This document shows positions 1 through 64,000 of a stretch of DNA of 64,000 bases, piece by piece. The stretch's first letter is position 1, and each line of letters starts with the position of its first letter. Location of the stretch: assembly GCF_014863545.1 (NCBI RefSeq), contig NZ_CP062260.1, forward strand, positions 1,178,001 to 1,242,000, in the 5' to 3' direction. The translations under genes and the position numbers were made by a program. This DNA comes from Paenibacillus sp. JNUCC32. Its GTDB lineage: Bacteria; Bacillota; Bacilli; Paenibacillales; Paenibacillaceae. Below the pieces are notes generated by a model. The model searched no databases and was not told the DNA's origin. It saw only the letters and a program-made list of their open reading frames with translations.

Positions 1-2
1 TT

Positions 3-1121
3 CGGGTGGAAGGCACCATTTTCGAGACGCAGCTGGTCGAAACCGCGCTCCTGAACTTCATGAATTTTCAGACCTTGATCGCGACCAAGGCCTCCCGCAT
101 CCGTCAGGTGGCCGGCGGCGATACCTTGCTGGAGTTTGGCACAAGACGCGCGCAGGAAGCGGATGCGGCCGTGTGGGGAGCCCGTGCAGCGTATCTGGCC
201 GGCTTCCATGCTACCTCGAATATGCTGGCCGGCGAGAAATTCGGCATTCCGACCAAAGGCACGCATGCGCATTCCTGGGTGCAGACCTTCCGGAGCGAGC
301 AGGAGGCATTTGATATTTTTGCCGAGGTCATGCCGGATCAAGTGACGCTGCTGGTGGATACCTTCGATACGTTAAAGAGCGGGATTCCCCATGCCATCGC
401 GACAGCGAAGAAGCTGGAGGCCCAAGGAAAGCGGATGAATGCCATTCGTCTGGACAGCGGGGATTTGGCTTACCTGTCGATTCAGGCAAGGAAGATGCTG
501 GATGAGGCCGGTCTTCATTACGTCGGCATCGTGGCTTCCAACGATCTGGATGAAGGAACGATTCTGGATCTCAAGGCACAGGGGGCTAAAGTGGATACTT
601 GGGGCGTCGGTACCCAGCTGATCACGGCAGCCGACCAGCCTGCGCTCGGAGGCGTTTATAAGCTGGTGGAGCGGGAGGTTGACGGGAAAATGGTACCGAC
701 CATCAAAATCTCGGGCAACCCTGAAAAAGTGTCCACCCCCGGCAAAAAGGACGTGTACCGCATCATATCCAAGGGCAGCGGCAAAGCGATCGCCGATTAC
801 ATCTGCTTCCCGGAAGAGGAAATGCCGCCGGAAAGCGGCAAGCTGAAGCTATTTAATCCGCTGCATCCTTACATGCGCAAAAACGTGAAGAACTTTGAAG
901 CGGTGTCCATGCTGGAACCGATATTCCAGAATGGCGAATTGGTGTATGTACTGCCGGAGCTGGAGGAAATCCGCAGCTATCATGACGCACAGCTGGGACA
1001 GTTCTGGCCCGAGTATTTGCGTAAGCTGAATCCGGAGATATACCGCGTGAACCTGAGCGAAGAGGTCTGGGAAGTGAAACAGCGGATGATGGCCGAGTTC
1101 ATGGAACAGCATGAAGATTAG
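3..1121 (+). CDS. pncB: Nicotinate phosphoribosyltransferase, 3' part
   Basis: This enzyme joins nicotinate to PRPP to give nicotinate mononucleotide, the first step of the Preiss-Handler NAD salvage route in the cytoplasm. The reading frame is open to the left edge of the window, so the N-terminal part (roughly 110 residues by comparison with the usual length near 485) is missing. About 373 residues are visible. Family features are the ETALLNF segment near the start, the phosphate and substrate loop around FGTRRAQ, the GTHAHSWV segment that carries the phosphorylatable histidine, and the LDSGDL barrel strand. It ends with TAG and is followed by a clear terminator, so it is the last gene of its transcription unit. 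Confidence 0.93.
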   Translation, partial: RVEGTIFETQLVETALLNFMNFQTLIATKASRIRQVAGGDTLLEFGTRRAQEADAAVWGARAAYLAGFHATSNMLAGEKFGIPTKGTHAHSWVQTFRSEQEAFDIFAEVMPDQVTLLVDTFDTLKSGIPHAIATAKKLEAQGKRMNAIRLDSGDLAYLSIQARKMLDEAGLHYVGIVASNDLDEGTILDLKAQGAKVDTWGVGTQLITAADQPALGGVYKLVEREVDGKMVPTIKISGNPEKVSTPGKKDVYRIISKGSGKAIADYICFPEEEMPPESGKLKLFNPLHPYMRKNVKNFEAVSMLEPIFQNGELVYVLPELEEIRSYHDAQLGQFWPEYLRKLNPEIYRVNLSEEVWEVKQRMMAEFMEQHED

Positions 1122-1140
1122 AATATAAAATGCACCAATG

Positions 1141-1193
1141 AAAAAGACGCTTCCCCAATCTTGCCGCTTGGCAGGAGAAGGGAGCGTCTTTTG
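1141..1193 (+). terminator. Intrinsic terminator after pncB
   Basis: AAAAGACGCTTCCC pairs with GGGAGCGTCTTTT across a loop of about 24 bases. The A tract and T tract on either side suggest it can act on both strands, serving pncB and the convergent membrane-protein gene. Confidence 0.75.
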
Positions 1194-1202
1194 GTATTTG
1201 GC

Positions 1203-2003
1203 CTATAGGTCAAGTCGATCCACTATGCTTCCGTTGACGTCACGCGCGGTGAGATGAACCTTGTCCTTGTTCTCTAGCATGTCGGGCTGGCGTTCGTAAT
1301 ACCATATGTACAAATCTTCACTGACATCCGGCCTCAGTTGTTGGTAGGGTATGGTATGTGCCGGCTGACCATTTACATGAATCCGAATGGGCTCTGTGCT
1401 TCTATACAGGCCAAAGACGAGTGATGAATCCATGCTTGTCTCCGAGAATACGGACGGAGAAGAGGGATTCTTGGGAGAAGGGTATAATATAGATACGGCG
1501 GACATCTTCCATCCGAACCATCCTTTGGTATAGACGGATAATTGTAGTCCCGCTCTAGATGTCACCACGAAAGAATAAGCCTTCTCAGAGGTTAATTCGG
1601 ATTGTATGATTTCAGCATGATTAATGCTGTAAGGTGCTTCAAAAAAAGCATGTTTCTCCTCGAATACCGCCGCTTCGATCGAGCGGTGTGTGCTTGTGTA
1701 TTCGTAGATCCCTGTCATTAATATGAAGAGGAGGCCGATTAGTACGTACACTTTGAGACCAGGCCAGGTAATTAAAGGGAAAACCCAGAAGACGAGTCTA
1801 AACAGCGTTAGAACGAGACCCAAGCTTAGAAAGAAAACGAGAAACGAGCCGGCAATGCCCCCTGATTGTGTATGTATACCAAGGAATCCAAAAATCTGGT
1901 TGATCGGTTTATGGACGACCGGTAACAGAAATAGTGTCACCAGAGTGAGCCAGAATGAGAAGCGGAAGGATCTACGTCTAGATCCATAATCAAAATGAGT
2001 CAT
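1203..2003 (-). CDS. Hypothetical membrane protein
   Basis: A 266-residue protein that I do not recognise. Four hydrophobic stretches are visible in the first 110 residues (around FWLTLVTLFLLPVV, GSFLVFFLSLGLVLTLF, LVFWVFPLITW and VYVLIGLLFILMTG). A soluble C-terminal domain of about 150 residues follows and probably lies on one side of the membrane. The ATG at 2003 is preferred over an upstream TTG at 2069 because the upstream segment is lysine-rich and lacks a ribosome binding site. A GGAG lies about 14 bases before the chosen ATG, which is rather far, so the start is uncertain. It is convergent with pncB and has no obvious operon partner. No function is proposed. Confidence 0.7.
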   Translation of the reverse strand: MTHFDYGSRRRSFRFSFWLTLVTLFLLPVVHKPINQIFGFLGIHTQSGGIAGSFLVFFLSLGLVLTLFRLVFWVFPLITWPGLKVYVLIGLLFILMTGIYEYTSTHRSIEAAVFEEKHAFFEAPYSINHAEIIQSELTSEKAYSFVVTSRAGLQLSVYTKGWFGWKMSAVSILYPSPKNPSSPSVFSETSMDSSLVFGLYRSTEPIRIHVNGQPAHTIPYQQLRPDVSEDLYIWYYERQPDMLENKDKVHLTARDVNGSIVDRLDL

Positions 2004-2216
2004 AACGTGGATTTCAACTCCAGCTGATAATTTTTTTATAAAAGTATTCTTTTTTCCATAATAACACAATTCTGATTATAAAAGACGATACTGGATCATT
2101 TCTCGGGAAAGCGCATAAGTCGCCATATTCCGAGAGCATGTATAAAGCTTCGACTTGTTCATGGTGCCAATCCAGATTGCTTTACAGCACCTAAACTAAC
2201 CCAAGGAGTGATATGT

Positions 2217-3215
2217 GTGGACAACGAAACCGAATTTCAAGCCTATGTGCTTCGTCGAGATGAGCATGGGGTTCGCGGCAGCGTGGAGAACATGAGTTTG
2301 GATCGGCTGCCCGAAGGCGACGTTATCGTGCGGGTGTTATACAGCGGGGTTAACTATAAAGACGGGCTGGCCAGCATACCGGAAGGAAAAATTGTCCGCC
2401 GGTACCCGTTCATTCCGGGCATTGACCTGGCAGGGACGGTCGTGCATTCCGCTCATGCGGATTACAAGGAGGGCGATGCCGTTCTTTGTACCGGTTATGA
2501 ATTAGGGGTATCTCATGAAGGCGGGTTCAGCCAATATGCGAGGGTAAAGGGAGAATGGCTTGTCCCGCTGCCGCAGGGCTTGTCACCGCGTGATGCGATG
2601 GCCATCGGAACTGCAGGGTTTACGGCTGCATTATCGATAGAAGCCTTGATACGGAATGGACTGCGGCAGGAACAGGGTTCCGTCCTAGTTACGGGAGCAA
2701 CGGGGGGAGTAGGCAGCTTCGCAGTGTCCATCCTAAGCCAGTTAGGCTATCACGTGACGGCATCCACAGGAAAATCCAGTCAGAGGAACTGGCTTTTACA
2801 GCTGGGAGCCCATGAAGTGATATCCAGGGAAGAAGCTGCGGCTGCCTCCAAGGGGGCCATCTCTGCCGAGCGATGGGCAGCCGTGGTAGATCCCGTCGGT
2901 GGTAATCACTTGGGCGCCATCCTGAAAAGCGTACAATACGGCGGAAGCGTCGCCGTTTCCGGCATGACGGGCGGCGGTGCGTTTGAAACGACGGTGTTTC
3001 CGTTCATACTGAGGGGAATCAATCTCCTGGGCATCGACTCGGTGTACTGCCCAATGGCCTACCGCCGATCAGTATGGTCGAAGCTGGCCGATGAATGGAA
3101 GCCGGCATCCGTGCTTCAAGAAGGAATTACCGATTACGGACTAACCGATCTGCCTGTAGTGCTGAACACCATTCTTAAAGGCGGGGCGGTTGGAAGAAGC
3201 GTCATCGCTTTGTAA
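2217..3215 (+). CDS. YhdH/AcuI-family quinone oxidoreductase (acrylyl-CoA reductase-like)
   Basis: A zinc-free medium-chain dehydrogenase/reductase of 332 residues that should use NADPH to reduce an activated double bond; the family members AcuI and YhdH reduce acrylyl-CoA. The N-terminal GroES-like domain carries YSGVNYKDGLA and PFIPGIDLAGTV, both typical of this family. The Rossmann domain has VTGATGGVGSFAVSILSQLG (dinucleotide loop) and the AVVDPVGG strand. The GTG at 2217 is chosen because AAGGAG at 2203-2208 then has an 8-base spacing; an earlier GTG at 2208 overlaps that site. The physiological substrate cannot be read from the sequence. Confidence 0.85.
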   Translation: MDNETEFQAYVLRRDEHGVRGSVENMSLDRLPEGDVIVRVLYSGVNYKDGLASIPEGKIVRRYPFIPGIDLAGTVVHSAHADYKEGDAVLCTGYELGVSHEGGFSQYARVKGEWLVPLPQGLSPRDAMAIGTAGFTAALSIEALIRNGLRQEQGSVLVTGATGGVGSFAVSILSQLGYHVTASTGKSSQRNWLLQLGAHEVISREEAAAASKGAISAERWAAVVDPVGGNHLGAILKSVQYGGSVAVSGMTGGGAFETTVFPFILRGINLLGIDSVYCPMAYRRSVWSKLADEWKPASVLQEGITDYGLTDLPVVLNTILKGGAVGRSVIAL

Positions 3216-3307
3216 TATTACCCTGATTTCGCATACGCATAATGTTCCTCATCCTCAGGCAATCTAAGGGAAGGCAACCTCTGACACCTAAGGAAGGGTG
3301 AGTGAAC

Positions 3308-3835
3308 ATGAATTATCGCAGAATCGTCACCGCTTTATTGCTTTGTTCCATTCTTGCCATATCGGTCGGTTGTTCCAAGCAGGTGGCCAAGGACGAGATG
3401 CGCCTATATAACATGAGGGCTTACGAGGAAGGCTCCAGAGAGGCCCGGATATCTGGCCGGGGCATGAACGGAAAATTCCTTGAGGATCTCCAAGCCTCGT
3501 TCAACCAGGCCAATATGCCGTTGACCAACGAAACCTATGTAGAGGACAACGTCGGCAATATCACGTATCAATACCGGATCAATTATGATGCAAGCCAGTT
3601 TATTACCGTGTATGTCTATCAGGATCAAGCGGCCAGGGAAAAAGGGCTCAAGGAAATCTATGGCGTAACGGAAGGGGATGCCAATGCGGCCGGCGGGCAT
3701 AATCTGATCATAAGTGACAAGGAAACGTCCATCGTATATACGTCGACGGGCGACAAAACGGATAACTATTATGATCAGGTCAAAAAAATAGCGCCCTCCC
3801 TGCTCGCCAAACATCAACGACGCGCCAGCAGTTAG
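3308..3835 (+). CDS. Putative lipoprotein of unknown function
   Basis: A 175-residue secreted lipoprotein. It starts with a basic n-region and a hydrophobic stretch ending in a lipobox (AISVGC), so signal peptidase II should cleave before the cysteine near residue 23. The mature part is hydrophilic and contains short Tyr/Gln-rich strands, with no motif I recognise. The ATG at 3308 has AGGAAGGG at a spacing of about 9 bases; a GTG two codons upstream is too close to that site. A strong terminator follows, so it is likely monocistronic. Confidence 0.75.
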   Translation: MNYRRIVTALLLCSILAISVGCSKQVAKDEMRLYNMRAYEEGSREARISGRGMNGKFLEDLQASFNQANMPLTNETYVEDNVGNITYQYRINYDASQFITVYVYQDQAAREKGLKEIYGVTEGDANAAGGHNLIISDKETSIVYTSTGDKTDNYYDQVKKIAPSLLAKHQRRASS

Positions 3836-3844
3836 GATACAGCT

Positions 3845-3878
3845 AAGGCCGGATGCCCATATGCATCCGGCCTTTTGC
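3845..3878 (+). terminator. Intrinsic terminator
   Basis: AAGGCCGGATGC pairs perfectly with GCATCCGGCCTT around a 6-base loop, followed by TTTT. It ends the lipoprotein gene. Confidence 0.9.
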
Positions 3879-3899
3879 ATGGTGCCAGGCGTGAGTTGG

Positions 3900-4418
3900 T
3901 TATGATCGGTGTTTATCCAGCTCATATTTGACGTGCCGCAGCTCAGGCAGGAGGATACGGTTCATCGCAAGTTTTACGGCGCCGCTGGAACCCGGCATCG
4001 AGAAGACGGCCGTGTGGCTTATCGTGCCGCCGATCGCGCGGCTTAAAATAGCCGCAGACCCGATATCTTCGGTGAAGCTAAGGAAGCGGAAGATCTCTCC
4101 GAATCCCGGGAGTTCTTTATCCAGCAGCGAAGAGACCGCTTCATAGGTGGTATCCCGGCTCGAGATGCCTGTTCCGCCGGTTAATAACACGATATCGATC
4201 TCCGGAGCGCTGACCGCGGAATAAATCGTTTCACGGATCGTTTCGTAGTCGTCTGGAACAATGCTGTATGACACGACCGCATGTCCGGCTTCTTCAAGCA
4301 AGCCGATCATCAGTTTGCCGCTCTTGTCCGTGTCCTTCGTTCGCGTGTCCGAAACCGTAATCACCATACAGTTCACGGAAGCGGGGGATTGCTGTTTATG
4401 TTCTTGCGTCGAATTCAT
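3900..4418 (-). CDS. moaB: Molybdenum cofactor biosynthesis protein MoaB
   Basis: A 172-residue protein of the MoaB/MogA fold, which acts on molybdopterin in cofactor assembly (adenylylation in the MogA branch). The GGTG loop (LLTGGTGISSRDTTYEAV) and the SMPGSSGAVKLAMN segment, which form the molybdopterin site, are both present. The N-terminal strand VITVSDTR is also typical. The ATG at 4418 has AGGAG about 12 bases upstream. It is divergent from the CobW-type GTPase gene. No other Moco gene is in the window, so it appears to stand alone. Confidence 0.9.
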   Translation of the reverse strand: MNSTQEHKQQSPASVNCMVITVSDTRTKDTDKSGKLMIGLLEEAGHAVVSYSIVPDDYETIRETIYSAVSAPEIDIVLLTGGTGISSRDTTYEAVSSLLDKELPGFGEIFRFLSFTEDIGSAAILSRAIGGTISHTAVFSMPGSSGAVKLAMNRILLPELRHVKYELDKHRS

Positions 4419-4526
4419 GCGTTATGACAACTCCTGTTCAGTTAATGGCGGGACGCTTGCGGTTGACGGATGAAATGTAGTACACTCGCTAGCATAATAA
4501 ACAATGTGCGCAAAGGAGTATGGAAC

Positions 4527-5555
4527 GTGGAGCACGTAACACCCATTTATATTTTATCAGGTTTTCTCGGCAGTGGAAAAACGACATTGCTTAGCCGCCT
4601 CATTGCCTCCTTCAAGCAGCAGGGATTGCGGCCGGCCATTGTCATGAACGAGATCGGCGAGGTTAACATTGAAGGGCTGGCAGCCGATGAAGCGGTGCCG
4701 ACTGCAGAGATGCTGAGCGGCTGCATCTGTTGCACCATTCGTTCCGATTTATCATCCGAAATCGCGATGCTGATCCAGCGGGAGCGGCCGGATGTCATCG
4801 TTATCGAAGCGACGGGGATCGCCAATCCGATGGAGATTCTGGACGCAACCGCGGAAGCTTCATTATATATGAGAATTGACGTGAAAAAACTGATCACCGT
4901 CGTGGATGCCGCGCATCTGCTGCATTTGAACATAGAGCAGAAGGGAAAGACCTACCGGTTGATGCAGGAGCAGATTCGCGCAGCCTCCGCGCTTGTCCTT
5001 AATAAAATGGACCTGGTCGAGGACCGGGACAGAGAGACGATTCGAGAGCTGGTGAAGCGGTGGAATCCGCATGCCCCGATTGTTCCTTCGGTGCGCTGCG
5101 ACTTGAATGTTGAAGATTTGCTGCAAAGCGATCCCGGGGAACGGAACGAGCATTCGATTGTACATCATCGCGAGGCCGGGGATGCCCATGAGCACACAGA
5201 CAAGAACGAGCAAGCCAACAGCCATAAGCATGACCACAACCATACACATGAACATGGCTCCCATGATCATGTCATGTCGTACACATACTACTTCAGCCAT
5301 CCGGTAAACAGCGTGGAGTTCGAACGATTGATAGCCGGGCTGCCAAGAGATGTATACCGGGCGAAGGGCATTCTCACTTTCAGCGATACGAACAGCCGTT
5401 TTTTGTTCCAGTACGCGTTTCGCGAATCCGATTTCATGAAAATAACGCCCCAGGGCCAAGTGCCGGATGTGGTGGTGTTTATCGGGGAGCATTTTCAGAA
5501 ATCGCTGCTAAGGGAGCAGCTTGAACAGCTGGAGGGGAAGACAAGCCGGGCATAA
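4527..5555 (+). CDS. CobW/ZNG1-family metal chaperone GTPase
   Basis: A 342-residue G3E-family GTPase that probably hands zinc or a related metal to client enzymes. Visible features are the P-loop GFLGSGKTTLL, the metal-binding CxCC motif in LSGCICCTIR, the IEATGIANP switch region and the NKMD base-recognition motif. A long His-rich linker (residues about 215-255, with repeated HxH units) joins the GTPase domain to the CobW C-terminal domain and suggests metal buffering. The GTG at 4527 is chosen because AAGGAG at 4513-4517 gives a 9-base spacing; no good site precedes the ATG at 4470. Its neighbour encodes a Cys-rich copper-binding-type protein. Close relatives include B. subtilis YciC/ZagA; zinc control by Zur is plausible, but I did not find a clear Zur box. 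Confidence 0.85.
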   Translation: MEHVTPIYILSGFLGSGKTTLLSRLIASFKQQGLRPAIVMNEIGEVNIEGLAADEAVPTAEMLSGCICCTIRSDLSSEIAMLIQRERPDVIVIEATGIANPMEILDATAEASLYMRIDVKKLITVVDAAHLLHLNIEQKGKTYRLMQEQIRAASALVLNKMDLVEDRDRETIRELVKRWNPHAPIVPSVRCDLNVEDLLQSDPGERNEHSIVHHREAGDAHEHTDKNEQANSHKHDHNHTHEHGSHDHVMSYTYYFSHPVNSVEFERLIAGLPRDVYRAKGILTFSDTNSRFLFQYAFRESDFMKITPQGQVPDVVVFIGEHFQKSLLREQLEQLEGKTSRA

Positions 5556-5684
5556 GTCAGCCATTTTTTGCCTGACCATTCTGGGCAATTGTACCTTGGG
5601 ACTTTCTGGCCGGGTTTGATTCAGAGGGCAGTCGAACGTTTAATACAAAGGCATAGCGTAATAACTACAAGGAGGATCTATCCA

Positions 5685-6023
5685 ATGTTAAATGAACTCA
5701 AATATAAAGAATGCATCGAAGCATGTCTCCAATGTATGAACGCTTGCAATGTATGCTATGTATCCTGCCTGAAAGAATACGAGCTGGCCATGCTTCGCGA
5801 TTGTATTACACTCGATAGAGAGTGTGCGGATATTTGCGCGTTTGCGGCTCAAGCCATGTCCCGCAAAAGCCCTTACGTTAAGGAGATTTGCGAGCTGTGC
5901 ATCAAGGCATGCCTGGCTTGCGCGGAAGAGTGCGAGAAGCATGATCATGAGCATTGCAAACAATGTGCGGAAGCATGCCGGAAATGTGCCGAGGCATGCC
6001 GCGAAATGCTGAGCCACGTTTAA
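5685..6023 (+). CDS. Cys-rich four-helix bundle copper-binding protein (DUF326, YhjQ-like)
   Basis: A 112-residue protein with about 18 cysteines in repeated CxxC and CxxxC patterns (for example CLQCMNACNVC, CIKACLACAEEC and CKQCAEACRKCAEAC). This is the signature of the DUF326 family related to copper storage proteins, in which cysteines line a four-helix bundle and bind Cu(I). No signal peptide is present, so it is cytosolic. AAGGAGG at 5669-5675 fixes the ATG at 5685 and rules out the longer in-frame reading from 5568. It follows the metal-chaperone GTPase on the same strand with a gap of 129 bases. Confidence 0.88.
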   Translation: MLNELKYKECIEACLQCMNACNVCYVSCLKEYELAMLRDCITLDRECADICAFAAQAMSRKSPYVKEICELCIKACLACAEECEKHDHEHCKQCAEACRKCAEACREMLSHV

Positions 6024-6052
6024 TCTAACAAGTTTCTAATGCGTGATATAAT

Positions 6053-6086
6053 TAGGCCTGATTTCCGATTAGGAGGTCAGGCTTTT
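6053..6086 (+). terminator. Probable weak terminator
   Basis: GCCTGA pairs with TCAGGC over a 15-base loop and is followed by TTTTC. It lies just past the DUF326 gene. Confidence 0.45.
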
Positions 6087-6108
6087 CATTTGCGGTTCGA
6101 GTAATGGA

Positions 6109-6138
6109 TTTTACTAACTCCGAATTTTCCCCTATGAT
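6109..6138 (+). promoter_or_regulatory. Possible sigma-A promoter of the ROK regulator unit
   Basis: TTTTAC at 6109 and TATGAT at 6133 are separated by 18 bases. The -35 match is poor. The site lies 50 bases before the ROK gene. Confidence 0.35.
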
Positions 6139-6188
6139 AGATGTGTGAGAGGGAAGAACAATATGGGTAAAAAGAATGAGGTTGTAAG

Positions 6189-7430
6189 ATGAACAGTTCC
6201 GTTGGCAAGAACAATCGGCATGTCAAAAACCTGAATCGTATCGGCATAATCGCGCTGCTCCGCGACTACGGCAGTTTAACGAAAGCGGAAATCGCGGCCA
6301 AGATGAATTTGACGTTTACCGCCGTGAACAATTTGGTGGATGAGCTGATGAAGGATCGATTGATTGCTGAAGCCGGGTTTTACGACGAGTCCAGCCGGGG
6401 CAGGAAGCCCAAACTCATCTCCTTGAATCCCGGTGATATTTACACGGTTGGCGTTCATATCAGCGCCTCCTCTGTAAGAGCGGCTGTCATTAATTTGCAG
6501 GGGAAAGCGATGATGGAGAAACGTTCCTCCTTTGAAAATAACGCCAATCGCGGCAGCGTGGTGAATGTCATAATCTCCACGATCCAAGACGTATTGGACG
6601 AGTCGGGCCTGAAGTCCCAAATCATCGGTATAGGGGTAGGAGCACCGGGACCGCTTGATCCGGTCCAAGGCAAGATTCTGTCTCCGCCGAACCTTCCCGG
6701 ACTGCATCAGGTACGATTAAAGGGACTGATCGAGGAGAATACGGAGCTTCCGACGCAAATCGAGAAGGACGCTAACGTGATGGCACTCGGTGAGTTATGG
6801 TATGGAAACGGCAGGCATTTCAACCATTTGGTATATGTGGATGCGGATATCGGGATCGGAAGCGGATTGATCTTCAACCAGAAAATATATCAGGGTTACC
6901 CTTATGGAGCCGGTGAGATCGGGCACTGCACGATCGATATTGACGGTCCGCGCTGCAATTGCGGCAATACCGGCTGCCTGGAAGCGATCGCATCCGGTAT
7001 GGCCATCGTCCGCAGGGTCGGAGAAGAGCTGCGGCGCGGAGCTGTCAGTTCTCTTCAATCCTCGTTTGATGGCAATGATCACGGATTGGACATCACCGAT
7101 GTGATCACGGCCGGTCTGGACGGAGATCCATTGGCTGCCAATATGCTGAACGAATCGGCTCGTTATGTCGGTATATCCCTGGCTAATGTCATTAACCTGC
7201 TAACCCCGGAAACGATGATCATCGGTGGAGTCCTTGCGAACCGGTACCCGGATTACTTCACATATGTAAGAGAAACATCATATAACAGAAGCTTGTCCAG
7301 CTTTCACGATAAAATCGTGCTTCAGCCATCCGAGTTGGGAGAGTATGCGGGCGTCATAGGCGCCGGCACGATCGTGTTCGAAAAATACCTGAACGAAATA
7401 CAAACACCAGAATACGTGAACAGGAGTTGA
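6189..7430 (+). CDS. ROK-family transcriptional regulator (NagC/XylR type)
   Basis: A 413-residue repressor-type protein. Residues about 15-70 form a winged helix-turn-helix (LTKAEIAAKMNLTFTAVNN). The rest is a ROK sugar-kinase-like domain with the family zinc site CNCGNTGCLE and the DxGxG-type phosphate loop (DADIGIGSGL). Such proteins usually respond to a sugar or sugar phosphate. The ligand cannot be read here, because the genes downstream encode an ABC transporter that does not look like a sugar importer. The next gene begins 5 bases after its stop, so the three genes 6189-9054 form one operon. Confidence 0.85.
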   Translation: MNSSVGKNNRHVKNLNRIGIIALLRDYGSLTKAEIAAKMNLTFTAVNNLVDELMKDRLIAEAGFYDESSRGRKPKLISLNPGDIYTVGVHISASSVRAAVINLQGKAMMEKRSSFENNANRGSVVNVIISTIQDVLDESGLKSQIIGIGVGAPGPLDPVQGKILSPPNLPGLHQVRLKGLIEENTELPTQIEKDANVMALGELWYGNGRHFNHLVYVDADIGIGSGLIFNQKIYQGYPYGAGEIGHCTIDIDGPRCNCGNTGCLEAIASGMAIVRRVGEELRRGAVSSLQSSFDGNDHGLDITDVITAGLDGDPLAANMLNESARYVGISLANVINLLTPETMIIGGVLANRYPDYFTYVRETSYNRSLSSFHDKIVLQPSELGEYAGVIGAGTIVFEKYLNEIQTPEYVNRS

Positions 7431-7435
7431 AGTGT

Positions 7436-8326
7436 TTGCAGGAGCTGCTGGAATTGAACGGAGTACATAAGCGTTTCGGCAAGTATGCCGTCCTGCATAA
7501 CATCACCTGGAGCATCTCCCGCGCTGAGTGCGTTGCGATAACGGGAAGCAATGGCGCAGGCAAGAGCACCATGCTGCATGTGATAGCGGGGCTTGCTAAC
7601 CCGTCTGAAGGGTCCAGGATCGAATATGGGACATCGCTGCGCGTCGGCTATGTACCGGAACGTTTTCCTGCGCTGCGGTTTCGCCCTTCCGAATATTTGC
7701 GCCATATGGCCGGCATTCAGGGCATGGACAAACAAGAAGCCGCGAAGCGGATCGATGCCATGCTGAATGTGTTTCAATTGCAGGACATGAAGATGACGCT
7801 ATGCTCCAAGGGGATGCTGCAAAAGGTCAATATCATGCAGGCCTTGCTTAGCCAGCCCGATCTGCTGCTTCTGGATGAGCCGCTTTCGGGATTGGACGAG
7901 TCCTCCCAGATGGAGATGATCGGCATTCTGACCGAGATCAAAAGACAAGGAACGGCTATCGTGATGTCCGTTCACGAGCCGCTGCTTATTGCATCGCTGG
8001 CTGACCGGGAGACGCGGCTGCGGCAGGGGCGGATCGAGCGGGACGGATTGCTTGAAAGGAGTCCGCATTTAGAGCGGATGAAGCTGGAATTCACGCACGT
8101 TTCGCCAGACAACATGCTGGAGCTTGAACGCCGCCCCGGGTTTCTCTACTGGATATCCAGAGGCAACCCGGCATCGATGATGGTTACGCGGCAGGCAACG
8201 GACGACATGCTGCTGGAAATTTTGCAGTCTGGCGGTTCGCTGATACGGCTTGAGCCTTGGCGCGGGGAGATGAAAGAGCCCGAGCGCCCGGGTTCGGGCC
8301 AGCCTATGGAGGGGGAGGGAACATGA
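7436..8326 (+). CDS. ABC transporter ATP-binding protein
   Basis: A single-domain ABC ATPase of 296 residues that partners the membrane protein encoded next. It has Walker A GSNGAGKST, an unusual signature loop SKGMLQ in place of LSGGQ, Walker B LLLLDEPLSGLD and the H-loop SVHEP. The variant signature is common in ATPases paired with ABC-2-type permeases. The C-terminal 90 residues extend past the ATPase core. The TTG at 7436 is preferred because AGGAG at 7422-7426 gives a 9-base spacing. It ends in an ATGA overlap with the permease, which points to coupled translation. Confidence 0.85.
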   Translation: MQELLELNGVHKRFGKYAVLHNITWSISRAECVAITGSNGAGKSTMLHVIAGLANPSEGSRIEYGTSLRVGYVPERFPALRFRPSEYLRHMAGIQGMDKQEAAKRIDAMLNVFQLQDMKMTLCSKGMLQKVNIMQALLSQPDLLLLDEPLSGLDESSQMEMIGILTEIKRQGTAIVMSVHEPLLIASLADRETRLRQGRIERDGLLERSPHLERMKLEFTHVSPDNMLELERRPGFLYWISRGNPASMMVTRQATDDMLLEILQSGGSLIRLEPWRGEMKEPERPGSGQPMEGEGT

Positions 8327-9054
8327 TGGGATCCCTGATTCGTTACTTGCTTGCCAGTTACACAAGATCTTATCGATACTTCGCTCCGATTGCATTCATG
8401 CTGATCTCGGTGGTGTTCCTCTACTCCTACCGGCCTAACCCGATCATGGACAGTTATGCCGTGACGGCAGTCTTTCTGTTTGTCGGCTCAGCTTGGCTGG
8501 GGTTGAATTTCCACAATCACGATCTAGGGCGTCAAACGATGCTCCTGATTGTTCATAGCGGCAAGGCCCTACGGTTTTATGCCGCCCAATATATCACGGT
8601 AAGTCTTCTGTCCATCCTATTCAGTGCATTCGCTGTCCTTTATCCTGTCATGTTCGGGATGTTCGATAAGCCGATTACATTCTCCGAGCTTGCACTTGGT
8701 TATGCGGGACATGTCGCAATGTCCTTGCTGGGCATTTCGCTGTCCGTTTTCTTTCAGTTCGGCTTCATGGAGAACCAGGGAAGAGCGGCAGGGTTACTAT
8801 TCATCGTGATCATTGTTTCCTTGGCCGGTCAATCCATTGTCCAGTTCGATCATGCTTATTGGGGAATCATCCCTTACTTGCTGCCGCCTGTCTCCGTCAT
8901 GATGGACCTGTTCATGCATGCCGACGAGCGGTCACCGGCCGTCAAACTCCTGACGATCGCCTATTCCTTCATCTACGGATTTATATTACTGGCTGTTTAT
9001 CTATGGACGGCTTCCCGCAAGGATGCGGCGTCCATGATCCGAAAAGTAGGTTGA
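8323..9054 (+). CDS. ABC transporter permease (ABC-2-like)
   Basis: A 244-residue integral membrane protein with about six hydrophobic helices, such as YFAPIAFMLISVVFLYSY, ITVSLLSILFSAFAVLYPVM and GLLFIVIIVSLAGQSIV. It has no ATPase motif and no soluble domain. GGAGGG 5-10 bases before ATG 8323 and the ATGA overlap with the ATPase stop set the start. It probably works with the upstream ATPase as an exporter or membrane-stress transporter. The substrate is unknown. Confidence 0.8.
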   Translation: MMGSLIRYLLASYTRSYRYFAPIAFMLISVVFLYSYRPNPIMDSYAVTAVFLFVGSAWLGLNFHNHDLGRQTMLLIVHSGKALRFYAAQYITVSLLSILFSAFAVLYPVMFGMFDKPITFSELALGYAGHVAMSLLGISLSVFFQFGFMENQGRAAGLLFIVIIVSLAGQSIVQFDHAYWGIIPYLLPPVSVMMDLFMHADERSPAVKLLTIAYSFIYGFILLAVYLWTASRKDAASMIRKVG

Positions 9055-9133
9055 AGTAGGAGGAGTCTTCCTTTACCATAGGAATATACACAAATAGAAA
9101 CGGTAAAGACAGCCAATACTAGAGGAGGATACC

Positions 9134-9598
9134 ATGAAACAAACTCGACTGCTGGACAGTGACCACTCCAAAGAGCTGTTTGCCTATTTCGGATTAGCGG
9201 TGTATTATTCACAGGCCCTTGAGCAGCAGCTCGCGAATTTGTTGATGCTGATCAAGCTTTCTCAAGGGAATGTGCCTTCAGAGGAAGATTTCACCCAATT
9301 ATATCAGCGGAAACTAAGCAGCTCCCTGGGCCAGCTGGTCCATGAGATCCAGCATTACTTTCCGTTCTCCGAGGAAGAGACGCTTCAATTAAAAGAAGTA
9401 TGGAAGCAGCGAAACTATATCGTTCATGATTATTTCAAAGAACGGATCCATGAGACGTTTAGCCCGGCCGGCCGTTCCCGAATGATTCGGGAGCTGACGG
9501 CATTTAAGGACCAAGCCCAAGCGCTGGAGCAGAAGCTTCAAGGTTACTCCCGCGAGATGTATATAAAGCTGGGCCTGGATAGCGAAAAAAGCGTGTAG
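9134..9598 (+). CDS. Hypothetical helical protein with a HEPN-like RNxxxH motif
   Basis: A 154-residue, mostly alpha-helical cytosolic protein of no family I can name with confidence. It carries KQRNYIVHDYF at residues 91-101, which fits the R-N-x3-H pattern of HEPN-fold RNases and nucleotide-binding proteins. A helix pair flanks the motif, as in that fold. AGGAGG precedes the ATG at 9134. It lies 79 bases after the ABC permease and could be co-transcribed, but no antitoxin-like partner is next to it. An RNase role is a guess from one motif. Confidence 0.7.
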   Translation: MKQTRLLDSDHSKELFAYFGLAVYYSQALEQQLANLLMLIKLSQGNVPSEEDFTQLYQRKLSSSLGQLVHEIQHYFPFSEEETLQLKEVWKQRNYIVHDYFKERIHETFSPAGRSRMIRELTAFKDQAQALEQKLQGYSREMYIKLGLDSEKSV

Positions 9599-9665
9599 AA
9601 GAAAATGCGCTTCAGATGAAACATATTCCAGCACCTCTGCGTCAGGAATAATAGGAGGTGTAACT

Positions 9666-10592
9666 ATGAAAAAAACAACCAAATTATTAACCGCTATGCT
9701 TGTCACTTCGTCATTGCTCGGTGCCGGCGCCGCCTCTGCTTTTACGGATATACAAGAGGAGAAGCCATTGCAAATGGTGAAGGAACTGCAATCGAAAGGG
9801 ATTATCCAGGGCATCAGCGCCGACAAATTCGCTCCGTCCAAGACGATAACGACCGCTCAGGCGGTGCAAATGATCGTGAATGCGGCCGGCCTGGAGGTGC
9901 AGCCGAACTTTACGGGCCGCTCGTTCGACAGTGTTCCGAAGGATGCTTGGTTTGCCGAAGCCGTGAACATTGCGGCTCAGAACGGATTGTCGGTATCCGC
10001 GGACATGAAATGGAATGAGCCGATCACGCGCGAAGGGTTCGCGACCTTGCTCTCGGAAGCAATTCAGAAGACCGGGAATTATCCCGTGATCATGATGTAT
10101 TTGCATGTGGCCGACGAGGATCTGATGAAAGAGGAGAGCCGGGGGGCCGTGCAATTCCTGCTGTTAACCAAAATCGCGAAGCTGGACGCGAACGACAAGT
10201 TCCATCCAACGAAGAGTTTATCGCGAATCGAAGCCGCAGAGCTCGTATACAATTCCATTCGCTTCATTGAGGAGCATCAGAAGAACATGACACCCGAAGA
10301 GCCGGCGCAATCTGAACCGGATGTAAGCACAAGCGTTGTCAAGGTGGACGAATCGCAGAACAAAGTCACGGTAACCAAGGAAGATCTGCCGAATCCGGGA
10401 TATGGCATTAAAATTACTTCGGTCGACTATGTAAGCGACACCGAAGCCGTAATCTACTTCAAGGTGGTGCAACCCGATCCGGACAAAATGTACCCGCAGG
10501 TCATCTCAAAATCGTCCGATGACGTGCTCGTGCCGTCCAAATACACCAAAATCACGGTCAAAGCAGCCGGTACTCTTGATTCGGCAAAGTAA
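9666..10592 (+). CDS. SLH-domain protein with a PrcB-like C-terminal domain
   Basis: A secreted protein of 308 residues. It begins with a signal peptide ending near AASA (residue about 25). Three S-layer homology repeats follow (residues about 25-200; for example ITTAQAVQMIVNAAG, ITREGFATLLSEAI and LSRIEAAELVYNSI), which normally anchor proteins to pyruvylated wall polymers. After a Pro/Glu linker the last 75 residues (YGIKITSVDY to KYTKITV) resemble the PrcB C-terminal beta domain found in surface protease complexes. AGGAGGTG sets the ATG. It probably sits at the cell surface. Confidence 0.8.
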   Translation: MKKTTKLLTAMLVTSSLLGAGAASAFTDIQEEKPLQMVKELQSKGIIQGISADKFAPSKTITTAQAVQMIVNAAGLEVQPNFTGRSFDSVPKDAWFAEAVNIAAQNGLSVSADMKWNEPITREGFATLLSEAIQKTGNYPVIMMYLHVADEDLMKEESRGAVQFLLLTKIAKLDANDKFHPTKSLSRIEAAELVYNSIRFIEEHQKNMTPEEPAQSEPDVSTSVVKVDESQNKVTVTKEDLPNPGYGIKITSVDYVSDTEAVIYFKVVQPDPDKMYPQVISKSSDDVLVPSKYTKITVKAAGTLDSAK

Positions 10593-10620
10593 TTCTTGTC
10601 ATGTGCCGCCAGAATACGAT

Positions 10621-10677
10621 GTAAAAAAGAAGGCTGTCCCCAAGCGAATGATACATTCGACAGGGACAGCCTTTTTA
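10621..10677. terminator. Strong bidirectional terminator
   Basis: AAGGCTGTCCC pairs with GGGACAGCCTT, with an inner CGAATG/CATTCG stem. A tracts and T tracts flank it. It lies between the SLH gene and the convergent bmrD gene. Confidence 0.85.
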
Positions 10678-10788
10678 TAGCGTCGGAAAGTATAAACTTC
10701 GAAGCTTGGAACTTCCGGATATCGCAAGAAAAACTACGATTAACCTCGGTCTGTCTTCAATGACTGCGTTAGCTTTGCCTAACTTGAT

Positions 10789-12894
10789 CTATAAATGCCC
10801 TCCGGCCAATTTGCTGTTGGAAGCGGCCAGCACCGTTTCCTTATTCTCCGGAACCGAAGGCGAGCTTCCTTGCTGGAGCTGGTACATTTTAAAGTACCTT
10901 CCGCCCAAGGCCATCAATTCGTCATGGGAACCCTGCTCCACGATTTCTCCGCGGTGAAGGACCAGAATCTGATCGGCGCTGCGGATCGTGGATAAGCGGT
11001 GAGCGATGATAAACGTTGTACGTCCGCGCTTCAGAACCTCCAGCGCGTCTTGAATCAAGGCTTCCGTCTCGGTATCGATGTTAGCGGTGGCCTCATCAAG
11101 GATCAGTATGGCCGGGTTGAACGCCAATGCACGGGCAAACGAGATCAACTGGCGCTGACCGGCGGAAAGCGTGCTGCCTTTCTCCAGCACCGGCTCATCA
11201 AAGCCTTGCGGCAGATGGGCCAGGAGCCGATCTGCACCTACGTCGCGAAGGGCCTGCTCTACCTGTTCACGGGTAATGTCCGGATCGCCCAGGCTGACAT
11301 TGGATGCAATGGTGCCGGTGAACAGGTACGGATCCTGCAGCACGATTCCCATATGCTTGCGGAGCCACTGCTTCGGAATATCGGTGACAGGCTGGCCGTC
11401 AATCGTGATGGTGCCTTTTTGCGGGTCGTAGAAACGGAACAGCAGATTGATGATGGAGCTTTTGCCCGAGCCCGTATGCCCGACAAGCGCAACCGTCTGT
11501 CCTTGCTTCGCTTCAAACGAAATGTTCTTCAGCACGTAGTCCTTCTTGTAAGCGAACGATACGTCCTGAAACTCCACATTCCCCAAATATCGCGGCATGG
11601 AGCCGTCCGTTACTTTTTCGCCCGTTTCATCCATCAGCTCGAATACCCGCTTGGCGGAGACGATGGAGGTATCGAGCGCGGCCAGCTGGTTGACCATGCC
11701 GGTAATCGGCTGGAACATGCGGCCGAGCAGATCGACGAAGGCGTACAGCACGCCGATCGAAACGATCCCGGCACCGTTCAGCGATGCCGAACCGAAATAC
11801 CAGAGCACGACCACAAAGGAAACGTTACGCAGCACATTGACCAGGTTGTGCGTGGTGAAGGAATTCAGATTCAGCATTTTGTTCTGATGGGCCATGTAAT
11901 CCGCGTTTAGCGCCTCGAACTCGTCCTGGGTCGCTTTTTGGCGGCGGAATACACGGATGATGGCCATACCCTGAATGGATTCATTGATAATGGCGTTAAT
12001 CTCGCTCAGACGGGAGCGGATGACCGTATTGTATTTGGTTGCGAATTTACGGTACAGGATGGTCCATACAATCAGCATCGGGATGACAAACAAACTGATC
12101 AAGCCCAGTCTGACGTCCAGAAGGAACAGGGCGACATAAACACCCGTGATATAGACGGCGCCGGAGCTGAAGTTGGATAATACCGCAACGAACAGGTCCT
12201 TTACCGCTTCGGTGTCATTGGTTACCCGGGATACGACTTTGCCAGCCGGCAGATTATCGAAGAAGTTGACGGGCAAGCGCTGTATATGGGCATATACATC
12301 GGTACGCAGCTTCTGGATGACCCGATTGGCTGCCGATTGGAGCCAGTACGTTCTGCCGAATACCGTTATCATGGAGATCAGAAGACAGATCAGGAACAGG
12401 CCGACGAGTTTATAAATGCTGGGCAGCTCGGGCTTGTAAAATTCAAACAGCTGTTCCTTGGTTAATTTGACGGCCGGGTATTGCAGCTCTTCCGAGGCGT
12501 AGGAAATCGTCAATACGCCATCCTGGAAGGAACGGTTTCCCTCGGTTCGGGTTACCGGCTCATCAATGAAATAGAAGCTGCGGCCTGCCTGAACGAGGCG
12601 CACTTCCCGGCCTCGCGTCTCGCCTTCCTGAAAGCGATCCTCGCGTTTATAATAAGTTCCGTTATAGGATGCGGCACCCTGAGCCTGCGTCGTCTCATAA
12701 TAGGGACGCTCGATGCCCAGGATATGCTCGTCGATCATCGTTTTCGCGATGAAGGGCCCTGCCAGCTCCGCGGCAACGCCGATGGCCAGCAGAATCAGGG
12801 CGGTGATGAAGGTGCCCTTAGCCGTTAAGGCATAGCGGAAGAGTCGTTTGGCAATTCCGGATTCATTCGAGATGGTTGTATCGCTTGGAGTCAA
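10789..12894 (-). CDS. bmrD: Heterodimeric multidrug ABC exporter, BmrD-like subunit
   Basis: A 701-residue fused permease-ATPase half. Between the first two membrane helices lies a large insertion (about residues 60-155) like the extracellular domain of BmrD/YheH. The ATPase has Walker A GHTGSGKSS (near residue 470), a signature LSAGQRQL and Walker B ILILDEATANID with the catalytic Glu. The partner BmrC lacks that Glu, so the dimer has one canonical and one degenerate ATP site, as known for BmrCD. It starts with TTG directly after the bmrC TAA, with GGAGGAGG 6-15 bases upstream, so the two are translated together. It likely exports drugs. Confidence 0.88.
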   Translation of the reverse strand: MTPSDTTISNESGIAKRLFRYALTAKGTFITALILLAIGVAAELAGPFIAKTMIDEHILGIERPYYETTQAQGAASYNGTYYKREDRFQEGETRGREVRLVQAGRSFYFIDEPVTRTEGNRSFQDGVLTISYASEELQYPAVKLTKEQLFEFYKPELPSIYKLVGLFLICLLISMITVFGRTYWLQSAANRVIQKLRTDVYAHIQRLPVNFFDNLPAGKVVSRVTNDTEAVKDLFVAVLSNFSSGAVYITGVYVALFLLDVRLGLISLFVIPMLIVWTILYRKFATKYNTVIRSRLSEINAIINESIQGMAIIRVFRRQKATQDEFEALNADYMAHQNKMLNLNSFTTHNLVNVLRNVSFVVVLWYFGSASLNGAGIVSIGVLYAFVDLLGRMFQPITGMVNQLAALDTSIVSAKRVFELMDETGEKVTDGSMPRYLGNVEFQDVSFAYKKDYVLKNISFEAKQGQTVALVGHTGSGKSSIINLLFRFYDPQKGTITIDGQPVTDIPKQWLRKHMGIVLQDPYLFTGTIASNVSLGDPDITREQVEQALRDVGADRLLAHLPQGFDEPVLEKGSTLSAGQRQLISFARALAFNPAILILDEATANIDTETEALIQDALEVLKRGRTTFIIAHRLSTIRSADQILVLHRGEIVEQGSHDELMALGGRYFKMYQLQQGSSPSVPENKETVLAASNSKLAGGHL

Positions 12895-14652
12895 TTAAGA
12901 CACCTCCTCCGAGGTCAGATTGTTTTCCACCTGCTGGCGTTCGAATTGCTCGCGGTACCAGCCGCCGAGTTCCAGCAGTTCATCATGGGTTCCCTGCTCC
13001 GTGATTCGGCCGTCCTCCAGCACGACGATCAGATCGGCATGCTGGACCGCCGAGAGGCGATGCGTGGAGATCAGGGTCGTTTTACCGGCGCGCTTGCTCC
13101 GGATATTATCGATGATCCTGGCTTCCGTGCGCGCATCCACCGCGGACAAGGAATCGTCCAGAATCAGGATTTCAGGATCGCCGATGAAAGCCCGGGCCAG
13201 GGATACCCGCTGTTTTTGCCCGCCGGACAGCGCCACGCCTTTTTCGCCGACAACGGTATCAAGACCATCGGACAGGGTGACCAGATCGCGGTCAAACGCA
13301 GCGGTCGTAATCGCCTCCATGATCAATTCGTCGCTGGCATCTTTCTTGCCGAATTGGATGTTCTGGCGCACCGTCTTGGAGAACAGGATCTGCTCCTGCG
13401 GCACATACCCGATCCAGCCGTGGAGCTGATCGGTCGCGAGCCTCTCCATCGGCACGCCGGATATGAGGATATCCCCGGTTCCGGTCGGATACTCATGCAG
13501 AAGCTGCTTCAGCAGCGTCGATTTACCGCTGCCCGTGCGTCCTACAACGCCTAGCGTCTGCCCTTTTTGCAGCGTAAAGCTGATATTTTGCAAATTTTCG
13601 ATCGTCGAGGTCGGGTAACGGAAGGTGACATCCTTAAATTGAATCGTGTCCGGAACCTTCACGTCTACGGGATCCGCGACGTCGGCAACATCCGGCGGCG
13701 TCTTCAAGGTTTCGTTGACCCGATCCAGCGAGGCGTTACCCCGCTGCATGATATTGATCAATTCCCCGATCGCAAACATCGGCCAAATCATCATCCCGAG
13801 GTACATATTGAACGATACGAGATCTCCGAGCGTGATTTGATTTTGGAACACGAGGTACACCCCGTAGGCCAAACCGATGACGTAGCTGAGACCGATGGAA
13901 AAATTGATGGTCGGCTCGAATAAGGCATCCACTTTGGCAACCGCCAGATTTTTGCGATATACGTCATCCGTAATATCCTGGAAGCGCTGTTGATCGGCGC
14001 GTTCTTGCACATAAGCGCGGATGACGCGCACGCCGGCTACGGACTCCAGCACCTGGTCGTTCATGTCTCCAAAGGCATCTTGAGCCAGCGTGTAGCGCTT
14101 ATGAATGGCTCTTCCGTAGATCACCATGCCGATGGCAATGATCGGCATCGGCAGAATCGCCGCCAGCGTCAGCTTCCAGCTGACGATGAAACCCATGGCG
14201 AACAGGACGACGATCAAGTAGATGGTGGAGTCCGTCATGACGAGCATGCCGAAGCCGGCGGTTGCAGCCACGGAGCGAAGGTCATTCGTCGCCTTGGCCA
14301 TCAGGTCCCCGGTACGGTTGCGCTCGAAAAACGGAGGAAGCATCCGCAGCAAATGGTTCATGTACCGGGTACGGAGCAGGCGTTCCACGAGGTTTGCTCC
14401 TCCGAATAAACGGTGCATCCATATGTACGTGGCACAATATACGACAGCAACGATGCCGAGAATCATGAGCAGGTATTGGACGAGGGACGCCCAGGTTATG
14501 GAACTGCTGACGATATCGTCAATGGCGTTTCCGAGCAGGAGCGGCGGCAGAAGCTCAACCAATCCGCAAAAGATGAGCAGCGCCAGGCCGATCAAATAAC
14601 GTTTTTTCTCACGCTTGAAAAACCAGCCTAAATTTTTAAGTACGGCAAACAC
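12895..14652 (-). CDS. bmrC: Heterodimeric multidrug ABC exporter, BmrC-like subunit
   Basis: A 585-residue permease-ATPase half, the same length as B. subtilis BmrC (YheI). Six membrane helices fill the first 310 residues. Walker A is GRTGSGKST (near residue 370) and the signature is LSGGQKQR. Walker B reads ILILDDSLSAVD: the catalytic Glu is replaced by Asp, the mark of the degenerate site in heterodimeric exporters. The start is GTG at 14652 with AAGGAAGGG about 5 bases upstream. A leader ORF and terminator precede it at 14703-14936, suggesting control by attenuation when translation is inhibited. Confidence 0.9.
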   Translation of the reverse strand: MFAVLKNLGWFFKREKKRYLIGLALLIFCGLVELLPPLLLGNAIDDIVSSSITWASLVQYLLMILGIVAVVYCATYIWMHRLFGGANLVERLLRTRYMNHLLRMLPPFFERNRTGDLMAKATNDLRSVAATAGFGMLVMTDSTIYLIVVLFAMGFIVSWKLTLAAILPMPIIAIGMVIYGRAIHKRYTLAQDAFGDMNDQVLESVAGVRVIRAYVQERADQQRFQDITDDVYRKNLAVAKVDALFEPTINFSIGLSYVIGLAYGVYLVFQNQITLGDLVSFNMYLGMMIWPMFAIGELINIMQRGNASLDRVNETLKTPPDVADVADPVDVKVPDTIQFKDVTFRYPTSTIENLQNISFTLQKGQTLGVVGRTGSGKSTLLKQLLHEYPTGTGDILISGVPMERLATDQLHGWIGYVPQEQILFSKTVRQNIQFGKKDASDELIMEAITTAAFDRDLVTLSDGLDTVVGEKGVALSGGQKQRVSLARAFIGDPEILILDDSLSAVDARTEARIIDNIRSKRAGKTTLISTHRLSAVQHADLIVVLEDGRITEQGTHDELLELGGWYREQFERQQVENNLTSEEVS

Positions 14653-14702
14653 ATTATCCCTTCCTTTCGTATCGTTCTGGCATCATATCATCCGCAAAAA
14701 CC

Positions 14703-14739
14703 AAAAAAAGCACATCATCCGACGACGGACGATATGCTT
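14703..14739 (-). terminator. Attenuator hairpin in the bmrC leader
   Basis: On the minus strand AAGCATATCGTCCG pairs over its full 14 bases (two G-U pairs) with CGGATGATGTGCTT around the loop TCGT, and runs into seven Ts. It ends 50 bases before the bmrC start codon and 72 bases after the leader ORF stop. It would stop transcription unless the hairpin is prevented. Confidence 0.85.
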
Positions 14740-14810
14740 CATTAATTTTGAACTTATCATACGCACGGTGATCATGACTTCCGCGCAAAGGTCAGCAGCT
14801 TCGTTCTAAT

Positions 14811-14936
14811 TCATTCAGATAACGAACGAACGAGGCTTGATGATGATGAGACAGCACCAGCGGGGAGTCGATCCATATTGAATTGTAGGGAATGATGATC
14901 CAGATGATCTTTATCCATCGCAAACAATTTCAGCAT
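14811..14936 (-). CDS. Leader peptide of the bmrCD-like operon (BmrB-like role)
   Basis: A 41-codon ORF read from ATG 14936 with AAAGGGTGAG 5-14 bases upstream. It begins MLKLFAMDKDHLDHH and contains a run of five serines encoded by repeated TCA codons. It lies between a good promoter and the attenuator hairpin. The position matches B. subtilis bmrB, whose translation controls bmrCD. The sequence itself was not matched to BmrB. The CATCATC bases in the serine codons could pair with GATGATG in the 3' arm of the terminator, giving a possible antiterminator. Confidence 0.65.
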   Translation of the reverse strand: MLKLFAMDKDHLDHHSLQFNMDRLPAGAVSSSSSLVRSLSE

Positions 14937-14995
14937 GTCACTCACCCTTTCTTCGTCATTTTACATTTTATTCAAATCGATCTCGTATGGACTGA

Positions 14996-15025
14996 ATTTT
15001 ATCACCATGAACTGGAATGTGTCAA
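14996..15025 (-). promoter_or_regulatory. Sigma-A promoter of the bmrCD-like operon
   Basis: TTGACA (15025-15020) and TAAAAT (15001-14996) are 18 bases apart on the minus strand. Transcription would start near 14989, about 50 bases before the leader ORF. Confidence 0.75.
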
Positions 15026-15082
15026 ACTTATTTTTTCGGATCCCCGCGAGTCATTCTTATAGTGAAGGAAGGCCGGAACCTT

Positions 15083-15214
15083 ATGTCACTATTTAATTAT
15101 CAAAATGATTTGTATCCTAACGTGCGTATGCGTTATGATAATATTGCAGCTAAATATGGATACCGTCCCTATGATCTCCGGTCTGCCAAAAAGATAGGGA
15201 TCAACATAAAATAA
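15083..15214 (+). CDS. Small hypothetical protein
   Basis: A 43-residue protein rich in Tyr, Arg and Asn, ending KKIGINIK. AAGGAAGG at 15065-15072 supports the ATG at 15083 rather than the earlier in-frame ATG. It is divergent from the bmr leader and lies 23 bases before the HesB-like gene, so the two may share a transcript. No function can be assigned. Confidence 0.55.
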   Translation: MSLFNYQNDLYPNVRMRYDNIAAKYGYRPYDLRSAKKIGINIK

Positions 15215-15237
15215 CGTCTAAGGAGGGTGCACGACAC

Positions 15238-15543
15238 ATGCAAATTCAAGTCAGCGATCAGGCAGCACGTTGGTACAAGAAGGAGCTCGACCTTCAAGCC
15301 GGCACGTTCGTTCGCTTCTTTCCACGCTATAGCTCAGGCGGCGGGCTCCATCCCGGCTTTTCGCTCGGTATTTCGGTAGAAGAGCCAAGGGAAGCAGGAC
15401 TGACGGAGCGTTCGGAAGAGGTAACTTTCTATATGGAAGAGCAGGATCTGTGGTATTTGAAAGGGTATACGCTACGCGTGAAATATGAGGAATCCTTGGA
15501 TGACATTTCGTATATTTATGAAGAAGAGGGCGCAGTAAATTAA
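15238..15543 (+). CDS. HesB/YadR/YfhF-family protein
   Basis: A 101-residue protein of the HesB-like (IscA-fold) family. The conserved parts are the N-terminal VSDQAARWYKKEL helix, the FVRFFPRYSSGGG strand-loop and the acidic C-terminal segment. It has no cysteine, so it lacks the three ligands that let IscA bind iron or an Fe-S cluster. A true Fe-S scaffold role is therefore unlikely. AAGGAGG is well placed before the ATG. It is followed 45 bases later by a Nudix gene on the same strand. Confidence 0.8.
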   Translation: MQIQVSDQAARWYKKELDLQAGTFVRFFPRYSSGGGLHPGFSLGISVEEPREAGLTERSEEVTFYMEEQDLWYLKGYTLRVKYEESLDDISYIYEEEGAVN

Positions 15544-15588
15544 CCTGATGAGAGACTGCGCGCCATCTAGGGAAAGGAGGTTCCCAAG

Positions 15589-16038
15589 ATGAGCGTATAT
15601 CACCGTGATATTCGCCAGTATATCGGCAAACGTTCGGTGGTCCGTGTGAAAGCGGCGGTGCTTGTGCTGAACGATAACGGAGAGATTCTTCTCCTGAAAC
15701 GTCAGAACAGGGACGAGTGGGGACTCCCGATCGGAAACCTGAAGCCCGGCGAAGCTCTTGAAGACACAGCCTCCAGAGAGCTGTGGGAAGAGAGCGGCCT
15801 GACCGCGGACGATATGCGACTCTTGGACCTTGTATCAGGTCCGGAGTATATGAAGAAGCAGCTTGGTGGAGATGAGGTATATTATGTAATCGGCGTTTAC
15901 GCGGCAACCGGTCTGCACAGCGCCATTCATTTGTCCCCGAATACGGAAGTATCTCTTAAATATTTTGATTTCCAGGCATTGCCCGCTATGGATGCGATCA
16001 CGATCCGCTTGCTCGATAAGATAAAAAAGAAGAGCTGA
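15589..16038 (+). CDS. Nudix hydrolase
   Basis: A 149-residue Nudix enzyme, which hydrolyses nucleoside diphosphates linked to another group. The Nudix box is complete: G-x5-E-x7-R-E-L-x-E-E-x-G, seen as GNLKPGE, then RELWEESGL, at residues about 49-71. The fold strands KAAVLVLNDNGEILLLKR and WGLPIG precede it. AAAGGAGG lies before the ATG. The substrate cannot be told from sequence. Two hairpins follow the stop. Confidence 0.9.
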   Translation: MSVYHRDIRQYIGKRSVVRVKAAVLVLNDNGEILLLKRQNRDEWGLPIGNLKPGEALEDTASRELWEESGLTADDMRLLDLVSGPEYMKKQLGGDEVYYVIGVYAATGLHSAIHLSPNTEVSLKYFDFQALPAMDAITIRLLDKIKKKS

Positions 16039-16070
16039 GGCTCGTTCGTGGAGGCAGATGTGCATGCTTT

Positions 16071-16097
16071 AAATTCCCCGTACGGGGAATTTTTTTC
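16071..16097 (+). terminator. Intrinsic terminator after the Nudix gene
   Basis: AAATTCCCCG pairs with CGGGGAATTT around TA and is followed by a run of Ts. Confidence 0.85.
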
Positions 16098-16107
16098 GGT
16101 CAACATG

Positions 16108-16149
16108 AGGAGTCCCTGCCCCATTCAAACCGGGGCAGGGACTCCTTTT
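16108..16149 (+). terminator. Second terminator-like hairpin
   Basis: AGGAGTCCCTGCCCC pairs with GGGGCAGGGACTCCT around a 9-base loop, followed by TTTT. It may back up the first terminator. Confidence 0.7.
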
Positions 16150-16171
16150 GCCTTGTGTATGCATGTACACC

Positions 16172-16684
16172 TTACGGCTGCCCGGATAACGGGACCTCCA
16201 GCGCAAAGTCAAAATCGTCGATATCATAGACCTGTACGGGAAGAGCGCTTTCAACGATGCGCTGAATCAACTCGTATTGATCGGTCAATATGGGAGCCTC
16301 CGCTTTTTGGGAAGCCAGCAGCAGCTCGGTCTCAATGGGATCGAAGGACTCTCCGTACGGTGCGGTGTCCATGGTGTTCATGACCGAGACCCGAGTGGTT
16401 TCGCTAACGGGAATGGTCGGGCTTTTGGACCAGGGAACCTGGAGGGCCCGCTCGATTTTCTTTTTGTTCAGCGGCTCTTCGAAATATGATATCAATTCGC
16501 CGATCTTTATTTTGACGTGCTGGTCATCAGCACTGCTATTCATGAGATGTTCCTCCGTGGTATGAAGCTCATATAATTCCAAAATCGTGGTGTATGGAAT
16601 GATGTATTCGACGGGTTTGGGTGGTACTAACAGCTGACCGTAAATGGCCAGCATGACCGCCTCCGTCACGAAAATTCTGGTCAT
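16172..16684 (-). CDS. Conserved hypothetical protein
   Basis: A 170-residue soluble protein without signal peptide or membrane helix. The N-terminal 40 residues (TEAVMLAIYGQLLVPPKPVEYIIPYTTILELYEL) look well conserved in style. The middle is acidic and low in complexity, and the C-terminus carries alternating hydrophobic segments. AGGAGG is 6 bases before the ATG. I do not recognise a family with confidence and propose no function. It is convergent with the Nudix gene. Confidence 0.7.
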   Translation of the reverse strand: MTRIFVTEAVMLAIYGQLLVPPKPVEYIIPYTTILELYELHTTEEHLMNSSADDQHVKIKIGELISYFEEPLNKKKIERALQVPWSKSPTIPVSETTRVSVMNTMDTAPYGESFDPIETELLLASQKAEAPILTDQYELIQRIVESALPVQVYDIDDFDFALEVPLSGQP

Positions 16685-16934
16685 GACTAAATCCTCCTGC
16701 AGACATGATACATTTCATGAGTTTAGAACTAATAAAGCATTGAAGCTCTCAAATGTCAACTGCTCTTCGTCTGTCACAAGATGGATGTCCCTTGAGAAAA
16801 ACCTCCATCGATGTACCTTTACAGAAGGCAGACAGCGTTTAGAAGGGCGTTTTTCTTGCGATTATCGAAGGGGTTCACCTTCGCAGAAAACTTTGTGCAT
16901 TCTATAACCTGAAGAAAGGGGCTGTGATTCACCT

Positions 16935-18680
16935 TTGAAGTCATGGAAAATCTATTATCCGTTCGTTAAGCCGTATATGAAGTGGATCATTCTCACCCTC
17001 ATCATCGGCATGATCAAATTCGCGATCCCGTTATTGCTGCCCATGATCATGAAATATGTCGTGGATGATCTGCTGATCAATCAGCAGATGAGCATCGAGC
17101 AGAAAATCCAGGATCTGATGTGGATTCTCGGGGGGACGCTGGTGCTGTTTGTCATCGTTCGCGGTCCGGTGGAATACCTGCGGCAGTATTTTGCGCAGTT
17201 CATTACGAGCCGTATTTTGTTTGATATGCGTAACCGGCTGTATGCGCATCTGCAGCGGTTGTCCCTCCGTTACTACCAGAATACCAAGGTCGGCGAGGCG
17301 ATATCGCGTTTTATCAATGATGTGGAGCAATCGAAAAACCTGGTGGAAGTCGGCATGATGAACATCTGGCTGGATATGTTCACATTGCTGTTCGTATTAG
17401 TGGTCATGCTCTTCATGAATCCCGTTTTGACGCTGGTTGCCATCTCGATTCTGCCTCTCTACGGACTAGCGGTGAACTTACTCTATAAACGGCTTAAGCG
17501 CTTGACCAAAGACCGGTCGCAGGCTCTCGCGGGCATTCAGGCATACCTGCATGAGCGGATTCAAGGGATCTCGGTCATCCGAAGCTTTACCCTGGAGCGT
17601 TATGATCAGAAGAAATTCGAAGGCATCAACGGAAATTTCCTGAATAAAGCGATGGCCCAGACGCGCTGGAATGCATTGACTTTCTCGGTGATTAACACGC
17701 TGACCGATATTGCGCCTATTCTGGTTATCGGGTACGGGGGCTACCGGGTGATCCAGGGAGATCTGACATTAGGTACGTTTGTTGCCTTCTTCGGTTATCT
17801 CGACAGATTGTATGCGCCCCTTCGCCGCCTGATTAACTCTTCAACGGTGCTGACGCAGGCCTCAGCGTCGCTGGAGCGGGTCAAGGAGCTAATGGACGAG
17901 CCGTATGACATCGTGGACCGTCCGAATGCCAAAACGCTTAAGACCGCGGGACAGATCGAATTCGACCGTGTCTCCTTCAAATACAATGACGCTGCGGGAT
18001 GGGTGCTTCAAGATATTAACCTGACCATTCGGCAGGGACAGACGATTGCGTTCGTCGGCATGAGCGGCGGCGGCAAATCGTCCCTGATCGGACTGATTCC
18101 GAGATTCTACGATGTGCAGCAGGGCGCGGTGAAGATTAACGGCCACGATGTCAGGGATTTGACGCTGGACAGCCTGCGCGGATCGGTGGGCATGGTCCTG
18201 CAGGACAACTTCCTGTTTAGCGGCACCGTCCGAGAAAATATTCTGTTCGGCAATCCGGAGGCGGATGAAGCCGCGATCGTCGCCGCTGCCCAAGCCGCCA
18301 ATGCCCATGACTTCATTACCCAGCTGCCGCAAGGCTATGACACGGAAGTGGGCGAACGCGGCGTCAAGCTGTCGGGAGGTCAGAAGCAAAGGCTGGCGAT
18401 CGCCCGCGTCTTTCTCAAGGATCCGGACATTCTGGTGCTGGATGAGGCGACTTCGGCGCTGGATTTGGAGTCCGAGCATCTGATCCAGCAGGCGCTTCAA
18501 TCCCTATCCAATAACCGCACCACATTGATCGTCGCCCATCGTCTTTCGACCATAACGCACGCCGATCAAATCGTTGTGCTGGAGAATGGAAGAATTACGG
18601 AGCAGGGCACGCACGGCGAGCTGATGACTCTGGATGGAAGCTACGCCAGACTGTACAACGTGCAGCATTTGGAGACTTAA
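16935..18680 (+). CDS. ABC exporter, fused permease-ATPase (YgaD-like)
   Basis: A 581-residue half-transporter, the same size class as B. subtilis YgaD, and probably a homodimer because no second half is adjacent. Six membrane helices fill residues 15-310. The ATPase has Walker A GMSGGGKSS (near residue 375), signature LSGGQKQR (near 480) and Walker B ILVLDEATSALD with the catalytic Glu. The start is TTG at 16935; AAAGGGG lies about 13 bases upstream, a loose spacing, so the start is less certain. The 250 bases upstream hold no gene I can see. The substrate is unknown; drug or lipid export is usual for this family. Confidence 0.85.
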   Translation: MKSWKIYYPFVKPYMKWIILTLIIGMIKFAIPLLLPMIMKYVVDDLLINQQMSIEQKIQDLMWILGGTLVLFVIVRGPVEYLRQYFAQFITSRILFDMRNRLYAHLQRLSLRYYQNTKVGEAISRFINDVEQSKNLVEVGMMNIWLDMFTLLFVLVVMLFMNPVLTLVAISILPLYGLAVNLLYKRLKRLTKDRSQALAGIQAYLHERIQGISVIRSFTLERYDQKKFEGINGNFLNKAMAQTRWNALTFSVINTLTDIAPILVIGYGGYRVIQGDLTLGTFVAFFGYLDRLYAPLRRLINSSTVLTQASASLERVKELMDEPYDIVDRPNAKTLKTAGQIEFDRVSFKYNDAAGWVLQDINLTIRQGQTIAFVGMSGGGKSSLIGLIPRFYDVQQGAVKINGHDVRDLTLDSLRGSVGMVLQDNFLFSGTVRENILFGNPEADEAAIVAAAQAANAHDFITQLPQGYDTEVGERGVKLSGGQKQRLAIARVFLKDPDILVLDEATSALDLESEHLIQQALQSLSNNRTTLIVAHRLSTITHADQIVVLENGRITEQGTHGELMTLDGSYARLYNVQHLET

Positions 18681-18685
18681 TTACA

Positions 18686-18752
18686 CGAAAGACCCGTCCT
18701 TCTTAGGCATGGTATTCGGCCATGCTTCAGGGGACGGGTCTTTTGATTTTTT
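18686..18752 (+). terminator. Intrinsic terminator
   Basis: AAAGACCCGTCC pairs with GGACGGGTCTTT, with a GGCATGG/CCATGCT inner stem, followed by TTTTGATTTTTTT. It separates the ABC exporter from the convergent pentose operon. Confidence 0.85.
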
Positions 18753-18759
18753 TACAGTC

Positions 18760-20052
18760 TTATTTCTCGATATGTTTGAACACCGTATCATAGGTCGTCT
18801 GAATATAGTCCAGCGACTGACCGTGCAGCACGATATTGTTGACGAGCGTGATGAGCAGGAACAGAGCCATGATGCCGGTGAGGACTTGTTGAAGCCGGAG
18901 GCTCTTCGTCTTGGCAATGAACAGCGCAGCAAGCACGAACAGCGCAAACAGATAATGTCCTGCGTAGAGGTAGAGATCGTAAGCATATGTGGCCAAACCG
19001 AACCCCACGATGATGTGCAGCAGAATGGCGAACAGAATATAGATTGAAAATGCCCAGGTATCCCGGGAACGGATGCCCTTGATGAAGGACAGAACGGCTA
19101 GGAGCAGTACCCCGATCCCGACGATATGGACATGGATCGGATACGGTTTGGCCAGATCTGTCACGAACGCAGCGATTCCCGGATCGATCATGGCAAGCTC
19201 AGGCGACAGGATCGGGCTTACAAACAGCATGTAGAAGACCCGGGAATGATGCTCCCATGAAAAGGGCGAAACATAGCTGAGCGCACCATTCTGCACGCTT
19301 GAAAACACGTTCGCGATCCATGACTTACCGGAGAACAGCAAGTGCTGAAGCAGGGTGACGATCACCACCATTCCCAGAAAAATCAGCATAATGATGATAA
19401 ACCTTTTGAACGTATCCATTCGGCGTCGATCGAACAGGCTGATCAGCAGCGCTCCAGCGAACGTTGCCACATTCGTGGACGTGATCCCGAAATTAATCAG
19501 GGCCAGGGAGGCATTCGGCATGACGGCATACCGGTCCTCCAACCGGCTGTAGTGCAAATAAGCGGCCGACAAAATGATCATGAATTGGGCATACGCGTAT
19601 GAATCCGGAATGAATGCCGTGAACAGCGAATATGAGCTGATACCGAAGAAAGCCGCCGTTACGAAGGACAGCAGCCAGCCGGCTCCGCTTCGCCGAACGA
19701 TGTAATAAACCAAAGCTGCACTAAAGGCGTTCAAGACGGATTGAATCAGAAGATAAGGGAGGTTGGAGCTCCCGATCATCGTTGTTAGCGGACTCGTCAG
19801 GAAATTAATGAACGGATGGATGATCGAAATATTTTCCGGTCCATATTCCATCGAAGGGTCGAAGTTAAATAGATTCAGCGTAAAGGGCGCACCGTAGAAG
19901 GGGCTGTGAGGCATCAATTCGGCTGCGTGATCCTTGATGTATGTCACGAAGGGAAGGTTCATGAATACATACCATAAGGCAAGGCAGACGCTTAGCCCGA
20001 CCGCCGTGTAATTATCTTTTCTATTTCCAAATAAATAACTGAAAAAAGTCAT
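18760..20052 (-). CDS. GT-C-like polytopic membrane glycosyltransferase
   Basis: A 430-residue membrane protein with about ten helices. The first outer loop carries acidic residues in the context FNFDPSMEYGPENIS, and GT-C transferases use loop acids of this kind to handle a polyprenyl-phosphate sugar donor. It is the last gene of an operon that also encodes a UbiA-type phosphoribosyltransferase, a HAD phosphatase and two small DMT proteins. I infer that it moves a pentose from the lipid carrier to a cell-surface acceptor. The acceptor is unknown. The 60-base gap to the upstream gene is the largest in the operon. It starts at ATG 20052 with a weak GGTGG site. Confidence 0.65.
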   Translation of the reverse strand: MTFFSYLFGNRKDNYTAVGLSVCLALWYVFMNLPFVTYIKDHAAELMPHSPFYGAPFTLNLFNFDPSMEYGPENISIIHPFINFLTSPLTTMIGSSNLPYLLIQSVLNAFSAALVYYIVRRSGAGWLLSFVTAAFFGISSYSLFTAFIPDSYAYAQFMIILSAAYLHYSRLEDRYAVMPNASLALINFGITSTNVATFAGALLISLFDRRRMDTFKRFIIIMLIFLGMVVIVTLLQHLLFSGKSWIANVFSSVQNGALSYVSPFSWEHHSRVFYMLFVSPILSPELAMIDPGIAAFVTDLAKPYPIHVHIVGIGVLLLAVLSFIKGIRSRDTWAFSIYILFAILLHIIVGFGLATYAYDLYLYAGHYLFALFVLAALFIAKTKSLRLQQVLTGIMALFLLITLVNNIVLHGQSLDYIQTTYDTVFKHIEK

Positions 20053-20112
20053 GTTTTTCGTTCCACCAATCTATCCGTGATATGTATTGAGATTCGGCCT
20101 AGCGGCATTCGT

Positions 20113-20433
20113 TTACCAGATCAGCAGCAGCAATCCGGATATGATAAAGGCGACGCCGGCGATTTTTCGAATGCCGATGGTTTCCTTGAACACCAGTTTG
20201 GCAAACAGCAGCGCCCACAGGAACGTAAGGGCATTGGCCGGCATCACCAGCGTATACGGAAGTTTCCCCAGCAGGTAAATGTTTAACAAGGCTCCCAAAC
20301 CGTAGCTAAGAAAACCGATCAGCAGCAGCTTGATTCGTCTACCCGCGGTATATCCTTTGAAGAATACGCTGCCCAGCGAGCCCAGCAAGGTCATTAGGAG
20401 CAGAAGCAAGTACAGCGGCACGTCACTTTTCAT
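20113..20433 (-). CDS. Small DMT/EamA-like membrane protein (possible flippase subunit B)
   Basis: A 106-residue protein with four membrane helices, the size of SMR/EmrE and ArnE/ArnF subunits. It contains the conserved helix-loop pattern YGLGALLNIYLLGKLPYTLVMP and a final helix GVAFIISGLLLLIW. Its start overlaps the end of the other small DMT gene by 11 bases, so the two are probably made in equal amounts and act as a heterodimer. In this operon the likely job is to flip a polyprenyl-phosphate pentose to the outer leaflet, by analogy with ArnE-ArnF. Confidence 0.7.
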   Translation of the reverse strand: MKSDVPLYLLLLLMTLLGSLGSVFFKGYTAGRRIKLLLIGFLSYGLGALLNIYLLGKLPYTLVMPANALTFLWALLFAKLVFKETIGIRKIAGVAFIISGLLLLIW

Positions 20434-20764
20434 AGGAGGTTAATGTCACCCCGATTCCAAGCAGGGCCACGGCGGCCAGCTTTTTCAAGGTTAACGGCTC
20501 ATCCAGAAAGAAATCCCCGTAAAACAAAGCCACGATATAGCTGATGCACATCAGGGGATAAGCAACGGACAGCTTCTCCAGGGAAAACGATTTGATCATG
20601 AGGATGGCTCCCAGGCCGTAACAGACAAATCCGATTCCCATATACACCAAATTGGCGTGTCCCCATTTCCAGAACAGCTGGCCGGTCGCCGTCAAAAAAG
20701 CCGATAAGACCATAAACAGCTTGCCTAGGTGGCGCGGGGCACTCTGCGCTTTTACTTGTTCCAT
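20423..20764 (-). CDS. Small DMT/EamA-like membrane protein (possible flippase subunit A)
   Basis: A 113-residue four-helix protein of the SMR/EamA type, with LSAFLTATGQLFWKWG near the start and SVAYPLMCISYIVALFYGDFFL in the third helix, both typical of EmrE-like halves. The ATG at 20764 has GAGGG 7 bases upstream and overlaps the 3' end of the HAD gene by 13 bases; an ATG 15 bases further upstream has no such site. With its overlapping neighbour it likely forms a heterodimeric lipid-sugar translocase. Confidence 0.7.
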   Translation of the reverse strand: MEQVKAQSAPRHLGKLFMVLSAFLTATGQLFWKWGHANLVYMGIGFVCYGLGAILMIKSFSLEKLSVAYPLMCISYIVALFYGDFFLDEPLTLKKLAAVALLGIGVTLTSYEK

Positions 20765-21384
20765 GTTAATCCCTCGCATCCATGGGCGGACTTTTGATTG
20801 ATCAAATATTTGTGCTTAACAAGCCGAAACATCGGCAGGTCGGATAAGGAATCGGAGTACGCGCAGGAAGAGTCGTAATCAATGGCCAGCCGCTGCTCGC
20901 TTAAGTATTGCTGAATCCGGTTCACTTTCTCCTCCCCCTTGCAGTTGTTTCCTTCAATCATCGACGTGAAACGCCCATCCCGAACGGATAATTTCGTGGC
21001 AATGACCGCGTCGACGCAGGGCAGCTCCGCAAAATATCTCATGTAAGCGTCGGGGGACGCGGTTACGAGCAGGACATGATAACCCTCGCTTTTTTTTAGC
21101 TGCATTTCCTTCAGCGCATCCGGGAAGATGGCAGGCTTCAATTCCGTTTCGTAAAAATGCTTCAGGTCGGCGTCATCCATATGGCGCATCGCATGAAAAT
21201 AAGCGCTTTTTGCCTTTTCGGCTTCCAGGAGACGGAGCTTGTAGAGCACGGAATGCAGCACGACTTTCAGGATGACCGATGTCGTGGTTGGGTGTTTTCG
21301 TATGCCGTACTTCAAAAATCGAAACATGGAGTCCGTATGGATGACCGTTTTGTCGATGTCAAAAATAGCGAATTTCTGATTCAT
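20752..21384 (-). CDS. HAD-IB family phosphatase (candidate polyprenyl-phosphoribose 5-phosphatase)
   Basis: A 210-residue haloacid-dehalogenase hydrolase. Motif I is FDIDKTV (DxDxT type), motif II is LLVTASP and the last acidic motif is YSDSLSDLPMF, giving the SerB-like HAD-IB layout. There is no membrane segment. It lies 29 bases after the UbiA gene and overlaps the next gene, so it acts in the same pathway. The expected reaction is removal of the 5-phosphate from polyprenyl-phosphoryl-phosphoribose. In mycobacteria a different (PAP2-type) phosphatase is assigned to this step, so the role here is inferred from context. Confidence 0.75.
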   Translation of the reverse strand: MNQKFAIFDIDKTVIHTDSMFRFLKYGIRKHPTTTSVILKVVLHSVLYKLRLLEAEKAKSAYFHAMRHMDDADLKHFYETELKPAIFPDALKEMQLKKSEGYHVLLVTASPDAYMRYFAELPCVDAVIATKLSVRDGRFTSMIEGNNCKGEEKVNRIQQYLSEQRLAIDYDSSCAYSDSLSDLPMFRLVKHKYLINQKSAHGCEGLTWNK

Positions 21385-21413
21385 GAAATTTCCCTCAATT
21401 GCCGTTTTTTTAA

Positions 21414-22319
21414 TTACTCAAAATAGATCAATATTCCGATAACGCTGATGACATAGAGGATCACGGTGACCAGGATGTGCGAGTCCTCCAGGAGCACCCG
21501 GTCCGGGGCACCGCCCTTTTTCTCGATATGAATCAGATAAAGATACCGAAACATCCCGTAGATGACGAGCGGAATGGTCCACATAAGATGAACGGTCCTG
21601 CCGGACGTAAAGGTAAAGAGCGAATAACTGATGATGGTTGCCGTTGTGACGATGCTGCTCATCTGGTCGAGCAGATCAAACGAGTATTGATCAAGCACCT
21701 TGCGGTGAGAGCCCTTGTCATGCTGCAGCAGATGAAGCTCATGCCGTCTCTTGCCGATCGCCAGGAAGAGCGATAGCAGCATGGTACATAAAAGGAACCA
21801 GGGCGTGAACGGGACGTGAATGACGAGCCCGCCTGCGATCGCGCGCAGCACAAACCCGGCCGCGATAATCATGATGTCGATGATGACAACATGTTTCAGC
21901 CGGAAGGAATAAGCTACGTTCATGGCAAAATAGAGCAGCAGTAATGCGGTAAACAGCGGATTGAGCAGATAAGAGACGGCCAGCGAAGCGATCAGCAGCA
22001 GTATGCCGAACACGACAGCCAGCTTAGGCGGGAGTGCTCCCGAGGCCATGGGCCGGTATTTCTTCACCGGATGGTTGCGATCAGCTTCGCGATCGGCATA
22101 ATCGTTCACAATGTAGACGCAGCCCGAAACGAAGGACAGCAGGAAGAAACCGATCAGGGTTTCAACAAGCGACCCCGGATTTACCGTTTCAAACGAGAAG
22201 AGGGGGGCTGCAAATATTAACAAATTTTTGGTCCATTGCTTCGGCCTTAGCTGCCTGAAGAGCAGCATGGGAAGCTGCTTTAACGGGGCAGCGGCCGATT
22301 CGGTATTCGTTGAAGACAA
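21414..22319 (-). CDS. UbiA-family polyprenyl-phosphate phosphoribosyltransferase (DPPR synthase-like)
   Basis: A 301-residue membrane enzyme with about nine helices. The Mg-pyrophosphate motif is NDYADREADRNHP (NDxxDxxxD) and the second conserved region is AYSFRLKHVVIIDIMI. These and the N-terminal LRPKQWTKNLLIFAAPLF match decaprenyl-phosphate phosphoribosyltransferase (mycobacterial Rv3806c) better than menaquinone or heme UbiA enzymes. It would join PRPP to a polyprenyl phosphate. The start is TTG at 22319: AGGAGG lies 8 bases before it and falls inside the longer reading from ATG 22340. It heads a five-gene operon. Confidence 0.85.
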   Translation of the reverse strand: MSSTNTESAAAPLKQLPMLLFRQLRPKQWTKNLLIFAAPLFSFETVNPGSLVETLIGFFLLSFVSGCVYIVNDYADREADRNHPVKKYRPMASGALPPKLAVVFGILLLIASLAVSYLLNPLFTALLLLYFAMNVAYSFRLKHVVIIDIMIIAAGFVLRAIAGGLVIHVPFTPWFLLCTMLLSLFLAIGKRRHELHLLQHDKGSHRKVLDQYSFDLLDQMSSIVTTATIISYSLFTFTSGRTVHLMWTIPLVIYGMFRYLYLIHIEKKGGAPDRVLLEDSHILVTVILYVISVIGILIYFE

Positions 22320-22455
22320 TTGTGTTACCTCCTGATACATCCTAATTCTTAGGGGATTACGGGAAAAGCCGTTAAAATACGATAGCTATCATACCATAAA
22401 ATAGACTATATATGGTAACGGCCCGTCCGGCATGGTACTTAAATATAGAACAAAT

Positions 22456-22496
22456 AAACCTCCCTTAAGGTTCATGAAACCGGCAGGGAGGTTTTT
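22456..22496. terminator. Intrinsic terminator, probably bidirectional
   Basis: AAACCTCCCT pairs with AGGGAGGTTT over a 19-base loop, with T-rich sequence on both sides. On the minus strand it ends the DUF441 gene ahead of the pentose operon. Confidence 0.65.
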
Positions 22497-22544
22497 GGCC
22501 TTTATCCTATTTTCCTATATAAATAACAGTTGTTCCGTGAGACT

Positions 22545-22988
22545 TCACGATTTGCCGATAAGTAAGGACAGCAGGCCGGCGGCAATAAGCGGGCCGACGG
22601 GCACGCCGCGGAACAGGGCTACCCCGAGCACGGTGCCGACGAGCAGGCCGGCGACTACCGTAGGGTTGCTGCCCATCAGCGTGGCTCCGCGTCCGCCCAG
22701 ATATGCGACAAGCATGCCGACGGCGATGGCCAGAAGCGACTTCCAATTCAGGAAGGATTCGCCGATCGTTTGGAGACTCATTTTGCCGCTCGCCAGCGGA
22801 GACATCACGCCGATGGTGAGAATTATGATGCCGAGGGTCAGCCCGTATTTCTCAAGCCATGGGAAGGCTTGCTGGAAGCCGGTGACGCGGATGAGCAGCA
22901 ATGCCAGCATGGCTATGGTCACGGCGGAATTGCTGCTGATAATGCCCAGGCCCGCCATAGCCAGCAGAATGAGCGAGGTTACGTCCAA
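22545..22988 (-). CDS. DUF441 family membrane protein (YtwI-like)
   Basis: A 147-residue protein with four to five membrane helices and small-residue-rich loops ([22 protein letters not shown] and [19 protein letters not shown]), the hallmark of DUF441. The role of the family is not established. The start is TTG at 22988, supported by AAGGAG with a 9-base spacing. It stands alone between the pentose operon and the bdr gene. Confidence 0.85.
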
Positions 22989-23118
22989 TGGAGATCACTC
23001 CTTATGATTTAGATATCAGAAAGTATGAATTACCGATGAGCAAGCCTTCCTGATATCGCAATAAACATCAATTGCACGCGGGTTGTCTTCCCGGAATGTA
23101 CGCTTTGGAAGACGTTGG

Positions 23119-24096
23119 TTACACCTTTGTGCCCAGATGCTCCGCGATCAATCGGCCGTGCAGCCTGCCGGTTTCAATGAACACCTCATTGGCATTGCGG
23201 CCGGACGCAATTACGCCGGCGACGTACAGTCCCGGAACATTGGTCTCCATCGTATCCGGATTATAGAGAGGTTTCTCCATATCTTCGTCGAGCTGAACGC
23301 CGGAAGAGGCGAGCAGTTTGCGATCAGGACGGAACCCGGTCAATGCCAATACAAAGTCGTTTTCGATGATCGATTCCTGTCCCTGATTCGAAAGCACCGT
23401 AATGGAGGACTCCGCGATTTGAACGACGCGGGAGTTCAGATGAAGCTGGATATGCCCTTTTTGAACCATGCTGTCGAACAGGGGCCGAACCCAAGGTTTG
23501 ATGTTCTGCGAGACTTCCTCGCCCCGATAGACCATCGTAACCTCGGCCCCGACACGGATTAGCTCCATGGCCGCATCCACCGCGGAATTGCTGCCGCCGA
23601 TGATCGCCGTTTTCATGCCGGCATAAGGATGGGCTTCCCGGAAATAATGGGTTACTTTCTCCAAGTCTTCACCAGGAATGCCAATATAATTCGGATGATC
23701 AAAATAACCCGTAGCAATGACTACGTGTTTGGCTTGTCGAAGGGTCTCTTCACCGCCGCGTCGCCGCGTCTTTACCTGAAAGCCGCCGTCAGGCTGCTTG
23801 GCAATGGTGAGGGCTTCTTCGTATGGGGAAATATTCAGGTTAAAATGTTTGGCGACCCGGCGATAATAGGCCAGCGCCTCGTGCCGGTACGGTTTGTCAT
23901 TCGATATGGCGAACGGAACTTCTCCGATTTCAAGCATTTCAGCCGTACTGAAAAACTGCATATGGGTCGGATAGAGATAAATGGAATGGACTACGTTGTG
24001 TTTATCAATGATCTCGCAGCTGAGGCCCTGGCGGCCGCACTCAATGGCAGCTGCTAGACCGCATGGGCCTGCGCCGATAATTAAGACGTCGAGCAT
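23119..24096 (-). CDS. bdr: YpdA-family bacillithiol disulfide reductase
   Basis: A 325-residue FAD- and NADPH-dependent reductase that regenerates bacillithiol from its disulfide in the cytoplasm. The N-terminal FAD loop is IIGAGPCGLAAAIE, with the cysteine that follows GAGP. The NADPH loop is IIGGSNSAVDAAMEL and the C-terminal FAD segment is VPGLYVAGVI. Its length matches YpdA (about 325). GGAGG lies 6 bases before the ATG. It forms a single-gene unit and fits a Bacillales-type thiol redox system. Confidence 0.9.
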   Translation of the reverse strand: MLDVLIIGAGPCGLAAAIECGRQGLSCEIIDKHNVVHSIYLYPTHMQFFSTAEMLEIGEVPFAISNDKPYRHEALAYYRRVAKHFNLNISPYEEALTIAKQPDGGFQVKTRRRGGEETLRQAKHVVIATGYFDHPNYIGIPGEDLEKVTHYFREAHPYAGMKTAIIGGSNSAVDAAMELIRVGAEVTMVYRGEEVSQNIKPWVRPLFDSMVQKGHIQLHLNSRVVQIAESSITVLSNQGQESIIENDFVLALTGFRPDRKLLASSGVQLDEDMEKPLYNPDTMETNVPGLYVAGVIASGRNANEVFIETGRLHGRLIAEHLGTKV

Positions 24097-24223
24097 GATG
24101 AACCTCCTTATGTATTAACCTTACGCTATCTATCAGCATTATAATCCTACAGCAATTATCGCGATAAATCCAGAATGCAGGCGATCGCACTCCCGTCCGA
24201 GCGGGCCTAAATGCAGAAAGAGA

Positions 24224-24297
24224 TTGACAAACAATTGTAATTTAATTAATATCTAATTAGATAAACATTAAATTAGAGATTCGTTAAATTGTTTGTC
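24224..24297 (+). promoter_or_regulatory. Promoter within a nested inverted repeat upstream of the DUF2087 gene
   Basis: TTGACA at 24224 and TAATAT at 24247 are 17 bases apart. The -35 overlaps the left arm GACAAACAATT (24226-24236), whose exact reverse complement AATTGTTTGTC lies at 24287-24297, just before the ribosome binding site. Inside lie AATTTAAT/ATTAAATT and the palindrome TCTAATTAGA (24252-24261). This looks like an operator region. Confidence 0.55.
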
Positions 24298-24315
24298 GAA
24301 AAGGAGGAGTCCAGC

Positions 24316-24621
24316 ATGGAACAGACTGCCCGAGAAGCCTACAAAGCATCCGTTCTTCGCAGTTTTATTGCTAAGGACGGATCCTTGCGGTCCATCCCGG
24401 CACAGTATAAAAAGAAGCTTGTCATCATGGAATTTTTGGTGGAGCAGTTGGAGGCGGGGAGGGAATATCCGGAAAAGGACATCAATGCGTTTATCAAGCG
24501 CTTTCACGAGGATTATGCGACGATTCGGCGAGAATTTATCAATCATCGATTTATGAGCCGGGATCAGGAAATCTATATTCTTAACCCGCGCGAGGAATGG
24601 ACGCAGTGGGATGCGCTCTAA
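24316..24621 (+). CDS. DUF2087 domain protein
   Basis: A 101-residue basic protein. The DUF2087 core runs from about residue 15 to 90: FIAKDGSLRSIPAQYKKKL, a KDINAFIKRFHEDYATIRREFI helix pair and YILNP near the end. The domain often occurs fused to ArsR-type regulators; here it stands alone, so a DNA- or regulator-binding role is only suspected. AAGGAGG before ATG 24316 fixes the start 27 bases inside a longer frame. An extended inverted repeat precedes it and a strong terminator follows. Confidence 0.8.
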   Translation: MEQTAREAYKASVLRSFIAKDGSLRSIPAQYKKKLVIMEFLVEQLEAGREYPEKDINAFIKRFHEDYATIRREFINHRFMSRDQEIYILNPREEWTQWDAL

Positions 24622-24631
24622 ACGAAAGCAA

Positions 24632-24674
24632 AAAAGCTGCCTTCACTGATTGGGTCAGTGAAGGCAGCTTTTGC
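24632..24674. terminator. Strong bidirectional terminator
   Basis: AAAAGCTGCCTTCACTGA pairs along 18 bases with TCAGTGAAGGCAGCTTTT around a 5-base loop. It serves the DUF2087 gene and the convergent azoreductase gene. Confidence 0.9.
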
Positions 24675-24708
24675 GAAGTGCTATATGAATGAATACGTAT
24701 AAGTTCAA

Positions 24709-25335
24709 TTAAAATCCGGCAGCGGCCTTTTTAACAAGCTCAAGACCGTTCTGAACGATCATTTCCGCTTCGTCAGGGAACTGGTTGTGACCTTCGATTA
24801 TGAGGGTTTCGATATCCTGCACGCCCCATTGACGAAGATTGCCCATAACGAAGTTGACAGCCATCTCTGCTGCAGCCATAGGACCTTCGGAATAGTTGCC
24901 GCCGCGTGCATTCAGGATGACGACTTTTTTGCCGGTCACGAGACCTACCACGCCTTGCGGTGTATATTTAAACGTTTTGCCTGCTTGGTTCAGGTAATCG
25001 ATATAGGTATGAAGAACGGCAGGGACGGTCATGTTCCACAATGGGAAAGCCAGCACGATTTTGTCTGCGGCAAGGAATTGGTCAAGATATTTGCTGACAT
25101 TGGCAGCAGCCGCTTGCTCTTCAGGAGTAGCTTCCAAACCCTTGGCAGCTTTGAACATACCGTTGATGGCTGTTCCGTCGTAATATGGAAGATTCTCTGC
25201 GAACAGATCAAGCTCCGTGATTTGATCTTCCGGATGGCTTGCTTTGAAGGATTCCAGAAACTCATGGTACATTTTTACGCTGACCGATTGCTCGATCGCT
25301 CTGTTGTTAGCTTTGATGAATAGTACATTCGACAT
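24709..25335 (-). CDS. azoR: FMN-dependent NADH-azoreductase
   Basis: A 208-residue flavodoxin-like enzyme that reduces quinones and azo compounds with NADH, a known defence against electrophile stress in Bacillales. The N-terminal strand and FMN phosphate region (VLFIKANNRAIEQSVS), PLWNMTVPAVLHTYIDYL and LNARGGNYSEGP are all family features. AAGGAG precedes the ATG. An A/T-rich imperfect palindrome overlaps the -10 region of its promoter, consistent with a repressor of the kind that controls these genes. Confidence 0.9.
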   Translation of the reverse strand: MSNVLFIKANNRAIEQSVSVKMYHEFLESFKASHPEDQITELDLFAENLPYYDGTAINGMFKAAKGLEATPEEQAAAANVSKYLDQFLAADKIVLAFPLWNMTVPAVLHTYIDYLNQAGKTFKYTPQGVVGLVTGKKVVILNARGGNYSEGPMAAAEMAVNFVMGNLRQWGVQDIETLIIEGHNQFPDEAEMIVQNGLELVKKAAAGF

Positions 25336-25378
25336 GTATGAAGACTCTCCTTGTTGTATAGTTTACTTTATAAATTAT

Positions 25379-25406
25379 AGTATATTTCATTTCTATCGTT
25401 TGTCAA
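25379..25406 (-). promoter_or_regulatory. Sigma-A promoter of azoR
   Basis: On the minus strand TTGACA (25406-25401) and TATACT (25384-25379) are 16 bases apart. The A/T-rich stretch just downstream (25358-25383) is an imperfect palindrome and a candidate operator. Confidence 0.65.
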
Positions 25407-25413
25407 CAATGCC

Positions 25414-26262
25414 TCAGTGTACGATATCGATATTACCGGAGTAGGTTTCCACTTGGATGGTATCGGTTGTTTCCTTCAATGACTCCGGCGCCGATATCGA
25501 TCCGGTGAGCGACTTAAGGTCATAGAAACCGCGGAATGAAGGGTCAGGCTGCACTTTCACGTTGCCCGATCTGCACAGGATATTCACCGACGAAACGCCG
25601 AGCAATCCTACGTTTACATTGCCGGAAGTGACCTCGATGTCCACGGGGCCTTCCATATCTTTCAATTCGACGTCTCCTGAATGATTGACGAGTTGAGCGG
25701 AGGCCTGAATGTCGGAGCCGCGAATACTGCCCGAAATGTTCTCTACGTTCAACTGGTCAGCTACGATTCCGTTCATGTTGATATTGCCTGACTTTACGGA
25801 AATGGCAATCGACTTGGACGAAGCTCCGCTTACCTGGATGTTATCGGATAACGTTGATAAATCGAGCTCCTCGAGTTTCGTGCTTGAAGGAAGGACAATG
25901 GTTATTTTCCCTTTCGGCGAATGAAAGTCCACGCTCATAAACTGAAACGAATCAGCCGTAGTCAGATCCAAATCGATTTCTTGACCTGCAGGCTTAAAAG
26001 CTTCAAGGATATCGACATGATCCGGCTTTAATTTGCCGTCAAAAGCGATATACCCGTTATCATCGCCGCTGTCCTCAAAAGCGAAACTGACATTCATATT
26101 GCTGGTGATTGTTAAATTCTTCAAATTCACGGCATCCTGCAGATCCCATCGGTTCTGGTAGCTGACCAGTTCTTCCCCGAATTTAAACTTGTTCGCAGCC
26201 ATGCCGATGATTCCTACCAATATAAGTGCGATTGCTAAGCTGAACAACCATTTTCTGTTCAC
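25414..26262 (-). CDS. DUF4097 family protein
   Basis: A 282-residue protein with one N-terminal membrane anchor (residues about 5-24) and a long outer beta-solenoid-like part. Repeats of the form ISVKSGNINMNG, VNHSGDVELKD, VTSGNVNVGLL and VETYSGNIDIVH are the DUF4097 signature. The family is often encoded with HAAS proteins and PadR regulators, as here. Its start overlaps the HAAS gene stop (ATGA). The function is not established; a cell-envelope sensing or adhesion role has been suggested for the family. Confidence 0.85.
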   Translation of the reverse strand: MNRKWLFSLAIALILVGIIGMAANKFKFGEELVSYQNRWDLQDAVNLKNLTITSNMNVSFAFEDSGDDNGYIAFDGKLKPDHVDILEAFKPAGQEIDLDLTTADSFQFMSVDFHSPKGKITIVLPSSTKLEELDLSTLSDNIQVSGASSKSIAISVKSGNINMNGIVADQLNVENISGSIRGSDIQASAQLVNHSGDVELKDMEGPVDIEVTSGNVNVGLLGVSSVNILCRSGNVKVQPDPSFRGFYDLKSLTGSISAPESLKETTDTIQVETYSGNIDIVH

Positions 26263-26819
26263 TGTGCGTCACGACCCTTCAACAAACGTGTATTCCATCT
26301 GGAGTACCTCAAGGTTAACGATAACAATCCAACCATGGCCGAGCGTGTGGCATATCCGAGGAAGATGCCGATTCCGATCAAGGAGATCGATAAGAATAAT
26401 TTAGCCGGATAAAACGTTCCATTCAGGATGTAATCGAGCAGAACGAGCACCGGGCTCAGCAAGGTTGCCAGGGCTCCCAGAGCGATGGCGACGCCACCGG
26501 ACCATAATGCCGCAAGGAACGGGACGGTCACTAATGCACAGAAGAACAAACCGGTTCCCACCGCATATTTGCCTATGGCAAACGGTCTTCTGACCGCCGA
26601 GGGAGCAGGCATTTCCATATCCACGTACCGGTCGCCTAAAGCTTCCTTCGCCATCTCAAAAGGGTCTCCCAACTCCCGGGCAATCTCCTCTTCGGAACGC
26701 CCATTCTGCATGCCGATGACAAAATGGGACTCTACATCCTGAATGAATTCCCGGCGTTCCCCCGGAGGAAGCGCGGCAAGGCGAGATTCCAAAATCGAAA
26801 TAAACTGTTTTTTAGTCAT
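26259..26819 (-). CDS. HAAS/DUF1700 domain membrane protein
   Basis: A 186-residue protein. Residues 1-75 form the HAAS helical domain (MTKKQFISILESRLAALP, then EEEIARELGDPFEMAKEAL). Three to four membrane helices follow. HAAS proteins are thought to act as signalling partners of PadR regulators and DUF4097 proteins. It overlaps the padR gene by 8 bases and the DUF4097 gene by 4, so the three are translated as a unit. Confidence 0.85.
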   Translation of the reverse strand: MTKKQFISILESRLAALPPGERREFIQDVESHFVIGMQNGRSEEEIARELGDPFEMAKEALGDRYVDMEMPAPSAVRRPFAIGKYAVGTGLFFCALVTVPFLAALWSGGVAIALGALATLLSPVLVLLDYILNGTFYPAKLFLSISLIGIGIFLGYATRSAMVGLLSLTLRYSRWNTRLLKGRDAQ

Positions 26820-27141
26820 ACAAATTCCCTTCCTCTATCAAATTGGTCACGTTGCTTACAAATGCTTGCCATTCCTTCACCATAGATCGCATATAAATCA
26901 CTCCGCTGTCCGTCAGCTTATAATATTTACGGGGGGGGCCCTCGCTCGATTCCTGGAGGTAGGTGGTGCAGTAGCCTTCATTAACAAGCCTGCGAAGGAG
27001 AGGGTACAGGGCGCCTTCGGCTACCTCGATATGCCGGGAGACGGCTTGAGCCAGCTCGTAGCCATATTGGTCCTTGCGATGGATCAGCACAAGCACGCAG
27101 AGTTCAAGAACGCCTTTTTTGAATTGAATACTGACATTCAT
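26812..27141 (-). CDS. PadR-family transcriptional regulator
   Basis: A 109-residue winged-helix regulator of the short PadR type. Typical features are the N-terminal KGVLELCVLVLIHRKDQYGYELAQ, the recognition region VAEGALYPLLRRLVNEGY and the wing RKYYKLTDSG. AAAGGAGGT precedes the ATG. It heads the HAAS/DUF4097 operon and probably represses its own promoter through the inverted repeat at 27202-27243, which covers the -35 to -10 region. Confidence 0.9.
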   Translation of the reverse strand: MNVSIQFKKGVLELCVLVLIHRKDQYGYELAQAVSRHIEVAEGALYPLLRRLVNEGYCTTYLQESSEGPPRKYYKLTDSGVIYMRSMVKEWQAFVSNVTNLIEEGNLYD

Positions 27142-27201
27142 ACGGCGATACCTCCTTTCGTAAATTCATGTTCATGCTGTTATCACGAGGTAGTAATTAA
27201 T

Positions 27202-27250
27202 ATTCAGTAGTGATCTACAATAAGATATCACTTAGTACTGAATAATGCAA
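27202..27250 (-). promoter_or_regulatory. PadR operon promoter with overlapping inverted repeat
   Basis: On the minus strand TTGCAT (27250-27245) and TATCTT (27227-27222) are 17 bases apart. ATTCAGTA (27202-27209) and GTGAT (27210-27214) are mirrored by ATCAC (27227-27231) and TACTGAAT (27236-27243), so an operator covers the core promoter. Confidence 0.65.
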
Positions 27251-27405
27251 GGTACTGATCATAAAATGGGTTAGCATCAAAAAACGTCGAACGAGAAGCT
27301 TTGTATAAGGGCGGAAGTCTCGTTTAATCTTGAAAAGGCACGGTTAATAGAAGTTATCAGAACATAGGGTCGTTTTTCCAAGACAAGAATGGAGGGATGA
27401 ACAGT

Positions 27406-27540
27406 ATGTCCATCGATCGGTTTATATTAAAAAAGCTGAGTAATTGCCAGGAGATCACAACGCGGAGAAATCTCGTGAAATTGTTCCAGATCCGAATTCA
27501 GCGGGCGCAGATAGCCGAGGATCGTTATTACGGGTTATAA
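27406..27540 (+). CDS. Small basic hypothetical protein
   Basis: A 44-residue ORF starting MSIDRFILKKLSN and ending EDRYYGL. It is rich in Arg and Lys and predicted helical. GGAGGG at 27391-27396 gives a 9-base spacing to ATG 27406; an ATG three codons upstream touches that site. It is too short for confident assignment, but the start signal and composition make it a credible gene. Confidence 0.45.
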   Translation: MSIDRFILKKLSNCQEITTRRNLVKLFQIRIQRAQIAEDRYYGL

Positions 27541-27552
27541 TGGAGACAAACA

Positions 27553-27592
27553 AAAAAAGGGCTACCCCTCTTTTATTAAAAGAGAGATAGCG
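27553..27592 (-). terminator. Terminator overlapping the stop codon of the 79-residue gene
   Basis: Read on the minus strand, GCTATCTCTCTTTT pairs (with G-U pairs) with AAAAGAGGGGTAGC and is followed by TTTTTTT. The stop codon of the gene lies in the loop. Confidence 0.7.
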
Positions 27593-27815
27593 CAAGAGAG
27601 TCGTTTTCGCTTTTGCTGTGTAGAATTGCCTCGGATCCCTCGATTTCAATGCTGATGAGGGAGTTGAGGCATTTTTGCAGCGCCTTTTTGCCGGTTTGGA
27701 TTTTATGGTCAAGCGCGCTGGTTAGCAGTTTCAATACCTTTTGAACCGGCTGCTTGCTATCCGTAGTAAAATAAACGGGAACCGGCTTGTTTTGGAACAT
27801 GATCAGTGTTTTCAT
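27576..27815 (-). CDS. Small hypothetical protein
   Basis: A 79-residue protein starting MKTLIMFQNKPV with a central Lys-rich helix (DHKIQTGKKALQKCLNSL). No family is recognised. GAGGTG 6 bases before ATG 27815 sets the start. Its TAA stop sits in the loop of its own terminator, so there is no 3' untranslated spacer. It is divergent from the type VII secretion locus by about 360 bases and may or may not be connected with it. Confidence 0.6.
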   Translation of the reverse strand: MKTLIMFQNKPVPVYFTTDSKQPVQKVLKLLTSALDHKIQTGKKALQKCLNSLISIEIEGSEAILHSKSENDSLALSLF

Positions 27816-28047
27816 ATCAATCACCTCACGAAAGTTTTTTCATGATATTTGCATTATAAATTGCCAATCTTAAAATAACCTTAAATTCATAGAATTAATC
27901 AGCATCATTTTTATGAGCGTGACATTTTTGTGAACGACGGGATTTTACCGTCGAAAAACCCGGATTTCCCCTATAATGAATACACAAATAGTTCCTCGGA
28001 ACCAACAAATCCGCATCGAAAATAGGAAATAGGAAATATGACACAAA

Positions 28048-28094
28048 TTGACAGAACAGACCCTGGAATGATATAGTTACAATAATGTAACTAT
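28048..28094 (+). promoter_or_regulatory. Promoter and palindromic operator of the type VII secretion locus
   Basis: TTGACA at 28048 and TATAGT at 28072 are 18 bases apart. A 22-base palindrome, ATAGTTACA (28073-28081) / TGTAACTAT (28086-28094) with a 4-base centre, overlaps the -10 and the start point, the usual place for a repressor. A smaller palindrome (CTATTGAAATAG) follows near 28104. The rest of 27816-28179 is A/T-rich; an isolated TATAAT at 27972 lacks a -35. Confidence 0.65.
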
Positions 28095-28179
28095 TTTTTG
28101 CAACTATTGAAATAGGTGATTGGGCTTTCAATATGGAATAAACATAGGATTACCATTTTGAGGAAGGCAGGTTGACCAG

Positions 28180-28491
28180 ATGATACTCACCGTGATCAGC
28201 GGTCGAAACGAAGATGATTGGTTTGATATCGACGTACCCGATGAATGCTCCATTGAACGGTTGAACGAGCTGCTGGGATTACGTCTTTTTCGCGAACCCT
28301 CGAGTGAAGGGATTCAATATATATTAGAAGCGAAATTCCCGGAAGGCTTGTGGTTTACGGTAGGCGGCCACTCTAACCTGGTTGAAGCGGGATTGAGGGA
28401 AGGCTCCTACGTTCGGTTGCAGCGCGCATTCTCGACAACCACCGATGAAGCTCCTGTCTATGGCAGAAGATCGTTGTTTCAAGAGAGTTGA
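28180..28491 (+). CDS. esaB: EsaB/YukD-family ubiquitin-like type VII secretion protein
   Basis: A 103-residue cytosolic protein with the beta-grasp pattern of YukD: an opening strand ILTVISGR, a DIDVPDECSIERLNELL helix and an EGSYVRLQRAF closing strand. In Firmicutes EsaB/YukD is needed for type VII secretion, probably as a regulator or assembly factor. It is the first gene after the promoter at 28048 and lies 89 bases before essC. The last 15 residues are an extra tail. Confidence 0.85.
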   Translation: MILTVISGRNEDDWFDIDVPDECSIERLNELLGLRLFREPSSEGIQYILEAKFPEGLWFTVGGHSNLVEAGLREGSYVRLQRAFSTTTDEAPVYGRRSLFQES

Positions 28492-28580
28492 AAATGGGTA
28501 AGTAACCCATTGGTTTTAACTGAAACAGCCAAATACATAATTGTACATTTCAGATGCTTTGGATTAGGAGGAAGTGACAT

Positions 28581-31500
28581 ATGAACGTGTTGTACCAACG
28601 TTCGCCGCGCATTAGACCGGCTTTACCGAATGAAGACTTGGAAATTCTGAGACCACCGTCCGAGCCAAGCAAGCCGTCGTTTTCCATGATTGCCATCATT
28701 ATCCCGATTATTATGACGGCGGCGACGATCGGTTTCTATGTCTATATGAACGTAAGCGGTAAGATGGGGAATCCCAATTACATGATGTTCCAGATGCTCT
28801 CCATCTTTATGATGCTGACATCCTACACGCTGCCGTTCTTCATGTATTTAAGCAACAAGAAGACCTATCAGAAGAACCTGGCCGAACGGAATCAGAAGTA
28901 CCGGGCTCAGCTTGACGTGCATCGGGAAGAACTGAAGGAGCGGCAGGAGGATCAGGTCCATATTCTGTTTGACATCCATGGGGATCCGGACGTCTGTTAC
29001 AACGTTGTGAAGAACCGGAGCAGCAGTTTATGGGAACGTTCCCCGGAAGATAAGGATTTTCTGGAGATTTGCGTGGGCAAGGGGGAAGTGCCGTTTCACA
29101 TTAACGTGAAGCCTCCCCGTGCGGACGGGTATGATAAGGACCCGTTAATCGAAGCGGCCGAATTGCTGTCATCCGAGTTCCAGACGGTCGACGATGCCTC
29201 GATTGCACTGCCGTTATTCGAATCCAAGGTCATCGGGATCGTCGGCGGAAGAGAACGCGTATTAAACATGCTTCGCGTCATGATGGCCCAAACCGCCGTC
29301 AGGCACTCGCCTGACGAAGTGAAAATCGCCGCCTTCTACGAGGAGAGGGAAGCAAGCGAATGGCAGTGGCTGCGCTGGCTGCCCCATACGTGGGATGATG
29401 ACCGTTCCAGCCGCTATCTTGCAGATCGACGGAGCAATGCGCATCAGCTTGCTGATGAAATATTTACCCATTTATACCGGCGTAAAAACAATCGCTCCGA
29501 ACATGGAAAAAAATCGATTGAGACGCCGGCTTACGTCGTGATCCTATCCGCAGCCCAATTGATTGAGGAAGAACCTCTGCTGCCTCTGTTGATGGAAGAT
29601 GCCGATGCGGCTGACGCCGTCACCATCATTCTATCCGACCGGAAAGAAAGCTTGCCGATGCACTGCCAGCTTATCGTCGAAGTCGATCGGGAGCAGGCGG
29701 CGTACACGATCAAGAAACCGGACGGCACCGTTTCCAAGCAATCCTTCCAATCCCATCACATCAGCAGGGAACAGATCGAAGCATTGGCCCGGTATATGGC
29801 GCCGATTCGGCTGAAGCGGTCTTCTGCATCCGATATTCCTAGCGTTTTGGCACTATTCGAGATGATGGATATTCAGAAAATCGACGATTTGGATGTATAT
29901 AAACGCTGGCAGCAGAACCGATATCCGGATTCATTGCCCGTTCCCATGGGTGTGCGAGCGGGCGGAAAGAAGATTAATTTGAATCTTCATGATAAAATAG
30001 AGCGTCAAGGTCATGGACCGCATGGCCTGATCGCGGGAACGACCGGTTCCGGGAAAAGCGAGGTTATCCAATCCATCGTTGCTTCCCTGGCATCGGAGTT
30101 TCACCCTCATGATCTGGCATTCATGCTAATCGACTATAAGGGCGGCGGCATGTCCAATACGTTTGTGAACCTTCCGCACGTCGTGGGCACCATAACGAAT
30201 TTGGACAACAATCTGATCGAGCGGGCGAAGGTGTCGCTCAAAGCCGAGTTGGTCCGCCGCCAGAAAATATTGAACGATGCGGGAAATCTGCAGCACATTG
30301 ACGAGTATTACAAGCTGCTGCGCAATCGCCATGGCGAGCCGCTCCCGCATCTCGTCATTATCATTGATGAATTTGCACAGCTGAAGAAAGACCAGCCTGA
30401 ATTTATGGATGAACTGATCAGCATCGCCGCAATCGGGCGAACGCTGGGTGTCCATCTGATCTTGGCGACGCAGAAGCCGGCCGGCGTCGTGGACGATAAA
30501 ATTTGGAGTAATTCTCGCTTCCGCATCTGTCTTCGGGTACAAAGCGAGGGCGACAGCCGCGACATGCTGAAGATTCCGAATGCAGCCTGGATCAACAAGC
30601 CCGGACGAGGCTACTTCCAGGTGGGCAGCGATGAAGTGTTTGAAGAAATGCAGTTTGCTTGGAGCGGCGCTCCTTACGTTGAAGAGAAGGATACGCCAGG
30701 CGCCGTCTCGATCCGAGAGGTCCGGATCAACGGGAAGACGGAACCGCTGCTTGCGTCGACTCCATCCCTGGGAGCGCATCTGGAAGTGCCCAAACAGCTG
30801 CAGGTGTTTATTGACCATGTAGCGGAAGTGGCCGAAGCGCAAGGGATCGAACGGCTGCAGGGGCCTTGGCTTCCGCCGCTTCCGGAGAGCCTGGATTTGG
30901 AGACAGTGCAATCCAGCATTGAACAGCCGGCTGCGTTCGGCGATTCGGCACTCGTGTCCTATGTCGGAATGGTTGACGATTTGCCAAACCAATGCCAGAA
31001 GCCGCTGGTGCTCAATCTGGAGCAAGGCCACTGGGCCGTATACGGGATGCCAGGACTCGGAAAGACGACCTTTATTCAAACGATGCTCATGTCGTTGGCA
31101 AGTCGATATACCCCGGACTTTTGGCATGGATATATCGTGGATATGGGCCGAATGATGCGGGACTTTGCAGGACTGCCGCATATCGGGGGAGTCATGACGG
31201 CAGAGGAAGATGACCGGATCAAGCGCCTGTTCCGTTTTCTTGCGAAAACGGCCGCTGTACGCAAAGACATGATCGCCGAGGCTGGCGTGAAGACCGTTGC
31301 GTCCTACCGCCGTGGCAGCACGGAGACGGTTCCACAGCTGGTCGTGGTTATCGACGGTTATCTGAACTTTAGGAATTCCTATCCGGACGAGAATGATATG
31401 CTGGAATACCTGCTGCGGGAAGGCGGCAGTCTGGGCATCACGTTTATCATCACGGCGAACCGGATTTCGGATATGTTCGAGAAGGTGCGGAGCAATATCT

Positions 31501-32564
31501 CGCAAGCGGTATCGTACGAGCTTGCCGATCCGGCCGACTATTATTACGCGGTGGGTCGTCCCACGAGAGCCCCGAGCCAGCTTCCGCCAGGAAGAGGGCT
31601 GGTCAAAGGCCAGGTGCCTCCGCTTGAATTCCAGACGGCACTTCCGGCTTCCGGCCAGGAGGAGGGGGACCGTTCGGCAGCCCTTCGCGACAGGATTCGG
31701 GTACACCATGAATCATGGCATGGCGAGGAAGCCCCGCGGATCGAATCGCTGCCGGACAAGATTCCGCTCCATCAGCTGCTTAAGGTGCAAAAGCCTTATG
31801 AAGCGGCCGCAACGGTGAAGTATCAGGTGCCCGTCGGGGTGGCTACGGATGATCTGACTCCTTTTGCGATCAATCTGGAGGATGGGCCGCATTTTATCGT
31901 GGCCAGTCCAATGGAAGGCGGCAAGACGTCATTCCTTCTTAGCTGGATGCTATCGCTCGCATATCATACTTCTCCGGATGAGCTGGAGATCTATACGGTG
32001 GATACGCGCTATGGAAGCAGCGGCCTGAGCCGGATGAACCATCTCCCGCATGTCCGCGGCCACGCGGAGAATGAGGAAGATCTGGGGCCGCTTATTACGA
32101 GCCTTTATGAGCGGGTACAGACCCGGTCGAAGGAGAGCGAGGACCCGGCCATCCTGCTCATGATTGATGACGCCGACGTTCTCAGCAAGCAGCTTTCGGA
32201 TTTCACCTTGAAGGACCAGCTGTCGGCCATCGTCAGACAGGGAAGGGACCGCAGGGTTCATGTCGTCATTGCCGGCGTGCCGGCGGATTTCCCGACGTAT
32301 GGCGTCGACTGGTTTACCGATATCAAAGCTGCTCAAAACGGATTTTTATTCGGAACCTTGGATTCCAACGATTTATCGTTCTTCCGGATTCCTTTTTCCG
32401 AATCTTCTAATAGTCCTGGAGGACTAAAAATACTTCCGCCGGGACAGGGGTACTACGTAAAACGTAAATTTTCCAGAATAAAAGGCGCAGTTCCGTTCGA
32501 TGAGGAATGGAACGCCCAAAGATGGGTCACAGAAATTCGCGACCGATGGCATGTTGTAGTTTGA
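28581..32564 (+). CDS. essC: EssC-type FtsK/SpoIIIE ATPase of type VII secretion
   Basis: The 1327-residue motor of the secretion machine. Two membrane helices (about residues 34-57 and 67-89) lie near the N-terminus. Three FtsK/SpoIIIE ATPase domains follow: Walker A GTTGSGKSE (near 485) with Walker B IIIDEFAQL (near 593); GMPGLGKTT (near 821) with a changed Walker B VVIDGYLNF; and SPMEGGKTS (near 1108) with LLMIDDADV. The first site is fully canonical. The FHA domains that begin Staphylococcus and Bacillus EssC/YukBA are missing, which makes it about 150 residues shorter and EccC-like in layout. TAGGAGG precedes the ATG. Confidence 0.93.
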   Translation: MNVLYQRSPRIRPALPNEDLEILRPPSEPSKPSFSMIAIIIPIIMTAATIGFYVYMNVSGKMGNPNYMMFQMLSIFMMLTSYTLPFFMYLSNKKTYQKNLAERNQKYRAQLDVHREELKERQEDQVHILFDIHGDPDVCYNVVKNRSSSLWERSPEDKDFLEICVGKGEVPFHINVKPPRADGYDKDPLIEAAELLSSEFQTVDDASIALPLFESKVIGIVGGRERVLNMLRVMMAQTAVRHSPDEVKIAAFYEEREASEWQWLRWLPHTWDDDRSSRYLADRRSNAHQLADEIFTHLYRRKNNRSEHGKKSIETPAYVVILSAAQLIEEEPLLPLLMEDADAADAVTIILSDRKESLPMHCQLIVEVDREQAAYTIKKPDGTVSKQSFQSHHISREQIEALARYMAPIRLKRSSASDIPSVLALFEMMDIQKIDDLDVYKRWQQNRYPDSLPVPMGVRAGGKKINLNLHDKIERQGHGPHGLIAGTTGSGKSEVIQSIVASLASEFHPHDLAFMLIDYKGGGMSNTFVNLPHVVGTITNLDNNLIERAKVSLKAELVRRQKILNDAGNLQHIDEYYKLLRNRHGEPLPHLVIIIDEFAQLKKDQPEFMDELISIAAIGRTLGVHLILATQKPAGVVDDKIWSNSRFRICLRVQSEGDSRDMLKIPNAAWINKPGRGYFQVGSDEVFEEMQFAWSGAPYVEEKDTPGAVSIREVRINGKTEPLLASTPSLGAHLEVPKQLQVFIDHVAEVAEAQGIERLQGPWLPPLPESLDLETVQSSIEQPAAFGDSALVSYVGMVDDLPNQCQKPLVLNLEQGHWAVYGMPGLGKTTFIQTMLMSLASRYTPDFWHGYIVDMGRMMRDFAGLPHIGGVMTAEEDDRIKRLFRFLAKTAAVRKDMIAEAGVKTVASYRRGSTETVPQLVVVIDGYLNFRNSYPDENDMLEYLLREGGSLGITFIITANRISDMFEKVRSNISQAVSYELADPADYYYAVGRPTRAPSQLPPGRGLVKGQVPPLEFQTALPASGQEEGDRSAALRDRIRVHHESWHGEEAPRIESLPDKIPLHQLLKVQKPYEAAATVKYQVPVGVATDDLTPFAINLEDGPHFIVASPMEGGKTSFLLSWMLSLAYHTSPDELEIYTVDTRYGSSGLSRMNHLPHVRGHAENEEDLGPLITSLYERVQTRSKESEDPAILLMIDDADVLSKQLSDFTLKDQLSAIVRQGRDRRVHVVIAGVPADFPTYGVDWFTDIKAAQNGFLFGTLDSNDLSFFRIPFSESSNSPGGLKILPPGQGYYVKRKFSRIKGAVPFDEEWNAQRWVTEIRDRWHVVV

Positions 32565-32580
32565 GGGGAGGTGGCTCATA

Positions 32581-33387
32581 ATGTTGACAATTCATGCTTC
32601 CAAACAAGAAACGATCACGCTGAATGACAAGGAATTTTTCTTCTTGGCTGGAATTATCGGATCGGACCGATTACTTGGTGTTGAAGATCCTTTTGTAGGA
32701 TATTTAACGGAAGAAATCGCGGTTGAGTGGGAGAAAACCAAACAATCGCTCCTAAGCAAGCAATATTTGATTCAAGAGGAAGGCGGGGAATTGTCGATCC
32801 CACCCGAAGTCTTCTCACGAGTGGCTATTGCCGGTCTTGCGGAACGTGCGTGCTGGTTGAAATATGAAAATCAGGATTCGGCGTTTGAAGGATATTTGCA
32901 TGTTACTGACGAACGGGTAATACAAGTATGCAGAAGCGATGAAGACAACCGGTGTTACATGCTTAGCGAACTCGGTACCATCGAACAAACCTGCGATCAA
33001 CTGGTGCAGGATCTGGCCCTCAGCGACCAAAACTGGGGAGATATTCCGGCATTGTTGCTTAGCCGGAAGGAATTCGGCGATATCTATACCTCGGTTACCG
33101 AGCATAATTGCGACGATATCGGCGATCGGTTGGCCAGATTGACGGACGATGCGGAAGGTTCAATCGCTTTGGCGAAATGCATGAAGAACAAGGTATCTTC
33201 GGGGGAACTCCAGCTGTCGATTTGGAACGGAATCAGCTGGGAAAGTCAAAATGCAGCATTTATAGTGAACGAGTCCATGAATTGGCTGCTGCGTATGAGC
33301 CTGGAGGGAGACCAGGACTGGCTAACCGCAGCGCCAGCGACCAAAGAGCAGTTTCGTCATATGTTACTCATGTGGCTGAAACAGTAA
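32581..33387 (+). CDS. Unassigned protein of the type VII secretion locus
   Basis: A 268-residue acidic, cytosolic protein with no signal or membrane helix. It starts 17 bases after essC with GGGGAGGTG before the ATG, so it is translated with the machine. The opening (ITLNDKEFFFLAGIIGSDRLLG) and the alternation of helices and strands resemble in style the EspG chaperones of actinobacterial ESX systems, which hold PE-PPE substrates. That similarity is my impression and is not proven. Encoded just before two WXG-type proteins, a substrate chaperone role is possible. Confidence 0.7.
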   Translation: MLTIHASKQETITLNDKEFFFLAGIIGSDRLLGVEDPFVGYLTEEIAVEWEKTKQSLLSKQYLIQEEGGELSIPPEVFSRVAIAGLAERACWLKYENQDSAFEGYLHVTDERVIQVCRSDEDNRCYMLSELGTIEQTCDQLVQDLALSDQNWGDIPALLLSRKEFGDIYTSVTEHNCDDIGDRLARLTDDAEGSIALAKCMKNKVSSGELQLSIWNGISWESQNAAFIVNESMNWLLRMSLEGDQDWLTAAPATKEQFRHMLLMWLKQ

Positions 33388-33414
33388 CAGAGCCTGTATG
33401 AAAGGTGAGGACCA

Positions 33415-33927
33415 ATGCGTATTTCTGTCGAGCCGGAGTCTCTCCGGACGTTAAGCCGTCAGCTGCAGCATAGTGGCGATGAATATTTAGCGATAACGAG
33501 AACGCTCAACCAAGCCATGGAATCCCTTGTTTGGGAGACGTCTCTCAAAGCGGCGGTTATTGATGAATGGCAGTCTGCCCGGAGTCTTGGAGAGCATCTG
33601 GGAGCTCTTCTTGCTCAGCTGGGCAAGCATCTTCAAAGCAAAGCCGATCAATTTCAAGAAACGGATCATCAATACCATACGATTTTGGAGCATGCTATCG
33701 TAAGCACCGTATCACCGACGGCTCTGTTCGCCGCTTCCGGGATGGATGGGCGCTCGTCCATACTTCCGGAATATGGTAACTCCGGCACGGTTATATCGAA
33801 CCCGAGTTCGGCAGCCGCAGCCGTGGGCATGACCAGCGGAGACAACGGGGGAGCGGCTAAACAGGCCGCATTAGCCGGGCAGAGCTGGACCTTTACCGAT
33901 CCGTCTTCGTTTGGGATTGCCAACTAA
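33415..33927 (+). CDS. WXG100-like protein with C-terminal extension
   Basis: A 170-residue protein. Its first 90 residues are a helical hairpin like ESAT-6 proteins: SLRTLSRQLQHSGDEYLAIT, a turn at LVWETSLKAAV, and a second helix through LGKHLQSKADQFQETDHQY. The turn has W-E-T where WXG proteins have W-x-G. The last 75 residues are low in complexity, rich in Ala, Gly and Ser, and end in GIAN. It may be a secreted partner of EsxA or an assembly protein. It is encoded in the same direction 27 bases after the unassigned gene. Confidence 0.75.
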   Translation: MRISVEPESLRTLSRQLQHSGDEYLAITRTLNQAMESLVWETSLKAAVIDEWQSARSLGEHLGALLAQLGKHLQSKADQFQETDHQYHTILEHAIVSTVSPTALFAASGMDGRSSILPEYGNSGTVISNPSSAAAAVGMTSGDNGGAAKQAALAGQSWTFTDPSSFGIAN

Positions 33928-34013
33928 ATCCCTATTCCATTTGGGAAATTCGGGATGGAAAATGTTTCAAATTGGGACGTATAGGGTAACTCGAAATTAG
34001 GTCTGAGGACATT

Positions 34014-34042
34014 TTGATAAACCGAGTCTTCTGGGCTAAGAT
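34014..34042 (+). promoter_or_regulatory. Possible promoter of esxA
   Basis: TTGATA at 34014 and TAAGAT at 34037 are 17 bases apart, 43 bases before esxA. A separate promoter and the terminator at 34416 would let esxA be made at a higher level than the rest of the locus. Confidence 0.4.
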
Positions 34043-34084
34043 GTCAAGTGTCACCAGAAAACGAATTTCAAGGAGGTTACATAA

Positions 34085-34360
34085 ATGGCAGGACGTATTT
34101 TAATTACGCCAGAACAAGTGGAGCAAGTAGCGAACCAATTTAAACAGAGCGGTGATCAAAGTCAGCAAATCGTTAACAGCCTGACGCAATCGATCAACGG
34201 AATGGAAGGTCAATGGGATGGTATGACGAAGCAGCGCTTCTTCCAGGAATTCCAGGAAGCAAGCCGCTTGATGAACTCCTTCGTACAAACGCTTGACAGC
34301 ATCAGCAATGAGCTGAAGGCGATCGCTCAGAAATTCCGTATGGCTGACGAATCCCGTTAA
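34085..34360 (+). CDS. esxA: WXG100 family secreted protein EsxA
   Basis: A 91-residue ESAT-6-type helical hairpin, the hallmark substrate of type VII secretion. The turn is GQWDGMTKQRF with W-D-G. The C-terminus has FRMADE, which fits the (Y/F)xxx(D/E) export signal. There is no Sec signal peptide. CAAGGAGG is ideally placed before the ATG, as expected for an abundant protein. It has its own possible promoter and a terminator directly after it. Confidence 0.95.
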   Translation: MAGRILITPEQVEQVANQFKQSGDQSQQIVNSLTQSINGMEGQWDGMTKQRFFQEFQEASRLMNSFVQTLDSISNELKAIAQKFRMADESR

Positions 34361-34415
34361 TATCATTCGGAGACTTTTGCTTTCTGATGCATTATAATAG
34401 TTTAATAGGCAAAAT

Positions 34416-34444
34416 AAACCGGGTGGTAGGCAACCCGGTTTTCT
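34416..34444 (+). terminator. Terminator after esxA
   Basis: AACCGGGT pairs with ACCCGGTT around an 8-base loop, followed by TTC. Read-through would give the downstream kinase, VWA and PP2C genes. Confidence 0.75.
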
Positions 34445-34549
34445 TGCAATTTTGGATATTTAGAATGTAGTTAATCGTGAATCAATCGCGGTTCAATCGG
34501 TTAATAGAGTTATATAGCAAGGTAATGGAGTTAAGAGAGGGTGAAGTTC

Positions 34550-36625
34550 ATGACATTTCAGCCAAACCCGGGCGATGGGATCGTTGTTAATGGAACGGCT
34601 TATACGGTAGGACAGCATCCGGCGGCACCTGGCGTAGCTTATGCCCAGGCTGGGAGGCAAGGGATCGTCTACCAGCTGATCCCCGTGAATGGGGAGCTGC
34701 ATGAAGCCAAAGCACTTAAAGTGTTTTTTCCTAAGTTCAGAATTCCGGCTATGGTTTATCAATCCGAGCATATGGGGAATTATCGCGAGATACCGGGTTT
34801 GCAGGTAAGCAGTCGAGAGGTGCTCACTCCCGAAAGAAACGGAGATTTGATAGCGGAATATCCGGATTTGCTCTACGCGGTCATCATGCCATGGATTCAT
34901 GGATGTACTTGGTTTGACGTTATAAGCGATCAGCGTAATCTGGGACGTTCCGAAAGCCTGATGCTGGCCAAGGCTTTGGCAGCCATCGGCTCAAGCATGG
35001 AGCAGCGTGGATTGGCGCATTGCGATCTGTCTGCGCCCAATGTCATGCTTCCGTTTTTTTCGGAAGTGAAGCTGCCGGAAGGTGCTGCCGCCGTGGAGCT
35101 TGTCGATGTGGAGCAGATGTACAGTCCAAAAATGGACCGTCCCGACGTTTTGCTCGCCGGCTCGCCGGGATATGCGGCGCATCGAACGGTGCACAGCGGT
35201 TTATGGAGTGCGTATGCCGATCGTTTTGCAGGGGCCGTCATCATTGCCGAGATGCTGGGGTGGAGCGATCCGGCTATCGTGAATCGGGCATGGGGCGAAA
35301 GCTATTTTGATCAGCATGAAATGCAGACTCCGTGCGAACGTTATTTTTTGCTTAAAAAATCGCTGGGTCAGCGTTGGGGCACACGGATCTCGGATCTGTT
35401 CGGCAGAGCTTGGGACAGTCAGGATTTGAGCAGCTGCCCTACCTTTGGCGAGTGGCTCATCGCTTTATCCTCGGTAAGTGAGGAAGAAGTGGTGGAAGAA
35501 GCTCCGGCTGCCGCCGCCACTGCCGCTGCGGCTGCCCAGGAGGACGATTCGGATGAATCCGGATCTGAACGTTCCCGGGAGGTGCCTGCTGACATCATGG
35601 CATCGCTTGGAATCGAGCCGGGCACGCGAGAGGTTAACGACAATGTAGTAGGACGCTTGTTTCATCAGGCGCGCGATTTGGAGAAGGCAGGCAATCTTTC
35701 CGGAGCATTGGAGATATTCCGTTCGGCGTATCACTTCGTAAAGAAGGACAGTCCGCTTGAAGTGGAGCTTGCGGCCGCCATACAGGGGCTGGAGGAACAA
35801 CTGCGTCCCGCTGAAGAATCATCCAACAAAGGCATTAAAGCTTTGTTGTCATCCCGCAAATTCATGCTTTCTACCGCTGCGGCCATCGTGATCTTAGCGG
35901 GCTCCGCGATTACGGTGAATCAGATATTGGCTGAGAAGGCCGAGAGCCGCCAGATGGATGCCCAGCGTTTAGCGGAGCAGCAGGCCCAGGAGAAAGAAGA
36001 GGCTGCGCGCAAGCAGGAGGAAGAAGCGCGGAAGCAGCAGGAGGAGGCTGCAAAGAAGGAAGCGGAGGCCAAAAAAGCCGAAGAGGAACGCCTGAAGGCG
36101 GAAGAGGCGAAGAAGGCCGAGGAAGCCGAGTTGGCGCGCAAGGAGCAGGAGAAATCCGAGCTTCAGGCAAAGTATGAGAAGCAGGCGAAGTATGAAGCTT
36201 ATCTGGCATCGCTTGAGGAGAAAAAGAAGAAGCAGGCGCTCCAGGAGAAATATGATAATCAGGCAAAATACGAGGCGTATTTAGCCCAGCTGGAAGAGAA
36301 GAAGAAAAAGCAGGCTCAGGAAGAGGCAGCGGCCAAGGCGGAGGCGGAACGACAGGCTCGAGCGCGGGCCGCCCAGCAAGCGCAAGCCGCCCAGCTTCAG
36401 AAGCAGCGGTCCCAAAACGTTGTCGAACTGGTTGCCTTGTATAACAAGGCGTATAATGCGCAGGTGGCCGGCAACAAGGACCGCGCGAAGAATGCCGCCC
36501 GTGAATTCATAGCGCTATATAACAAGGACAAATCCTATTACAAGACGGTTGGCAAAATGAGCAGCCGCCTTAACAATCTGCAGCAATTCATCAGTGACGA
36601 CAGCCACTGGATACCTAAACTGTAA
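34550..36625 (+). CDS. Transmembrane Ser/Thr kinase-like protein with long coiled coil (EssB-like topology)
   Basis: A 691-residue protein in three parts. Residues 1-310 are a protein kinase domain with the active-site residues in place: beta-3 Lys in EAKALKVF (K57), catalytic loop HCDLSAPNVML (D159, N164), metal Asp in LVDVEQ (D186, a DVE in place of DFG) and an activation segment GSPGYAAHR. An Ala/acid-rich linker and a TPR-like helix pair follow. One membrane helix lies near 438-460. After it comes about 150 residues of Lys/Glu/Ala coiled coil with a repeated KYEAYLAxLEEKKKKQ unit, then a folded C-terminus. The order kinase fold, one helix, outer domain matches EssB/YukC, which are pseudokinases. 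ATG 34550 has AGAGAGG at 9 bases. Confidence 0.85.
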   Translation: MTFQPNPGDGIVVNGTAYTVGQHPAAPGVAYAQAGRQGIVYQLIPVNGELHEAKALKVFFPKFRIPAMVYQSEHMGNYREIPGLQVSSREVLTPERNGDLIAEYPDLLYAVIMPWIHGCTWFDVISDQRNLGRSESLMLAKALAAIGSSMEQRGLAHCDLSAPNVMLPFFSEVKLPEGAAAVELVDVEQMYSPKMDRPDVLLAGSPGYAAHRTVHSGLWSAYADRFAGAVIIAEMLGWSDPAIVNRAWGESYFDQHEMQTPCERYFLLKKSLGQRWGTRISDLFGRAWDSQDLSSCPTFGEWLIALSSVSEEEVVEEAPAAAATAAAAAQEDDSDESGSERSREVPADIMASLGIEPGTREVNDNVVGRLFHQARDLEKAGNLSGALEIFRSAYHFVKKDSPLEVELAAAIQGLEEQLRPAEESSNKGIKALLSSRKFMLSTAAAIVILAGSAITVNQILAEKAESRQMDAQRLAEQQAQEKEEAARKQEEEARKQQEEAAKKEAEAKKAEEERLKAEEAKKAEEAELARKEQEKSELQAKYEKQAKYEAYLASLEEKKKKQALQEKYDNQAKYEAYLAQLEEKKKKQAQEEAAAKAEAERQARARAAQQAQAAQLQKQRSQNVVELVALYNKAYNAQVAGNKDRAKNAAREFIALYNKDKSYYKTVGKMSSRLNNLQQFISDDSHWIPKL

Positions 36626-36667
36626 AGAAGTAAACATGACAAATTGCAGGGGTGAATGTTATTCACG

Positions 36668-37420
36668 ATGAACTATACCATTCAAGCATCGCAGCGCACG
36701 CCAGCGCTCATTATATATCTGATTGATATCAGCGCGTCCATGAATATGCTGATGGAGGATCGAAGAAGGATTGATGTTGTTTACGAAGCATTATCCTTAG
36801 CCATTCGGCAAATGGTGTTTCGTTCCACCAAGGGGAACCGGCTGACGCCGAGGTACCGGATCGCCATCCTTGCATACAGCGATGACGTATATGATTTGTT
36901 AAACGGGATCAAGGGCATTGACGAAATTGCGGCGATCGGCTCGCTTCCGGATTTGACGCCGAAGCGTTTCTCCGATTCGGCCAAAGCGTTTCTTCAGGCC
37001 GAGAAAATTCTGCAATCGGAGATTCCCAACATGCAGGATTGCCCTGCGCCGCTCGTATGCCATATGACGGATGGCGTGGCCACGGGAGAGGACCCGGAAC
37101 CGATTGCCCGCCGTATCATGAATATGAGCGTTCCGGACGGAAACGTACTGGTGGAGAATATTTTCATCTCCGACCATCTGATGAACCAGCCGATCTCCGA
37201 ACCACGCCGCTGGAAGGGGATATTGGCTGATACGCAGCTTGAGGATGAACATGCGCGCAAACTCAAGATGATGTCTTCCGTTCTTCCCGAAAGCTATCGA
37301 GAAATGCTGGTTGAGGCGGATTATCAGCTGAGTCCGGGGGCCTTGATGATGCTTCCGGGCACATGCTCCGAGCTGGTGTCCATCGGGTTCCAGATGTCAG
37401 CCGCCACGCCGGTAAGGTAA
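36668..37420 (+). CDS. VWA-domain protein
   Basis: A protein of about 250 residues formed almost entirely by one von Willebrand factor A domain. The metal site (MIDAS) is complete at the first motif, YLIDISASMN (DxSxS); later parts are SDSAKAF and VCHMTDGVATGED. It has no signal peptide, so it is cytosolic. VWA proteins often act as scaffolds between kinases and phosphatases. The start is uncertain between ATG 36656 (touching AGGGGTGA) and ATG 36668; the latter opens MNYTIQASQRTP. It lies between the kinase and PP2C genes. Confidence 0.85.
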   Translation: MNYTIQASQRTPALIIYLIDISASMNMLMEDRRRIDVVYEALSLAIRQMVFRSTKGNRLTPRYRIAILAYSDDVYDLLNGIKGIDEIAAIGSLPDLTPKRFSDSAKAFLQAEKILQSEIPNMQDCPAPLVCHMTDGVATGEDPEPIARRIMNMSVPDGNVLVENIFISDHLMNQPISEPRRWKGILADTQLEDEHARKLKMMSSVLPESYREMLVEADYQLSPGALMMLPGTCSELVSIGFQMSAATPVR

Positions 37421-37431
37421 GAGGTCACAAC

Positions 37432-38274
37432 ATGAAGCGATCATACGCTAGAAGCATGGAAACGTTGGGGATTCGCAAGCGGAAGGCTCAAGCAGCGTCG
37501 TTTTATTACGAAAGCAAGCAGACCGGGGAAGAGCCGCTTACGAAGATTAGGGATTTGTTCACATGTCGTTATGCGTATGGCAGAGCGGCGGAATCCGTCA
37601 TGCTCTCCGAGACGGGCCAGGATTTCATTGCATTGAAAATGGATGAAGAGGTCTGCCATTTTGTATTGTGTGACGGCGTCGGCTTGAGTTACCGAGGCGA
37701 TGTGGCTTCGCGCCTGCTCGGTCAGGGCTTGATGAACTGGCTGGATACGGTTGAAGAGCCCACGTCCTCATCGCTGGAGCGCAAGCTGAAGGAACTAACG
37801 CTTGAAGCAGATCGGGAAATTCGGACGCATTCGCTGAGCTCCGAAACCCCCAAGCTGCTGCGTGAAGTGCTGGAGGAGAAGCAGCGCAAGGGAAGCGAAG
37901 CCATGTACATATGCGGACGCATCGAGCGGTCATCGGGTTTTCGTCGAAAAGGAAGGCTGTGGCTTGCCTGGCAGGGAGACTCCAGGGTACGATTATGGCG
38001 TCAGCAGGACGAGATTAGTTCGATATTCGGAGACCGCTTCCGAACGGCCGAACGCTGGTCTTCCCGCACCGGACCGATCGGAGGCAGTCCTCACGTGTTT
38101 ACGTGCAAGCTGGAACCCGAGACCGGTTATCGTCTTCAATTATACAGCGACGGGCTTACGGATCTGGACCCGATGAAGGAGCCGATTCCCGATGAGCAAG
38201 TGCAAGTATTAATGAATGCCCGCCATACAGGCGGCCTGGAAGATGATGCTTCCTTTCTGGAGATCGTATGGTAG
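37432..38274 (+). CDS. PP2C-family Ser/Thr phosphatase
   Basis: A 280-residue cytosolic phosphatase. Metal-binding and core motifs are visible: CDGVGLSYRGD in place of the usual DGHGG, WQGDSRVRLWR, LYSDGLTDLD and EDDASFLEIVW at the end. It likely removes phosphate placed by the kinase encoded two genes upstream. ATG 37432 has AAGAGG at a good distance and lies 9 bases after the VWA stop. The first 45 residues are basic and precede the catalytic fold. It is the last gene of the type VII locus, before a terminator. Confidence 0.87.
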   Translation: MKRSYARSMETLGIRKRKAQAASFYYESKQTGEEPLTKIRDLFTCRYAYGRAAESVMLSETGQDFIALKMDEEVCHFVLCDGVGLSYRGDVASRLLGQGLMNWLDTVEEPTSSSLERKLKELTLEADREIRTHSLSSETPKLLREVLEEKQRKGSEAMYICGRIERSSGFRRKGRLWLAWQGDSRVRLWRQQDEISSIFGDRFRTAERWSSRTGPIGGSPHVFTCKLEPETGYRLQLYSDGLTDLDPMKEPIPDEQVQVLMNARHTGGLEDDASFLEIVW

Positions 38275-38299
38275 TACAGAAATGACCGATTATCTCGCG

Positions 38300-38332
38300 A
38301 GCCGGACCCATGAGGTCCGGCTTATTTTATTT
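38300..38332 (+). terminator. Terminator of the type VII locus
   Basis: AGCCGGACC pairs perfectly with GGTCCGGCT around CATGA, followed by TATTTTATTT. Confidence 0.8.
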
Positions 38333-38352
38333 GGATTCGAAGATAAACGGAA

Positions 38353-38412
38353 TTGACGGGGCATTATTAAATGTGTATATTGTATATATACAATGAATAC
38401 TTTATATACACA
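38353..38412 (+). promoter_or_regulatory. Promoter and operator of the GntR/ABC operon
   Basis: TTGACG at 38353 and TATATT at 38376 are 17 bases apart. The perfect palindrome ATTGTATATATACAAT (38379-38394) overlaps the -10, and an outer pair TGTGTATAT (38372-38380) / ATATACACA (38404-38412) surrounds it. This is a likely target of the GntR protein encoded next. Confidence 0.7.
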
Positions 38413-38470
38413 TCATCAACATACAAAATCCTAATATCAGGCACTAAAAAGGCGGTGAAAAATTATTGCG

Positions 38471-38854
38471 ATGATTCAGATTATTCTATCCCATTCCAGC
38501 GGCGAGCCGATTTACTTGCAAATTGAAAGACAGATCCGGCAGAGCATCATGCGCGGAGAGATGAAGCCGGGCGAGCCGCTTCCTTCCATCCGGCAGCTAG
38601 CCAAGGATTTGGGAATCAGCGTTATTACGACGAAGCGGGCATACAGCGAGCTGGAAGCCGTGGGCTTGATCGAGTCGATGGTGGGCAGAGGCTCCTTCGT
38701 ATCGGGAGGCAATCAGGATATGATTCGGGAGCAGCGCCTGCGCCTGATCGAGGATAAAATCAGGGACATTCTCGAAGAATGCCGGAGCATTCCTATAGAG
38801 ACCGAGGAATTGATTGAGATGATCCATACAATAAACAAGGAGGAATCCGAATGA
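38471..38854 (+). CDS. GntR-family regulator, YtrA type
   Basis: A 127-residue regulator. The winged helix-turn-helix (PIYLQIERQIRQSIMRGEMKPG, then LPSIRQLAKDLGISVITTKRAYSELEAVGLI) fills the first 75 residues. The short C-terminal helical tail is that of the YtrA subfamily, which controls ABC transporter operons. It overlaps the ATPase gene by ATGA and is preceded by a palindrome overlapping the promoter, so autorepression is likely. Confidence 0.9.
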   Translation: MIQIILSHSSGEPIYLQIERQIRQSIMRGEMKPGEPLPSIRQLAKDLGISVITTKRAYSELEAVGLIESMVGRGSFVSGGNQDMIREQRLRLIEDKIRDILEECRSIPIETEELIEMIHTINKEESE

Positions 38855-39771
38855 AGCATGTAGACGGAATAGAGGATCAGGATCAACCTGCAATGCAAAT
38901 CAACCATCTGAGCAAGAAATATCCGTCGTTTGCGCTGAACGACATTTCCCTTCTTATCCCTAAGGGATACATTACCGGATTGATCGGCCCCAACGGAGCC
39001 GGCAAGAGCACGCTCATCCGCTCCATCATGGGGATGATTGTCCCGGATTCAGGCCAGATCGTCGTGAATGGCCGGCGGCTTCGCTCGGACGATGCAAGTT
39101 ATAAGGAAGAGATCGGTTTTGTTTCGGACGAGAATATTTTTTATGAGTATTTAACGCTGAATCAAATTATCCGGATGACGTCCCCTTTTTATAAACGCTG
39201 GAACAGCACCAGAATGGATCAGCTCATGCGGATGTTCGAGCTTCCCGGCAGAAAGAAACTAAAGGATTGCTCGAAAGGCATGAAAATGAAGTTTTCCATT
39301 GCGATGGCCATGGCCCATGATCCGCGAATATTGATTTTGGATGAGCCGACAGCGGGTCTTGACCCGGTATTTCGCAGAGAGCTGCTGCAATTGCTGAGCG
39401 ATTTTATACAGGATGAGACCCGGACGATCCTATTCTCGACGCATAATACGGATGATCTGGATCGAATCGCGGATTACATCACCTTTATTCACCGGGGACG
39501 CATCGTGTTCAGTAACGGCAAGGATGAAATTATCGACAAATATGTCATTGTCAAAGGCAGCAGCGACCTGCTGGACGCGGATGTCCGCAAGCAGTTTACC
39601 GGCCTCAAGGAAACGCCGTACGGGTTCGAGGCTCTCTCGGCAAACCGGGAATCCGCGCACAAGCTGTTCGGAGACAGCGTGTTATACGAGCGGCCTGCCC
39701 TGGAGGAAATTATGTATTACACTTCGAAAGGAGACGCTGTTCATGAGTCATATCGTTCCCCTCATTCATAA
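38851..39771 (+). CDS. ABC transporter ATP-binding protein (YtrB-like)
   Basis: A 306-residue ABC ATPase with Walker A GPNGAGKST, a signature variant CSKGMKMK, Walker B ILILDEPTAGLD and the H-loop STHNTDD. The C-terminal 90 residues extend past the core. The SKGM signature is typical of ATPases paired with ABC-2-type permeases. AAGGAGG precedes the ATG. Its 3' end overlaps the permease gene by 29 bases. With the YtrA-type regulator it resembles the acetoin-linked or envelope-stress ytr operons; the substrate is not known. Confidence 0.88.
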   Translation: MKHVDGIEDQDQPAMQINHLSKKYPSFALNDISLLIPKGYITGLIGPNGAGKSTLIRSIMGMIVPDSGQIVVNGRRLRSDDASYKEEIGFVSDENIFYEYLTLNQIIRMTSPFYKRWNSTRMDQLMRMFELPGRKKLKDCSKGMKMKFSIAMAMAHDPRILILDEPTAGLDPVFRRELLQLLSDFIQDETRTILFSTHNTDDLDRIADYITFIHRGRIVFSNGKDEIIDKYVIVKGSSDLLDADVRKQFTGLKETPYGFEALSANRESAHKLFGDSVLYERPALEEIMYYTSKGDAVHESYRSPHS

Positions 39772-40336
39772 GGATTGGATGGTCATCCGTAAATATGCTT
39801 GGCTCTTTGCGATCTGGCTGGCGTTGTTTTCGTTTGGCAATGCCGTCGGCATCCTAGGTTATATGGTGGCCGGGATGATGATCATCGTCATATCGAATAC
39901 CGATTTGCATCCGTTCCATAAATATTCCATGAGCTTGCCGATACCGCGCCGGGAGATTGTGTTGAGCAAGTATGTCTCTTCCCTCTTGTTTATGTTGATC
40001 GGGTTATTGGCGGGTTTCCTGGTCCAAATCGCTTATATCTGGTTAGGCGGGGATGGAGAAGGCGCTGTTCTTTATCAAAATATTGTGTCCGGCATTTCCT
40101 TGATCCTGTTTATAGCCGTGTACTATCCTCTCTATTATTGGCTGGGACCCAAGGGCGGACAAACGCTGAAGCTGGTGCTGGTAGCGGTGTTGTTCGCGAT
40201 TACGATGGCTATCAATACGCTGTGGTCGGATGGCCTGCAAACCGATTATCTTTGGTATGGACTCGGCATATCCTGCCTGGTGGTTTTCGCTTCATATCAG
40301 CTCTCAGCCTATATCTTTTCGCGCACGGACGTGTAA
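39743..40336 (+). CDS. ABC-2-type transporter permease
   Basis: A 197-residue membrane protein with about six helices, including AWLFAIWLALFSFGNAVGILG and GISLILFIAVYYPLYYW. The SLPIPRREIVLSKYVSSL loop after the second helix is common in ABC-2 permeases of YtrC type. AAAGGAG nine bases before ATG 39743 sets the start inside the ATPase gene, so the pair is translationally coupled. It completes the three-gene operon. Confidence 0.82.
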   Translation: MSHIVPLIHKDWMVIRKYAWLFAIWLALFSFGNAVGILGYMVAGMMIIVISNTDLHPFHKYSMSLPIPRREIVLSKYVSSLLFMLIGLLAGFLVQIAYIWLGGDGEGAVLYQNIVSGISLILFIAVYYPLYYWLGPKGGQTLKLVLVAVLFAITMAINTLWSDGLQTDYLWYGLGISCLVVFASYQLSAYIFSRTDV

Positions 40337-40449
40337 GTCCAACCGGATCTTGCAAAAAATTAGAAATCATGATTATAAAACAACTCCTTTTGGGTAATCT
40401 TGTGACAGATGAACGCATAACGGATAACGACAAAAGGAGCGTGTTGGAC

Positions 40450-41247
40450 ATGAATGAAGGACACGGACGTTTTCATGGGAGAACGGCGATCATTACCGGT
40501 GCCGGATCAGGCATCGGAAAGGCGGCTGCCATTCAGCTGGCAAAGGAAGGCGCGAATGTGGCCTTATTCGATCTGTTGGATGACCGGACCCATCAAGCGG
40601 AATCGGAGATCAACTCCATCCGCGAAGGGGCGGCCAGAGCATTCGACGTGGATACAACCGATCCCGACCGGGTGGAAAAGGCAGTCCTTGAAACGGTGGA
40701 GATATTTGGCGGCGTCGATATTGTATTTGCCAATGCAGGGATCAACGGCGTCATGACGCCGATCGATGAAATGAAGCTGGAGGAATGGGCCAAGACGCTG
40801 AACGTAAATTTGAACGGGACGTTCCTGACGGTCAAATATGCAATTCCGCATCTCAAGAAGAGGGGGCAGGGCAGCATCATCATTACGAGCTCCGTCAATG
40901 GCACTCGAACCTTCTCCAACTTTGGCATGAGCGCCTACAGCACAACCAAAGCGGGACAGGTCGCTTTTGCGAAGATGGCTGCGCTGGAGCTGGCTCAATT
41001 CAAGATCAGAGTCAATGTGATTTGTCCCGGCGCGATATCCACCAACATCGACCAAAGCACGAAGAAGCAAGGGGATTTGGAGGAAATCGTGATACCGGTT
41101 GAATATCCGGAAGGAAGTCAGCCGCTGGCAGACGGACCGGGGACGCCGGAAGAGGTCGCCGATTTGGTGGCGTTCCTCGCTTCCGACCAATCGAGACATA
41201 TTACAGGGGCGCAGATCTTCATAGATGGAGCGGAATCGCTGTTGTAA
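40450..41247 (+). CDS. Short-chain dehydrogenase/reductase (SDR)
   Basis: A 265-residue classical SDR. The NAD(P) loop is GAGSGIGKAAA, the structural motif is NAGI, and the active site has Ser (ITSSVNG), YSTTK (Tyr and Lys). The C-terminal GAQIFIDGAESLL is the usual end of the fold. An Asp at the end of beta-2 (LFDLLDD) favours NAD over NADP. AAAGGAG nine bases before ATG 40450 sets the start. The substrate cannot be told. It stands alone. Confidence 0.9.
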   Translation: MNEGHGRFHGRTAIITGAGSGIGKAAAIQLAKEGANVALFDLLDDRTHQAESEINSIREGAARAFDVDTTDPDRVEKAVLETVEIFGGVDIVFANAGINGVMTPIDEMKLEEWAKTLNVNLNGTFLTVKYAIPHLKKRGQGSIIITSSVNGTRTFSNFGMSAYSTTKAGQVAFAKMAALELAQFKIRVNVICPGAISTNIDQSTKKQGDLEEIVIPVEYPEGSQPLADGPGTPEEVADLVAFLASDQSRHITGAQIFIDGAESLL

Positions 41248-41368
41248 TGTCGAAATGTTGTAAGGGATCGGATGTACCTGCGTGTGATCCCCTACATTTA
41301 GAACTTGGAATATCCCGCGAGCTGATTTATGATGAGAGGACGAAGGAACAGGAGGAGGCTGGACTTAC

Positions 41369-41749
41369 ATGAGCATCTTTTCCAGATTGGCTGAGCAGAA
41401 GATCGAGGAAGCGATCCGCAACGGAGAATTCGATAACCTGCCTCTTGCCGGCAAAAAACTCCCGATCGACGATCTTTCGCACATCCCGGAAGATTTGAGG
41501 ATGTCCTACCGCATCATGAAAAACGCGGGTTACGTTCCTGAAGAAGTCACGCTTCGGAAGGAATGCGTCCAGCTCTATGATTTGCTCGGCGCTACCCGAA
41601 ACGAAGGCGAGCAGGAGCAGCTCAAACGCAAGCTGAACGAAAAGCACCTTAGGCTGCAGTTGCTGCTGGAACAGCGGGGGCTAAGCGGTAACAGCGCGTT
41701 TACGCAGTATGAGTCCAAGGTCAGGGAACGATTGACCGGTAAGGAATAA
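41369..41749 (+). CDS. DUF1992 (DnaJ-related) protein
   Basis: A 126-residue cytosolic protein of the DUF1992 family, which is related to the conserved domain of human DNAJC28 but has no J-domain here. Diagnostic parts are the opening LAEQKIEEAIRNGEFDNLP, the GKKLPID turn and the KNAGYVPEEV helix. The function is not established. AGGAGG lies upstream of the ATG. A strong hairpin follows. Confidence 0.85.
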   Translation: MSIFSRLAEQKIEEAIRNGEFDNLPLAGKKLPIDDLSHIPEDLRMSYRIMKNAGYVPEEVTLRKECVQLYDLLGATRNEGEQEQLKRKLNEKHLRLQLLLEQRGLSGNSAFTQYESKVRERLTGKE

Positions 41750-41754
41750 CATAA

Positions 41755-41810
41755 CAGCGCCAGTCTTTCTTCTCGCCTTGAGAATGAAAGGGCTGGCGCT
41801 GATTGTTTTT
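41755..41810 (+). terminator. Intrinsic terminator
   Basis: AGCGCCAG pairs with CTGGCGCT, extended by TCTTTC/GAAAG, and is followed by GATTGTTTTT. It separates the DUF1992 gene from convergent gluQRS. Confidence 0.75.
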
Positions 41811-41818
41811 CGCTAAAG

Positions 41819-42796
41819 TTAAAGCTCGAACAGCCGGTTTTTGACAGGATCCGTAATTTTTATGGGGTATGAAGAAACTTTCGATAAATCAAAAACAGGG
41901 ATCAATTCCGCAGGAGTTACTGCTTCCGGGTGGTCCAGGAGCCCGGCTGTCCATGCCAGCCAGCCAGTTAAGCGTTCCGGCCCGATGCCCTGGCCGCGCA
42001 GAAAGGAGAGGCTGAGCCCGCGGGTTCTCTTGGCCAGCCGTTTGCCCTCCGCATCCACCATCAGCGGTGTGTGCGCAAACTGCGGCGGCTGATAGGACAG
42101 CGCTTCATACAATAGCAGCTGACGAGGGGTGGAGTCCAGAAGATCAGCTCCACGGAGCACATGGGTTATGCCCATTAGCGCGTCATCCACCACCACCGCG
42201 AGCTGATACGAAATGATATCGTCGGCTCTCCTCACGACAAAATCTCCGCCGTCGGATAGCCGGTAGCGCTGCACTCCGGCAATGCCGTCAACAAAGGAAA
42301 CGATTCTGTGCGGCACCTTCATGCGCAGCGAAGGTTTCTTATGAAGCTCTTTCAGGGCAGCTTCCTCCCGGGTCAGCTCTCGGCAGGTTCCCGGATAGCG
42401 AAAGCCCTCCGATGCAATGCCATGCGGTGCGCTGGCTGCTGCCGTTATATCCGCCCGGCTGCAATAGCAGGGGTACAACATACTGGATTCCTTCAATTTG
42501 TCGATTTCCCGTTCGTACAACGCGTGGCGAGCAGCCTGATGATACGGCCCGCAGGCTCCGCCAACGCCGGGGCCTTCATCCCAATCCAATCCGAGCCATT
42601 CCAGATCTCTCATGATCTCGTCTGCGAGCTCTTGGCGGGAACGCTGCACATCGATATCTTCGATTCGGAGTATATATTGACCGTTCATACTCCTCATTTG
42701 CAGCCATCCAAGCAAAGCGGTCAAAGCATTGCCGATATGCATCTTACCTGATGGCGTAGGGGCAAAGCGGCCGCGAAATGTGGCTTGCTGCTCCAT
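41819..42796 (-). CDS. gluQ: Glutamyl-Q tRNA(Asp) synthetase
   Basis: A 325-residue truncated GluRS-like enzyme that attaches glutamate to the queuosine base of tRNA(Asp). The class I signatures are FAPTPSGKMHIGNA (HIGH type) and KRLAKR (KMSKS type). A zinc site is formed by CYC and the YPGTC segment. The anticodon-binding domain of true GluRS is absent, as expected. ATG 42796 is chosen because GGAAGG lies 8 bases upstream; a GTG at 42805 overlaps that site. Confidence 0.92.
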   Translation of the reverse strand: MEQQATFRGRFAPTPSGKMHIGNALTALLGWLQMRSMNGQYILRIEDIDVQRSRQELADEIMRDLEWLGLDWDEGPGVGGACGPYHQAARHALYEREIDKLKESSMLYPCYCSRADITAAASAPHGIASEGFRYPGTCRELTREEAALKELHKKPSLRMKVPHRIVSFVDGIAGVQRYRLSDGGDFVVRRADDIISYQLAVVVDDALMGITHVLRGADLLDSTPRQLLLYEALSYQPPQFAHTPLMVDAEGKRLAKRTRGLSLSFLRGQGIGPERLTGWLAWTAGLLDHPEAVTPAELIPVFDLSKVSSYPIKITDPVKNRLFEL

Positions 42797-42966
42797 ACAT
42801 TTCACCTTCCGACTAATTGAATCTTGATGTTTCCATGGGAATGATATTCATATTGTAGCGCATATGCATCGATTCTCGCCAGCCAATGGCCTACTTGACG
42901 TAAATCGGCTGTTTAATATAATTAAGGGATTATATTGATATTCGATAGGATGACGGAGAGATATCC

Positions 42967-45477
42967 ATGACTGAACTACCGATTCACCGAGTATTACCGC
43001 AATTGAAAAAGGCTTTATCAACAGGAACTCATGCCGTGTTGATCGCCGAACCGGGTGCAGGGAAGACGACGCAAGTGCCGCTTGCTTTTCTGAATGAACC
43101 TTGGCTTGCCGGCAAACGGATCATCATGCTGGAGCCCAGAAGGATCGCGGCCCGCTCAGCGGCTGGATTTATGGCGTCCTCATTGGGAGAAGCGATAGGA
43201 GAAACGATCGGGTACCGGGTCCGGATGGACAGCAAGATCGGACGGGACACCCGGATCGAGGTCGTCACGGAAGGCATTTTGACGCGGATGCTGCAGGATG
43301 ATCCGGAATTGACCGGCATCGGCATGATTATATTCGACGAATTTCATGAGCGGAATTTGCAGGCCGATGCCGGACTGGCTTTTGCGATGGAATCCCAAGC
43401 GGTGCTGCGGGAGGATTTAAGGCTGCTGGTCATGTCCGCTACCCTTGAGGCCGAGCCGGTTGCAAAGCTCCTTGGAGACGCACCGGTCATCGTCAGCGAA
43501 GGGCGTGCTTTTCCGGTAACGACTCGCTATCTGCGCTCGTTCCCACTGGATGAGATACATAAAGGTGCGGCTAACGCCATTACGCGCGCGCTCTCCGAAC
43601 AGGAAGGCGACATACTCGTATTTTTGCCAGGTGCTCGTGAAATCAGGCGGACCGCGAATGAATTATTAAGATCGGGCTTAAGCGCAGAAGTCGTCGTTCG
43701 TGAATTATACAGCGCGCTTTCAGCGGAGAAGCAGGATGAAGCCATAAAACGCGATGTGAACGGAAGGCGTAAAATTGTTCTGTCCACAAGCATCGCGGAG
43801 AGCAGCATTACCATTCAGGGGATCAAAACCGTCGTGGACTGCGGTTATATGCGAACAGAGGTATTCTCCCCGAGAACGGGACTGCCGCAATTGATCACGA
43901 GGCGGCTGTCCAGAGCGTCCGCCGATCAGAGAAGGGGCAGGGCAGGCCGCGTCTCGGCCGGCGTGTGTTATCGCTTGTGGAGTGAGGAAGAGCACCGCCA
44001 TCTGCCGGAGAGTACCATTCCGGCGATCCGCGAATCCGATCTTGCGCCGCTGGCCTTGGAATTGGCCGTATGGGGTGCGCGTGATCCGGAGCAGCTCGCT
44101 TGGCTTGACGCGCCGCCTCGGCTGGCCTATACGCAAGGTCAAGCGTTATTGAAGCAGCTATCGGCTCTGGATGATGCGGGCAGCATCACCCGGCACGGCC
44201 GTGAGATGGCGCTGCTTGGAGTTCATCCGAGGCTGGCTCACATGCTGCTGAAGGCACAGGAAATCGGCGAGGCCCCGCTAGCCATCCGAATCGCCGTTCT
44301 GCTTCAGGAGCGCGATATACTGAGCCGAAGCGAAGCGCTTCGGGACCAGGATTTGCGTTCGCGCGTGGAACGGCTTCTCTTGTTTGAACAGCATGGACAG
44401 CGATCCGCCCAGCAGGACACGGCGAACGAAGCCGTGCTGCAGCGGATGAAACAAGAGATTCGGAAGCTCCAAGCCCAGCTGAATATCGAATATGCAGCTG
44501 ACGGTGACTTGAATCTCTGCGGCCTGCTGCTGTCGTTTGCCTATCCGGATCGGATCGCGAAGAACAGGGGAAGCAGCGGGTTTCTCATGCGCAGCGGCAG
44601 GGGCGTGAAGCTGGCTGCGGTTCAGCCTATGAGCCGTGCCCGGTACATTGTGGCCGCAGCCGTAGATGATCAAGGTGCAGACGGGAATATCCAGCTGGCT
44701 TCCGAAATGGATGAAGCCTGGCTTGAGCAGTATTATCTTGACGAGATGGAACAGCAGAAAGAAGTCGCATGGGATACAGCTTCCGGCAGCATCAGGGCCA
44801 GGCAGAAGCTGAAGCTGGGAGCCATCGTTGTCAAGGAACAAGCCTATCCCAATCCGACAGGGGAGGAAATAGCGCGCGCCTTGCTGCAAGGGATCAGGCA
44901 GGAGGGCCTTGGCTTATTTCAGTGGAGCAAGGCGGCCGTGCAGCTGAGAGAACGGATGGCCTTTATGTTCCGGCACGAAGCCGAAGGGGATTGGCCGGAT
45001 GTATCGGACGAAGGATTGCTGGATCGCGCGGAAGCGTGGCTGCTTCCTTATTTGGACGGGCTGCGGAATCGCAATGATATCAGGCGACTGGCACCCGGAA
45101 CGCTCTTGGAGCATATGCTCAGCTGGGAGCAGAAGCAGCAGCTTCAGAAAGAAGCGCCGACGCATATCAAGGTGCCGAGCGGATCGCAGATCCCGATCAA
45201 CTACAGCAATCCTGAACAGCCGTTTCTGGCCGTTCGTCTGCAGGAGATGTTCGGGATGCGGGACACGCCGCGAATTGCCGGCGGGCGCGTTGCGCTGACC
45301 TTACATTTGTTGTCGCCTGCGCAGAGACCGGTCCAGGTTACCTCCGATCTGTCGAGCTTTTGGGCAAACGGGTATTACGAGGTGAAAAAGGATCTTAAGG
45401 GTAGATATCCTAAGCATTATTGGCCTGATGATCCGCTGGAGGCGATCGCAACAAATCGGACCAGACCCAAGGCATAA
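42967..45477 (+). CDS. hrpB: ATP-dependent helicase HrpB
   Basis: An 836-residue DEAH-type RNA helicase. Motif I is AEPGAGKTTQVP, motif II is FDEFHER (DEFH), motif III is MSATLEAEP and motif VI is QRRGRAGR. The long C-terminal HrpB-specific region is complete up to KGRYPKHYWPDDP, a known end motif. Its biological role in bacteria is poorly defined. GGAGA precedes the ATG. It is divergent from gluQRS and appears monocistronic. Confidence 0.93.
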   Translation: MTELPIHRVLPQLKKALSTGTHAVLIAEPGAGKTTQVPLAFLNEPWLAGKRIIMLEPRRIAARSAAGFMASSLGEAIGETIGYRVRMDSKIGRDTRIEVVTEGILTRMLQDDPELTGIGMIIFDEFHERNLQADAGLAFAMESQAVLREDLRLLVMSATLEAEPVAKLLGDAPVIVSEGRAFPVTTRYLRSFPLDEIHKGAANAITRALSEQEGDILVFLPGAREIRRTANELLRSGLSAEVVVRELYSALSAEKQDEAIKRDVNGRRKIVLSTSIAESSITIQGIKTVVDCGYMRTEVFSPRTGLPQLITRRLSRASADQRRGRAGRVSAGVCYRLWSEEEHRHLPESTIPAIRESDLAPLALELAVWGARDPEQLAWLDAPPRLAYTQGQALLKQLSALDDAGSITRHGREMALLGVHPRLAHMLLKAQEIGEAPLAIRIAVLLQERDILSRSEALRDQDLRSRVERLLLFEQHGQRSAQQDTANEAVLQRMKQEIRKLQAQLNIEYAADGDLNLCGLLLSFAYPDRIAKNRGSSGFLMRSGRGVKLAAVQPMSRARYIVAAAVDDQGADGNIQLASEMDEAWLEQYYLDEMEQQKEVAWDTASGSIRARQKLKLGAIVVKEQAYPNPTGEEIARALLQGIRQEGLGLFQWSKAAVQLRERMAFMFRHEAEGDWPDVSDEGLLDRAEAWLLPYLDGLRNRNDIRRLAPGTLLEHMLSWEQKQQLQKEAPTHIKVPSGSQIPINYSNPEQPFLAVRLQEMFGMRDTPRIAGGRVALTLHLLSPAQRPVQVTSDLSSFWANGYYEVKKDLKGRYPKHYWPDDPLEAIATNRTRPKA

Positions 45478-45491
45478 CAAGGCAGCGCCAC

Positions 45492-45517
45492 GTTTAATTT
45501 CCCCTCCCGTCGGGTAA
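45492..45517 (+). promoter_or_regulatory. Sigma-B-type promoter of the stress protein gene
   Basis: GTTTAA at 45492 and GGGTAA at 45512 are 14 bases apart, a near-perfect match to the sigma-B consensus GTTTAA-N12-15-GGGTAT. The gene downstream is of a class under sigma-B control in Bacillus. Confidence 0.65.
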
Positions 45518-45555
45518 TGTTAAATATGAACGACCACCGATGAGGAGGGTTTATC

Positions 45556-46107
45556 ATGGAGAAGAAAGTTGTTGGGGTATTTCGTTCGGAACAGGAGGCC
45601 GCTCAAGCCATAGAGCAGCTGCAGCGGCACGGAATTCCGAACGATGCCATTTCCATTATAGCGAAGGATAAACGCGAGGCGGACATGATAGCCGAGCAGA
45701 CGGGAACGATGGCTCCCGAAGGAGTAGCTGCGGGTGCAGCAACAGGCGGCATACTTGGAGGCACGGCAGGATTGCTGGCTGGACTGGGAGCCCTCGCCAT
45801 TCCCGGCATCGGCCCGATTCTTGCGGCCGGACCGATAGCAGCGACGCTTACAGGCGCAGCAGTCGGTGCGGGAGCCGGCGGGTTGGTCGGAGGTTTTATC
45901 GGCCTTGGCATCCCGGAAGATGAGGCGAAGGAATATGAGTCCTATGTCGAGCAGGGACGGATTCTCGTCCTGGTTGATGCCGATCAAGAGAATACCGGCA
46001 TTTACGATATTTTCCGCGATTACGATTACAGAAACGAGGGGCGATACGGTGCGGTTGATCCAGACCGGGTCGACACATTGCCTCCTCGAGGAACTACGCT
46101 GCTGTAA
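45556..46107 (+). CDS. General stress protein 17M-like (YflT) protein
   Basis: A 183-residue protein. Residues 1-50 (KKVVGVFRSEQEAAQAIEQLQRHGI) match the N-terminal domain of B. subtilis YflT/GSP17M. The middle is a Gly/Ala-rich hydrophobic hairpin (GGILGGTAGLLAGLGALAIPG and AAVGAGAGGLVGGFIGLGIP), which may insert in or touch the membrane. A second short alpha/beta part (VEQGRILVLVDAD) follows. GAGGAGG sets the ATG. The sigma-B-type promoter supports a role in stress survival. Confidence 0.85.
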   Translation: MEKKVVGVFRSEQEAAQAIEQLQRHGIPNDAISIIAKDKREADMIAEQTGTMAPEGVAAGAATGGILGGTAGLLAGLGALAIPGIGPILAAGPIAATLTGAAVGAGAGGLVGGFIGLGIPEDEAKEYESYVEQGRILVLVDADQENTGIYDIFRDYDYRNEGRYGAVDPDRVDTLPPRGTTLL

Positions 46108-46116
46108 AGGCGCTTG

Positions 46117-46147
46117 AACCGGTTCCGATTCGGAACCGGTTTTTTTT
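46117..46147 (+). terminator. Intrinsic terminator
   Basis: AACCGGTTCCGA pairs perfectly with TCGGAACCGGTT around one base, followed by a run of Ts. Confidence 0.9.
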
Positions 46148-46333
46148 GTGGTCAGAAAGCAACACTTCCTCATTTGTGCCATGGAGATATTCGTTTAGCC
46201 ATGAGGTCGCTACCCGCGGTAAGTCTTCCGTGAACGCACGCCGATAGAAGTTTTCAATATATACATAATCATACGGATGAATGCTAGGTATGGAGCCAGC
46301 CGTCATGCCCCAGTAAATAATTGGATTAGCCCG
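46148..46333 (-). pseudogene. Possible gene remnant
   Basis: On the minus strand this stretch has an open frame whose product looks protein-like: it reads ANPIIYWGMTAGS, later YVYIENFYRRAF and then VATSWLNEYLHGTNE. It is preceded in frame by TGA, has no ribosome binding site before its only ATG (46306), and runs into the terminator on its right-to-left path. It may be the decayed end of a gene. The family is not recognised. Confidence 0.2.
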
Positions 46334-46395
46334 TCAAGGGAGAAGTCCCTTACAATGAGGTTGATTATACGAAGCCAGCATGAAGGGGGAGCAGT

Positions 46396-47592
46396 ATGTC
46401 CAGACAAAGAATTCCGGAAATCGAGCGCCTCCGAGGAATGGCCTTCCTGGCTGTGGTTTTGCAGCACTCCATCGCGCATTATTCGGTAGCGCCGGGGATG
46501 ACGGCAAACGATGGCTTGATGATGGGCTTCCTCCTGATGGCGACGAAATTCGCTGTGCCCGTCTTTATTTTTATTACCGGCATGGTGCTGTTTTATAATG
46601 ATAAAGGCCGTTTACATTACGGCAGGTTCATCAAGAGACGATTCGGCGACATTTATGTTCCTTTTGCGGTATGGACCCTGATCACGTTATTAATCAATCA
46701 TAAGTTTAATCCCGCATTGATCGGGGACTGGAAATATCTTGGGGAAGTATGGTTAACCGGAAAAGCCAGCTCGCATTTTTGGTATATTATTATGCTGTTC
46801 CAATTTTATTTGCTGTATCCACTCTTCAGATCCGCTATACTGGGAATCAAGGAACGATGCGGCATACGGACGCAGCTTACGATACTGGTTCTTTCCGGGC
46901 TGCTGTACGTGGGCTTAACGGGAGTTATCAACGATATCGGACATTGGATGGGAAGTTTGAGCATACCGGTGTGGAGCGAGCTGTTCACAACCTATGCGGA
47001 TCGGAATGCACTTTATTATTTCTTCTATTTTGCGCTTGGGGCAGCAGCCGGCTTATATCATGCCACTTGGATAAAATGGCTCAGGAAGGCCCGGCCGGCC
47101 ATATGGCTGGTCTTTGCATTTACGTTCGGCTGGATGCTCATGCAGGCCGTGAATGAAATCCGTTCAGCGGAGGATGGAGCGATCACGTTCTATTCCTTGT
47201 CGCTGCTGCGGCCGATGATGGCGCTTTTCCTGATTAGCTCCATCATGGTCATGTACGATACGGCCGGCTGGATTACCCGGCATGCCGGAGCGCGGACGAA
47301 TGCGCTCCTGACCTCCATTGGAGTCTATTCGTACGGAGCTTACCTGATGCATTTATTAACGCTCCGGATAAGCTATGCAGTCGATGAGTATCTGCTGATC
47401 GGCATGCCATCTCTGGTGAGGATCCTCTCTTCATGGATCATCAGCGTGGCGATAGCGTACGCCGCAACGCGCCTGCTTGCAAAGCTGCCGTTCGGAAAAT
47501 GGCTCGTCGGCATCGCGGGTGCACGGAACCCTCGCTCTATTCGGCCATACGGCAAATCGCATCCATCCGCCGGGACAACCACCGGCATGTGA
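46396..47592 (+). CDS. Acyltransferase-3 family membrane protein
   Basis: A 398-residue membrane O-acyltransferase with about ten helices. The opening RIPEIERLRGMAFLAVVLQHS contains the conserved R and H (ERLRG, QHS) of acyltransferase family 3. WYIIMLFQFYLLYPLFR in the fifth helix region is also typical. There is no C-terminal SGNH domain, unlike OatA. It probably moves an acyl group to a cell-surface glycan or lipid. AAGGGGG lies before the ATG. A terminator follows. Confidence 0.88.
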   Translation: MSRQRIPEIERLRGMAFLAVVLQHSIAHYSVAPGMTANDGLMMGFLLMATKFAVPVFIFITGMVLFYNDKGRLHYGRFIKRRFGDIYVPFAVWTLITLLINHKFNPALIGDWKYLGEVWLTGKASSHFWYIIMLFQFYLLYPLFRSAILGIKERCGIRTQLTILVLSGLLYVGLTGVINDIGHWMGSLSIPVWSELFTTYADRNALYYFFYFALGAAAGLYHATWIKWLRKARPAIWLVFAFTFGWMLMQAVNEIRSAEDGAITFYSLSLLRPMMALFLISSIMVMYDTAGWITRHAGARTNALLTSIGVYSYGAYLMHLLTLRISYAVDEYLLIGMPSLVRILSSWIISVAIAYAATRLLAKLPFGKWLVGIAGARNPRSIRPYGKSHPSAGTTTGM

Positions 47593-47602
47593 AAATAAAA
47601 TG

Positions 47603-47631
47603 AAGCCCACCCTTTAGGGTGGGCTTTTTCG
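47603..47631 (+). terminator. Intrinsic terminator
   Basis: AAGCCCACCC pairs with GGGTGGGCTT around TTTA, followed by TTT. Confidence 0.9.
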
Positions 47632-47730
47632 TGGGCTCGCGCCATCGTTCCTAAGACCCAAACGACCAAACGACCGAACCAACAACAGTTGAAAAACTAA
47701 ACATTATACAATTGCAACATATGAAAAATT

Positions 47731-47840
47731 CACAATAGGAAAAACATGCGCTCCCTGCCTCATTCCCTTGCGACCATCACCTGCCAACGTTTCAATCCAC
47801 GCCTTCTTGGTTTAAAAAGAGAAGGATGCTTCCTATTGTG
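47731..47840. repeat. Inverted repeat upstream of rtp (candidate Rtp/Ter-like sites)
   Basis: CACAATAGGAA (47731-47741) is the exact reverse complement of TTCCTATTGTG (47830-47840), 88 bases apart. The right copy overlaps the -35 region of rtp. In B. subtilis, two inverted Ter sites lie just upstream of rtp. The core CTATTGTGCAAACT is similar to, but not the same as, the Bacillus Ter core CTATGTACNAAAT. Confidence 0.5.
47789..47802 (-). other. Solo CRISPR-repeat-like 14-mer
   Basis: GTTTCAATCCACGC equals one end of common type I-C/I-B CRISPR repeats (GCGTGGATTGAAAC on the minus strand). Only one copy is present, with no repeat-spacer pattern and no cas gene, so it is at most a remnant. The rest of 47593-47912 holds a terminator, the inverted repeat and the rtp promoter. 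Confidence 0.3.
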
Positions 47841-47866
47841 CAAACTGGGAAACTGTGGGTTATAAT
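47836..47866 (+). promoter_or_regulatory. Probable rtp promoter
   Basis: TATAAT at 47861 is a perfect -10. The best -35 is TTGTGC at 47836 (19-base spacer) or GTGCAA at 47838 (17-base spacer). The -35 lies in the right arm of the inverted repeat, so autorepression is plausible. Confidence 0.55.
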
Positions 47867-47912
47867 AAGGTATATTATGGGACAAGTAGCTCGTGAAGGA
47901 GGAGGCGTCCGA

Positions 47913-48272
47913 ATGGCATTTATGATCGCGCAGCGCGCTTTTATCAAGGTATATCTTATTACCATGGTGGAGCAGCAGCGCGGATATGGATATCAGATGC
48001 TCGAAGAACTTCGGCAGGAATTCAAGAGCCATGGATATTCGCCGCCGCAAAGCGAAATCTATCGTGCGCTGCATGAATTGGTGCAGGAGGGTGTTCTATA
48101 CCGTACCAAACAGCTGAAAGGAAACGATCCGCGGGTCGATTTCCAGGAAATCGTACTTTATCATTTTACGGACGAAGGTGCCGAGAAGGCCAAACTCTAT
48201 AAAAAACAGGTTAAGACCGATTTGGATCGATGCTTGGGGATCCTTCATAAAGCCGTAAACGACAATTACTAA
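47913..48272 (+). CDS. rtp: Replication terminator protein homologue
   Basis: A 119-residue winged-helix protein that lines up along nearly its whole length with B. subtilis Rtp (122 residues). Shared segments include QRAFxKxYxITMxEQ, the LEELRQEFK helix, SEIYRALHEL as recognition helix, IVLYHFTDE and the C-terminal dimer helix KLYKKQVKTDLDRC. Rtp dimers bind Ter sites and stop forks in one direction. GAAGGAGGAGG fixes ATG 47913; longer readings upstream lack a site. An inverted repeat overlaps its promoter. A PadR-like regulator is the alternative, because the folds are related. Confidence 0.82.
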   Translation: MAFMIAQRAFIKVYLITMVEQQRGYGYQMLEELRQEFKSHGYSPPQSEIYRALHELVQEGVLYRTKQLKGNDPRVDFQEIVLYHFTDEGAEKAKLYKKQVKTDLDRCLGILHKAVNDNY

Positions 48273-48310
48273 ATATCGATCCGGAATGCAGCCAAAGGAG
48301 GAATGACCTC

Positions 48311-49315
48311 GTGAGCAAGAAACTGCGCTTTGGGATTATGAGTACCGCTCGAATTGCAAGAAATTCAATGATACCCGGCATATTGAAATCGGAACGCTGT
48401 GAGGTTGGGGCCGTCGCAAGCCGCAATGCCGATAAAGCCAGGGAGCTCGCGGAACGATACCATATTAAAACATACTATGGTTCTTACGATGAGCTTCTGG
48501 CGGATCCCGACATTGATGCGGTGTATATTCCGTTGCCGAATCACCTGCATAAACCTTGGACCATCAAGGCCGCTGAGGCTGGAAAGCATGTCCTGTGCGA
48601 GAAACCGGCGGCCCTGACGGAAACGGATGTCCGTGAGATGGCTGAGGCAGCCCAAGCACACAACGTGCTGTTCGCCGAAGCCTTCATGTACCGCTACCAT
48701 CCGAAGCACGCGCGCGTACGCGAAATCATCGAAAGCGGCGAAATCGGCCAGCTTCGCGGAATACACGGGTCGTTCACCTTCAACAATGCGGAGGATAAAA
48801 GCAATGTCCGCTACAGCAAGGACATGGGCGGAGGTTCGATCTACGACGTGGGATGTTATCCCATCTCGGCGGCGAGAATGATATACGGACAGGAGCCTAA
48901 AGCCGTGACGGCCCACGCTTTTTTCTCCGAGGAGCATGACGGCGTGGACATGATGGTCCATGGAATGATGGAATTTGACAATGGACTGGGCCTGACATTC
49001 GACTGCGGAATGTGGACATACTCCAGATGCTCGTTAGAGATTGCAGGAACCGACGGCAGGATTGAGCTGCCCTCCGCCTTCGGCTGGGAGAGAATGGAGG
49101 ATATGGCCCAGATATTCGTTCATACGGCCAAGGGAACCCGCGAGGAGAAAGTGGGGATATACAACCATTTTGCCCTGCAAGCGGATGCCATGGCTGCTGC
49201 CGTGATGGATGGCGCGCCATTGCCATACGGTCCGGAAGATGCCATCAGCAATATCAGAGCCATCGAAGCATGCATTCAAGCTGCGAGATCTTCATCACGG
49301 GTGGAAATTAAATAA
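48311..49315 (+). CDS. Gfo/Idh/MocA-family oxidoreductase
   Basis: A 334-residue NAD(P)-dependent dehydrogenase that usually acts on a sugar or inositol-like substrate. The Rossmann N-terminus (LRFGIMSTARIARNSMIPG) has a modified loop, S-T-A in place of G-x-G. The active-site motif CEKPAALT (EKP) and the AEAFMYRYHPKH segment follow, then the beta-sheet C-terminal domain. The start is GTG with AAAGGAGG nine bases upstream. It lies 38 bases after rtp and may be read through from it. Confidence 0.88.
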   Translation: MSKKLRFGIMSTARIARNSMIPGILKSERCEVGAVASRNADKARELAERYHIKTYYGSYDELLADPDIDAVYIPLPNHLHKPWTIKAAEAGKHVLCEKPAALTETDVREMAEAAQAHNVLFAEAFMYRYHPKHARVREIIESGEIGQLRGIHGSFTFNNAEDKSNVRYSKDMGGGSIYDVGCYPISAARMIYGQEPKAVTAHAFFSEEHDGVDMMVHGMMEFDNGLGLTFDCGMWTYSRCSLEIAGTDGRIELPSAFGWERMEDMAQIFVHTAKGTREEKVGIYNHFALQADAMAAAVMDGAPLPYGPEDAISNIRAIEACIQAARSSSRVEIK

Positions 49316-49346
49316 AGCTGCGCTATCAAATATAAACGTTAGACCT

Positions 49347-49377
49347 TAAATCGCCAACATGGCGATTTATTTTTTTT
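49347..49377 (+). terminator. Intrinsic terminator
   Basis: TAAATCGCC pairs with GGCGATTTA around AACAT, followed by eight Ts. Confidence 0.85.
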
Positions 49378-49417
49378 GCCTATTGCATTCCTCTTCAAAA
49401 TCATTAAAATAAACTTA

Positions 49418-49438
49418 ACGTTAAAAAATATTTAACGT
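49418..49438. promoter_or_regulatory. Candidate operator of the MFS gene
   Basis: ACGTTAAA and TTTAACGT form a perfect inverted repeat around AAATA, 66 bases before the MFS start. The half site TTAACGT recurs at 50839-50845 next to the ArsR-type gene, so that regulator is the likely binder. Confidence 0.5.
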
Positions 49439-49503
49439 AATCATAATTTTAACGAGCAAAAAAGTTTAATGAAAACATTTCATAACGAAGAGGAGAAAGA
49501 AAC

Positions 49504-50781
49504 ATGCAAAATGCCGCCGTTTTGGAAAAACAAGGCTTTGGCCAACTGTTGAAAATCCGCCCGTACCTGATTTATTTATCTGCTCAAGCCATTACCCGAT
49601 TAGGGGATTCCTTGGATTCCATCGCTTACAGCTGGATGGTTTATATGCTCACAGGCTCAGAGCTGTTAATGGGGACCTTGTTCGCTTTTAACTTTCTGCC
49701 GGGATTGCTTTTCAGTTTGTTTACGGGAACCTTTGTAGACCGCTGGCCTAAGAAAAGAGTCCTCGCCTTAACCTACCTCAGCCGCGGCATCGTGGTGTCT
49801 CTGACGGCCTTTCTGTATGCGATCGGTTCTCTTCAAGTCTGGCATCTGTTTGTCTTCACGTTCCTGAATTCAACGCTCGAATGTTTCTCCAGACCCGCCG
49901 AAACCTCCATCGTTCCCCGGCTGCTCCCCAAGGAACAGCTGCTCGCGGGCAATTCTTTCTCCACATCCGTTAGCCGCAGCGCTGAATTAATCGGTCTGTC
50001 CATTGCCGGAGCCCTGATCGCCTTGATCGGAATCTCGGGAACGATCCTGATCGATGCCGTGACGTTTCTAATTGCCGCGGTTATTATTGCATTCATGCCG
50101 AATCCGGAAGCGGCCGAACAGGCCGAAGACAAGTCCGAATTCCCTGGACCGGTGCCTGAGAAGAACAGAACGGTGCTCGGCGACATCAAAGAGGCGCTTC
50201 TGTTTGTGAAGCAGCATTCGCTGCTTCTCATCACGACGGTTCTGGCGATGATCAATAATTTCTGCTTGGCACCGTTGAACGTGCTGCAGCCGGTCTACGT
50301 CAAGGAGACATTGGGTGCCGGAGCGGGAGGTCTGAGCGTAATGGGAACGGCGCTTCTGATCGGTATGATTTGCAGCGGGCTATGGATTGGTCGCTACGGC
50401 AAAAGTTTCAAAAAGAGCACCTTGATCATGTCAGGATCGATCATGCTCGGGATCGGATATTTTGCATTAGGGATTCCAGGACATCTCCCGGCGTGGCGCG
50501 TGGAGTCCGCGGCGGTCTGCATGTTTGTTGCCGGTTTTGCCGTCTCCATGCTGAATGCCCCGATCTCGACGTATCTGATGGAAGTAACGCCGCGGCATAT
50601 GCTGGGCAGAATTGGCGCCCTGATGACGGTAGTGTGCACGGCTGCAATTCCTGTCGGAAGCCTGATAACGGGCGTTGTGGCAGAGCATCAATCCCCTCCC
50701 GCGCTCTTCTCGTTGATGGGATTCGTCATGCTGGTGCCCGTGCTGTTCCTGATTCGAAAGAAGAGTTTCCGTGCCATCTGA
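49504..50781 (+). CDS. MFS transporter (macrolide efflux-like)
   Basis: A 425-residue 12-helix transporter. The first cytoplasmic loop has the MFS motif in the form GTFVDRWPKKRVL. The opening SAQAITRLGDSLDSIAYSWMVY is typical of the DHA3/MefA branch, which includes macrolide exporters. A hydrophilic middle loop (EAAEQAEDKSEFPG) separates the two six-helix halves. GAGGAG precedes the ATG. The ArsR-type regulator encoded next, and the shared operator, suggest control of this efflux gene. Confidence 0.87.
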   Translation: MQNAAVLEKQGFGQLLKIRPYLIYLSAQAITRLGDSLDSIAYSWMVYMLTGSELLMGTLFAFNFLPGLLFSLFTGTFVDRWPKKRVLALTYLSRGIVVSLTAFLYAIGSLQVWHLFVFTFLNSTLECFSRPAETSIVPRLLPKEQLLAGNSFSTSVSRSAELIGLSIAGALIALIGISGTILIDAVTFLIAAVIIAFMPNPEAAEQAEDKSEFPGPVPEKNRTVLGDIKEALLFVKQHSLLLITTVLAMINNFCLAPLNVLQPVYVKETLGAGAGGLSVMGTALLIGMICSGLWIGRYGKSFKKSTLIMSGSIMLGIGYFALGIPGHLPAWRVESAAVCMFVAGFAVSMLNAPISTYLMEVTPRHMLGRIGALMTVVCTAAIPVGSLITGVVAEHQSPPALFSLMGFVMLVPVLFLIRKKSFRAI

Positions 50782-50795
50782 ACCCATCGCCGTTT

Positions 50796-50824
50796 TTGTA
50801 ATTTCGACATTCTCGGCCTATAAT
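50796..50824 (+). promoter_or_regulatory. Promoter of the ArsR-type regulator gene
   Basis: TTGTAA at 50796 and TATAAT at 50819 are 17 bases apart. The half site TTAACGT lies just downstream, between the promoter and the gene. Confidence 0.55.
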
Positions 50825-50863
50825 GAAAAGGTGAAAAATTAACGTGAAGCTGAGGTGTACGGT

Positions 50864-51424
50864 GTGGAAACGAAGGAATTGACTACACTGGAAGAGATCA
50901 AAATATATTCAGATCCCTATCGGCTCCAGATTTTGAATGTATTAAACAAGATGGATCGTCCGGCAACCGTAAAGGAGGTCGCGGACAAGATCGGGGATGT
51001 GCCTGCGAAGGTTCATTATCATATGAAGAAGCTGGAGCGGATCGGCCTGGTCAAGATCGTATCGACGAAAGAGATCAACGGAATTATCGCTAAATATTAC
51101 GAGCCTTTTGTCGGTACGGTAAAGATCAAGCGTGGGGCGGATTCCGACGAGCCGGTCATCAAGGAATTGATTCGATCCGAAACGAACAAATTATTATCCG
51201 AGCTGTTCGACCAGAATCGAGACCGTTTCTTTAAAAATATGAGCCAGGATGGCGAAGCGACGTCCATGTTGACCAATACCACCTTGTATATGAGCGAAGA
51301 TGAAGCGCGCGAGTTATTTGTTGAGCTGGATAAAATGCTGACCCCTTATAAAAAGAAGCGCGGGGAAGAATTTGACGAATACGAGTTTTTTGCTTCCAAT
51401 GTTCGGAACCATAAAGAATCTTGA
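50864..51424 (+). CDS. ArsR-type winged-helix regulator
   Basis: A 186-residue regulator. Residues about 10-80 form a winged helix (IKIYSDPYRLQILNVLNK, then ATVKEVADKIGDVPAKVHYHMKKLERIGLV), with the HYHxxxLExxGLV pattern of HTH_20/ArsR proteins. The C-terminal 100 residues are helical and charged and may bind a ligand or dimerise. No metal-binding cysteine pair is present. GTG 50864 is chosen because TGAGGT lies 6 bases upstream; an earlier GTG at 50855 is inside that site. It probably represses itself and the MFS gene upstream. Confidence 0.82.
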   Translation: METKELTTLEEIKIYSDPYRLQILNVLNKMDRPATVKEVADKIGDVPAKVHYHMKKLERIGLVKIVSTKEINGIIAKYYEPFVGTVKIKRGADSDEPVIKELIRSETNKLLSELFDQNRDRFFKNMSQDGEATSMLTNTTLYMSEDEARELFVELDKMLTPYKKKRGEEFDEYEFFASNVRNHKES

Positions 51425-51430
51425 TTACGC

Positions 51431-51470
51431 AAAAAAAGCTGGTACCCGAACGTAAGGTACCAGCTTTCCC
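51431..51470. terminator. Bidirectional terminator
   Basis: AAAGCTGGTACC pairs perfectly with GGTACCAGCTTT around a 9-base loop. Seven As to the left give a T run for the minus-strand yteA gene. Confidence 0.85.
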
Positions 51471-51490
51471 TTCTAATTTGCCAAATCAAT

Positions 51491-52054
51491 TCATACATTC
51501 TTCTTATAATCGTCTTGTCCTGGTTTAATGGACATGCCGGGCGATGTGGAGGTTCCGTAATCTTCCACGGCATCCCAGGCGCCGGCGTCATCAAATTTAC
51601 CGTCGGCTGCTTGGCGGTTGACGCCGGCGCCTGATGGGGGCGGGGTCATGACATCCTCTTCAACCGGACGGTTGTCGTTGATGTCTTTTCGGGGAGTATG
51701 CTCGAGGCAATAGGCCGTATAAGGCAAAGCTTCCAGCCGCTCATACGGAATTTCCCGTCCGCATTCGGCGCAGGTTCCGTATTCGCCTTGGTCCATACGC
51801 TGCAGGGCAGCATCAATCTGCTCCAATTCACGCTCGAGCGTCTCCTGAATGGCCAAATCCCGACCGCGTTCGAAAACTTCGGTGCCCACGTCAGCGGGAT
51901 GGTTGTCGGCAGCGCTCAGCTCTCCCGTGGAGTCTCGCAGGGAAAGATCCTTGTTGGTGTCTTCCCGGGACTCCAATTGATTTTCCAACCGTTCTTTATC
52001 ACTGAGCAACCGTTGTCTTAGTTCACTGTATTGTTGTTTTGTCATGCTGGTCAT
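51491..52054 (-). CDS. yteA: TraR/DksA-type zinc finger protein, YteA family
   Basis: A 187-residue protein. A long N-terminal helical region (MTKQQYSELRQRLLSDKERLENQL to LERELEQIDAALQRM) leads into a DksA-type zinc finger, CAECGREIPYERLEALPYTAYCLEH, split here as CxxC and CxxH ligands. The YteA-type tail follows, ending DDYKKNV. These proteins may bind the RNA polymerase secondary channel. AAAGGAG is about 11 bases before ATG 52054. A sigma-B-like promoter may lie upstream. Confidence 0.85.
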   Translation of the reverse strand: MTSMTKQQYSELRQRLLSDKERLENQLESREDTNKDLSLRDSTGELSAADNHPADVGTEVFERGRDLAIQETLERELEQIDAALQRMDQGEYGTCAECGREIPYERLEALPYTAYCLEHTPRKDINDNRPVEEDVMTPPPSGAGVNRQAADGKFDDAGAWDAVEDYGTSTSPGMSIKPGQDDYKKNV

Positions 52055-52112
52055 AGGAATAGTCGCTCCTTTCTGGGTTATGTGCACAATAGAAACTTCT
52101 TATGTAAATTCA

Positions 52113-52138
52113 ATACCCGAAATGGATTGGTAACAATC
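52113..52138 (-). promoter_or_regulatory. Possible sigma-B-like promoter of yteA
   Basis: On the minus strand GATTGT and GGGTAT are 14 bases apart. The -10 is perfect for sigma-B, while the -35 matches GTTTAA at only three positions. Confidence 0.35.
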
Positions 52139-52289
52139 ACATGAAGCATGGGAATGACGGCCTGCCGTTTTTGGAACATTCTCCAAAAAAGCCCCGGAGT
52201 GTTTTAATCACGGTGCTTAATATGATATAAACAATGATAGAGAGAAGGCTAGGAAGAAGGGCTGCACCAATATTTGGAGGTAAATCATT

Positions 52290-52667
52290 ATGGATGAACA
52301 CATGAAACGCCGATTGGATAAACAGAAAAAGCTTTTTCGTCAGCTAGGCATTCAACTGGACGCTTTGTCTATCCATGAAAAGAATTTTTCGAATAAACTG
52401 AGGGGTTACGATCAGGAGGAAGTGGATTCCTTTCTGGACGAAGTGATTCAAGATTATGAGCGGTTCTATGCCACCATCTCCGATCTGATGGATAAATGGC
52501 AGGAGCAGCAGATCACCATTCGCGATCTGAGGGCTGGCGTTAAGCCAGAAGCTGAGCGTCCGGCACTGAATCCCGAAGAGATCGAAGAGACGGTGGCGAA
52601 GCTGGAAGCCGACTTGCGGCTTCTGAAGAAGCAGATCCGCCCAGAACAAAGATTCTATATTGATTAA
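52290..52667 (+). CDS. DivIVA/GpsB-domain protein
   Basis: A 125-residue protein. After 26 charged residues comes the DivIVA/GpsB membrane-binding domain: LSIHEKNFSNKLRGYDQEEVDSFLDEVIQDYERF. A coiled coil follows (ISDLMDKWQEQQITIRDL), then a Pro/Glu linker and a second helix (IEETVAKLEADLRLLKKQ). This layout, coil-linker-helix in about 100 residues, is closer to GpsB than to full DivIVA. It probably acts at the division site or curved membrane. TGGAGG precedes the ATG. Confidence 0.85.
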   Translation: MDEHMKRRLDKQKKLFRQLGIQLDALSIHEKNFSNKLRGYDQEEVDSFLDEVIQDYERFYATISDLMDKWQEQQITIRDLRAGVKPEAERPALNPEEIEETVAKLEADLRLLKKQIRPEQRFYID

Positions 52668-52718
52668 TGCCATACGATGCGAGCGAAATCATTACATAAG
52701 AAGTGTCCCAGCAACAAG

Positions 52719-52757
52719 AACCACACGCGGCCGATCACCGGCTGCGTGTGGTTTTGT
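52719..52757. terminator. Intrinsic terminator
   Basis: AACCACACGC pairs with GCGTGTGGTT (inner CGG/CCG), followed by TTG and more Ts. It overlaps the end of the convergent cupin gene. Confidence 0.75.
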
Positions 52758-53301
52758 TGTTTAGGTGCCCGGTTTTGAGCCATGGCGGCCCCGGCAGAGG
52801 CTTCTCCGGAGTCACGCTCTCGATCCTGTTTTGCAGCGGGACGGGCGTAAGGAGTGTCTTCGAGTAAAGCTGCTTGTTCGGGTCGTTACCTTCATAGGCA
52901 TCTTCTTCGAAAAGCGAATATGGCCATAACGGTGCAAAATCGATTTGGTGCGGATGCCCGGTCCGATAGATCAAGAGCAGGATTGTCCCGGGGGATAGCG
53001 ATGTAATCCAGTGACACCAACCGATCGGGGCATGTACCACCTGACCGGGTACGGCTTGAAACACGAGATTCCGGTGACTTGCGGGATCCACCAGGGAATA
53101 ACTGATGTCTCCTTGAATGATGTAACACAATTCATCGGTATCCGGATGGCCGTGAGGCGGAAGCCCCTCACCGCGGCCGAGATGGATTTCCGACATGAAC
53201 ATGCCCTGCAGAAGGGGCAGCTCCAGGGACGACACGTTCGCTGCTCCTCGACCGGCAGTACGTTCAGCCTGTTTCCTGGAATGATATACATGCCTTGTCA
53301 C
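52735..53301 (-). CDS. Cupin-domain protein
   Basis: A 188-residue single-cupin protein. The metal-binding first motif is GEGLPPHGHPDTDELCYIIQGD (HxH and Glu) and the second is APIGWCHWITS. It may bind a metal and act on a small molecule, but the family is too broad to say more. The start is GTG 53301 with GGAG eight bases upstream. The C-terminal 40 residues are Pro-rich and outside the barrel. It is divergent from the histidine kinase gene. Confidence 0.8.
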   Translation of the reverse strand: MTRHVYHSRKQAERTAGRGAANVSSLELPLLQGMFMSEIHLGRGEGLPPHGHPDTDELCYIIQGDISYSLVDPASHRNLVFQAVPGQVVHAPIGWCHWITSLSPGTILLLIYRTGHPHQIDFAPLWPYSLFEEDAYEGNDPNKQLYSKTLLTPVPLQNRIESVTPEKPLPGPPWLKTGHLNNKTTRSR

Positions 53302-53552
53302 CGCAGTGTCTCCGCAAACGCTGTGACGTTCCTCATATGAGCGGTCCTCCTTTTTTTAGCTGGAATATATTAAAAAGTGTACAAGCACGTCCCCTAACAA
53401 TATATGCCCAAACGTTTATAAATCTGACTGCCTACGACTAAAGAATCATTGAATGTCATGAAAACTGGTTTTGCTTGTAAACCATTTTCATAACAATTAC
53501 TATGAGAATATGAGCAGACTTATACTGATCGATAACAAGGGAGGTTAGCCGT

Positions 53553-56234
53553 ATGTCTAACAACCTGAAATTCAACATCCGCAGCAAGATTGTCATCGGC
53601 TATTTATTGATATTAATGTGTCTTGGAGCTTTTCTCTGGATTGTCTCCGACCGTATCTCTTCCCTGCAGCAAGAAGCGGATTTTATAGAGAAACATGATA
53701 TCGAAGTACATAATCTCACGCATGAAATCGAGAAGAATATGCTGGAGATGGAAACCGGCCAGAGAGGGTATGTCATTACGGGCGATGAAACCTACCTGGA
53801 GCCGTTCAACCAAGCGCTGTCGTCCTGGCAGATCAATTATAACAAGCTGTACAAGCTTGTGAGCGATAACTCGGAGCAAGCCAATCATCTGGAAAATATT
53901 AAGGAGAATATCAAAGAGTGGATTACCAACGCCGGACAGCCTGCGGTTCAACTCATGCAGCTGGGACAGGATGAAGAGGCCCTTCATTTCTTTATTAACG
54001 ATCCCGGAAAGCAAGCGATGAATTCCATTCATGAGCTGTTCCTCTCCTTTCGAAGCAAGGAACGTGAACTGACAACCAGCAGAATCGAAGAAATGAAGGA
54101 GAGCAATGCCCGTTTATTGTACACGATGTACCTGTTATGGGCCGGAGCGGCACTGATCACCATATGTGCGGCTTGGGTCATTTCGAAAAGCATCGTAAAG
54201 CCGATCAATCAAGTAACCAACGTCATCTCCGACATTGTCAAGGGAGGAAACCTCTCCCAGCGAATCCATGTGCATTCCAATGACGAGGTCGGCCAGTTGG
54301 CCGATACAACCAACGAACTGCTCGCACAGGTTGGCAGGCAGAACTGGGCCAAGGACCATGTTTCGGTCATGTCGACGATTCTTCAATCGTCCGATCGCGT
54401 GGAGACGGCCGTGCAATTTTTCATCCATAAGCTGGCTTTGATCATGAAGCTTCCGTACGGGGCGGTGTTTATTACCCGGTCAGGATCGGAACTGGTTAAG
54501 GCTGCTGCTTTTGCCGACCCGGACGGAGAGCCTTGGAACAAGGTCAGGGATCGCTTCCTGCCGGGCGAAGGTTTGGTGGGGCAGTGCATGCTGGAGCAGC
54601 GCATGATCATACTGGACGATATACCGCCCAACTATGTGCGAATCGAATCTGGACTCGGCGATGCCGAGCCTTCGACGCTGCTGCTGGCGCCCGTGATGTT
54701 CGAGGGACAAGTTCTCGGCGTGATCGAATTGGCCAAGTTCAAACCCTTCGATGAGCTGGAGATTCAACTGATCGAACAGTTGAATTTTCAGCTTGGAGTG
54801 ACCTTGAATTCGATTCAAAGCAAAATGGAAATCCAACAGCTGTATCATGAATCACAAACGCTGAACGAGGAACTGCAGAGCCAGACCGAAGAGCTGCAAG
54901 CGCAGACCGAGGAGCTTCAAACGCACTCCGTGGAAATGCATCTGTTGAATGAACGGTTGGGAGCCCAAAAGGAAGCGGCTTTAATCGCAGCCAGCGAATT
55001 GGAAAAATACGCGAAGGAGCTGGAGAAGAGCTCTAAATATAAATCGCAGTTCCTGGCCAATATGTCCCATGAGCTGCGGACGCCGCTGAACAGCATGCTC
55101 ATCCTCTCCCAGATTTTGGCGGAGAATAAGCAGGGGAATCTGACGGAGGAAGAACAGCATTACGCTACCGTCATTCATAATTCAGGCAGTGAATTGTTGA
55201 ATTTGATCAATGATATCCTGGATCTGTCCAAGGTCGAGGCAGGTAAGATGCAGATCGAAATGGACTTGGTGAACTTGACGGAGCTGCCGGAGCTGATGGA
55301 AGGATACTTCTCCAAAAGCGCGGAATCCAAAAATCTGGAATTTGATATCGAGATGGCGGATGACCTGCCCGACATGATGTACAGCGATGGGATGCGCCTT
55401 CATCAAATCCTGCGCAACCTGCTCTCCAATGCGATTAAGTTTACGGAGAGCGGCAGCGTGAAGCTGAAGGTAAAGAAAATGAATTCGATTGTCACTTCGG
55501 ATTTCATTATCAGCGGCGACGTCATTGCTTTTTCCGTTGAGGATACCGGCATCGGGATTGCGGCAGAGCATCTACAGCCGATCTTCGAAGCATTCCAGCA
55601 AGGCGAAGAAACCACCGCCAGAAAATTCGGAGGCACGGGTCTCGGCTTATCCATATCGCTGCATTTAGCCAAACTGCTTGGCGGGTATATAACCGTGGAG
55701 AGCGAAGTAGGAATCGGCAGCACCTTTATATTATATTTGCCGCTCGTCACGGAGAGCGGTGCAGTCGACAGCCTGTTTATGCTGCCCGAAGTGGCTGCCA
55801 CGGCAAGCGACAACAGCTTGAACGATATCCGGATGGAAGAGTACGAACAGGAGGAGCTTAGCCGGTTGGAGAACAAAACCGTATTGATCGTCGATGATGA
55901 TATACGGAATGTGTACGCTTTGACCAATGCGCTGGAGAAACTCCAGTTGACCGTGCACACAGCCCAGAACGGTTTCGAGTGCTTGGAGCTGTTAAGCAAA
56001 CATTCATCCATCGATGCGGTATTGCTGGATACGGTCATGCCTGAAATGGACGGCGTCGAAACGATGAAGCGGATTCGGGAGAACCCGGAGTGGAGCGATC
56101 TGCCACTGATCGTCATGAGCTCGAATGCGATGAGGGATTCGGATCAATACCTTGGAGAAGGTGCGAACGGCTATCTTCACAAGCCGCTCCAACTCCGCGA
56201 GGTCATCCTTATCCTTCAGAAATGGATAGGGTAA
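53553..56234 (+). CDS. Hybrid sensor histidine kinase (CHASE3-HAMP-GAF-HisKA-HATPase-REC)
   Basis: An 893-residue membrane sensor. Two helices near residues 10-30 and 190-212 enclose an outer CHASE3 domain with the signature EMETGQRGYVITGDETYL. HAMP (about 212-265), GAF (about 275-425) and a coiled coil rich in QTEELQAQTEELQ follow. The phospho-acceptor is in SHELRTPLNS (H near 506). ATP-binding boxes are NLLSNAIKF and DTGIGIA. A C-terminal receiver has VDDD, the phospho-Asp in LLDTVMPEMDG, and KPL. No response regulator gene is adjacent, so the signal passes to a distant partner. GGGAGG precedes the ATG. Confidence 0.93.
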   Translation: MSNNLKFNIRSKIVIGYLLILMCLGAFLWIVSDRISSLQQEADFIEKHDIEVHNLTHEIEKNMLEMETGQRGYVITGDETYLEPFNQALSSWQINYNKLYKLVSDNSEQANHLENIKENIKEWITNAGQPAVQLMQLGQDEEALHFFINDPGKQAMNSIHELFLSFRSKERELTTSRIEEMKESNARLLYTMYLLWAGAALITICAAWVISKSIVKPINQVTNVISDIVKGGNLSQRIHVHSNDEVGQLADTTNELLAQVGRQNWAKDHVSVMSTILQSSDRVETAVQFFIHKLALIMKLPYGAVFITRSGSELVKAAAFADPDGEPWNKVRDRFLPGEGLVGQCMLEQRMIILDDIPPNYVRIESGLGDAEPSTLLLAPVMFEGQVLGVIELAKFKPFDELEIQLIEQLNFQLGVTLNSIQSKMEIQQLYHESQTLNEELQSQTEELQAQTEELQTHSVEMHLLNERLGAQKEAALIAASELEKYAKELEKSSKYKSQFLANMSHELRTPLNSMLILSQILAENKQGNLTEEEQHYATVIHNSGSELLNLINDILDLSKVEAGKMQIEMDLVNLTELPELMEGYFSKSAESKNLEFDIEMADDLPDMMYSDGMRLHQILRNLLSNAIKFTESGSVKLKVKKMNSIVTSDFIISGDVIAFSVEDTGIGIAAEHLQPIFEAFQQGEETTARKFGGTGLGLSISLHLAKLLGGYITVESEVGIGSTFILYLPLVTESGAVDSLFMLPEVAATASDNSLNDIRMEEYEQEELSRLENKTVLIVDDDIRNVYALTNALEKLQLTVHTAQNGFECLELLSKHSSIDAVLLDTVMPEMDGVETMKRIRENPEWSDLPLIVMSSNAMRDSDQYLGEGANGYLHKPLQLREVILILQKWIG

Positions 56235-56303
56235 TAAGCGATCAAGTCAAGTCCCGGATATGACGGCGCTAATGTGCTGTTCCTTGCAAGGGCATGTCGT
56301 AAG

Positions 56304-56333
56304 TTGACGAATGCAAGCGGGTTGTTTTATGAT
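56304..56333 (+). promoter_or_regulatory. Sigma-A promoter of the glcT operon
   Basis: TTGACG at 56304 and TATGAT at 56328 are 18 bases apart. The transcript would start near 56340, just ahead of the RAT element. Confidence 0.65.
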
Positions 56334-56357
56334 GGAAACATAGTAGAAACATAAAAC

Positions 56358-56386
56358 GGCGTGTTACCTGAAGCAGGGCATGAGCC
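56358..56386 (+). promoter_or_regulatory. RAT antiterminator element in the glcT leader
   Basis: The stretch contains GGCGTGTTACC, then CAGGGCATGAGCC. It matches the ptsG leader at 57989 nearly base for base and fits known GlcT-type RAT sequences. It overlaps the left arm of the terminator, so GlcT binding would block that hairpin. Confidence 0.7.
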
Positions 56387-56430
56387 AAGAAGAGACATCT
56401 TTATTTAAGGGGGTCTTTTCTTGGCTTTTT
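56384..56430 (+). terminator. Conditional terminator in the glcT leader
   Basis: GCCAAGAAGAGAC pairs with GTCTTTTCTTGGC (one G-U), followed by TTTTT. It lies 85 bases before the glcT start. Confidence 0.8.
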
Positions 56431-56514
56431 CAATGTTCATGCGGTGGGAGTATTTCTCCGCAAATGAATCCTATGGCGGAACACTGTTTAAACTTAAAGG
56501 AAAGGGGGAAGTTA

Positions 56515-57402
56515 ATGAGCGGGATCGAGTTGTTTACAGTCGTTCGTGTTATTGGTAACAATGTCGTGATGGTTACTGGCGGCAAAAAAGAATCGGAATA
56601 TGTCATCTTAGGCAAAGGCATTGGCTTCGGCGCAAAAATAGGCGGTACGATCGCTTCGGACGATAAGCGGATTGAAAAGCTGTTCAGGCTGGAGGATCGG
56701 GAGCAGTGGAGCCAAGCTCACCATCTGCTGGAAGAATTTGATCCGCAGGTGATGGAGATTACGGATCAAATACTGAATCTCATCGGACAGGAATTTCCGG
56801 GCACATTGAATGATAAGGTATACCTGGCGCTTCCAAGCCATATCCAGTTTACGATCTACAGAATCCGCAAAGGCATGGATATTATCAATCCTTTCCTTGA
56901 AGAAACCCGGATCAGCTTCCCAAAAGAATATGATATCGCAGCCAAGGCAGCGGAATTGATCGGCAAGACCTTCGATATAGAGGTTCCCGAGGATGAGATT
57001 GGCTTCTTGACCTATCATGTGTATTCGGCCGTCAGTCATGTACCCGTTGGCCATCTGGTCAAGGCATCGAACGTGGTGGGAAGCCTGGTGAAGTATATTG
57101 AAGAGGAGCGGCAGGTCGCCTTTGACCGGGGAAGCATGGATTATGTTCGTCTGCTCATGCATTTAAGGTTCTCGGTAGACCGCATTCTGAATCAGGAAAT
57201 CCATGTCGATAATCCGTTCGCGGAACAGATCCGCTCCAAGTTCACGCAGGAATACGGATTGGCAACACGTCTCGCAGGCATGATGGAGAAAGAACTTGGC
57301 AAGAAAGTGCCCGAAGCGGAGGTCTGCTTTCTGGCTATGCATTTATACCGGCTCTTCACAGGCCGACTACAGCAAAAGAATCAACCCAGGGAGGAATCTT
57401 AA
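56515..57402 (+). CDS. glcT: PtsGHI operon antiterminator GlcT
   Basis: A 295-residue BglG-family RNA-binding antiterminator. Residues 1-60 are the CAT RNA-binding domain (VVRVIGNNVVMV, then ILGKGIGFGAK). Two PTS regulation domains follow. PRD1 has histidines in LPSHIQF and LTYHVYS; PRD2 has them in LMHLRFS and LAMHLYRLF. Phosphorylation by the glucose permease in PRD1 normally inactivates it when glucose is absent. ATG 56515 follows GGAAAGGGGG; an earlier in-frame ATG at 56380 lies inside the RAT-terminator leader and is rejected. EIIA is encoded next. Confidence 0.92.
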   Translation: MSGIELFTVVRVIGNNVVMVTGGKKESEYVILGKGIGFGAKIGGTIASDDKRIEKLFRLEDREQWSQAHHLLEEFDPQVMEITDQILNLIGQEFPGTLNDKVYLALPSHIQFTIYRIRKGMDIINPFLEETRISFPKEYDIAAKAAELIGKTFDIEVPEDEIGFLTYHVYSAVSHVPVGHLVKASNVVGSLVKYIEEERQVAFDRGSMDYVRLLMHLRFSVDRILNQEIHVDNPFAEQIRSKFTQEYGLATRLAGMMEKELGKKVPEAEVCFLAMHLYRLFTGRLQQKNQPREES

Positions 57403-57403
57403 C

Positions 57404-57901
57404 ATGTTTGATCGTTGGAAAAAGAAAAAAACAGCTACTGTCATTCAACTCACAGCCCCATTGTCGGGTAAAGCCGTGCCTTTATCGCAAGTGCCCGATG
57501 AGGCGTTTGCTGCCGGACACATGGGCCAAGGCATCGCCATCGAGCCTTCCGAGGGCAAATTAATCGCGCCGTTTGACGGGACCGTTGCGCATGTCATCAA
57601 GTCCAAGCATGCCGTCATGCTCGAGGATCCCGCAACCGGCCTGCAGTATTTGTTCCATATCGGGATTAACACGGTCGGTTTGAAGGGTGAAGGCTTTACA
57701 AGCCATGTTCAAGCCGGTGACCAGGTGAAGTCGGGCCAGACGCTCATCGAATTCGACATGGCTGCGATCCGGGCCGCCGGTTATCCGACGATTACGCCGA
57801 TTATCGTAACCAATGCGGATGAAGTGGCTTCCAAGGTGGACGGTCAGACCGGTGACGTCGTGTCCGGCCAAAATCCTGTTTTGACCATCGAATTGAAATA
57901 G
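57404..57901 (+). CDS. PTS glucose-type EIIA component
   Basis: A 165-residue soluble phosphocarrier of the Glc family. The phosphorylated histidine is in QYLFHIGINTV; the neighbouring LSGKAVPLSQVPDEAF and GMAI-like GQGIAIEPSEG segments are family features. It passes phosphate from HPr to the EIIB domain of PtsG. In B. subtilis this domain is fused to PtsG; here it is a separate gene that shares the glcT transcript (ATG 2 bases after the glcT stop, GGAGG upstream). Confidence 0.92.
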   Translation: MFDRWKKKKTATVIQLTAPLSGKAVPLSQVPDEAFAAGHMGQGIAIEPSEGKLIAPFDGTVAHVIKSKHAVMLEDPATGLQYLFHIGINTVGLKGEGFTSHVQAGDQVKSGQTLIEFDMAAIRAAGYPTITPIIVTNADEVASKVDGQTGDVVSGQNPVLTIELK

Positions 57902-57933
57902 TTTTCATTCGATAAGGAAATAAATATTGGTTA

Positions 57934-57963
57934 TTGACAAAACGTGAAGACGTGAATTAAGAT
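57934..57963 (+). promoter_or_regulatory. Sigma-A promoter of ptsG
   Basis: TTGACA at 57934 and TAAGAT at 57958 are 18 bases apart. Transcription would begin near 57970, 20 bases ahead of the RAT. Confidence 0.6.
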
Positions 57964-57988
57964 AACAACATCAAATGAATACGTTTAA

Positions 57989-58017
57989 GGCGTGTTACCA
58001 TAAACATGGGCATGAGC
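57989..58017 (+). promoter_or_regulatory. RAT antiterminator element in the ptsG leader
   Basis: GGCGTGTTACC, then a variable loop and GGGCATGAGCC, is nearly the same as the element before glcT. GlcT is the expected ligand. Confidence 0.75.
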
Positions 58018-58070
58018 CAAGAAGAAACGGACTATTTAATGCATAGTCGCCGTTCTTCTTGGCTTTTTTT
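58016..58070 (+). terminator. Conditional terminator in the ptsG leader
   Basis: GCCAAGAAGAAACGG pairs with CCGTTCTTCTTGGC, extended by ACTAT/ATAGT, and runs into seven Ts. Confidence 0.85.
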
Positions 58071-58202
58071 GTTGACTTCGAATGATGATGGTTTCCATGC
58101 CGCCTTAAAATGATGAATACAAGAGCCCGCAAGGAGGAGGATTTTCTGAGGTATTTCTGTTCCGGAGTGAATGGGAAGAAGTGGTTATTATATCGACGCA
58201 TT

Positions 58203-58217
58203 ATGTAAACGGTTTCA
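58203..58217 (+). promoter_or_regulatory. Candidate CcpA cre site
   Basis: ATGTAAACGGTTTCA fits WTGNAANCGNWNNCW at every position. It lies between the leader terminator and the ptsG start, where bound CcpA could act as a roadblock or the site could be a chance match. Confidence 0.5.
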
Positions 58218-58255
58218 GCAGAAGCTAAATTATTGAAGTTGAAAGGATGATTGAC

Positions 58256-59725
58256 ATGCTGGCTAAATTGCAAAAGCTGGGTAAGTCCCTTATGCTGCCG
58301 GTGGCCACATTGCCTGCGGCAGGTATCTTGCAGGGGCTTGGATTGATCGACTATCAAAAAGACATACCATTGGGAGCTCTCGGAGCTTTTTTGAATCAAT
58401 ATGTAACTCCGTTCATGACTTCAGGCGCCCTTGCCATTCTGGATAATCTGCCGATTATTTTTGCGATCGGCGTTGCGATCGGATTCGCCGGGGATGCCGT
58501 TGCGGGTCTCTCCGCTCTTATCGGGTACATGGTGCTTACAAGAGTGCTGGCGCAGGTGCCGCTGCAAATGCCGTTTATACCGGATGACGTAAAGCTGAAT
58601 ATGGGCGTTCTTGGCGGTTTCTTTGTCGGTCTATGGTCCGCCTACCTGTATAATAAATTCCACAACATTAAGATGCCGGATTGGTTGGGCTTCTTTGCGG
58701 GTAAACGCTTCGTACCGATCATCACGGCGGCCTCCACGATGGTGCTGGCAGTGCTGATCGGCATGATTTGGAGTCCGATCCAGGATGGCATTTCCGCCTT
58801 CGGCAACTGGGTTGTCGGTCTGGGAGGCATCGGTTCGTTCATTTTCGGTACGGCTAACCGCTTGCTGATCCCTCTGGGTCTGCATCACGTATTAAACTCC
58901 ATCGCCTGGTTCCAGATCGGCGATTACACGAATGCCGCGGGCGAAGTCGTTCACGGCGACCTGTGGCGTTTCTTTGCGGGAGACCCGACGGCAGGCATGT
59001 TCATGTCCGGTTTCTTCCCGATCATGATGTTTGCGATGCCGGCTGCGGCGCTGGCCTTTATGCATACCGCCAAGCCGTCCAAACGCAAGCTCGTCGGCTC
59101 CATCTTTATCGGTTCGGCAGTGGCGTCGTTCCTGACGGGGATCACCGAACCGCTTGAATTCGCGTTCATGTTCATTGCTCCGGTACTGTATGTAGTGCAT
59201 GCGATTTTGACAGGTCTTTCCGGATTGATCATGTATGTCCTGGATGTGCATTTGGGCTTCTCGTTCTCGGCGGGCCTGATCGACTACCTGGTGAATCTGA
59301 AGCTGTCTACCAATGCTTGGCTGCTTCTGCCGGTCGGCTTGGCTTTCGGAGTCGTTTACTATCTGCTGTTCAGAATCCTCATTGTCAAGCTGAACTTGAA
59401 AACGCCTGGACGCGAGGAAGACGACGACATGGATACGGTTTCTGACGATGGCGATACAGCTGCCCCGGCTCCATCCGGCGCGGCATCCAATGAGTCCAAA
59501 GCGGCCAAGGTTTTGCAAAACATCGGCGGTGCGGATAATATTACCAGCATCGATGCTTGTATCACGCGTCTGCGCCTCGTCGTTAAAGACGAGAAGGCCG
59601 TTAAGGATTCGGAGTTGAAAAAATTAGGCGCATCCGGTGTCATGCGTCTGGGTCAAGGCGCGGTTCAGGTCGTATTCGGACCGCAGGCGGAATCCATTAA
59701 AGACGAAATCAAAAAAATGATGTAA
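58256..59725 (+). CDS. ptsG: PTS glucose-specific EIICB component
   Basis: A 489-residue membrane permease and phosphotransferase that imports glucose as glucose 6-phosphate. The EIIC domain (residues 1-380, about ten helices) has LPVATLPAAGILQGLG at the start and the substrate loop GITEPLEFAFMF. After a Ser/Ala/Asp linker, the EIIB domain carries the phospho-cysteine in SIDACITRLRL. There is no EIIA domain; the separate EIIA gene at 57404 supplies it. ATG 58256 has GAAAGG nine bases upstream. A RAT-terminator and a cre-like site precede it. Confidence 0.93.
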   Translation: MLAKLQKLGKSLMLPVATLPAAGILQGLGLIDYQKDIPLGALGAFLNQYVTPFMTSGALAILDNLPIIFAIGVAIGFAGDAVAGLSALIGYMVLTRVLAQVPLQMPFIPDDVKLNMGVLGGFFVGLWSAYLYNKFHNIKMPDWLGFFAGKRFVPIITAASTMVLAVLIGMIWSPIQDGISAFGNWVVGLGGIGSFIFGTANRLLIPLGLHHVLNSIAWFQIGDYTNAAGEVVHGDLWRFFAGDPTAGMFMSGFFPIMMFAMPAAALAFMHTAKPSKRKLVGSIFIGSAVASFLTGITEPLEFAFMFIAPVLYVVHAILTGLSGLIMYVLDVHLGFSFSAGLIDYLVNLKLSTNAWLLLPVGLAFGVVYYLLFRILIVKLNLKTPGREEDDDMDTVSDDGDTAAPAPSGAASNESKAAKVLQNIGGADNITSIDACITRLRLVVKDEKAVKDSELKKLGASGVMRLGQGAVQVVFGPQAESIKDEIKKMM

Positions 59726-59750
59726 ATGTGGCGGCAGCTGCTGCTAACGA

Positions 59751-59792
59751 GAGAAACCCTGTGCTATTCCAAGCACAGGGTTTCTCTTTTTT
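59751..59792. terminator. Strong terminator after ptsG
   Basis: GAGAAACCCTGTGCT pairs perfectly with AGCACAGGGTTTCTC around a 6-base loop, followed by TTTTTT. Confidence 0.92.
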
Positions 59793-59803
59793 GCACAGGT
59801 TCA

Positions 59804-60943
59804 TTATCGGTTCAGGCTTTTACGTTGTCCCCAATACCGGATGTTGACATTGACATCAAGCTCAAGCGGCGTTTCGTCGTAGATTTCCTTTTTCTGTTCC
59901 ACTAATTTCTTCCAAAGCATGGGGTCTGTTCGGTACAATTGGAGACATAGTTCATAAGGATCCGCGTGGATCAATGCTGCTTTATGAAAGGTGTTCTGCA
60001 ATTCCTTACGCAGGGTATCTTCCGTTAATCGCTTCATTTCCTTAATCCCCACCTGCTTGTATATATTCTGTACCGTGCCAATGACGTTCAGCTTGATTCG
60101 ATACGAAGCATCGTTTGGCTTCCGGATGACTTCGATGGTAGATTGGGGCTTCTCCAGCCGAATGCTCCCGACTGCTTCACCGTCCGCCTGAACGACGACG
60201 GCAGCGTGAGTATTATTCGATGCTAACCAGCGGGTCCCCAGCAGATCGGATCGTGGGAGCCAGCCCATCAATTCTTTGTTCTTGATCAGAAATCCGCCGT
60301 TCACTTCCAATATCGGATGCTGCTTCAGATTTTCCGACCAGTTCTGCGTCGAAATATGAAGGGAGGGAAGCAGAACGGTTGCAGCTTTTTCCCGATAGAG
60401 ACGAATAAAGTTCACGAATTGGATCGGACGTATAAACGAGAATTGGACATAGCTTTCCCTGGGTTCATGAAGCAGCGAGTGCAGGGGGGAGAGCTGAAAG
60501 AACGGCGACACCGTAAAGAGATCCTCCATCTTATCCTTGGTCCCGTATATCCATTTCGTATACCGGATTTCCTGCGAGCGGTTGGTCAGGTCGAACACTT
60601 GCGACAACTGCTTAGGTTTTAACACGGCTTCCGTAAGCACCAAAGCCGTCACATGACCCCAGGAGACCCGCTGCTGACTCGACGTGTACAGATCAACGAG
60701 GGCTTCAGTCAACGTGGTGCCGGTTCCACGGCCAACCCAGATAGGCGCTTTCTCCGTCTGTTTGTTGGATTCTTGTTTGGCAATCGTGGCAAAGTCAAGC
60801 ATCTGCACGTATATGATATATTTCTCGTCCTTGTAATCCACGCCCAAAGCCGTGATATAGTTGATATCCTGGACTTCATTGTTGTCCCAGCAGCCTGAGA
60901 GCAGCAGAGATGTCAGGCATACGAGTATCCATACCCGCTTCAT
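59804..60943 (-). CDS. Spore germination receptor lipoprotein, Ger(x)C family
   Basis: A 379-residue lipoprotein, the C subunit of a Ger-type germinant receptor in the inner membrane of the spore. The signal peptide ends in a lipobox LLLSGC followed by WDNNEVQDINYITALGVDY, a classic Ger(x)C opening. The N-terminal domain has the TLTEALVDLY and RVSWGHVTALVLTE segments; the C-terminal domain ends VNVNIRYWGQ. It overlaps the A-subunit gene by ATGA. The germinant cannot be inferred. Confidence 0.92.
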   Translation of the reverse strand: MKRVWILVCLTSLLLSGCWDNNEVQDINYITALGVDYKDEKYIIYVQMLDFATIAKQESNKQTEKAPIWVGRGTGTTLTEALVDLYTSSQQRVSWGHVTALVLTEAVLKPKQLSQVFDLTNRSQEIRYTKWIYGTKDKMEDLFTVSPFFQLSPLHSLLHEPRESYVQFSFIRPIQFVNFIRLYREKAATVLLPSLHISTQNWSENLKQHPILEVNGGFLIKNKELMGWLPRSDLLGTRWLASNNTHAAVVVQADGEAVGSIRLEKPQSTIEVIRKPNDASYRIKLNVIGTVQNIYKQVGIKEMKRLTEDTLRKELQNTFHKAALIHADPYELCLQLYRTDPMLWKKLVEQKKEIYDETPLELDVNVNIRYWGQRKSLNR

Positions 60944-62346
60944 AACGCGCCGCCTTTTTTCCGTTTCCCCGGAAATCGCAAGAGATTGCCCAGGATTTTA
61001 GATATGGAGAAGGGCGAGAAAGGGGCAAGGTACGGCTGCCCGAACGGATTATGGTTGGCTGCATATTGAACGATCATGAAGACCGATATGAAGAAACCGA
61101 ATAACCCGAACATCGAGGACAGGGTAAGGACAAAGAAACGCAAGATCGTTTGGCTGACAACAAAATCCTGATTGGAGTGGGTAGACCCCGCCACAAAGGA
61201 TAGGGCGCCGATGACGGTCATCGTCGGCGAGAAAAAACCGCCCCGAATAGCTGCGTCGCCGATAATGATACCGGAAACCACCGTAATGGTCGACGCGATC
61301 GGAGAAGGCATCTGCATGCCGGCCTCCCGCAGCAGAGTGAGGAGAAACAGGATGATCAGCATCTCAAACCCGGTCGGGATCGGAAGGCCGAGCCTGGTAT
61401 TCGCAACCGTTGCCAGCAGCGGAAAAGGGATTTGATCCTGGTGAAAGGCTAATAGCGTTATATAGAAGCCGGGAAGGAAAATGGAAATCAGGAACCCGAA
61501 CATTCTCAGAATTCTCCAGGGCATCACGAAATAGAACGGCATTTGGGGGTCTTCGGCAGCGAACAGCAGCTGCATGAAGCTCGCAGGCGCGATCAATAGG
61601 ACGGGACTTCCCTGCATAATAATGACCAAACGGCCGCGAGTCAGAGAGTCGTATGCCAGGTCCGTCCGCCCCGTGTAGTCAAACATGGGAAGCACGCTGT
61701 ACCTGTACGGAGTCAGATGCTCCGCAAGCTCGCCGATCCCTACGGGAGGATCCCCGGCGTAATGGTTTAGCTTGTCCACGATGGCCGTGACGGTCTCCGG
61801 TATGACCTTGTCCTTTAAATACATGATGCCGACGGTGGTTTTGCTTTTGTCTCCAAGCTTAAAGGAGGAATAGACAAGTCCCGGTGATTTCAGCCTTTTG
61901 CGGATAAGTGCTACATTGATATCCAATTCCTCGACAAACCCGTCGCGAGGTCCTTTGACCGAGGTTTCCGTGGCGCTTTCTTCCGGCGTTCGGCCGATGG
62001 TTTTGCCGGCGCTGTACGAATACAGCTTATCGTCCTTAGGGAAATACAGGGCAACGTAGCCGGAATAAACAATGTCATCGACGGACTCCAAATCGGCATC
62101 GGCGACATCCAGCGTAAGATAATATTCAAGGTTGGTCGGGTCAAACGGATGCTTTTGCGAAACGGAAGTATTCCATTCCTTGCTGATGACAGGCAAAAAG
62201 ACCTCGGACAACACTTTCGAATCGCACATCATCGGGCTGTAAACCATAATCGCCCAAGGCTCTTCATCCATTCCCGGGTAGGACGTTATATAGACGTCAT
62301 CGGAATCGGCATAACGATCGCGCAATTGCTGTTCGGTCATGTTCAT
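60940..62346 (-). CDS. Spore germination receptor A subunit, GerA family
   Basis: A 468-residue protein. The N-terminal soluble domain (residues about 1-270) includes DINVALIRKRLKSPGLVY and the TKTTVGIMYLKD-like KTTVGIMYLKD strand. Five to six membrane helices follow, with FLPGFYITLLAFHQDQIPF and SPTMTVIGALSFVAGS, both typical of GerAA-type proteins. ATG 62346 has AAAGGAG ten bases upstream and overlaps the B-subunit stop, so the readings that begin further upstream are rejected. Confidence 0.92.
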   Translation of the reverse strand: MNMTEQQLRDRYADSDDVYITSYPGMDEEPWAIMVYSPMMCDSKVLSEVFLPVISKEWNTSVSQKHPFDPTNLEYYLTLDVADADLESVDDIVYSGYVALYFPKDDKLYSYSAGKTIGRTPEESATETSVKGPRDGFVEELDINVALIRKRLKSPGLVYSSFKLGDKSKTTVGIMYLKDKVIPETVTAIVDKLNHYAGDPPVGIGELAEHLTPYRYSVLPMFDYTGRTDLAYDSLTRGRLVIIMQGSPVLLIAPASFMQLLFAAEDPQMPFYFVMPWRILRMFGFLISIFLPGFYITLLAFHQDQIPFPLLATVANTRLGLPIPTGFEMLIILFLLTLLREAGMQMPSPIASTITVVSGIIIGDAAIRGGFFSPTMTVIGALSFVAGSTHSNQDFVVSQTILRFFVLTLSSMFGLFGFFISVFMIVQYAANHNPFGQPYLAPFSPFSISKILGNLLRFPGKRKKGGAL

Positions 62347-63455
62347 TGCGGCGTTTCTCCTTTCGTGGAACTGGCATCCTGCGGCTCTTGCTGATTCGGT
62401 TTGCGGATCAGGAAGAATAACAGGAGGCTTAGGATGGTGATATAAACGGCGGATGCGGGCAAGAAATAATCGGCCATGGCATAATACATTTTCAAATTGC
62501 TGATCGGTGAGGCGCACAGTATGATGAGCAGCGTGGTGACGGCTAATACGCCAACGCTCTGTCTGGACTTGGGAAGAAGGGTTTCGCAGAGCAAAAAAAT
62601 CGAAATGGAAATGGAGATATAAGCTCCGCTAAGCCACTGGAAGATGGATAAAAAATCGACGTGTTCCACGAATTTGCCCAGCTTCACGAGACGCCATTGC
62701 TCATAGGCGGGGTACCGCTGAAGCTTCATTTCTTCCGGACCAAATTCGGCAATGCCGCCGATCGTGGGTCCAAACGTGAGGAAGATGAGAACCAGATGGA
62801 TGAGCAGGATCGTAAGAAAACCGGGTTTTTTCTGCAGGTGAGGTCGCAGAAACAAGATCAGGATAAATTGGGACAGCCCTCCGAGCATGATAGGAACTCC
62901 GCTGAGAACCGGCATGAAGCCGTCCTCAAGGACAGGCAGCAAGTAACTGTAATTTTTCACTTTCAGATTGGACACGGATACGAATATGCCCAGCAAGACG
63001 ACGCAAGGCAGCAAGATGCCGGCGGCAACGCCGATGGTTTTGATCCCGTGGTTAATGCTGATAAGGCATAGCATCATGAGCACGAATGCGGTGGCAACGA
63101 CAGGGGTTTGGATCATGTAGGTCGATTTCGTCCAATCGATGACTTCCTTCAAGGTATAGAAGGCAAAAGCGAAGAAATACAAGCCGGACATGCCCATCGC
63201 AACGATGCGAACCGCCCTGCCGCTGCTTTCGTCCAACGCTTGCTTGATCGAACGGGAGCCGACTTTTTTGATGATTCCATAAATAAGCAGAATCCAGGGC
63301 ATGAATAACACGGCCGACACGAGAATGGTGATCCAAGCATCCCGTCCGGACTTCTCCAGAAGCACAGGGATGATCATGACATGATTGGTCAAACCTGCCG
63401 TGAGCATCATAATCATAAACGCCTGATTCGTTGGAATACCGCGAGCTAATGACAT
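62343..63455 (-). CDS. Spore germination receptor B subunit, GerB family permease
   Basis: A 370-residue APC-type membrane protein with ten helices, the likely germinant-binding subunit. It opens MSLARGIPTNQAFMIMMLT and carries the GerB features HVMIIPVLLEKSGRDAW and YTLKEVIDWTKSTY. ATG 63455 follows GGGGGA by about ten bases; an in-frame reading from 63860 is an artefact. The gene order is B-A-C rather than the A-B-C of gerA. Such operons are normally made in the forespore under sigma-G; I did not find a convincing sigma-G site. Bases 63456-63681 hold no gene. Confidence 0.92.
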   Translation of the reverse strand: MSLARGIPTNQAFMIMMLTAGLTNHVMIIPVLLEKSGRDAWITILVSAVLFMPWILLIYGIIKKVGSRSIKQALDESSGRAVRIVAMGMSGLYFFAFAFYTLKEVIDWTKSTYMIQTPVVATAFVLMMLCLISINHGIKTIGVAAGILLPCVVLLGIFVSVSNLKVKNYSYLLPVLEDGFMPVLSGVPIMLGGLSQFILILFLRPHLQKKPGFLTILLIHLVLIFLTFGPTIGGIAEFGPEEMKLQRYPAYEQWRLVKLGKFVEHVDFLSIFQWLSGAYISISISIFLLCETLLPKSRQSVGVLAVTTLLIILCASPISNLKMYYAMADYFLPASAVYITILSLLLFFLIRKPNQQEPQDASSTKGETPQ

Positions 63456-63681
63456 GTGTGTGATCCCCCAATTCTGCTTTCTTCCGTTTATACTTCTCGG
63501 GGAACAGCCAAAATATGCGAGAGCATCCAGCCTCGGGCTGCATGAACCGTTTGCTCGTTTTTTCATCATGAACTTAAAAGGCATTTTTAGGCTCGGCGGC
63601 GTGGTACATAAATCACGGAGAATCCCTTCATAATAAGGAAAGTTTTGATCGAACACATCACGATATCCGGAGGACATAACC

Positions 63682-64000
63682 GTGAACAGAGGAGCGAAAA
63701 CGGAGGCAGGGGAAGCAAAAGGGAATCTGAAGTGGTGGCAGCTATCGCTGCTGGGAGTCGCATCAACGATCGGCACGGGGTATTTTCTCGGATCCGCGCT
63801 GGGTATCCGGCTTGGGGGCCCGGCTTTTCTTCTTTCTATTATATTGGCGGCGACGGCCACCTACTTCGTGTTTGATGTGCTGGCGCGAATGACGGCGGAG
63901 GATCCGCAAAAAGGCTCGTTCCGAACCTACGCCAAAAAAGCCTACGGCCGGTGGGCAGGCTTCTCAACAGGGTGGATGTACTGGTGCTCCGAAGTGTTGA
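63682..64000 (+). CDS. Amino acid permease (APC family), 5' part
   Basis: The first 106 residues of a transporter that continues past the window. The visible part has a hydrophilic start, then helix 1 with the unwound substrate motif GVASTIGTGYFLGSALGI, then helix 2 (GGPAFLLSIILAATATYFVF) and the KGSFRTYAKKAYGRWAGFSTGWMYW loop-helix typical of the amino acid-polyamine-organocation family. It starts at GTG 63682, with CGGAGGAC about eight bases upstream. It is divergent from the germination operon. Confidence 0.88.
   Translation, partial: MNRGAKTEAGEAKGNLKWWQLSLLGVASTIGTGYFLGSALGIRLGGPAFLLSIILAATATYFVFDVLARMTAEDPQKGSFRTYAKKAYGRWAGFSTGWMYWCSEVL

Follow-up and report, generated by a model that had tools for sequence, protein, structure and literature searches.

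A predicted T7SSc secretion locus with kinase, VWA and PP2C genes in Paenibacillus sp. JNUCC32

The window, a stretch of 64,000 nucleotides from Paenibacillus sp. JNUCC32, contains eight co-directional genes on the + strand between positions 28180 and 38274. The first gene, tscB (28180–28491, 103 aa), encodes a YukD/EsaB-like protein of the ubiquitin-fold type. It is followed by tscC (28581–32564, 1327 aa), encoding an EssC/EccC-type membrane ATPase without an N-terminal FHA domain, and by tscG (32581–33387, 268 aa), whose product is a putative chaperone with a modelled EspG fold. The next gene (33415–33927, 170 aa) encodes a protein with a WXG100-type head and a tail of approximately 75 residues, and "W" is used here as a working name for this WXG-headed protein between tscG and tscA. 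The WXG100 protein EsxA, which matches PF06013 with 70.9 bits, is encoded by tscA (34085–34360, 91 aa). The remaining genes encode the transmembrane kinase TscD (34550–36625, 691 aa), the TerY-type VWA protein TscE (36656–37420, 254 aa) and the PP2C/PPM phosphatase TscF (37432–38274, 280 aa). Judged by the starts in relatives, tscD most likely begins at the ATG at 34550 and tscF at 37432, and both starts were corrected accordingly. The first-pass annotation had described eight ORFs in this order on the + strand, and all of them are confirmed by their positions. Across 31 regions, among them that of the window, which come from 29 of the 33 genomes with the kinase (see below), the order B-C-G-W-A-D-E-F recurs 25 times.

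A feature-by-feature comparison with the published description identifies the locus, as far as sequences and models predict, as a T7SSc secretion system (PMC11217815). This system, comprising TscA to TscG, was published by Garrett, Higginson and Palmer in 2024, with Paenibacillus named among the carriers and with a B. anthracis system that secretes a WXG100 protein (PMC11217815). The machine is thus not new. The term T7SSc was not found outside this paper in the literature searched. All seven components are shared, including the kinase, VWA and phosphatase genes, the FHA-less ATPase and the EspG-like TscG. The difference lies in W, which in Paenibacillus is located between tscG and tscA. According to PMC11217815, each T7SSc cluster carries just one WXG100 gene, whose product is the orthologue of EsxA; at the present locus TscA is found, yet so is W as a second conserved WXG-headed gene. 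W is a kept gene beyond the seven components named in the main text of that paper.

TscC matches TIGR03928 with 1221 bits (cut-off 778) and is the sole EssC above the cut-off in the genome. Only 35 residues precede its most hydrophobic segment, which begins at residue 36, and the lack of an N-terminal FHA domain is judged from this short length. The YukD model PF08817 gives no match for TscB of the window itself; it matches seven of 29 aligned members of the family at E values up to 0.1 (best 1.4e-5), and the family profile shows a weak match to ubiquilin 3 (E 0.007). TscB is predicted to be the ubiquitin-like component of the system. An EssC-type ATPase, EsxA, a YukD-like protein and a membrane protein with a kinase fold are also present in T7SSb, such as Ess of S. 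aureus and Yuk of B. subtilis. In contrast to T7SSb, the ATPase carries no FHA domain here, a kinase predicted to be of the active type is accompanied by VWA and PP2C proteins, and EssA and EssB have no match genome-wide with models that do match in B. subtilis controls. An earlier statement that neither EsaA nor EssA is encoded is correct for the locus and, for EssA, for the whole genome, whereas the EsaA N-terminal model has four matches at a great distance from the locus, none of which reaches the cut-off of 122 bits (best 93.6).

The last three genes are linked to the secretion genes well beyond this strain. TscD occurs in 33 of 100 genomes of the same genus, and all 33 carry an EssC match, with an identity of at least 67% in 30 genomes, 47% in one and 35% in two. 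Another 24 of the 100 genomes have EssC matches at 35–38% identity and no TscD. Of 137 VWA relatives, the best 80 were examined for their neighbours: all 80 loci encode D, E and F, and 79 encode C, the locus without an ATPase gene being cut at a contig end. In a sample of 299 genomes from the class, 25 gave a total of 28 VWA matches; 24 of these 25 were searched again for TscC, and all 27 VWA matches in them lie within approximately 5 kb of a TscC match. Since every kinase-bearing genome has an EssC match, the kinase-VWA-PP2C block does not stand beside the secretion genes by chance. The original proposal of a genuine type VII system to which the three genes belong is upheld by the 33 kinase genomes and the 79 VWA loci, and a search in these samples for the triad apart from type VII genes, conducted with TscD and TscE, left the link standing. 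Variants of the locus are also found. In L057 and L141 a PknB-type kinase is fused to the same VWA, suggesting that kinase and VWA are coupled. L058 to L060 contain the ATPase, VWA and kinase with no match to the TscF profile and no outer kinase domain; neither the phosphatase nor the coiled coil is therefore universal.

TscG, first listed as an unknown protein, appears from its modelled fold to be an EspG-like chaperone. The AlphaFold2 model has a pLDDT of 89.8, and all 18 PDB matches with an E value of at most 0.001 are EspG (best E 1.8e-12, TM 0.63). The titles of these entries include solved complexes of EspG chaperones with PE-PPE pairs. The predicted fold and the WXG-type neighbours resemble ESX loci (T7SSa), in which EspG has PE/PPE substrates, but W has no match to the PPE family. 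W alone scores 26.5 bits with TIGR03930, which is below the cut-off, and its family profile matches EsxA/EsxB structures (E 2.5e-8). Of 80 loci in relatives, 77 contain W, and 73 of these assignments are secure at 104 bits or more; the other four were made on 44–62 bits, a level also reached by unrelated WXG-headed toxins. W and TscG are both present in these 77 loci and both absent from the other three, namely one cut contig and two single divergent loci. From this co-occurrence alone, a tie between the two proteins and a binding of W by TscG are suggested.

TscD consists of a kinase domain (residues ~1–310), TPR-like helices assigned by eye (364–418), a TM helix (438–456) and an outer coiled coil, its topology being derived from one hydrophobic segment. 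It has no Pfam match up to an E value of 1, and matches of its profile to kinases among PDB chains are weak (best E 0.0052), so that the kinase fold is taken from a model of middling confidence (md69f073b3608, pLDDT 76). The alignment of 33 rows comprises the window and 32 loci picked for spread out of 80, and K57, H157, D159, N164 and D186 are kept in every row, down to 27% identity. In place of a canonical DFG motif, TscD has D-x-E, and no invariant glutamate occurs at the expected place in helix C, where E73 (29 of 33 rows) is the best candidate. According to the model, TscD has the cytosolic kinase domain with a conserved active site, the TM helix and the outer region that characterise this component of T7SSc.

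TscE alone scores 20.8 bits with PF13519, below the cut-off, while the PADLOC model of TerY (PDLC02224) matches with 79.4 bits and an E value of 7.8e-23. The TerY match is present in all 18 aligned rows, and the metal site, consisting of D24, S26, S28, T138 and D139, is kept in each of them. No TM helix was found in TscE, and its profile has no match among PDB chains. Judged by its sequence, TscE is a relative of TerY, a protein that the main text of PMC11217815 does not mention. TscF lies just under the cut-off of 24 for PF13672 (PP2C_2) with 22.0 bits, is below the cut-off of the Stp1 model with 28.6 bits, and its profile has weak PP2C matches in the PDB (E 0.006). D64, D81, G82, D183, D240, D271 and D272 are invariant in 29 rows of an alignment covering 28 of 31 listed phosphatases; L068, L115 and L126 were omitted for their extended starts. 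TscF shows neither a TM helix nor a PADLOC match, and its sequence is that of a predicted PPM/PP2C phosphatase of T7SSc.

The favoured reading, to which we assign a probability of about 0.6, is a T7SSc in which TscD and TscF form a phospho-switch, TscE serves as an adaptor, TscG holds W and TscD stands in EssB's place. TscG would hold W, as well as longer W-like or WXG-headed toxins from genes outside the locus, and would bring its client together with TscA to TscC. The outer coiled coil of TscD may feel an envelope signal, and TscD may phosphorylate TscE and/or TscC, which would license assembly or export, while TscF would undo this phosphorylation. TscE would act as a metal-dependent adaptor linking the kinase to the machine, and TscD would also fill the structural place of EssB. 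Such putative control of secretion by phosphorylation is plausible. Experiments on a T7SSc kinase were not found in the literature searched. If a kinase and a phosphatase from the same operon gate export, this type VII machine would have a phosphorylation switch built into it. A possible analogy is PpkA/PppA, a membrane kinase and a PP2C phosphatase that control type VI secretion. In both cases the two enzymes are encoded with the secretion machine, but the machines are unrelated, and the present locus revealed neither an FHA domain nor any other reader of phosphothreonine. A related Agrobacterium case is cited in PMC11217815.

Rather unlikely, though the best of the alternatives, is that TscD serves chiefly as a structural hub in the membrane, corresponding to the pseudokinase EssB/YukC, with phosphorylation playing a minor role and with TscE and TscF needed for its assembly and not for a switch. 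The topology of TscD is the same as that of EssB, with a cytosolic kinase fold, one TM helix and outer helices (PMC11217815), but the 50 best fold matches listed for TscD are active kinases with no EssB or YukC entry among them. The non-canonical DFG motif and helix-C glutamate would fit a hub, as does the genome without an EssB or EssA match; a pure scaffold, however, would need none of the five residues kept in all rows. A phosphatase is encoded alongside TscD in 80 of 80 loci, which speaks against a mere hub, though it is absent in L058 to L060. TsxD kinases have been compared with the EssB-like TraF, a parallel in favour of a hub, although TscD of P. azoreducens is arranged differently (PMC13037476).

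Compared with a TerY-P triad, the locus shares a TerY-family VWA protein, a PP2C phosphatase and a Ser/Thr kinase in one cluster. The triad was reportedly described by Anantharaman in 2012. The likeness that was first noted holds for the VWA protein and fails for the kinase: a C-terminal zinc ribbon in the kinase defines the triad (PMC11090510, PMC4978471), and no CxxC occurs in any of the 33 TscD rows, i.e. the zinc ribbon is absent. Where the triad kinase has a zinc ribbon/OB fold, TscD runs into TPR-like helices, a TM helix and a coiled coil. It is improbable that D-E-F merely shares the operon as a switch of the TerY-P kind for stress or defence, sensing metal or envelope stress and acting on other targets in the cell too. 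TscE is TerY-like, and elsewhere triads occur beside restriction and WXG/FtsK genes, as well as without these secretion genes (PMC11090510, PMC4978471); TscD and TscE of the present type, however, accompany an EssC-type ATPase in every sample examined, and the missing zinc ribbon also speaks against this reading. The TerY link connects this secretion system with a family of switches known from stress response and defence.

W occurs in two forms: 60 of the 77 loci with W, including the window, have a short one, and the other 17 have a long one. Long W ends in a glycine zipper, a part that W of the window does not have, and the window also has no adjoining DUF4176 gene. DUF4176, which we take to be a toxin chaperone of the Ltc type, follows W in 16 of 17 long-W loci vs none of the 60 short-W loci. 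A toxin always paired with an immunity gene does not hold as a general account of long W, since relatives of the neighbouring membrane protein (two queries) were found between W and tscA in only seven of the 17 long-W loci. On a TscC tree, which is unrooted, stems from a quick search and has long branches, the form of W changes three times; this tree contains relatives only, without a reference EssC/EccC set, and leaves out seven of the 80 loci (L067, L076, L105, L114, L121 and L140, in which the ATPase is broken or cut or W is missing, and also L141). That the short W is a decaying toxin-gene remnant and no working component is very improbable, although most operon genes evolve more slowly than W and relatives have the zipper and the DUF4176 neighbour: the dN/dS of W, 0.07–0.15 in five comparisons (head 0–0.16, tail 0.06–0.16), indicates purifying selection, and the short form is widely kept, with few changes of form.

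A more far-reaching and tentative proposal, with rather less than even odds, would regard W as an eighth part of T7SSc, a resident client of TscG and a partner of TscA, which in the lineage of the window is short and lacks both the glycine-zipper effector end and the Ltc-type (DUF4176) chaperone gene. D-E-F would be a membrane-anchored, TerY-P-related switch that licenses the export of W and of WXG-headed toxins. These toxins would come from orphan cassettes with TscG-like, W-like, DUF4176 and WXG100 genes elsewhere in the chromosome. Substrates had been considered not visible. This holds for the window, whereas other parts of the genome encode candidates, a WXG-Ntox50 toxin among them. As a substrate marker, the LXG domain (PF04740) has no match in the genome. 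The tie between W and TscG, together with that between long W and DUF4176, offers a handle on substrate choice by T7SSc.

The best promoter-like site upstream of the operon (28048–28077, + strand) reads TTGACA-18-TATAGT with an extended -10 and agrees with the consensus at 11 of 12 positions. A terminator-like hairpin with 10 pairs, seven of them G-C, and a T-rich tail lies at the end of the operon (38299–38323, + strand). The description of one promoter and one terminator is nevertheless probably too simple, as judged from two further + strand signals that argue against one simple transcript: a weak promoter-like site upstream of tscA (34014–34042; 9 of 12 positions), which may be due to chance, and a terminator-like hairpin between tscA and tscD (34418–34439), a possible partial terminator. 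Promoter-like sites are no commoner in the region than in shuffles (10 vs 12.7). Hairpins of the tscA-tscD type were found in 20 of 75 such gaps in relatives, vs 0.3 expected from mononucleotide shuffles, the loci being related and not independent.

The locus is a genuine instance of a system that has already been published, the T7SSc, which was described in Paenibacillus, Bacillus anthracis and "B. brevis" by Garrett, Higginson and Palmer in 2024 (PMC11217815). Among the 5.39 million papers searched, the word T7SSc was found in that paper alone. In the available text of the paper, TscA is a WXG100 protein, TscB is ubiquitin-like, TscC is an ATPase lacking FHA domains, TscD is a transmembrane kinase whose active site is conserved, TscE has a VWA domain, TscF is a PPM phosphatase and TscG is EspG-like; all seven are present in the window. 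The main idea of the first-pass annotation, a type VII system bearing its own kinase, VWA and PP2C genes, is therefore in print and not novel. The modest additions made here are the conserved gene W, its pairing with TscG, the pairing of long W with DUF4176, the kinship to TerY, and orphan cassettes.

The eight co-directional ORFs initially annotated were confirmed at 28180-38274 on the + strand. The ATPase TscC scores 1221 bits against the EssC model (cut-off 778), and there is no room for N-terminal FHA domains, as only 35 residues precede its first strong hydrophobic segment. The EsxA protein TscA has a WXG100 match of 70.9 bits, and the YukD-like TscB was recognised via seven of 29 aligned members. 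For TscG (268 residues), the family search gave no match of note. Its predicted structure (pLDDT 89.8) resembles EspG chaperones, with all 18 PDB matches at E ≤0.001 being EspG (best E 1.8e-12, TM-score 0.63). The phosphatase TscF scores just under the PP2C_2 cut-off, and its acidic metal-type residues are invariant across 29 aligned rows.

A Pfam search with the kinase TscD gave no match, and its profile reaches kinases weakly (best E 0.0052). The predicted model (mean pLDDT 76) adopts a kinase fold, with PknB ranking fifth among the fold matches. The topology of TscD is discussed as EssB-like in the text seen of PMC11217815; no EssB or YukC entry is among the 50 best fold matches listed for the model. 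TscD was aligned in 33 rows, comprising the window and 32 of 80 named loci picked to cover a broad range, with identity falling to 27% in the farthest relative. The active-site residues K57, H157, D159, N164 and D186 are kept in every row. Less canonical are the DFG motif, which reads D-x-E, and E73, the best candidate for the helix-C glutamate (29/33 rows). In four same-genus genomes (G061, G041, G062 and G098), kinase or ATPase genes are broken by stops or frame changes, which may represent real loss or assembly error.

TscD occurs in 33 of 100 same-genus genomes, and an EssC match in 57, namely all 33 kinase genomes and 24 others. EssC identity is at least 67% in 30 of the kinase genomes, 47% in G023 and 35% in G055 and G098, and lies at 35-38% in the 24 others. 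In G079, the kinase and the nearest ATPase are on separate contigs, so that their neighbourhood is not established. A VWA-profile scan of named genomes yielded 137 relatives, the best 80 of which were kept as named loci. TscD, TscE and TscF are encoded in all 80, ATPase and EsxA in 79 (the exception, L114, is cut by a contig end), and TscB in 72, with five cut and three lacking a match. A class sample (299 genomes) gave 28 VWA matches across 25 genomes; the ATPase, searched for in the 24 others among these, is encoded in all 24, about 5 kb or less from each of the 27 VWA matches there. The samples overlap, as some same-genus genomes share contigs with named loci. On these counts, the TscD-type kinase and the TscE-type VWA protein are bound to secretion genes in the samples examined, and for these two proteins the proposed link to type VII genes is not refuted.

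The VWA protein TscE matches the TerY model of PADLOC with 79.4 bits, and a TerY match (E ≤0.001) is common to all 18 aligned rows. Its metal-site residues are kept in the aligned rows. The TerY-P triad is defined, in the part of PMC11090510 consulted, as a TerY VWA protein, a PP2C enzyme and a zinc-ribbon-fused kinase, and WXG100/FtsK operons are noted there in its vicinity; a Helicobacter pylori strain carries the triad together with WXG and FtsK genes, according to an extract of PMC4978471. TerY is not mentioned in the main text of PMC11217815. Since TscE is of TerY type while TscD lacks CxxC in 33/33 rows, the tscD-tscE-tscF set is a relative of the triad that falls outside this definition. 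The initial comparison with TerY-P thus holds for TscE, whereas the kinase lacks the zinc ribbon; by analogy, the set would act like a TerY-P triad.

From the parts, modelled folds, catalytic residues and linkage, a working scheme can be proposed. TscG would bring W, TscA and W-like toxins to TscC, the outer coiled coil of TscD would sense the envelope, TscD would phosphorylate TscE or TscC, and TscF would reset the system. Phosphorylation control was considered possible in the text seen of PMC11217815, which points to a precedent in type VI secretion; the literature searched yielded no experiment on the kinase of a T7SSc. A tie between kinase and VWA protein is suggested by variant loci L057 and L141, where Pfam shows this TerY-type VWA domain and a PknB-type kinase in a single fusion protein. 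L057 (9012-18988) encodes a TscD-like kinase, a further small protein, an EssC with an FHA domain (Pfam), two small WXG-type proteins and the fusion. This FHA domain has the residues characteristic of phosphothreonine binding. L056 and L141, probably one locus, are of the same type; a phosphatase is present in L141, and the L056 and L057 stretches end near that point. No subtype matching this variant was recognised in the text seen of PMC11217815. A second variant (L058:3404-16569; also L059 and L060) comprises an ATPase 47% identical to TscC, EsxA, a VWA protein, a short kinase without outer domain, a TscG-like protein and small WXG proteins, with a large RHS-repeat protein in the two scanned, L058 and L059. 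As these three loci have ATPase, VWA protein and kinase and no TscF match, they argue against a universal switch.

W, a protein of 170 residues encoded between tscG and tscA, is absent from the seven components in the main text of PMC11217815, which in the part seen gives one gene for an EsxA-orthologous WXG100 protein. Over roughly its first 90 positions, the profile of the W family hits structures of EsxA and EsxB (E 2.5e-8). W was found in 77/80 named loci. In 73 it scores at least 104 bits, always in the order G-W-A; in four (three Brevibacillus, one Ectobacillus) it scores 44-62 bits in a different gene order, and orthology is uncertain there because unrelated WXG-headed toxins score 54-69 bits. 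The three loci lacking W likewise lack TscG: L114 (cut), L140 of Priestia koreensis and the P. wynnii variant L141. Pairwise dN/dS against five relatives, with some dS near saturation, is 0.07-0.15 for the whole gene, 0-0.16 for the head and 0.06-0.16 for the tail, above the values of TscA, TscC and TscE; the gene is clearly constrained.

Long forms of W, exceeding 300 residues, occur in 17 of the 77 loci. The long Paenibacillus forms have the shared head, then a short W-x-F-x-DP stretch and a glycine-zipper region (alignment; weak Pfam match). Of the 17 long-W loci, 16 carry a DUF4176 gene between W and tscA, the exception being Brevibacillus fulvus, with a weak W and different gene order; none of the 60 short-W loci does. 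The portion seen of PMC13355648 (2026) names DUF4176 proteins Ltc chaperones and has them bind to a disordered part of certain LXG toxins. A quick TscC tree (74 rows: the window and 73 of the 80 loci) requires 3 changes between long and short W versus a shuffled mean of 14.7; the unrooted tree gives no polarity.

The genome contains one EssC above cut-off, and genome-wide searches gave no EssB, EssA or LXG match. There are eight WXG100 matches, including TscA and W (the latter below cut-off). An orphan cassette at about 3.57 Mb (L179:6415-9713) encodes, in order, a TscG-like protein (BLASTP E 2e-17), a long W-like protein (360 aa; profile E 1.2e-18; glycine zipper by eye), a membrane-type protein without family match, then DUF4176 (102 bits) and WXG100 proteins; profiles of TscB to TscF found no match in the 16-kb stretch around it. 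At L178:6553-8005, a WXG100-headed protein of 300 residues adjoins a DUF4176 protein. Three further WXG100-headed proteins, of 367, 398 and 403 residues, are encoded along with small genes at about 4.47-4.49 Mb (L180:6839-8470, L180:16655-18498 and L181:11916-14028). Their C-terminal ends differ, one being the toxin domain Ntox50, and the small genes 3' of each, one for a pentapeptide-repeat protein, may be immunity genes. These WXG100-headed and W-like proteins are candidate substrates; we infer their export by the machine of the window from its being the sole one found in the genome. The initial statement that substrates beyond the WXG proteins are not visible is thus true within the window and does not extend to the genome.

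Of the promoter-like sites, the best lies at 28048, and the last hairpin of the operon is at 38299. A single promoter and terminator had been proposed, which is probably too simple, as a further terminator-like hairpin lies on the sense strand 3' of tscA (34418-34439), before tscD. Among the 75 gaps examined in relatives, 20 hold similar hairpins versus 0.3 expected from mononucleotide shuffles, not as 20 independent cases since the loci are related; the other 55 have none by the criteria used. A partial stop keeping tscD-tscE-tscF expression below that of tscA is plausible. Directly downstream, the window carries genes for a GntR-type regulator and an ABC transporter (38471-40336). The sequence on their far side (window about 40350 onward) adjoins tscF in P. 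lautus (L062), L063 and L065, so these genes were either inserted in the window or lost in those three loci.
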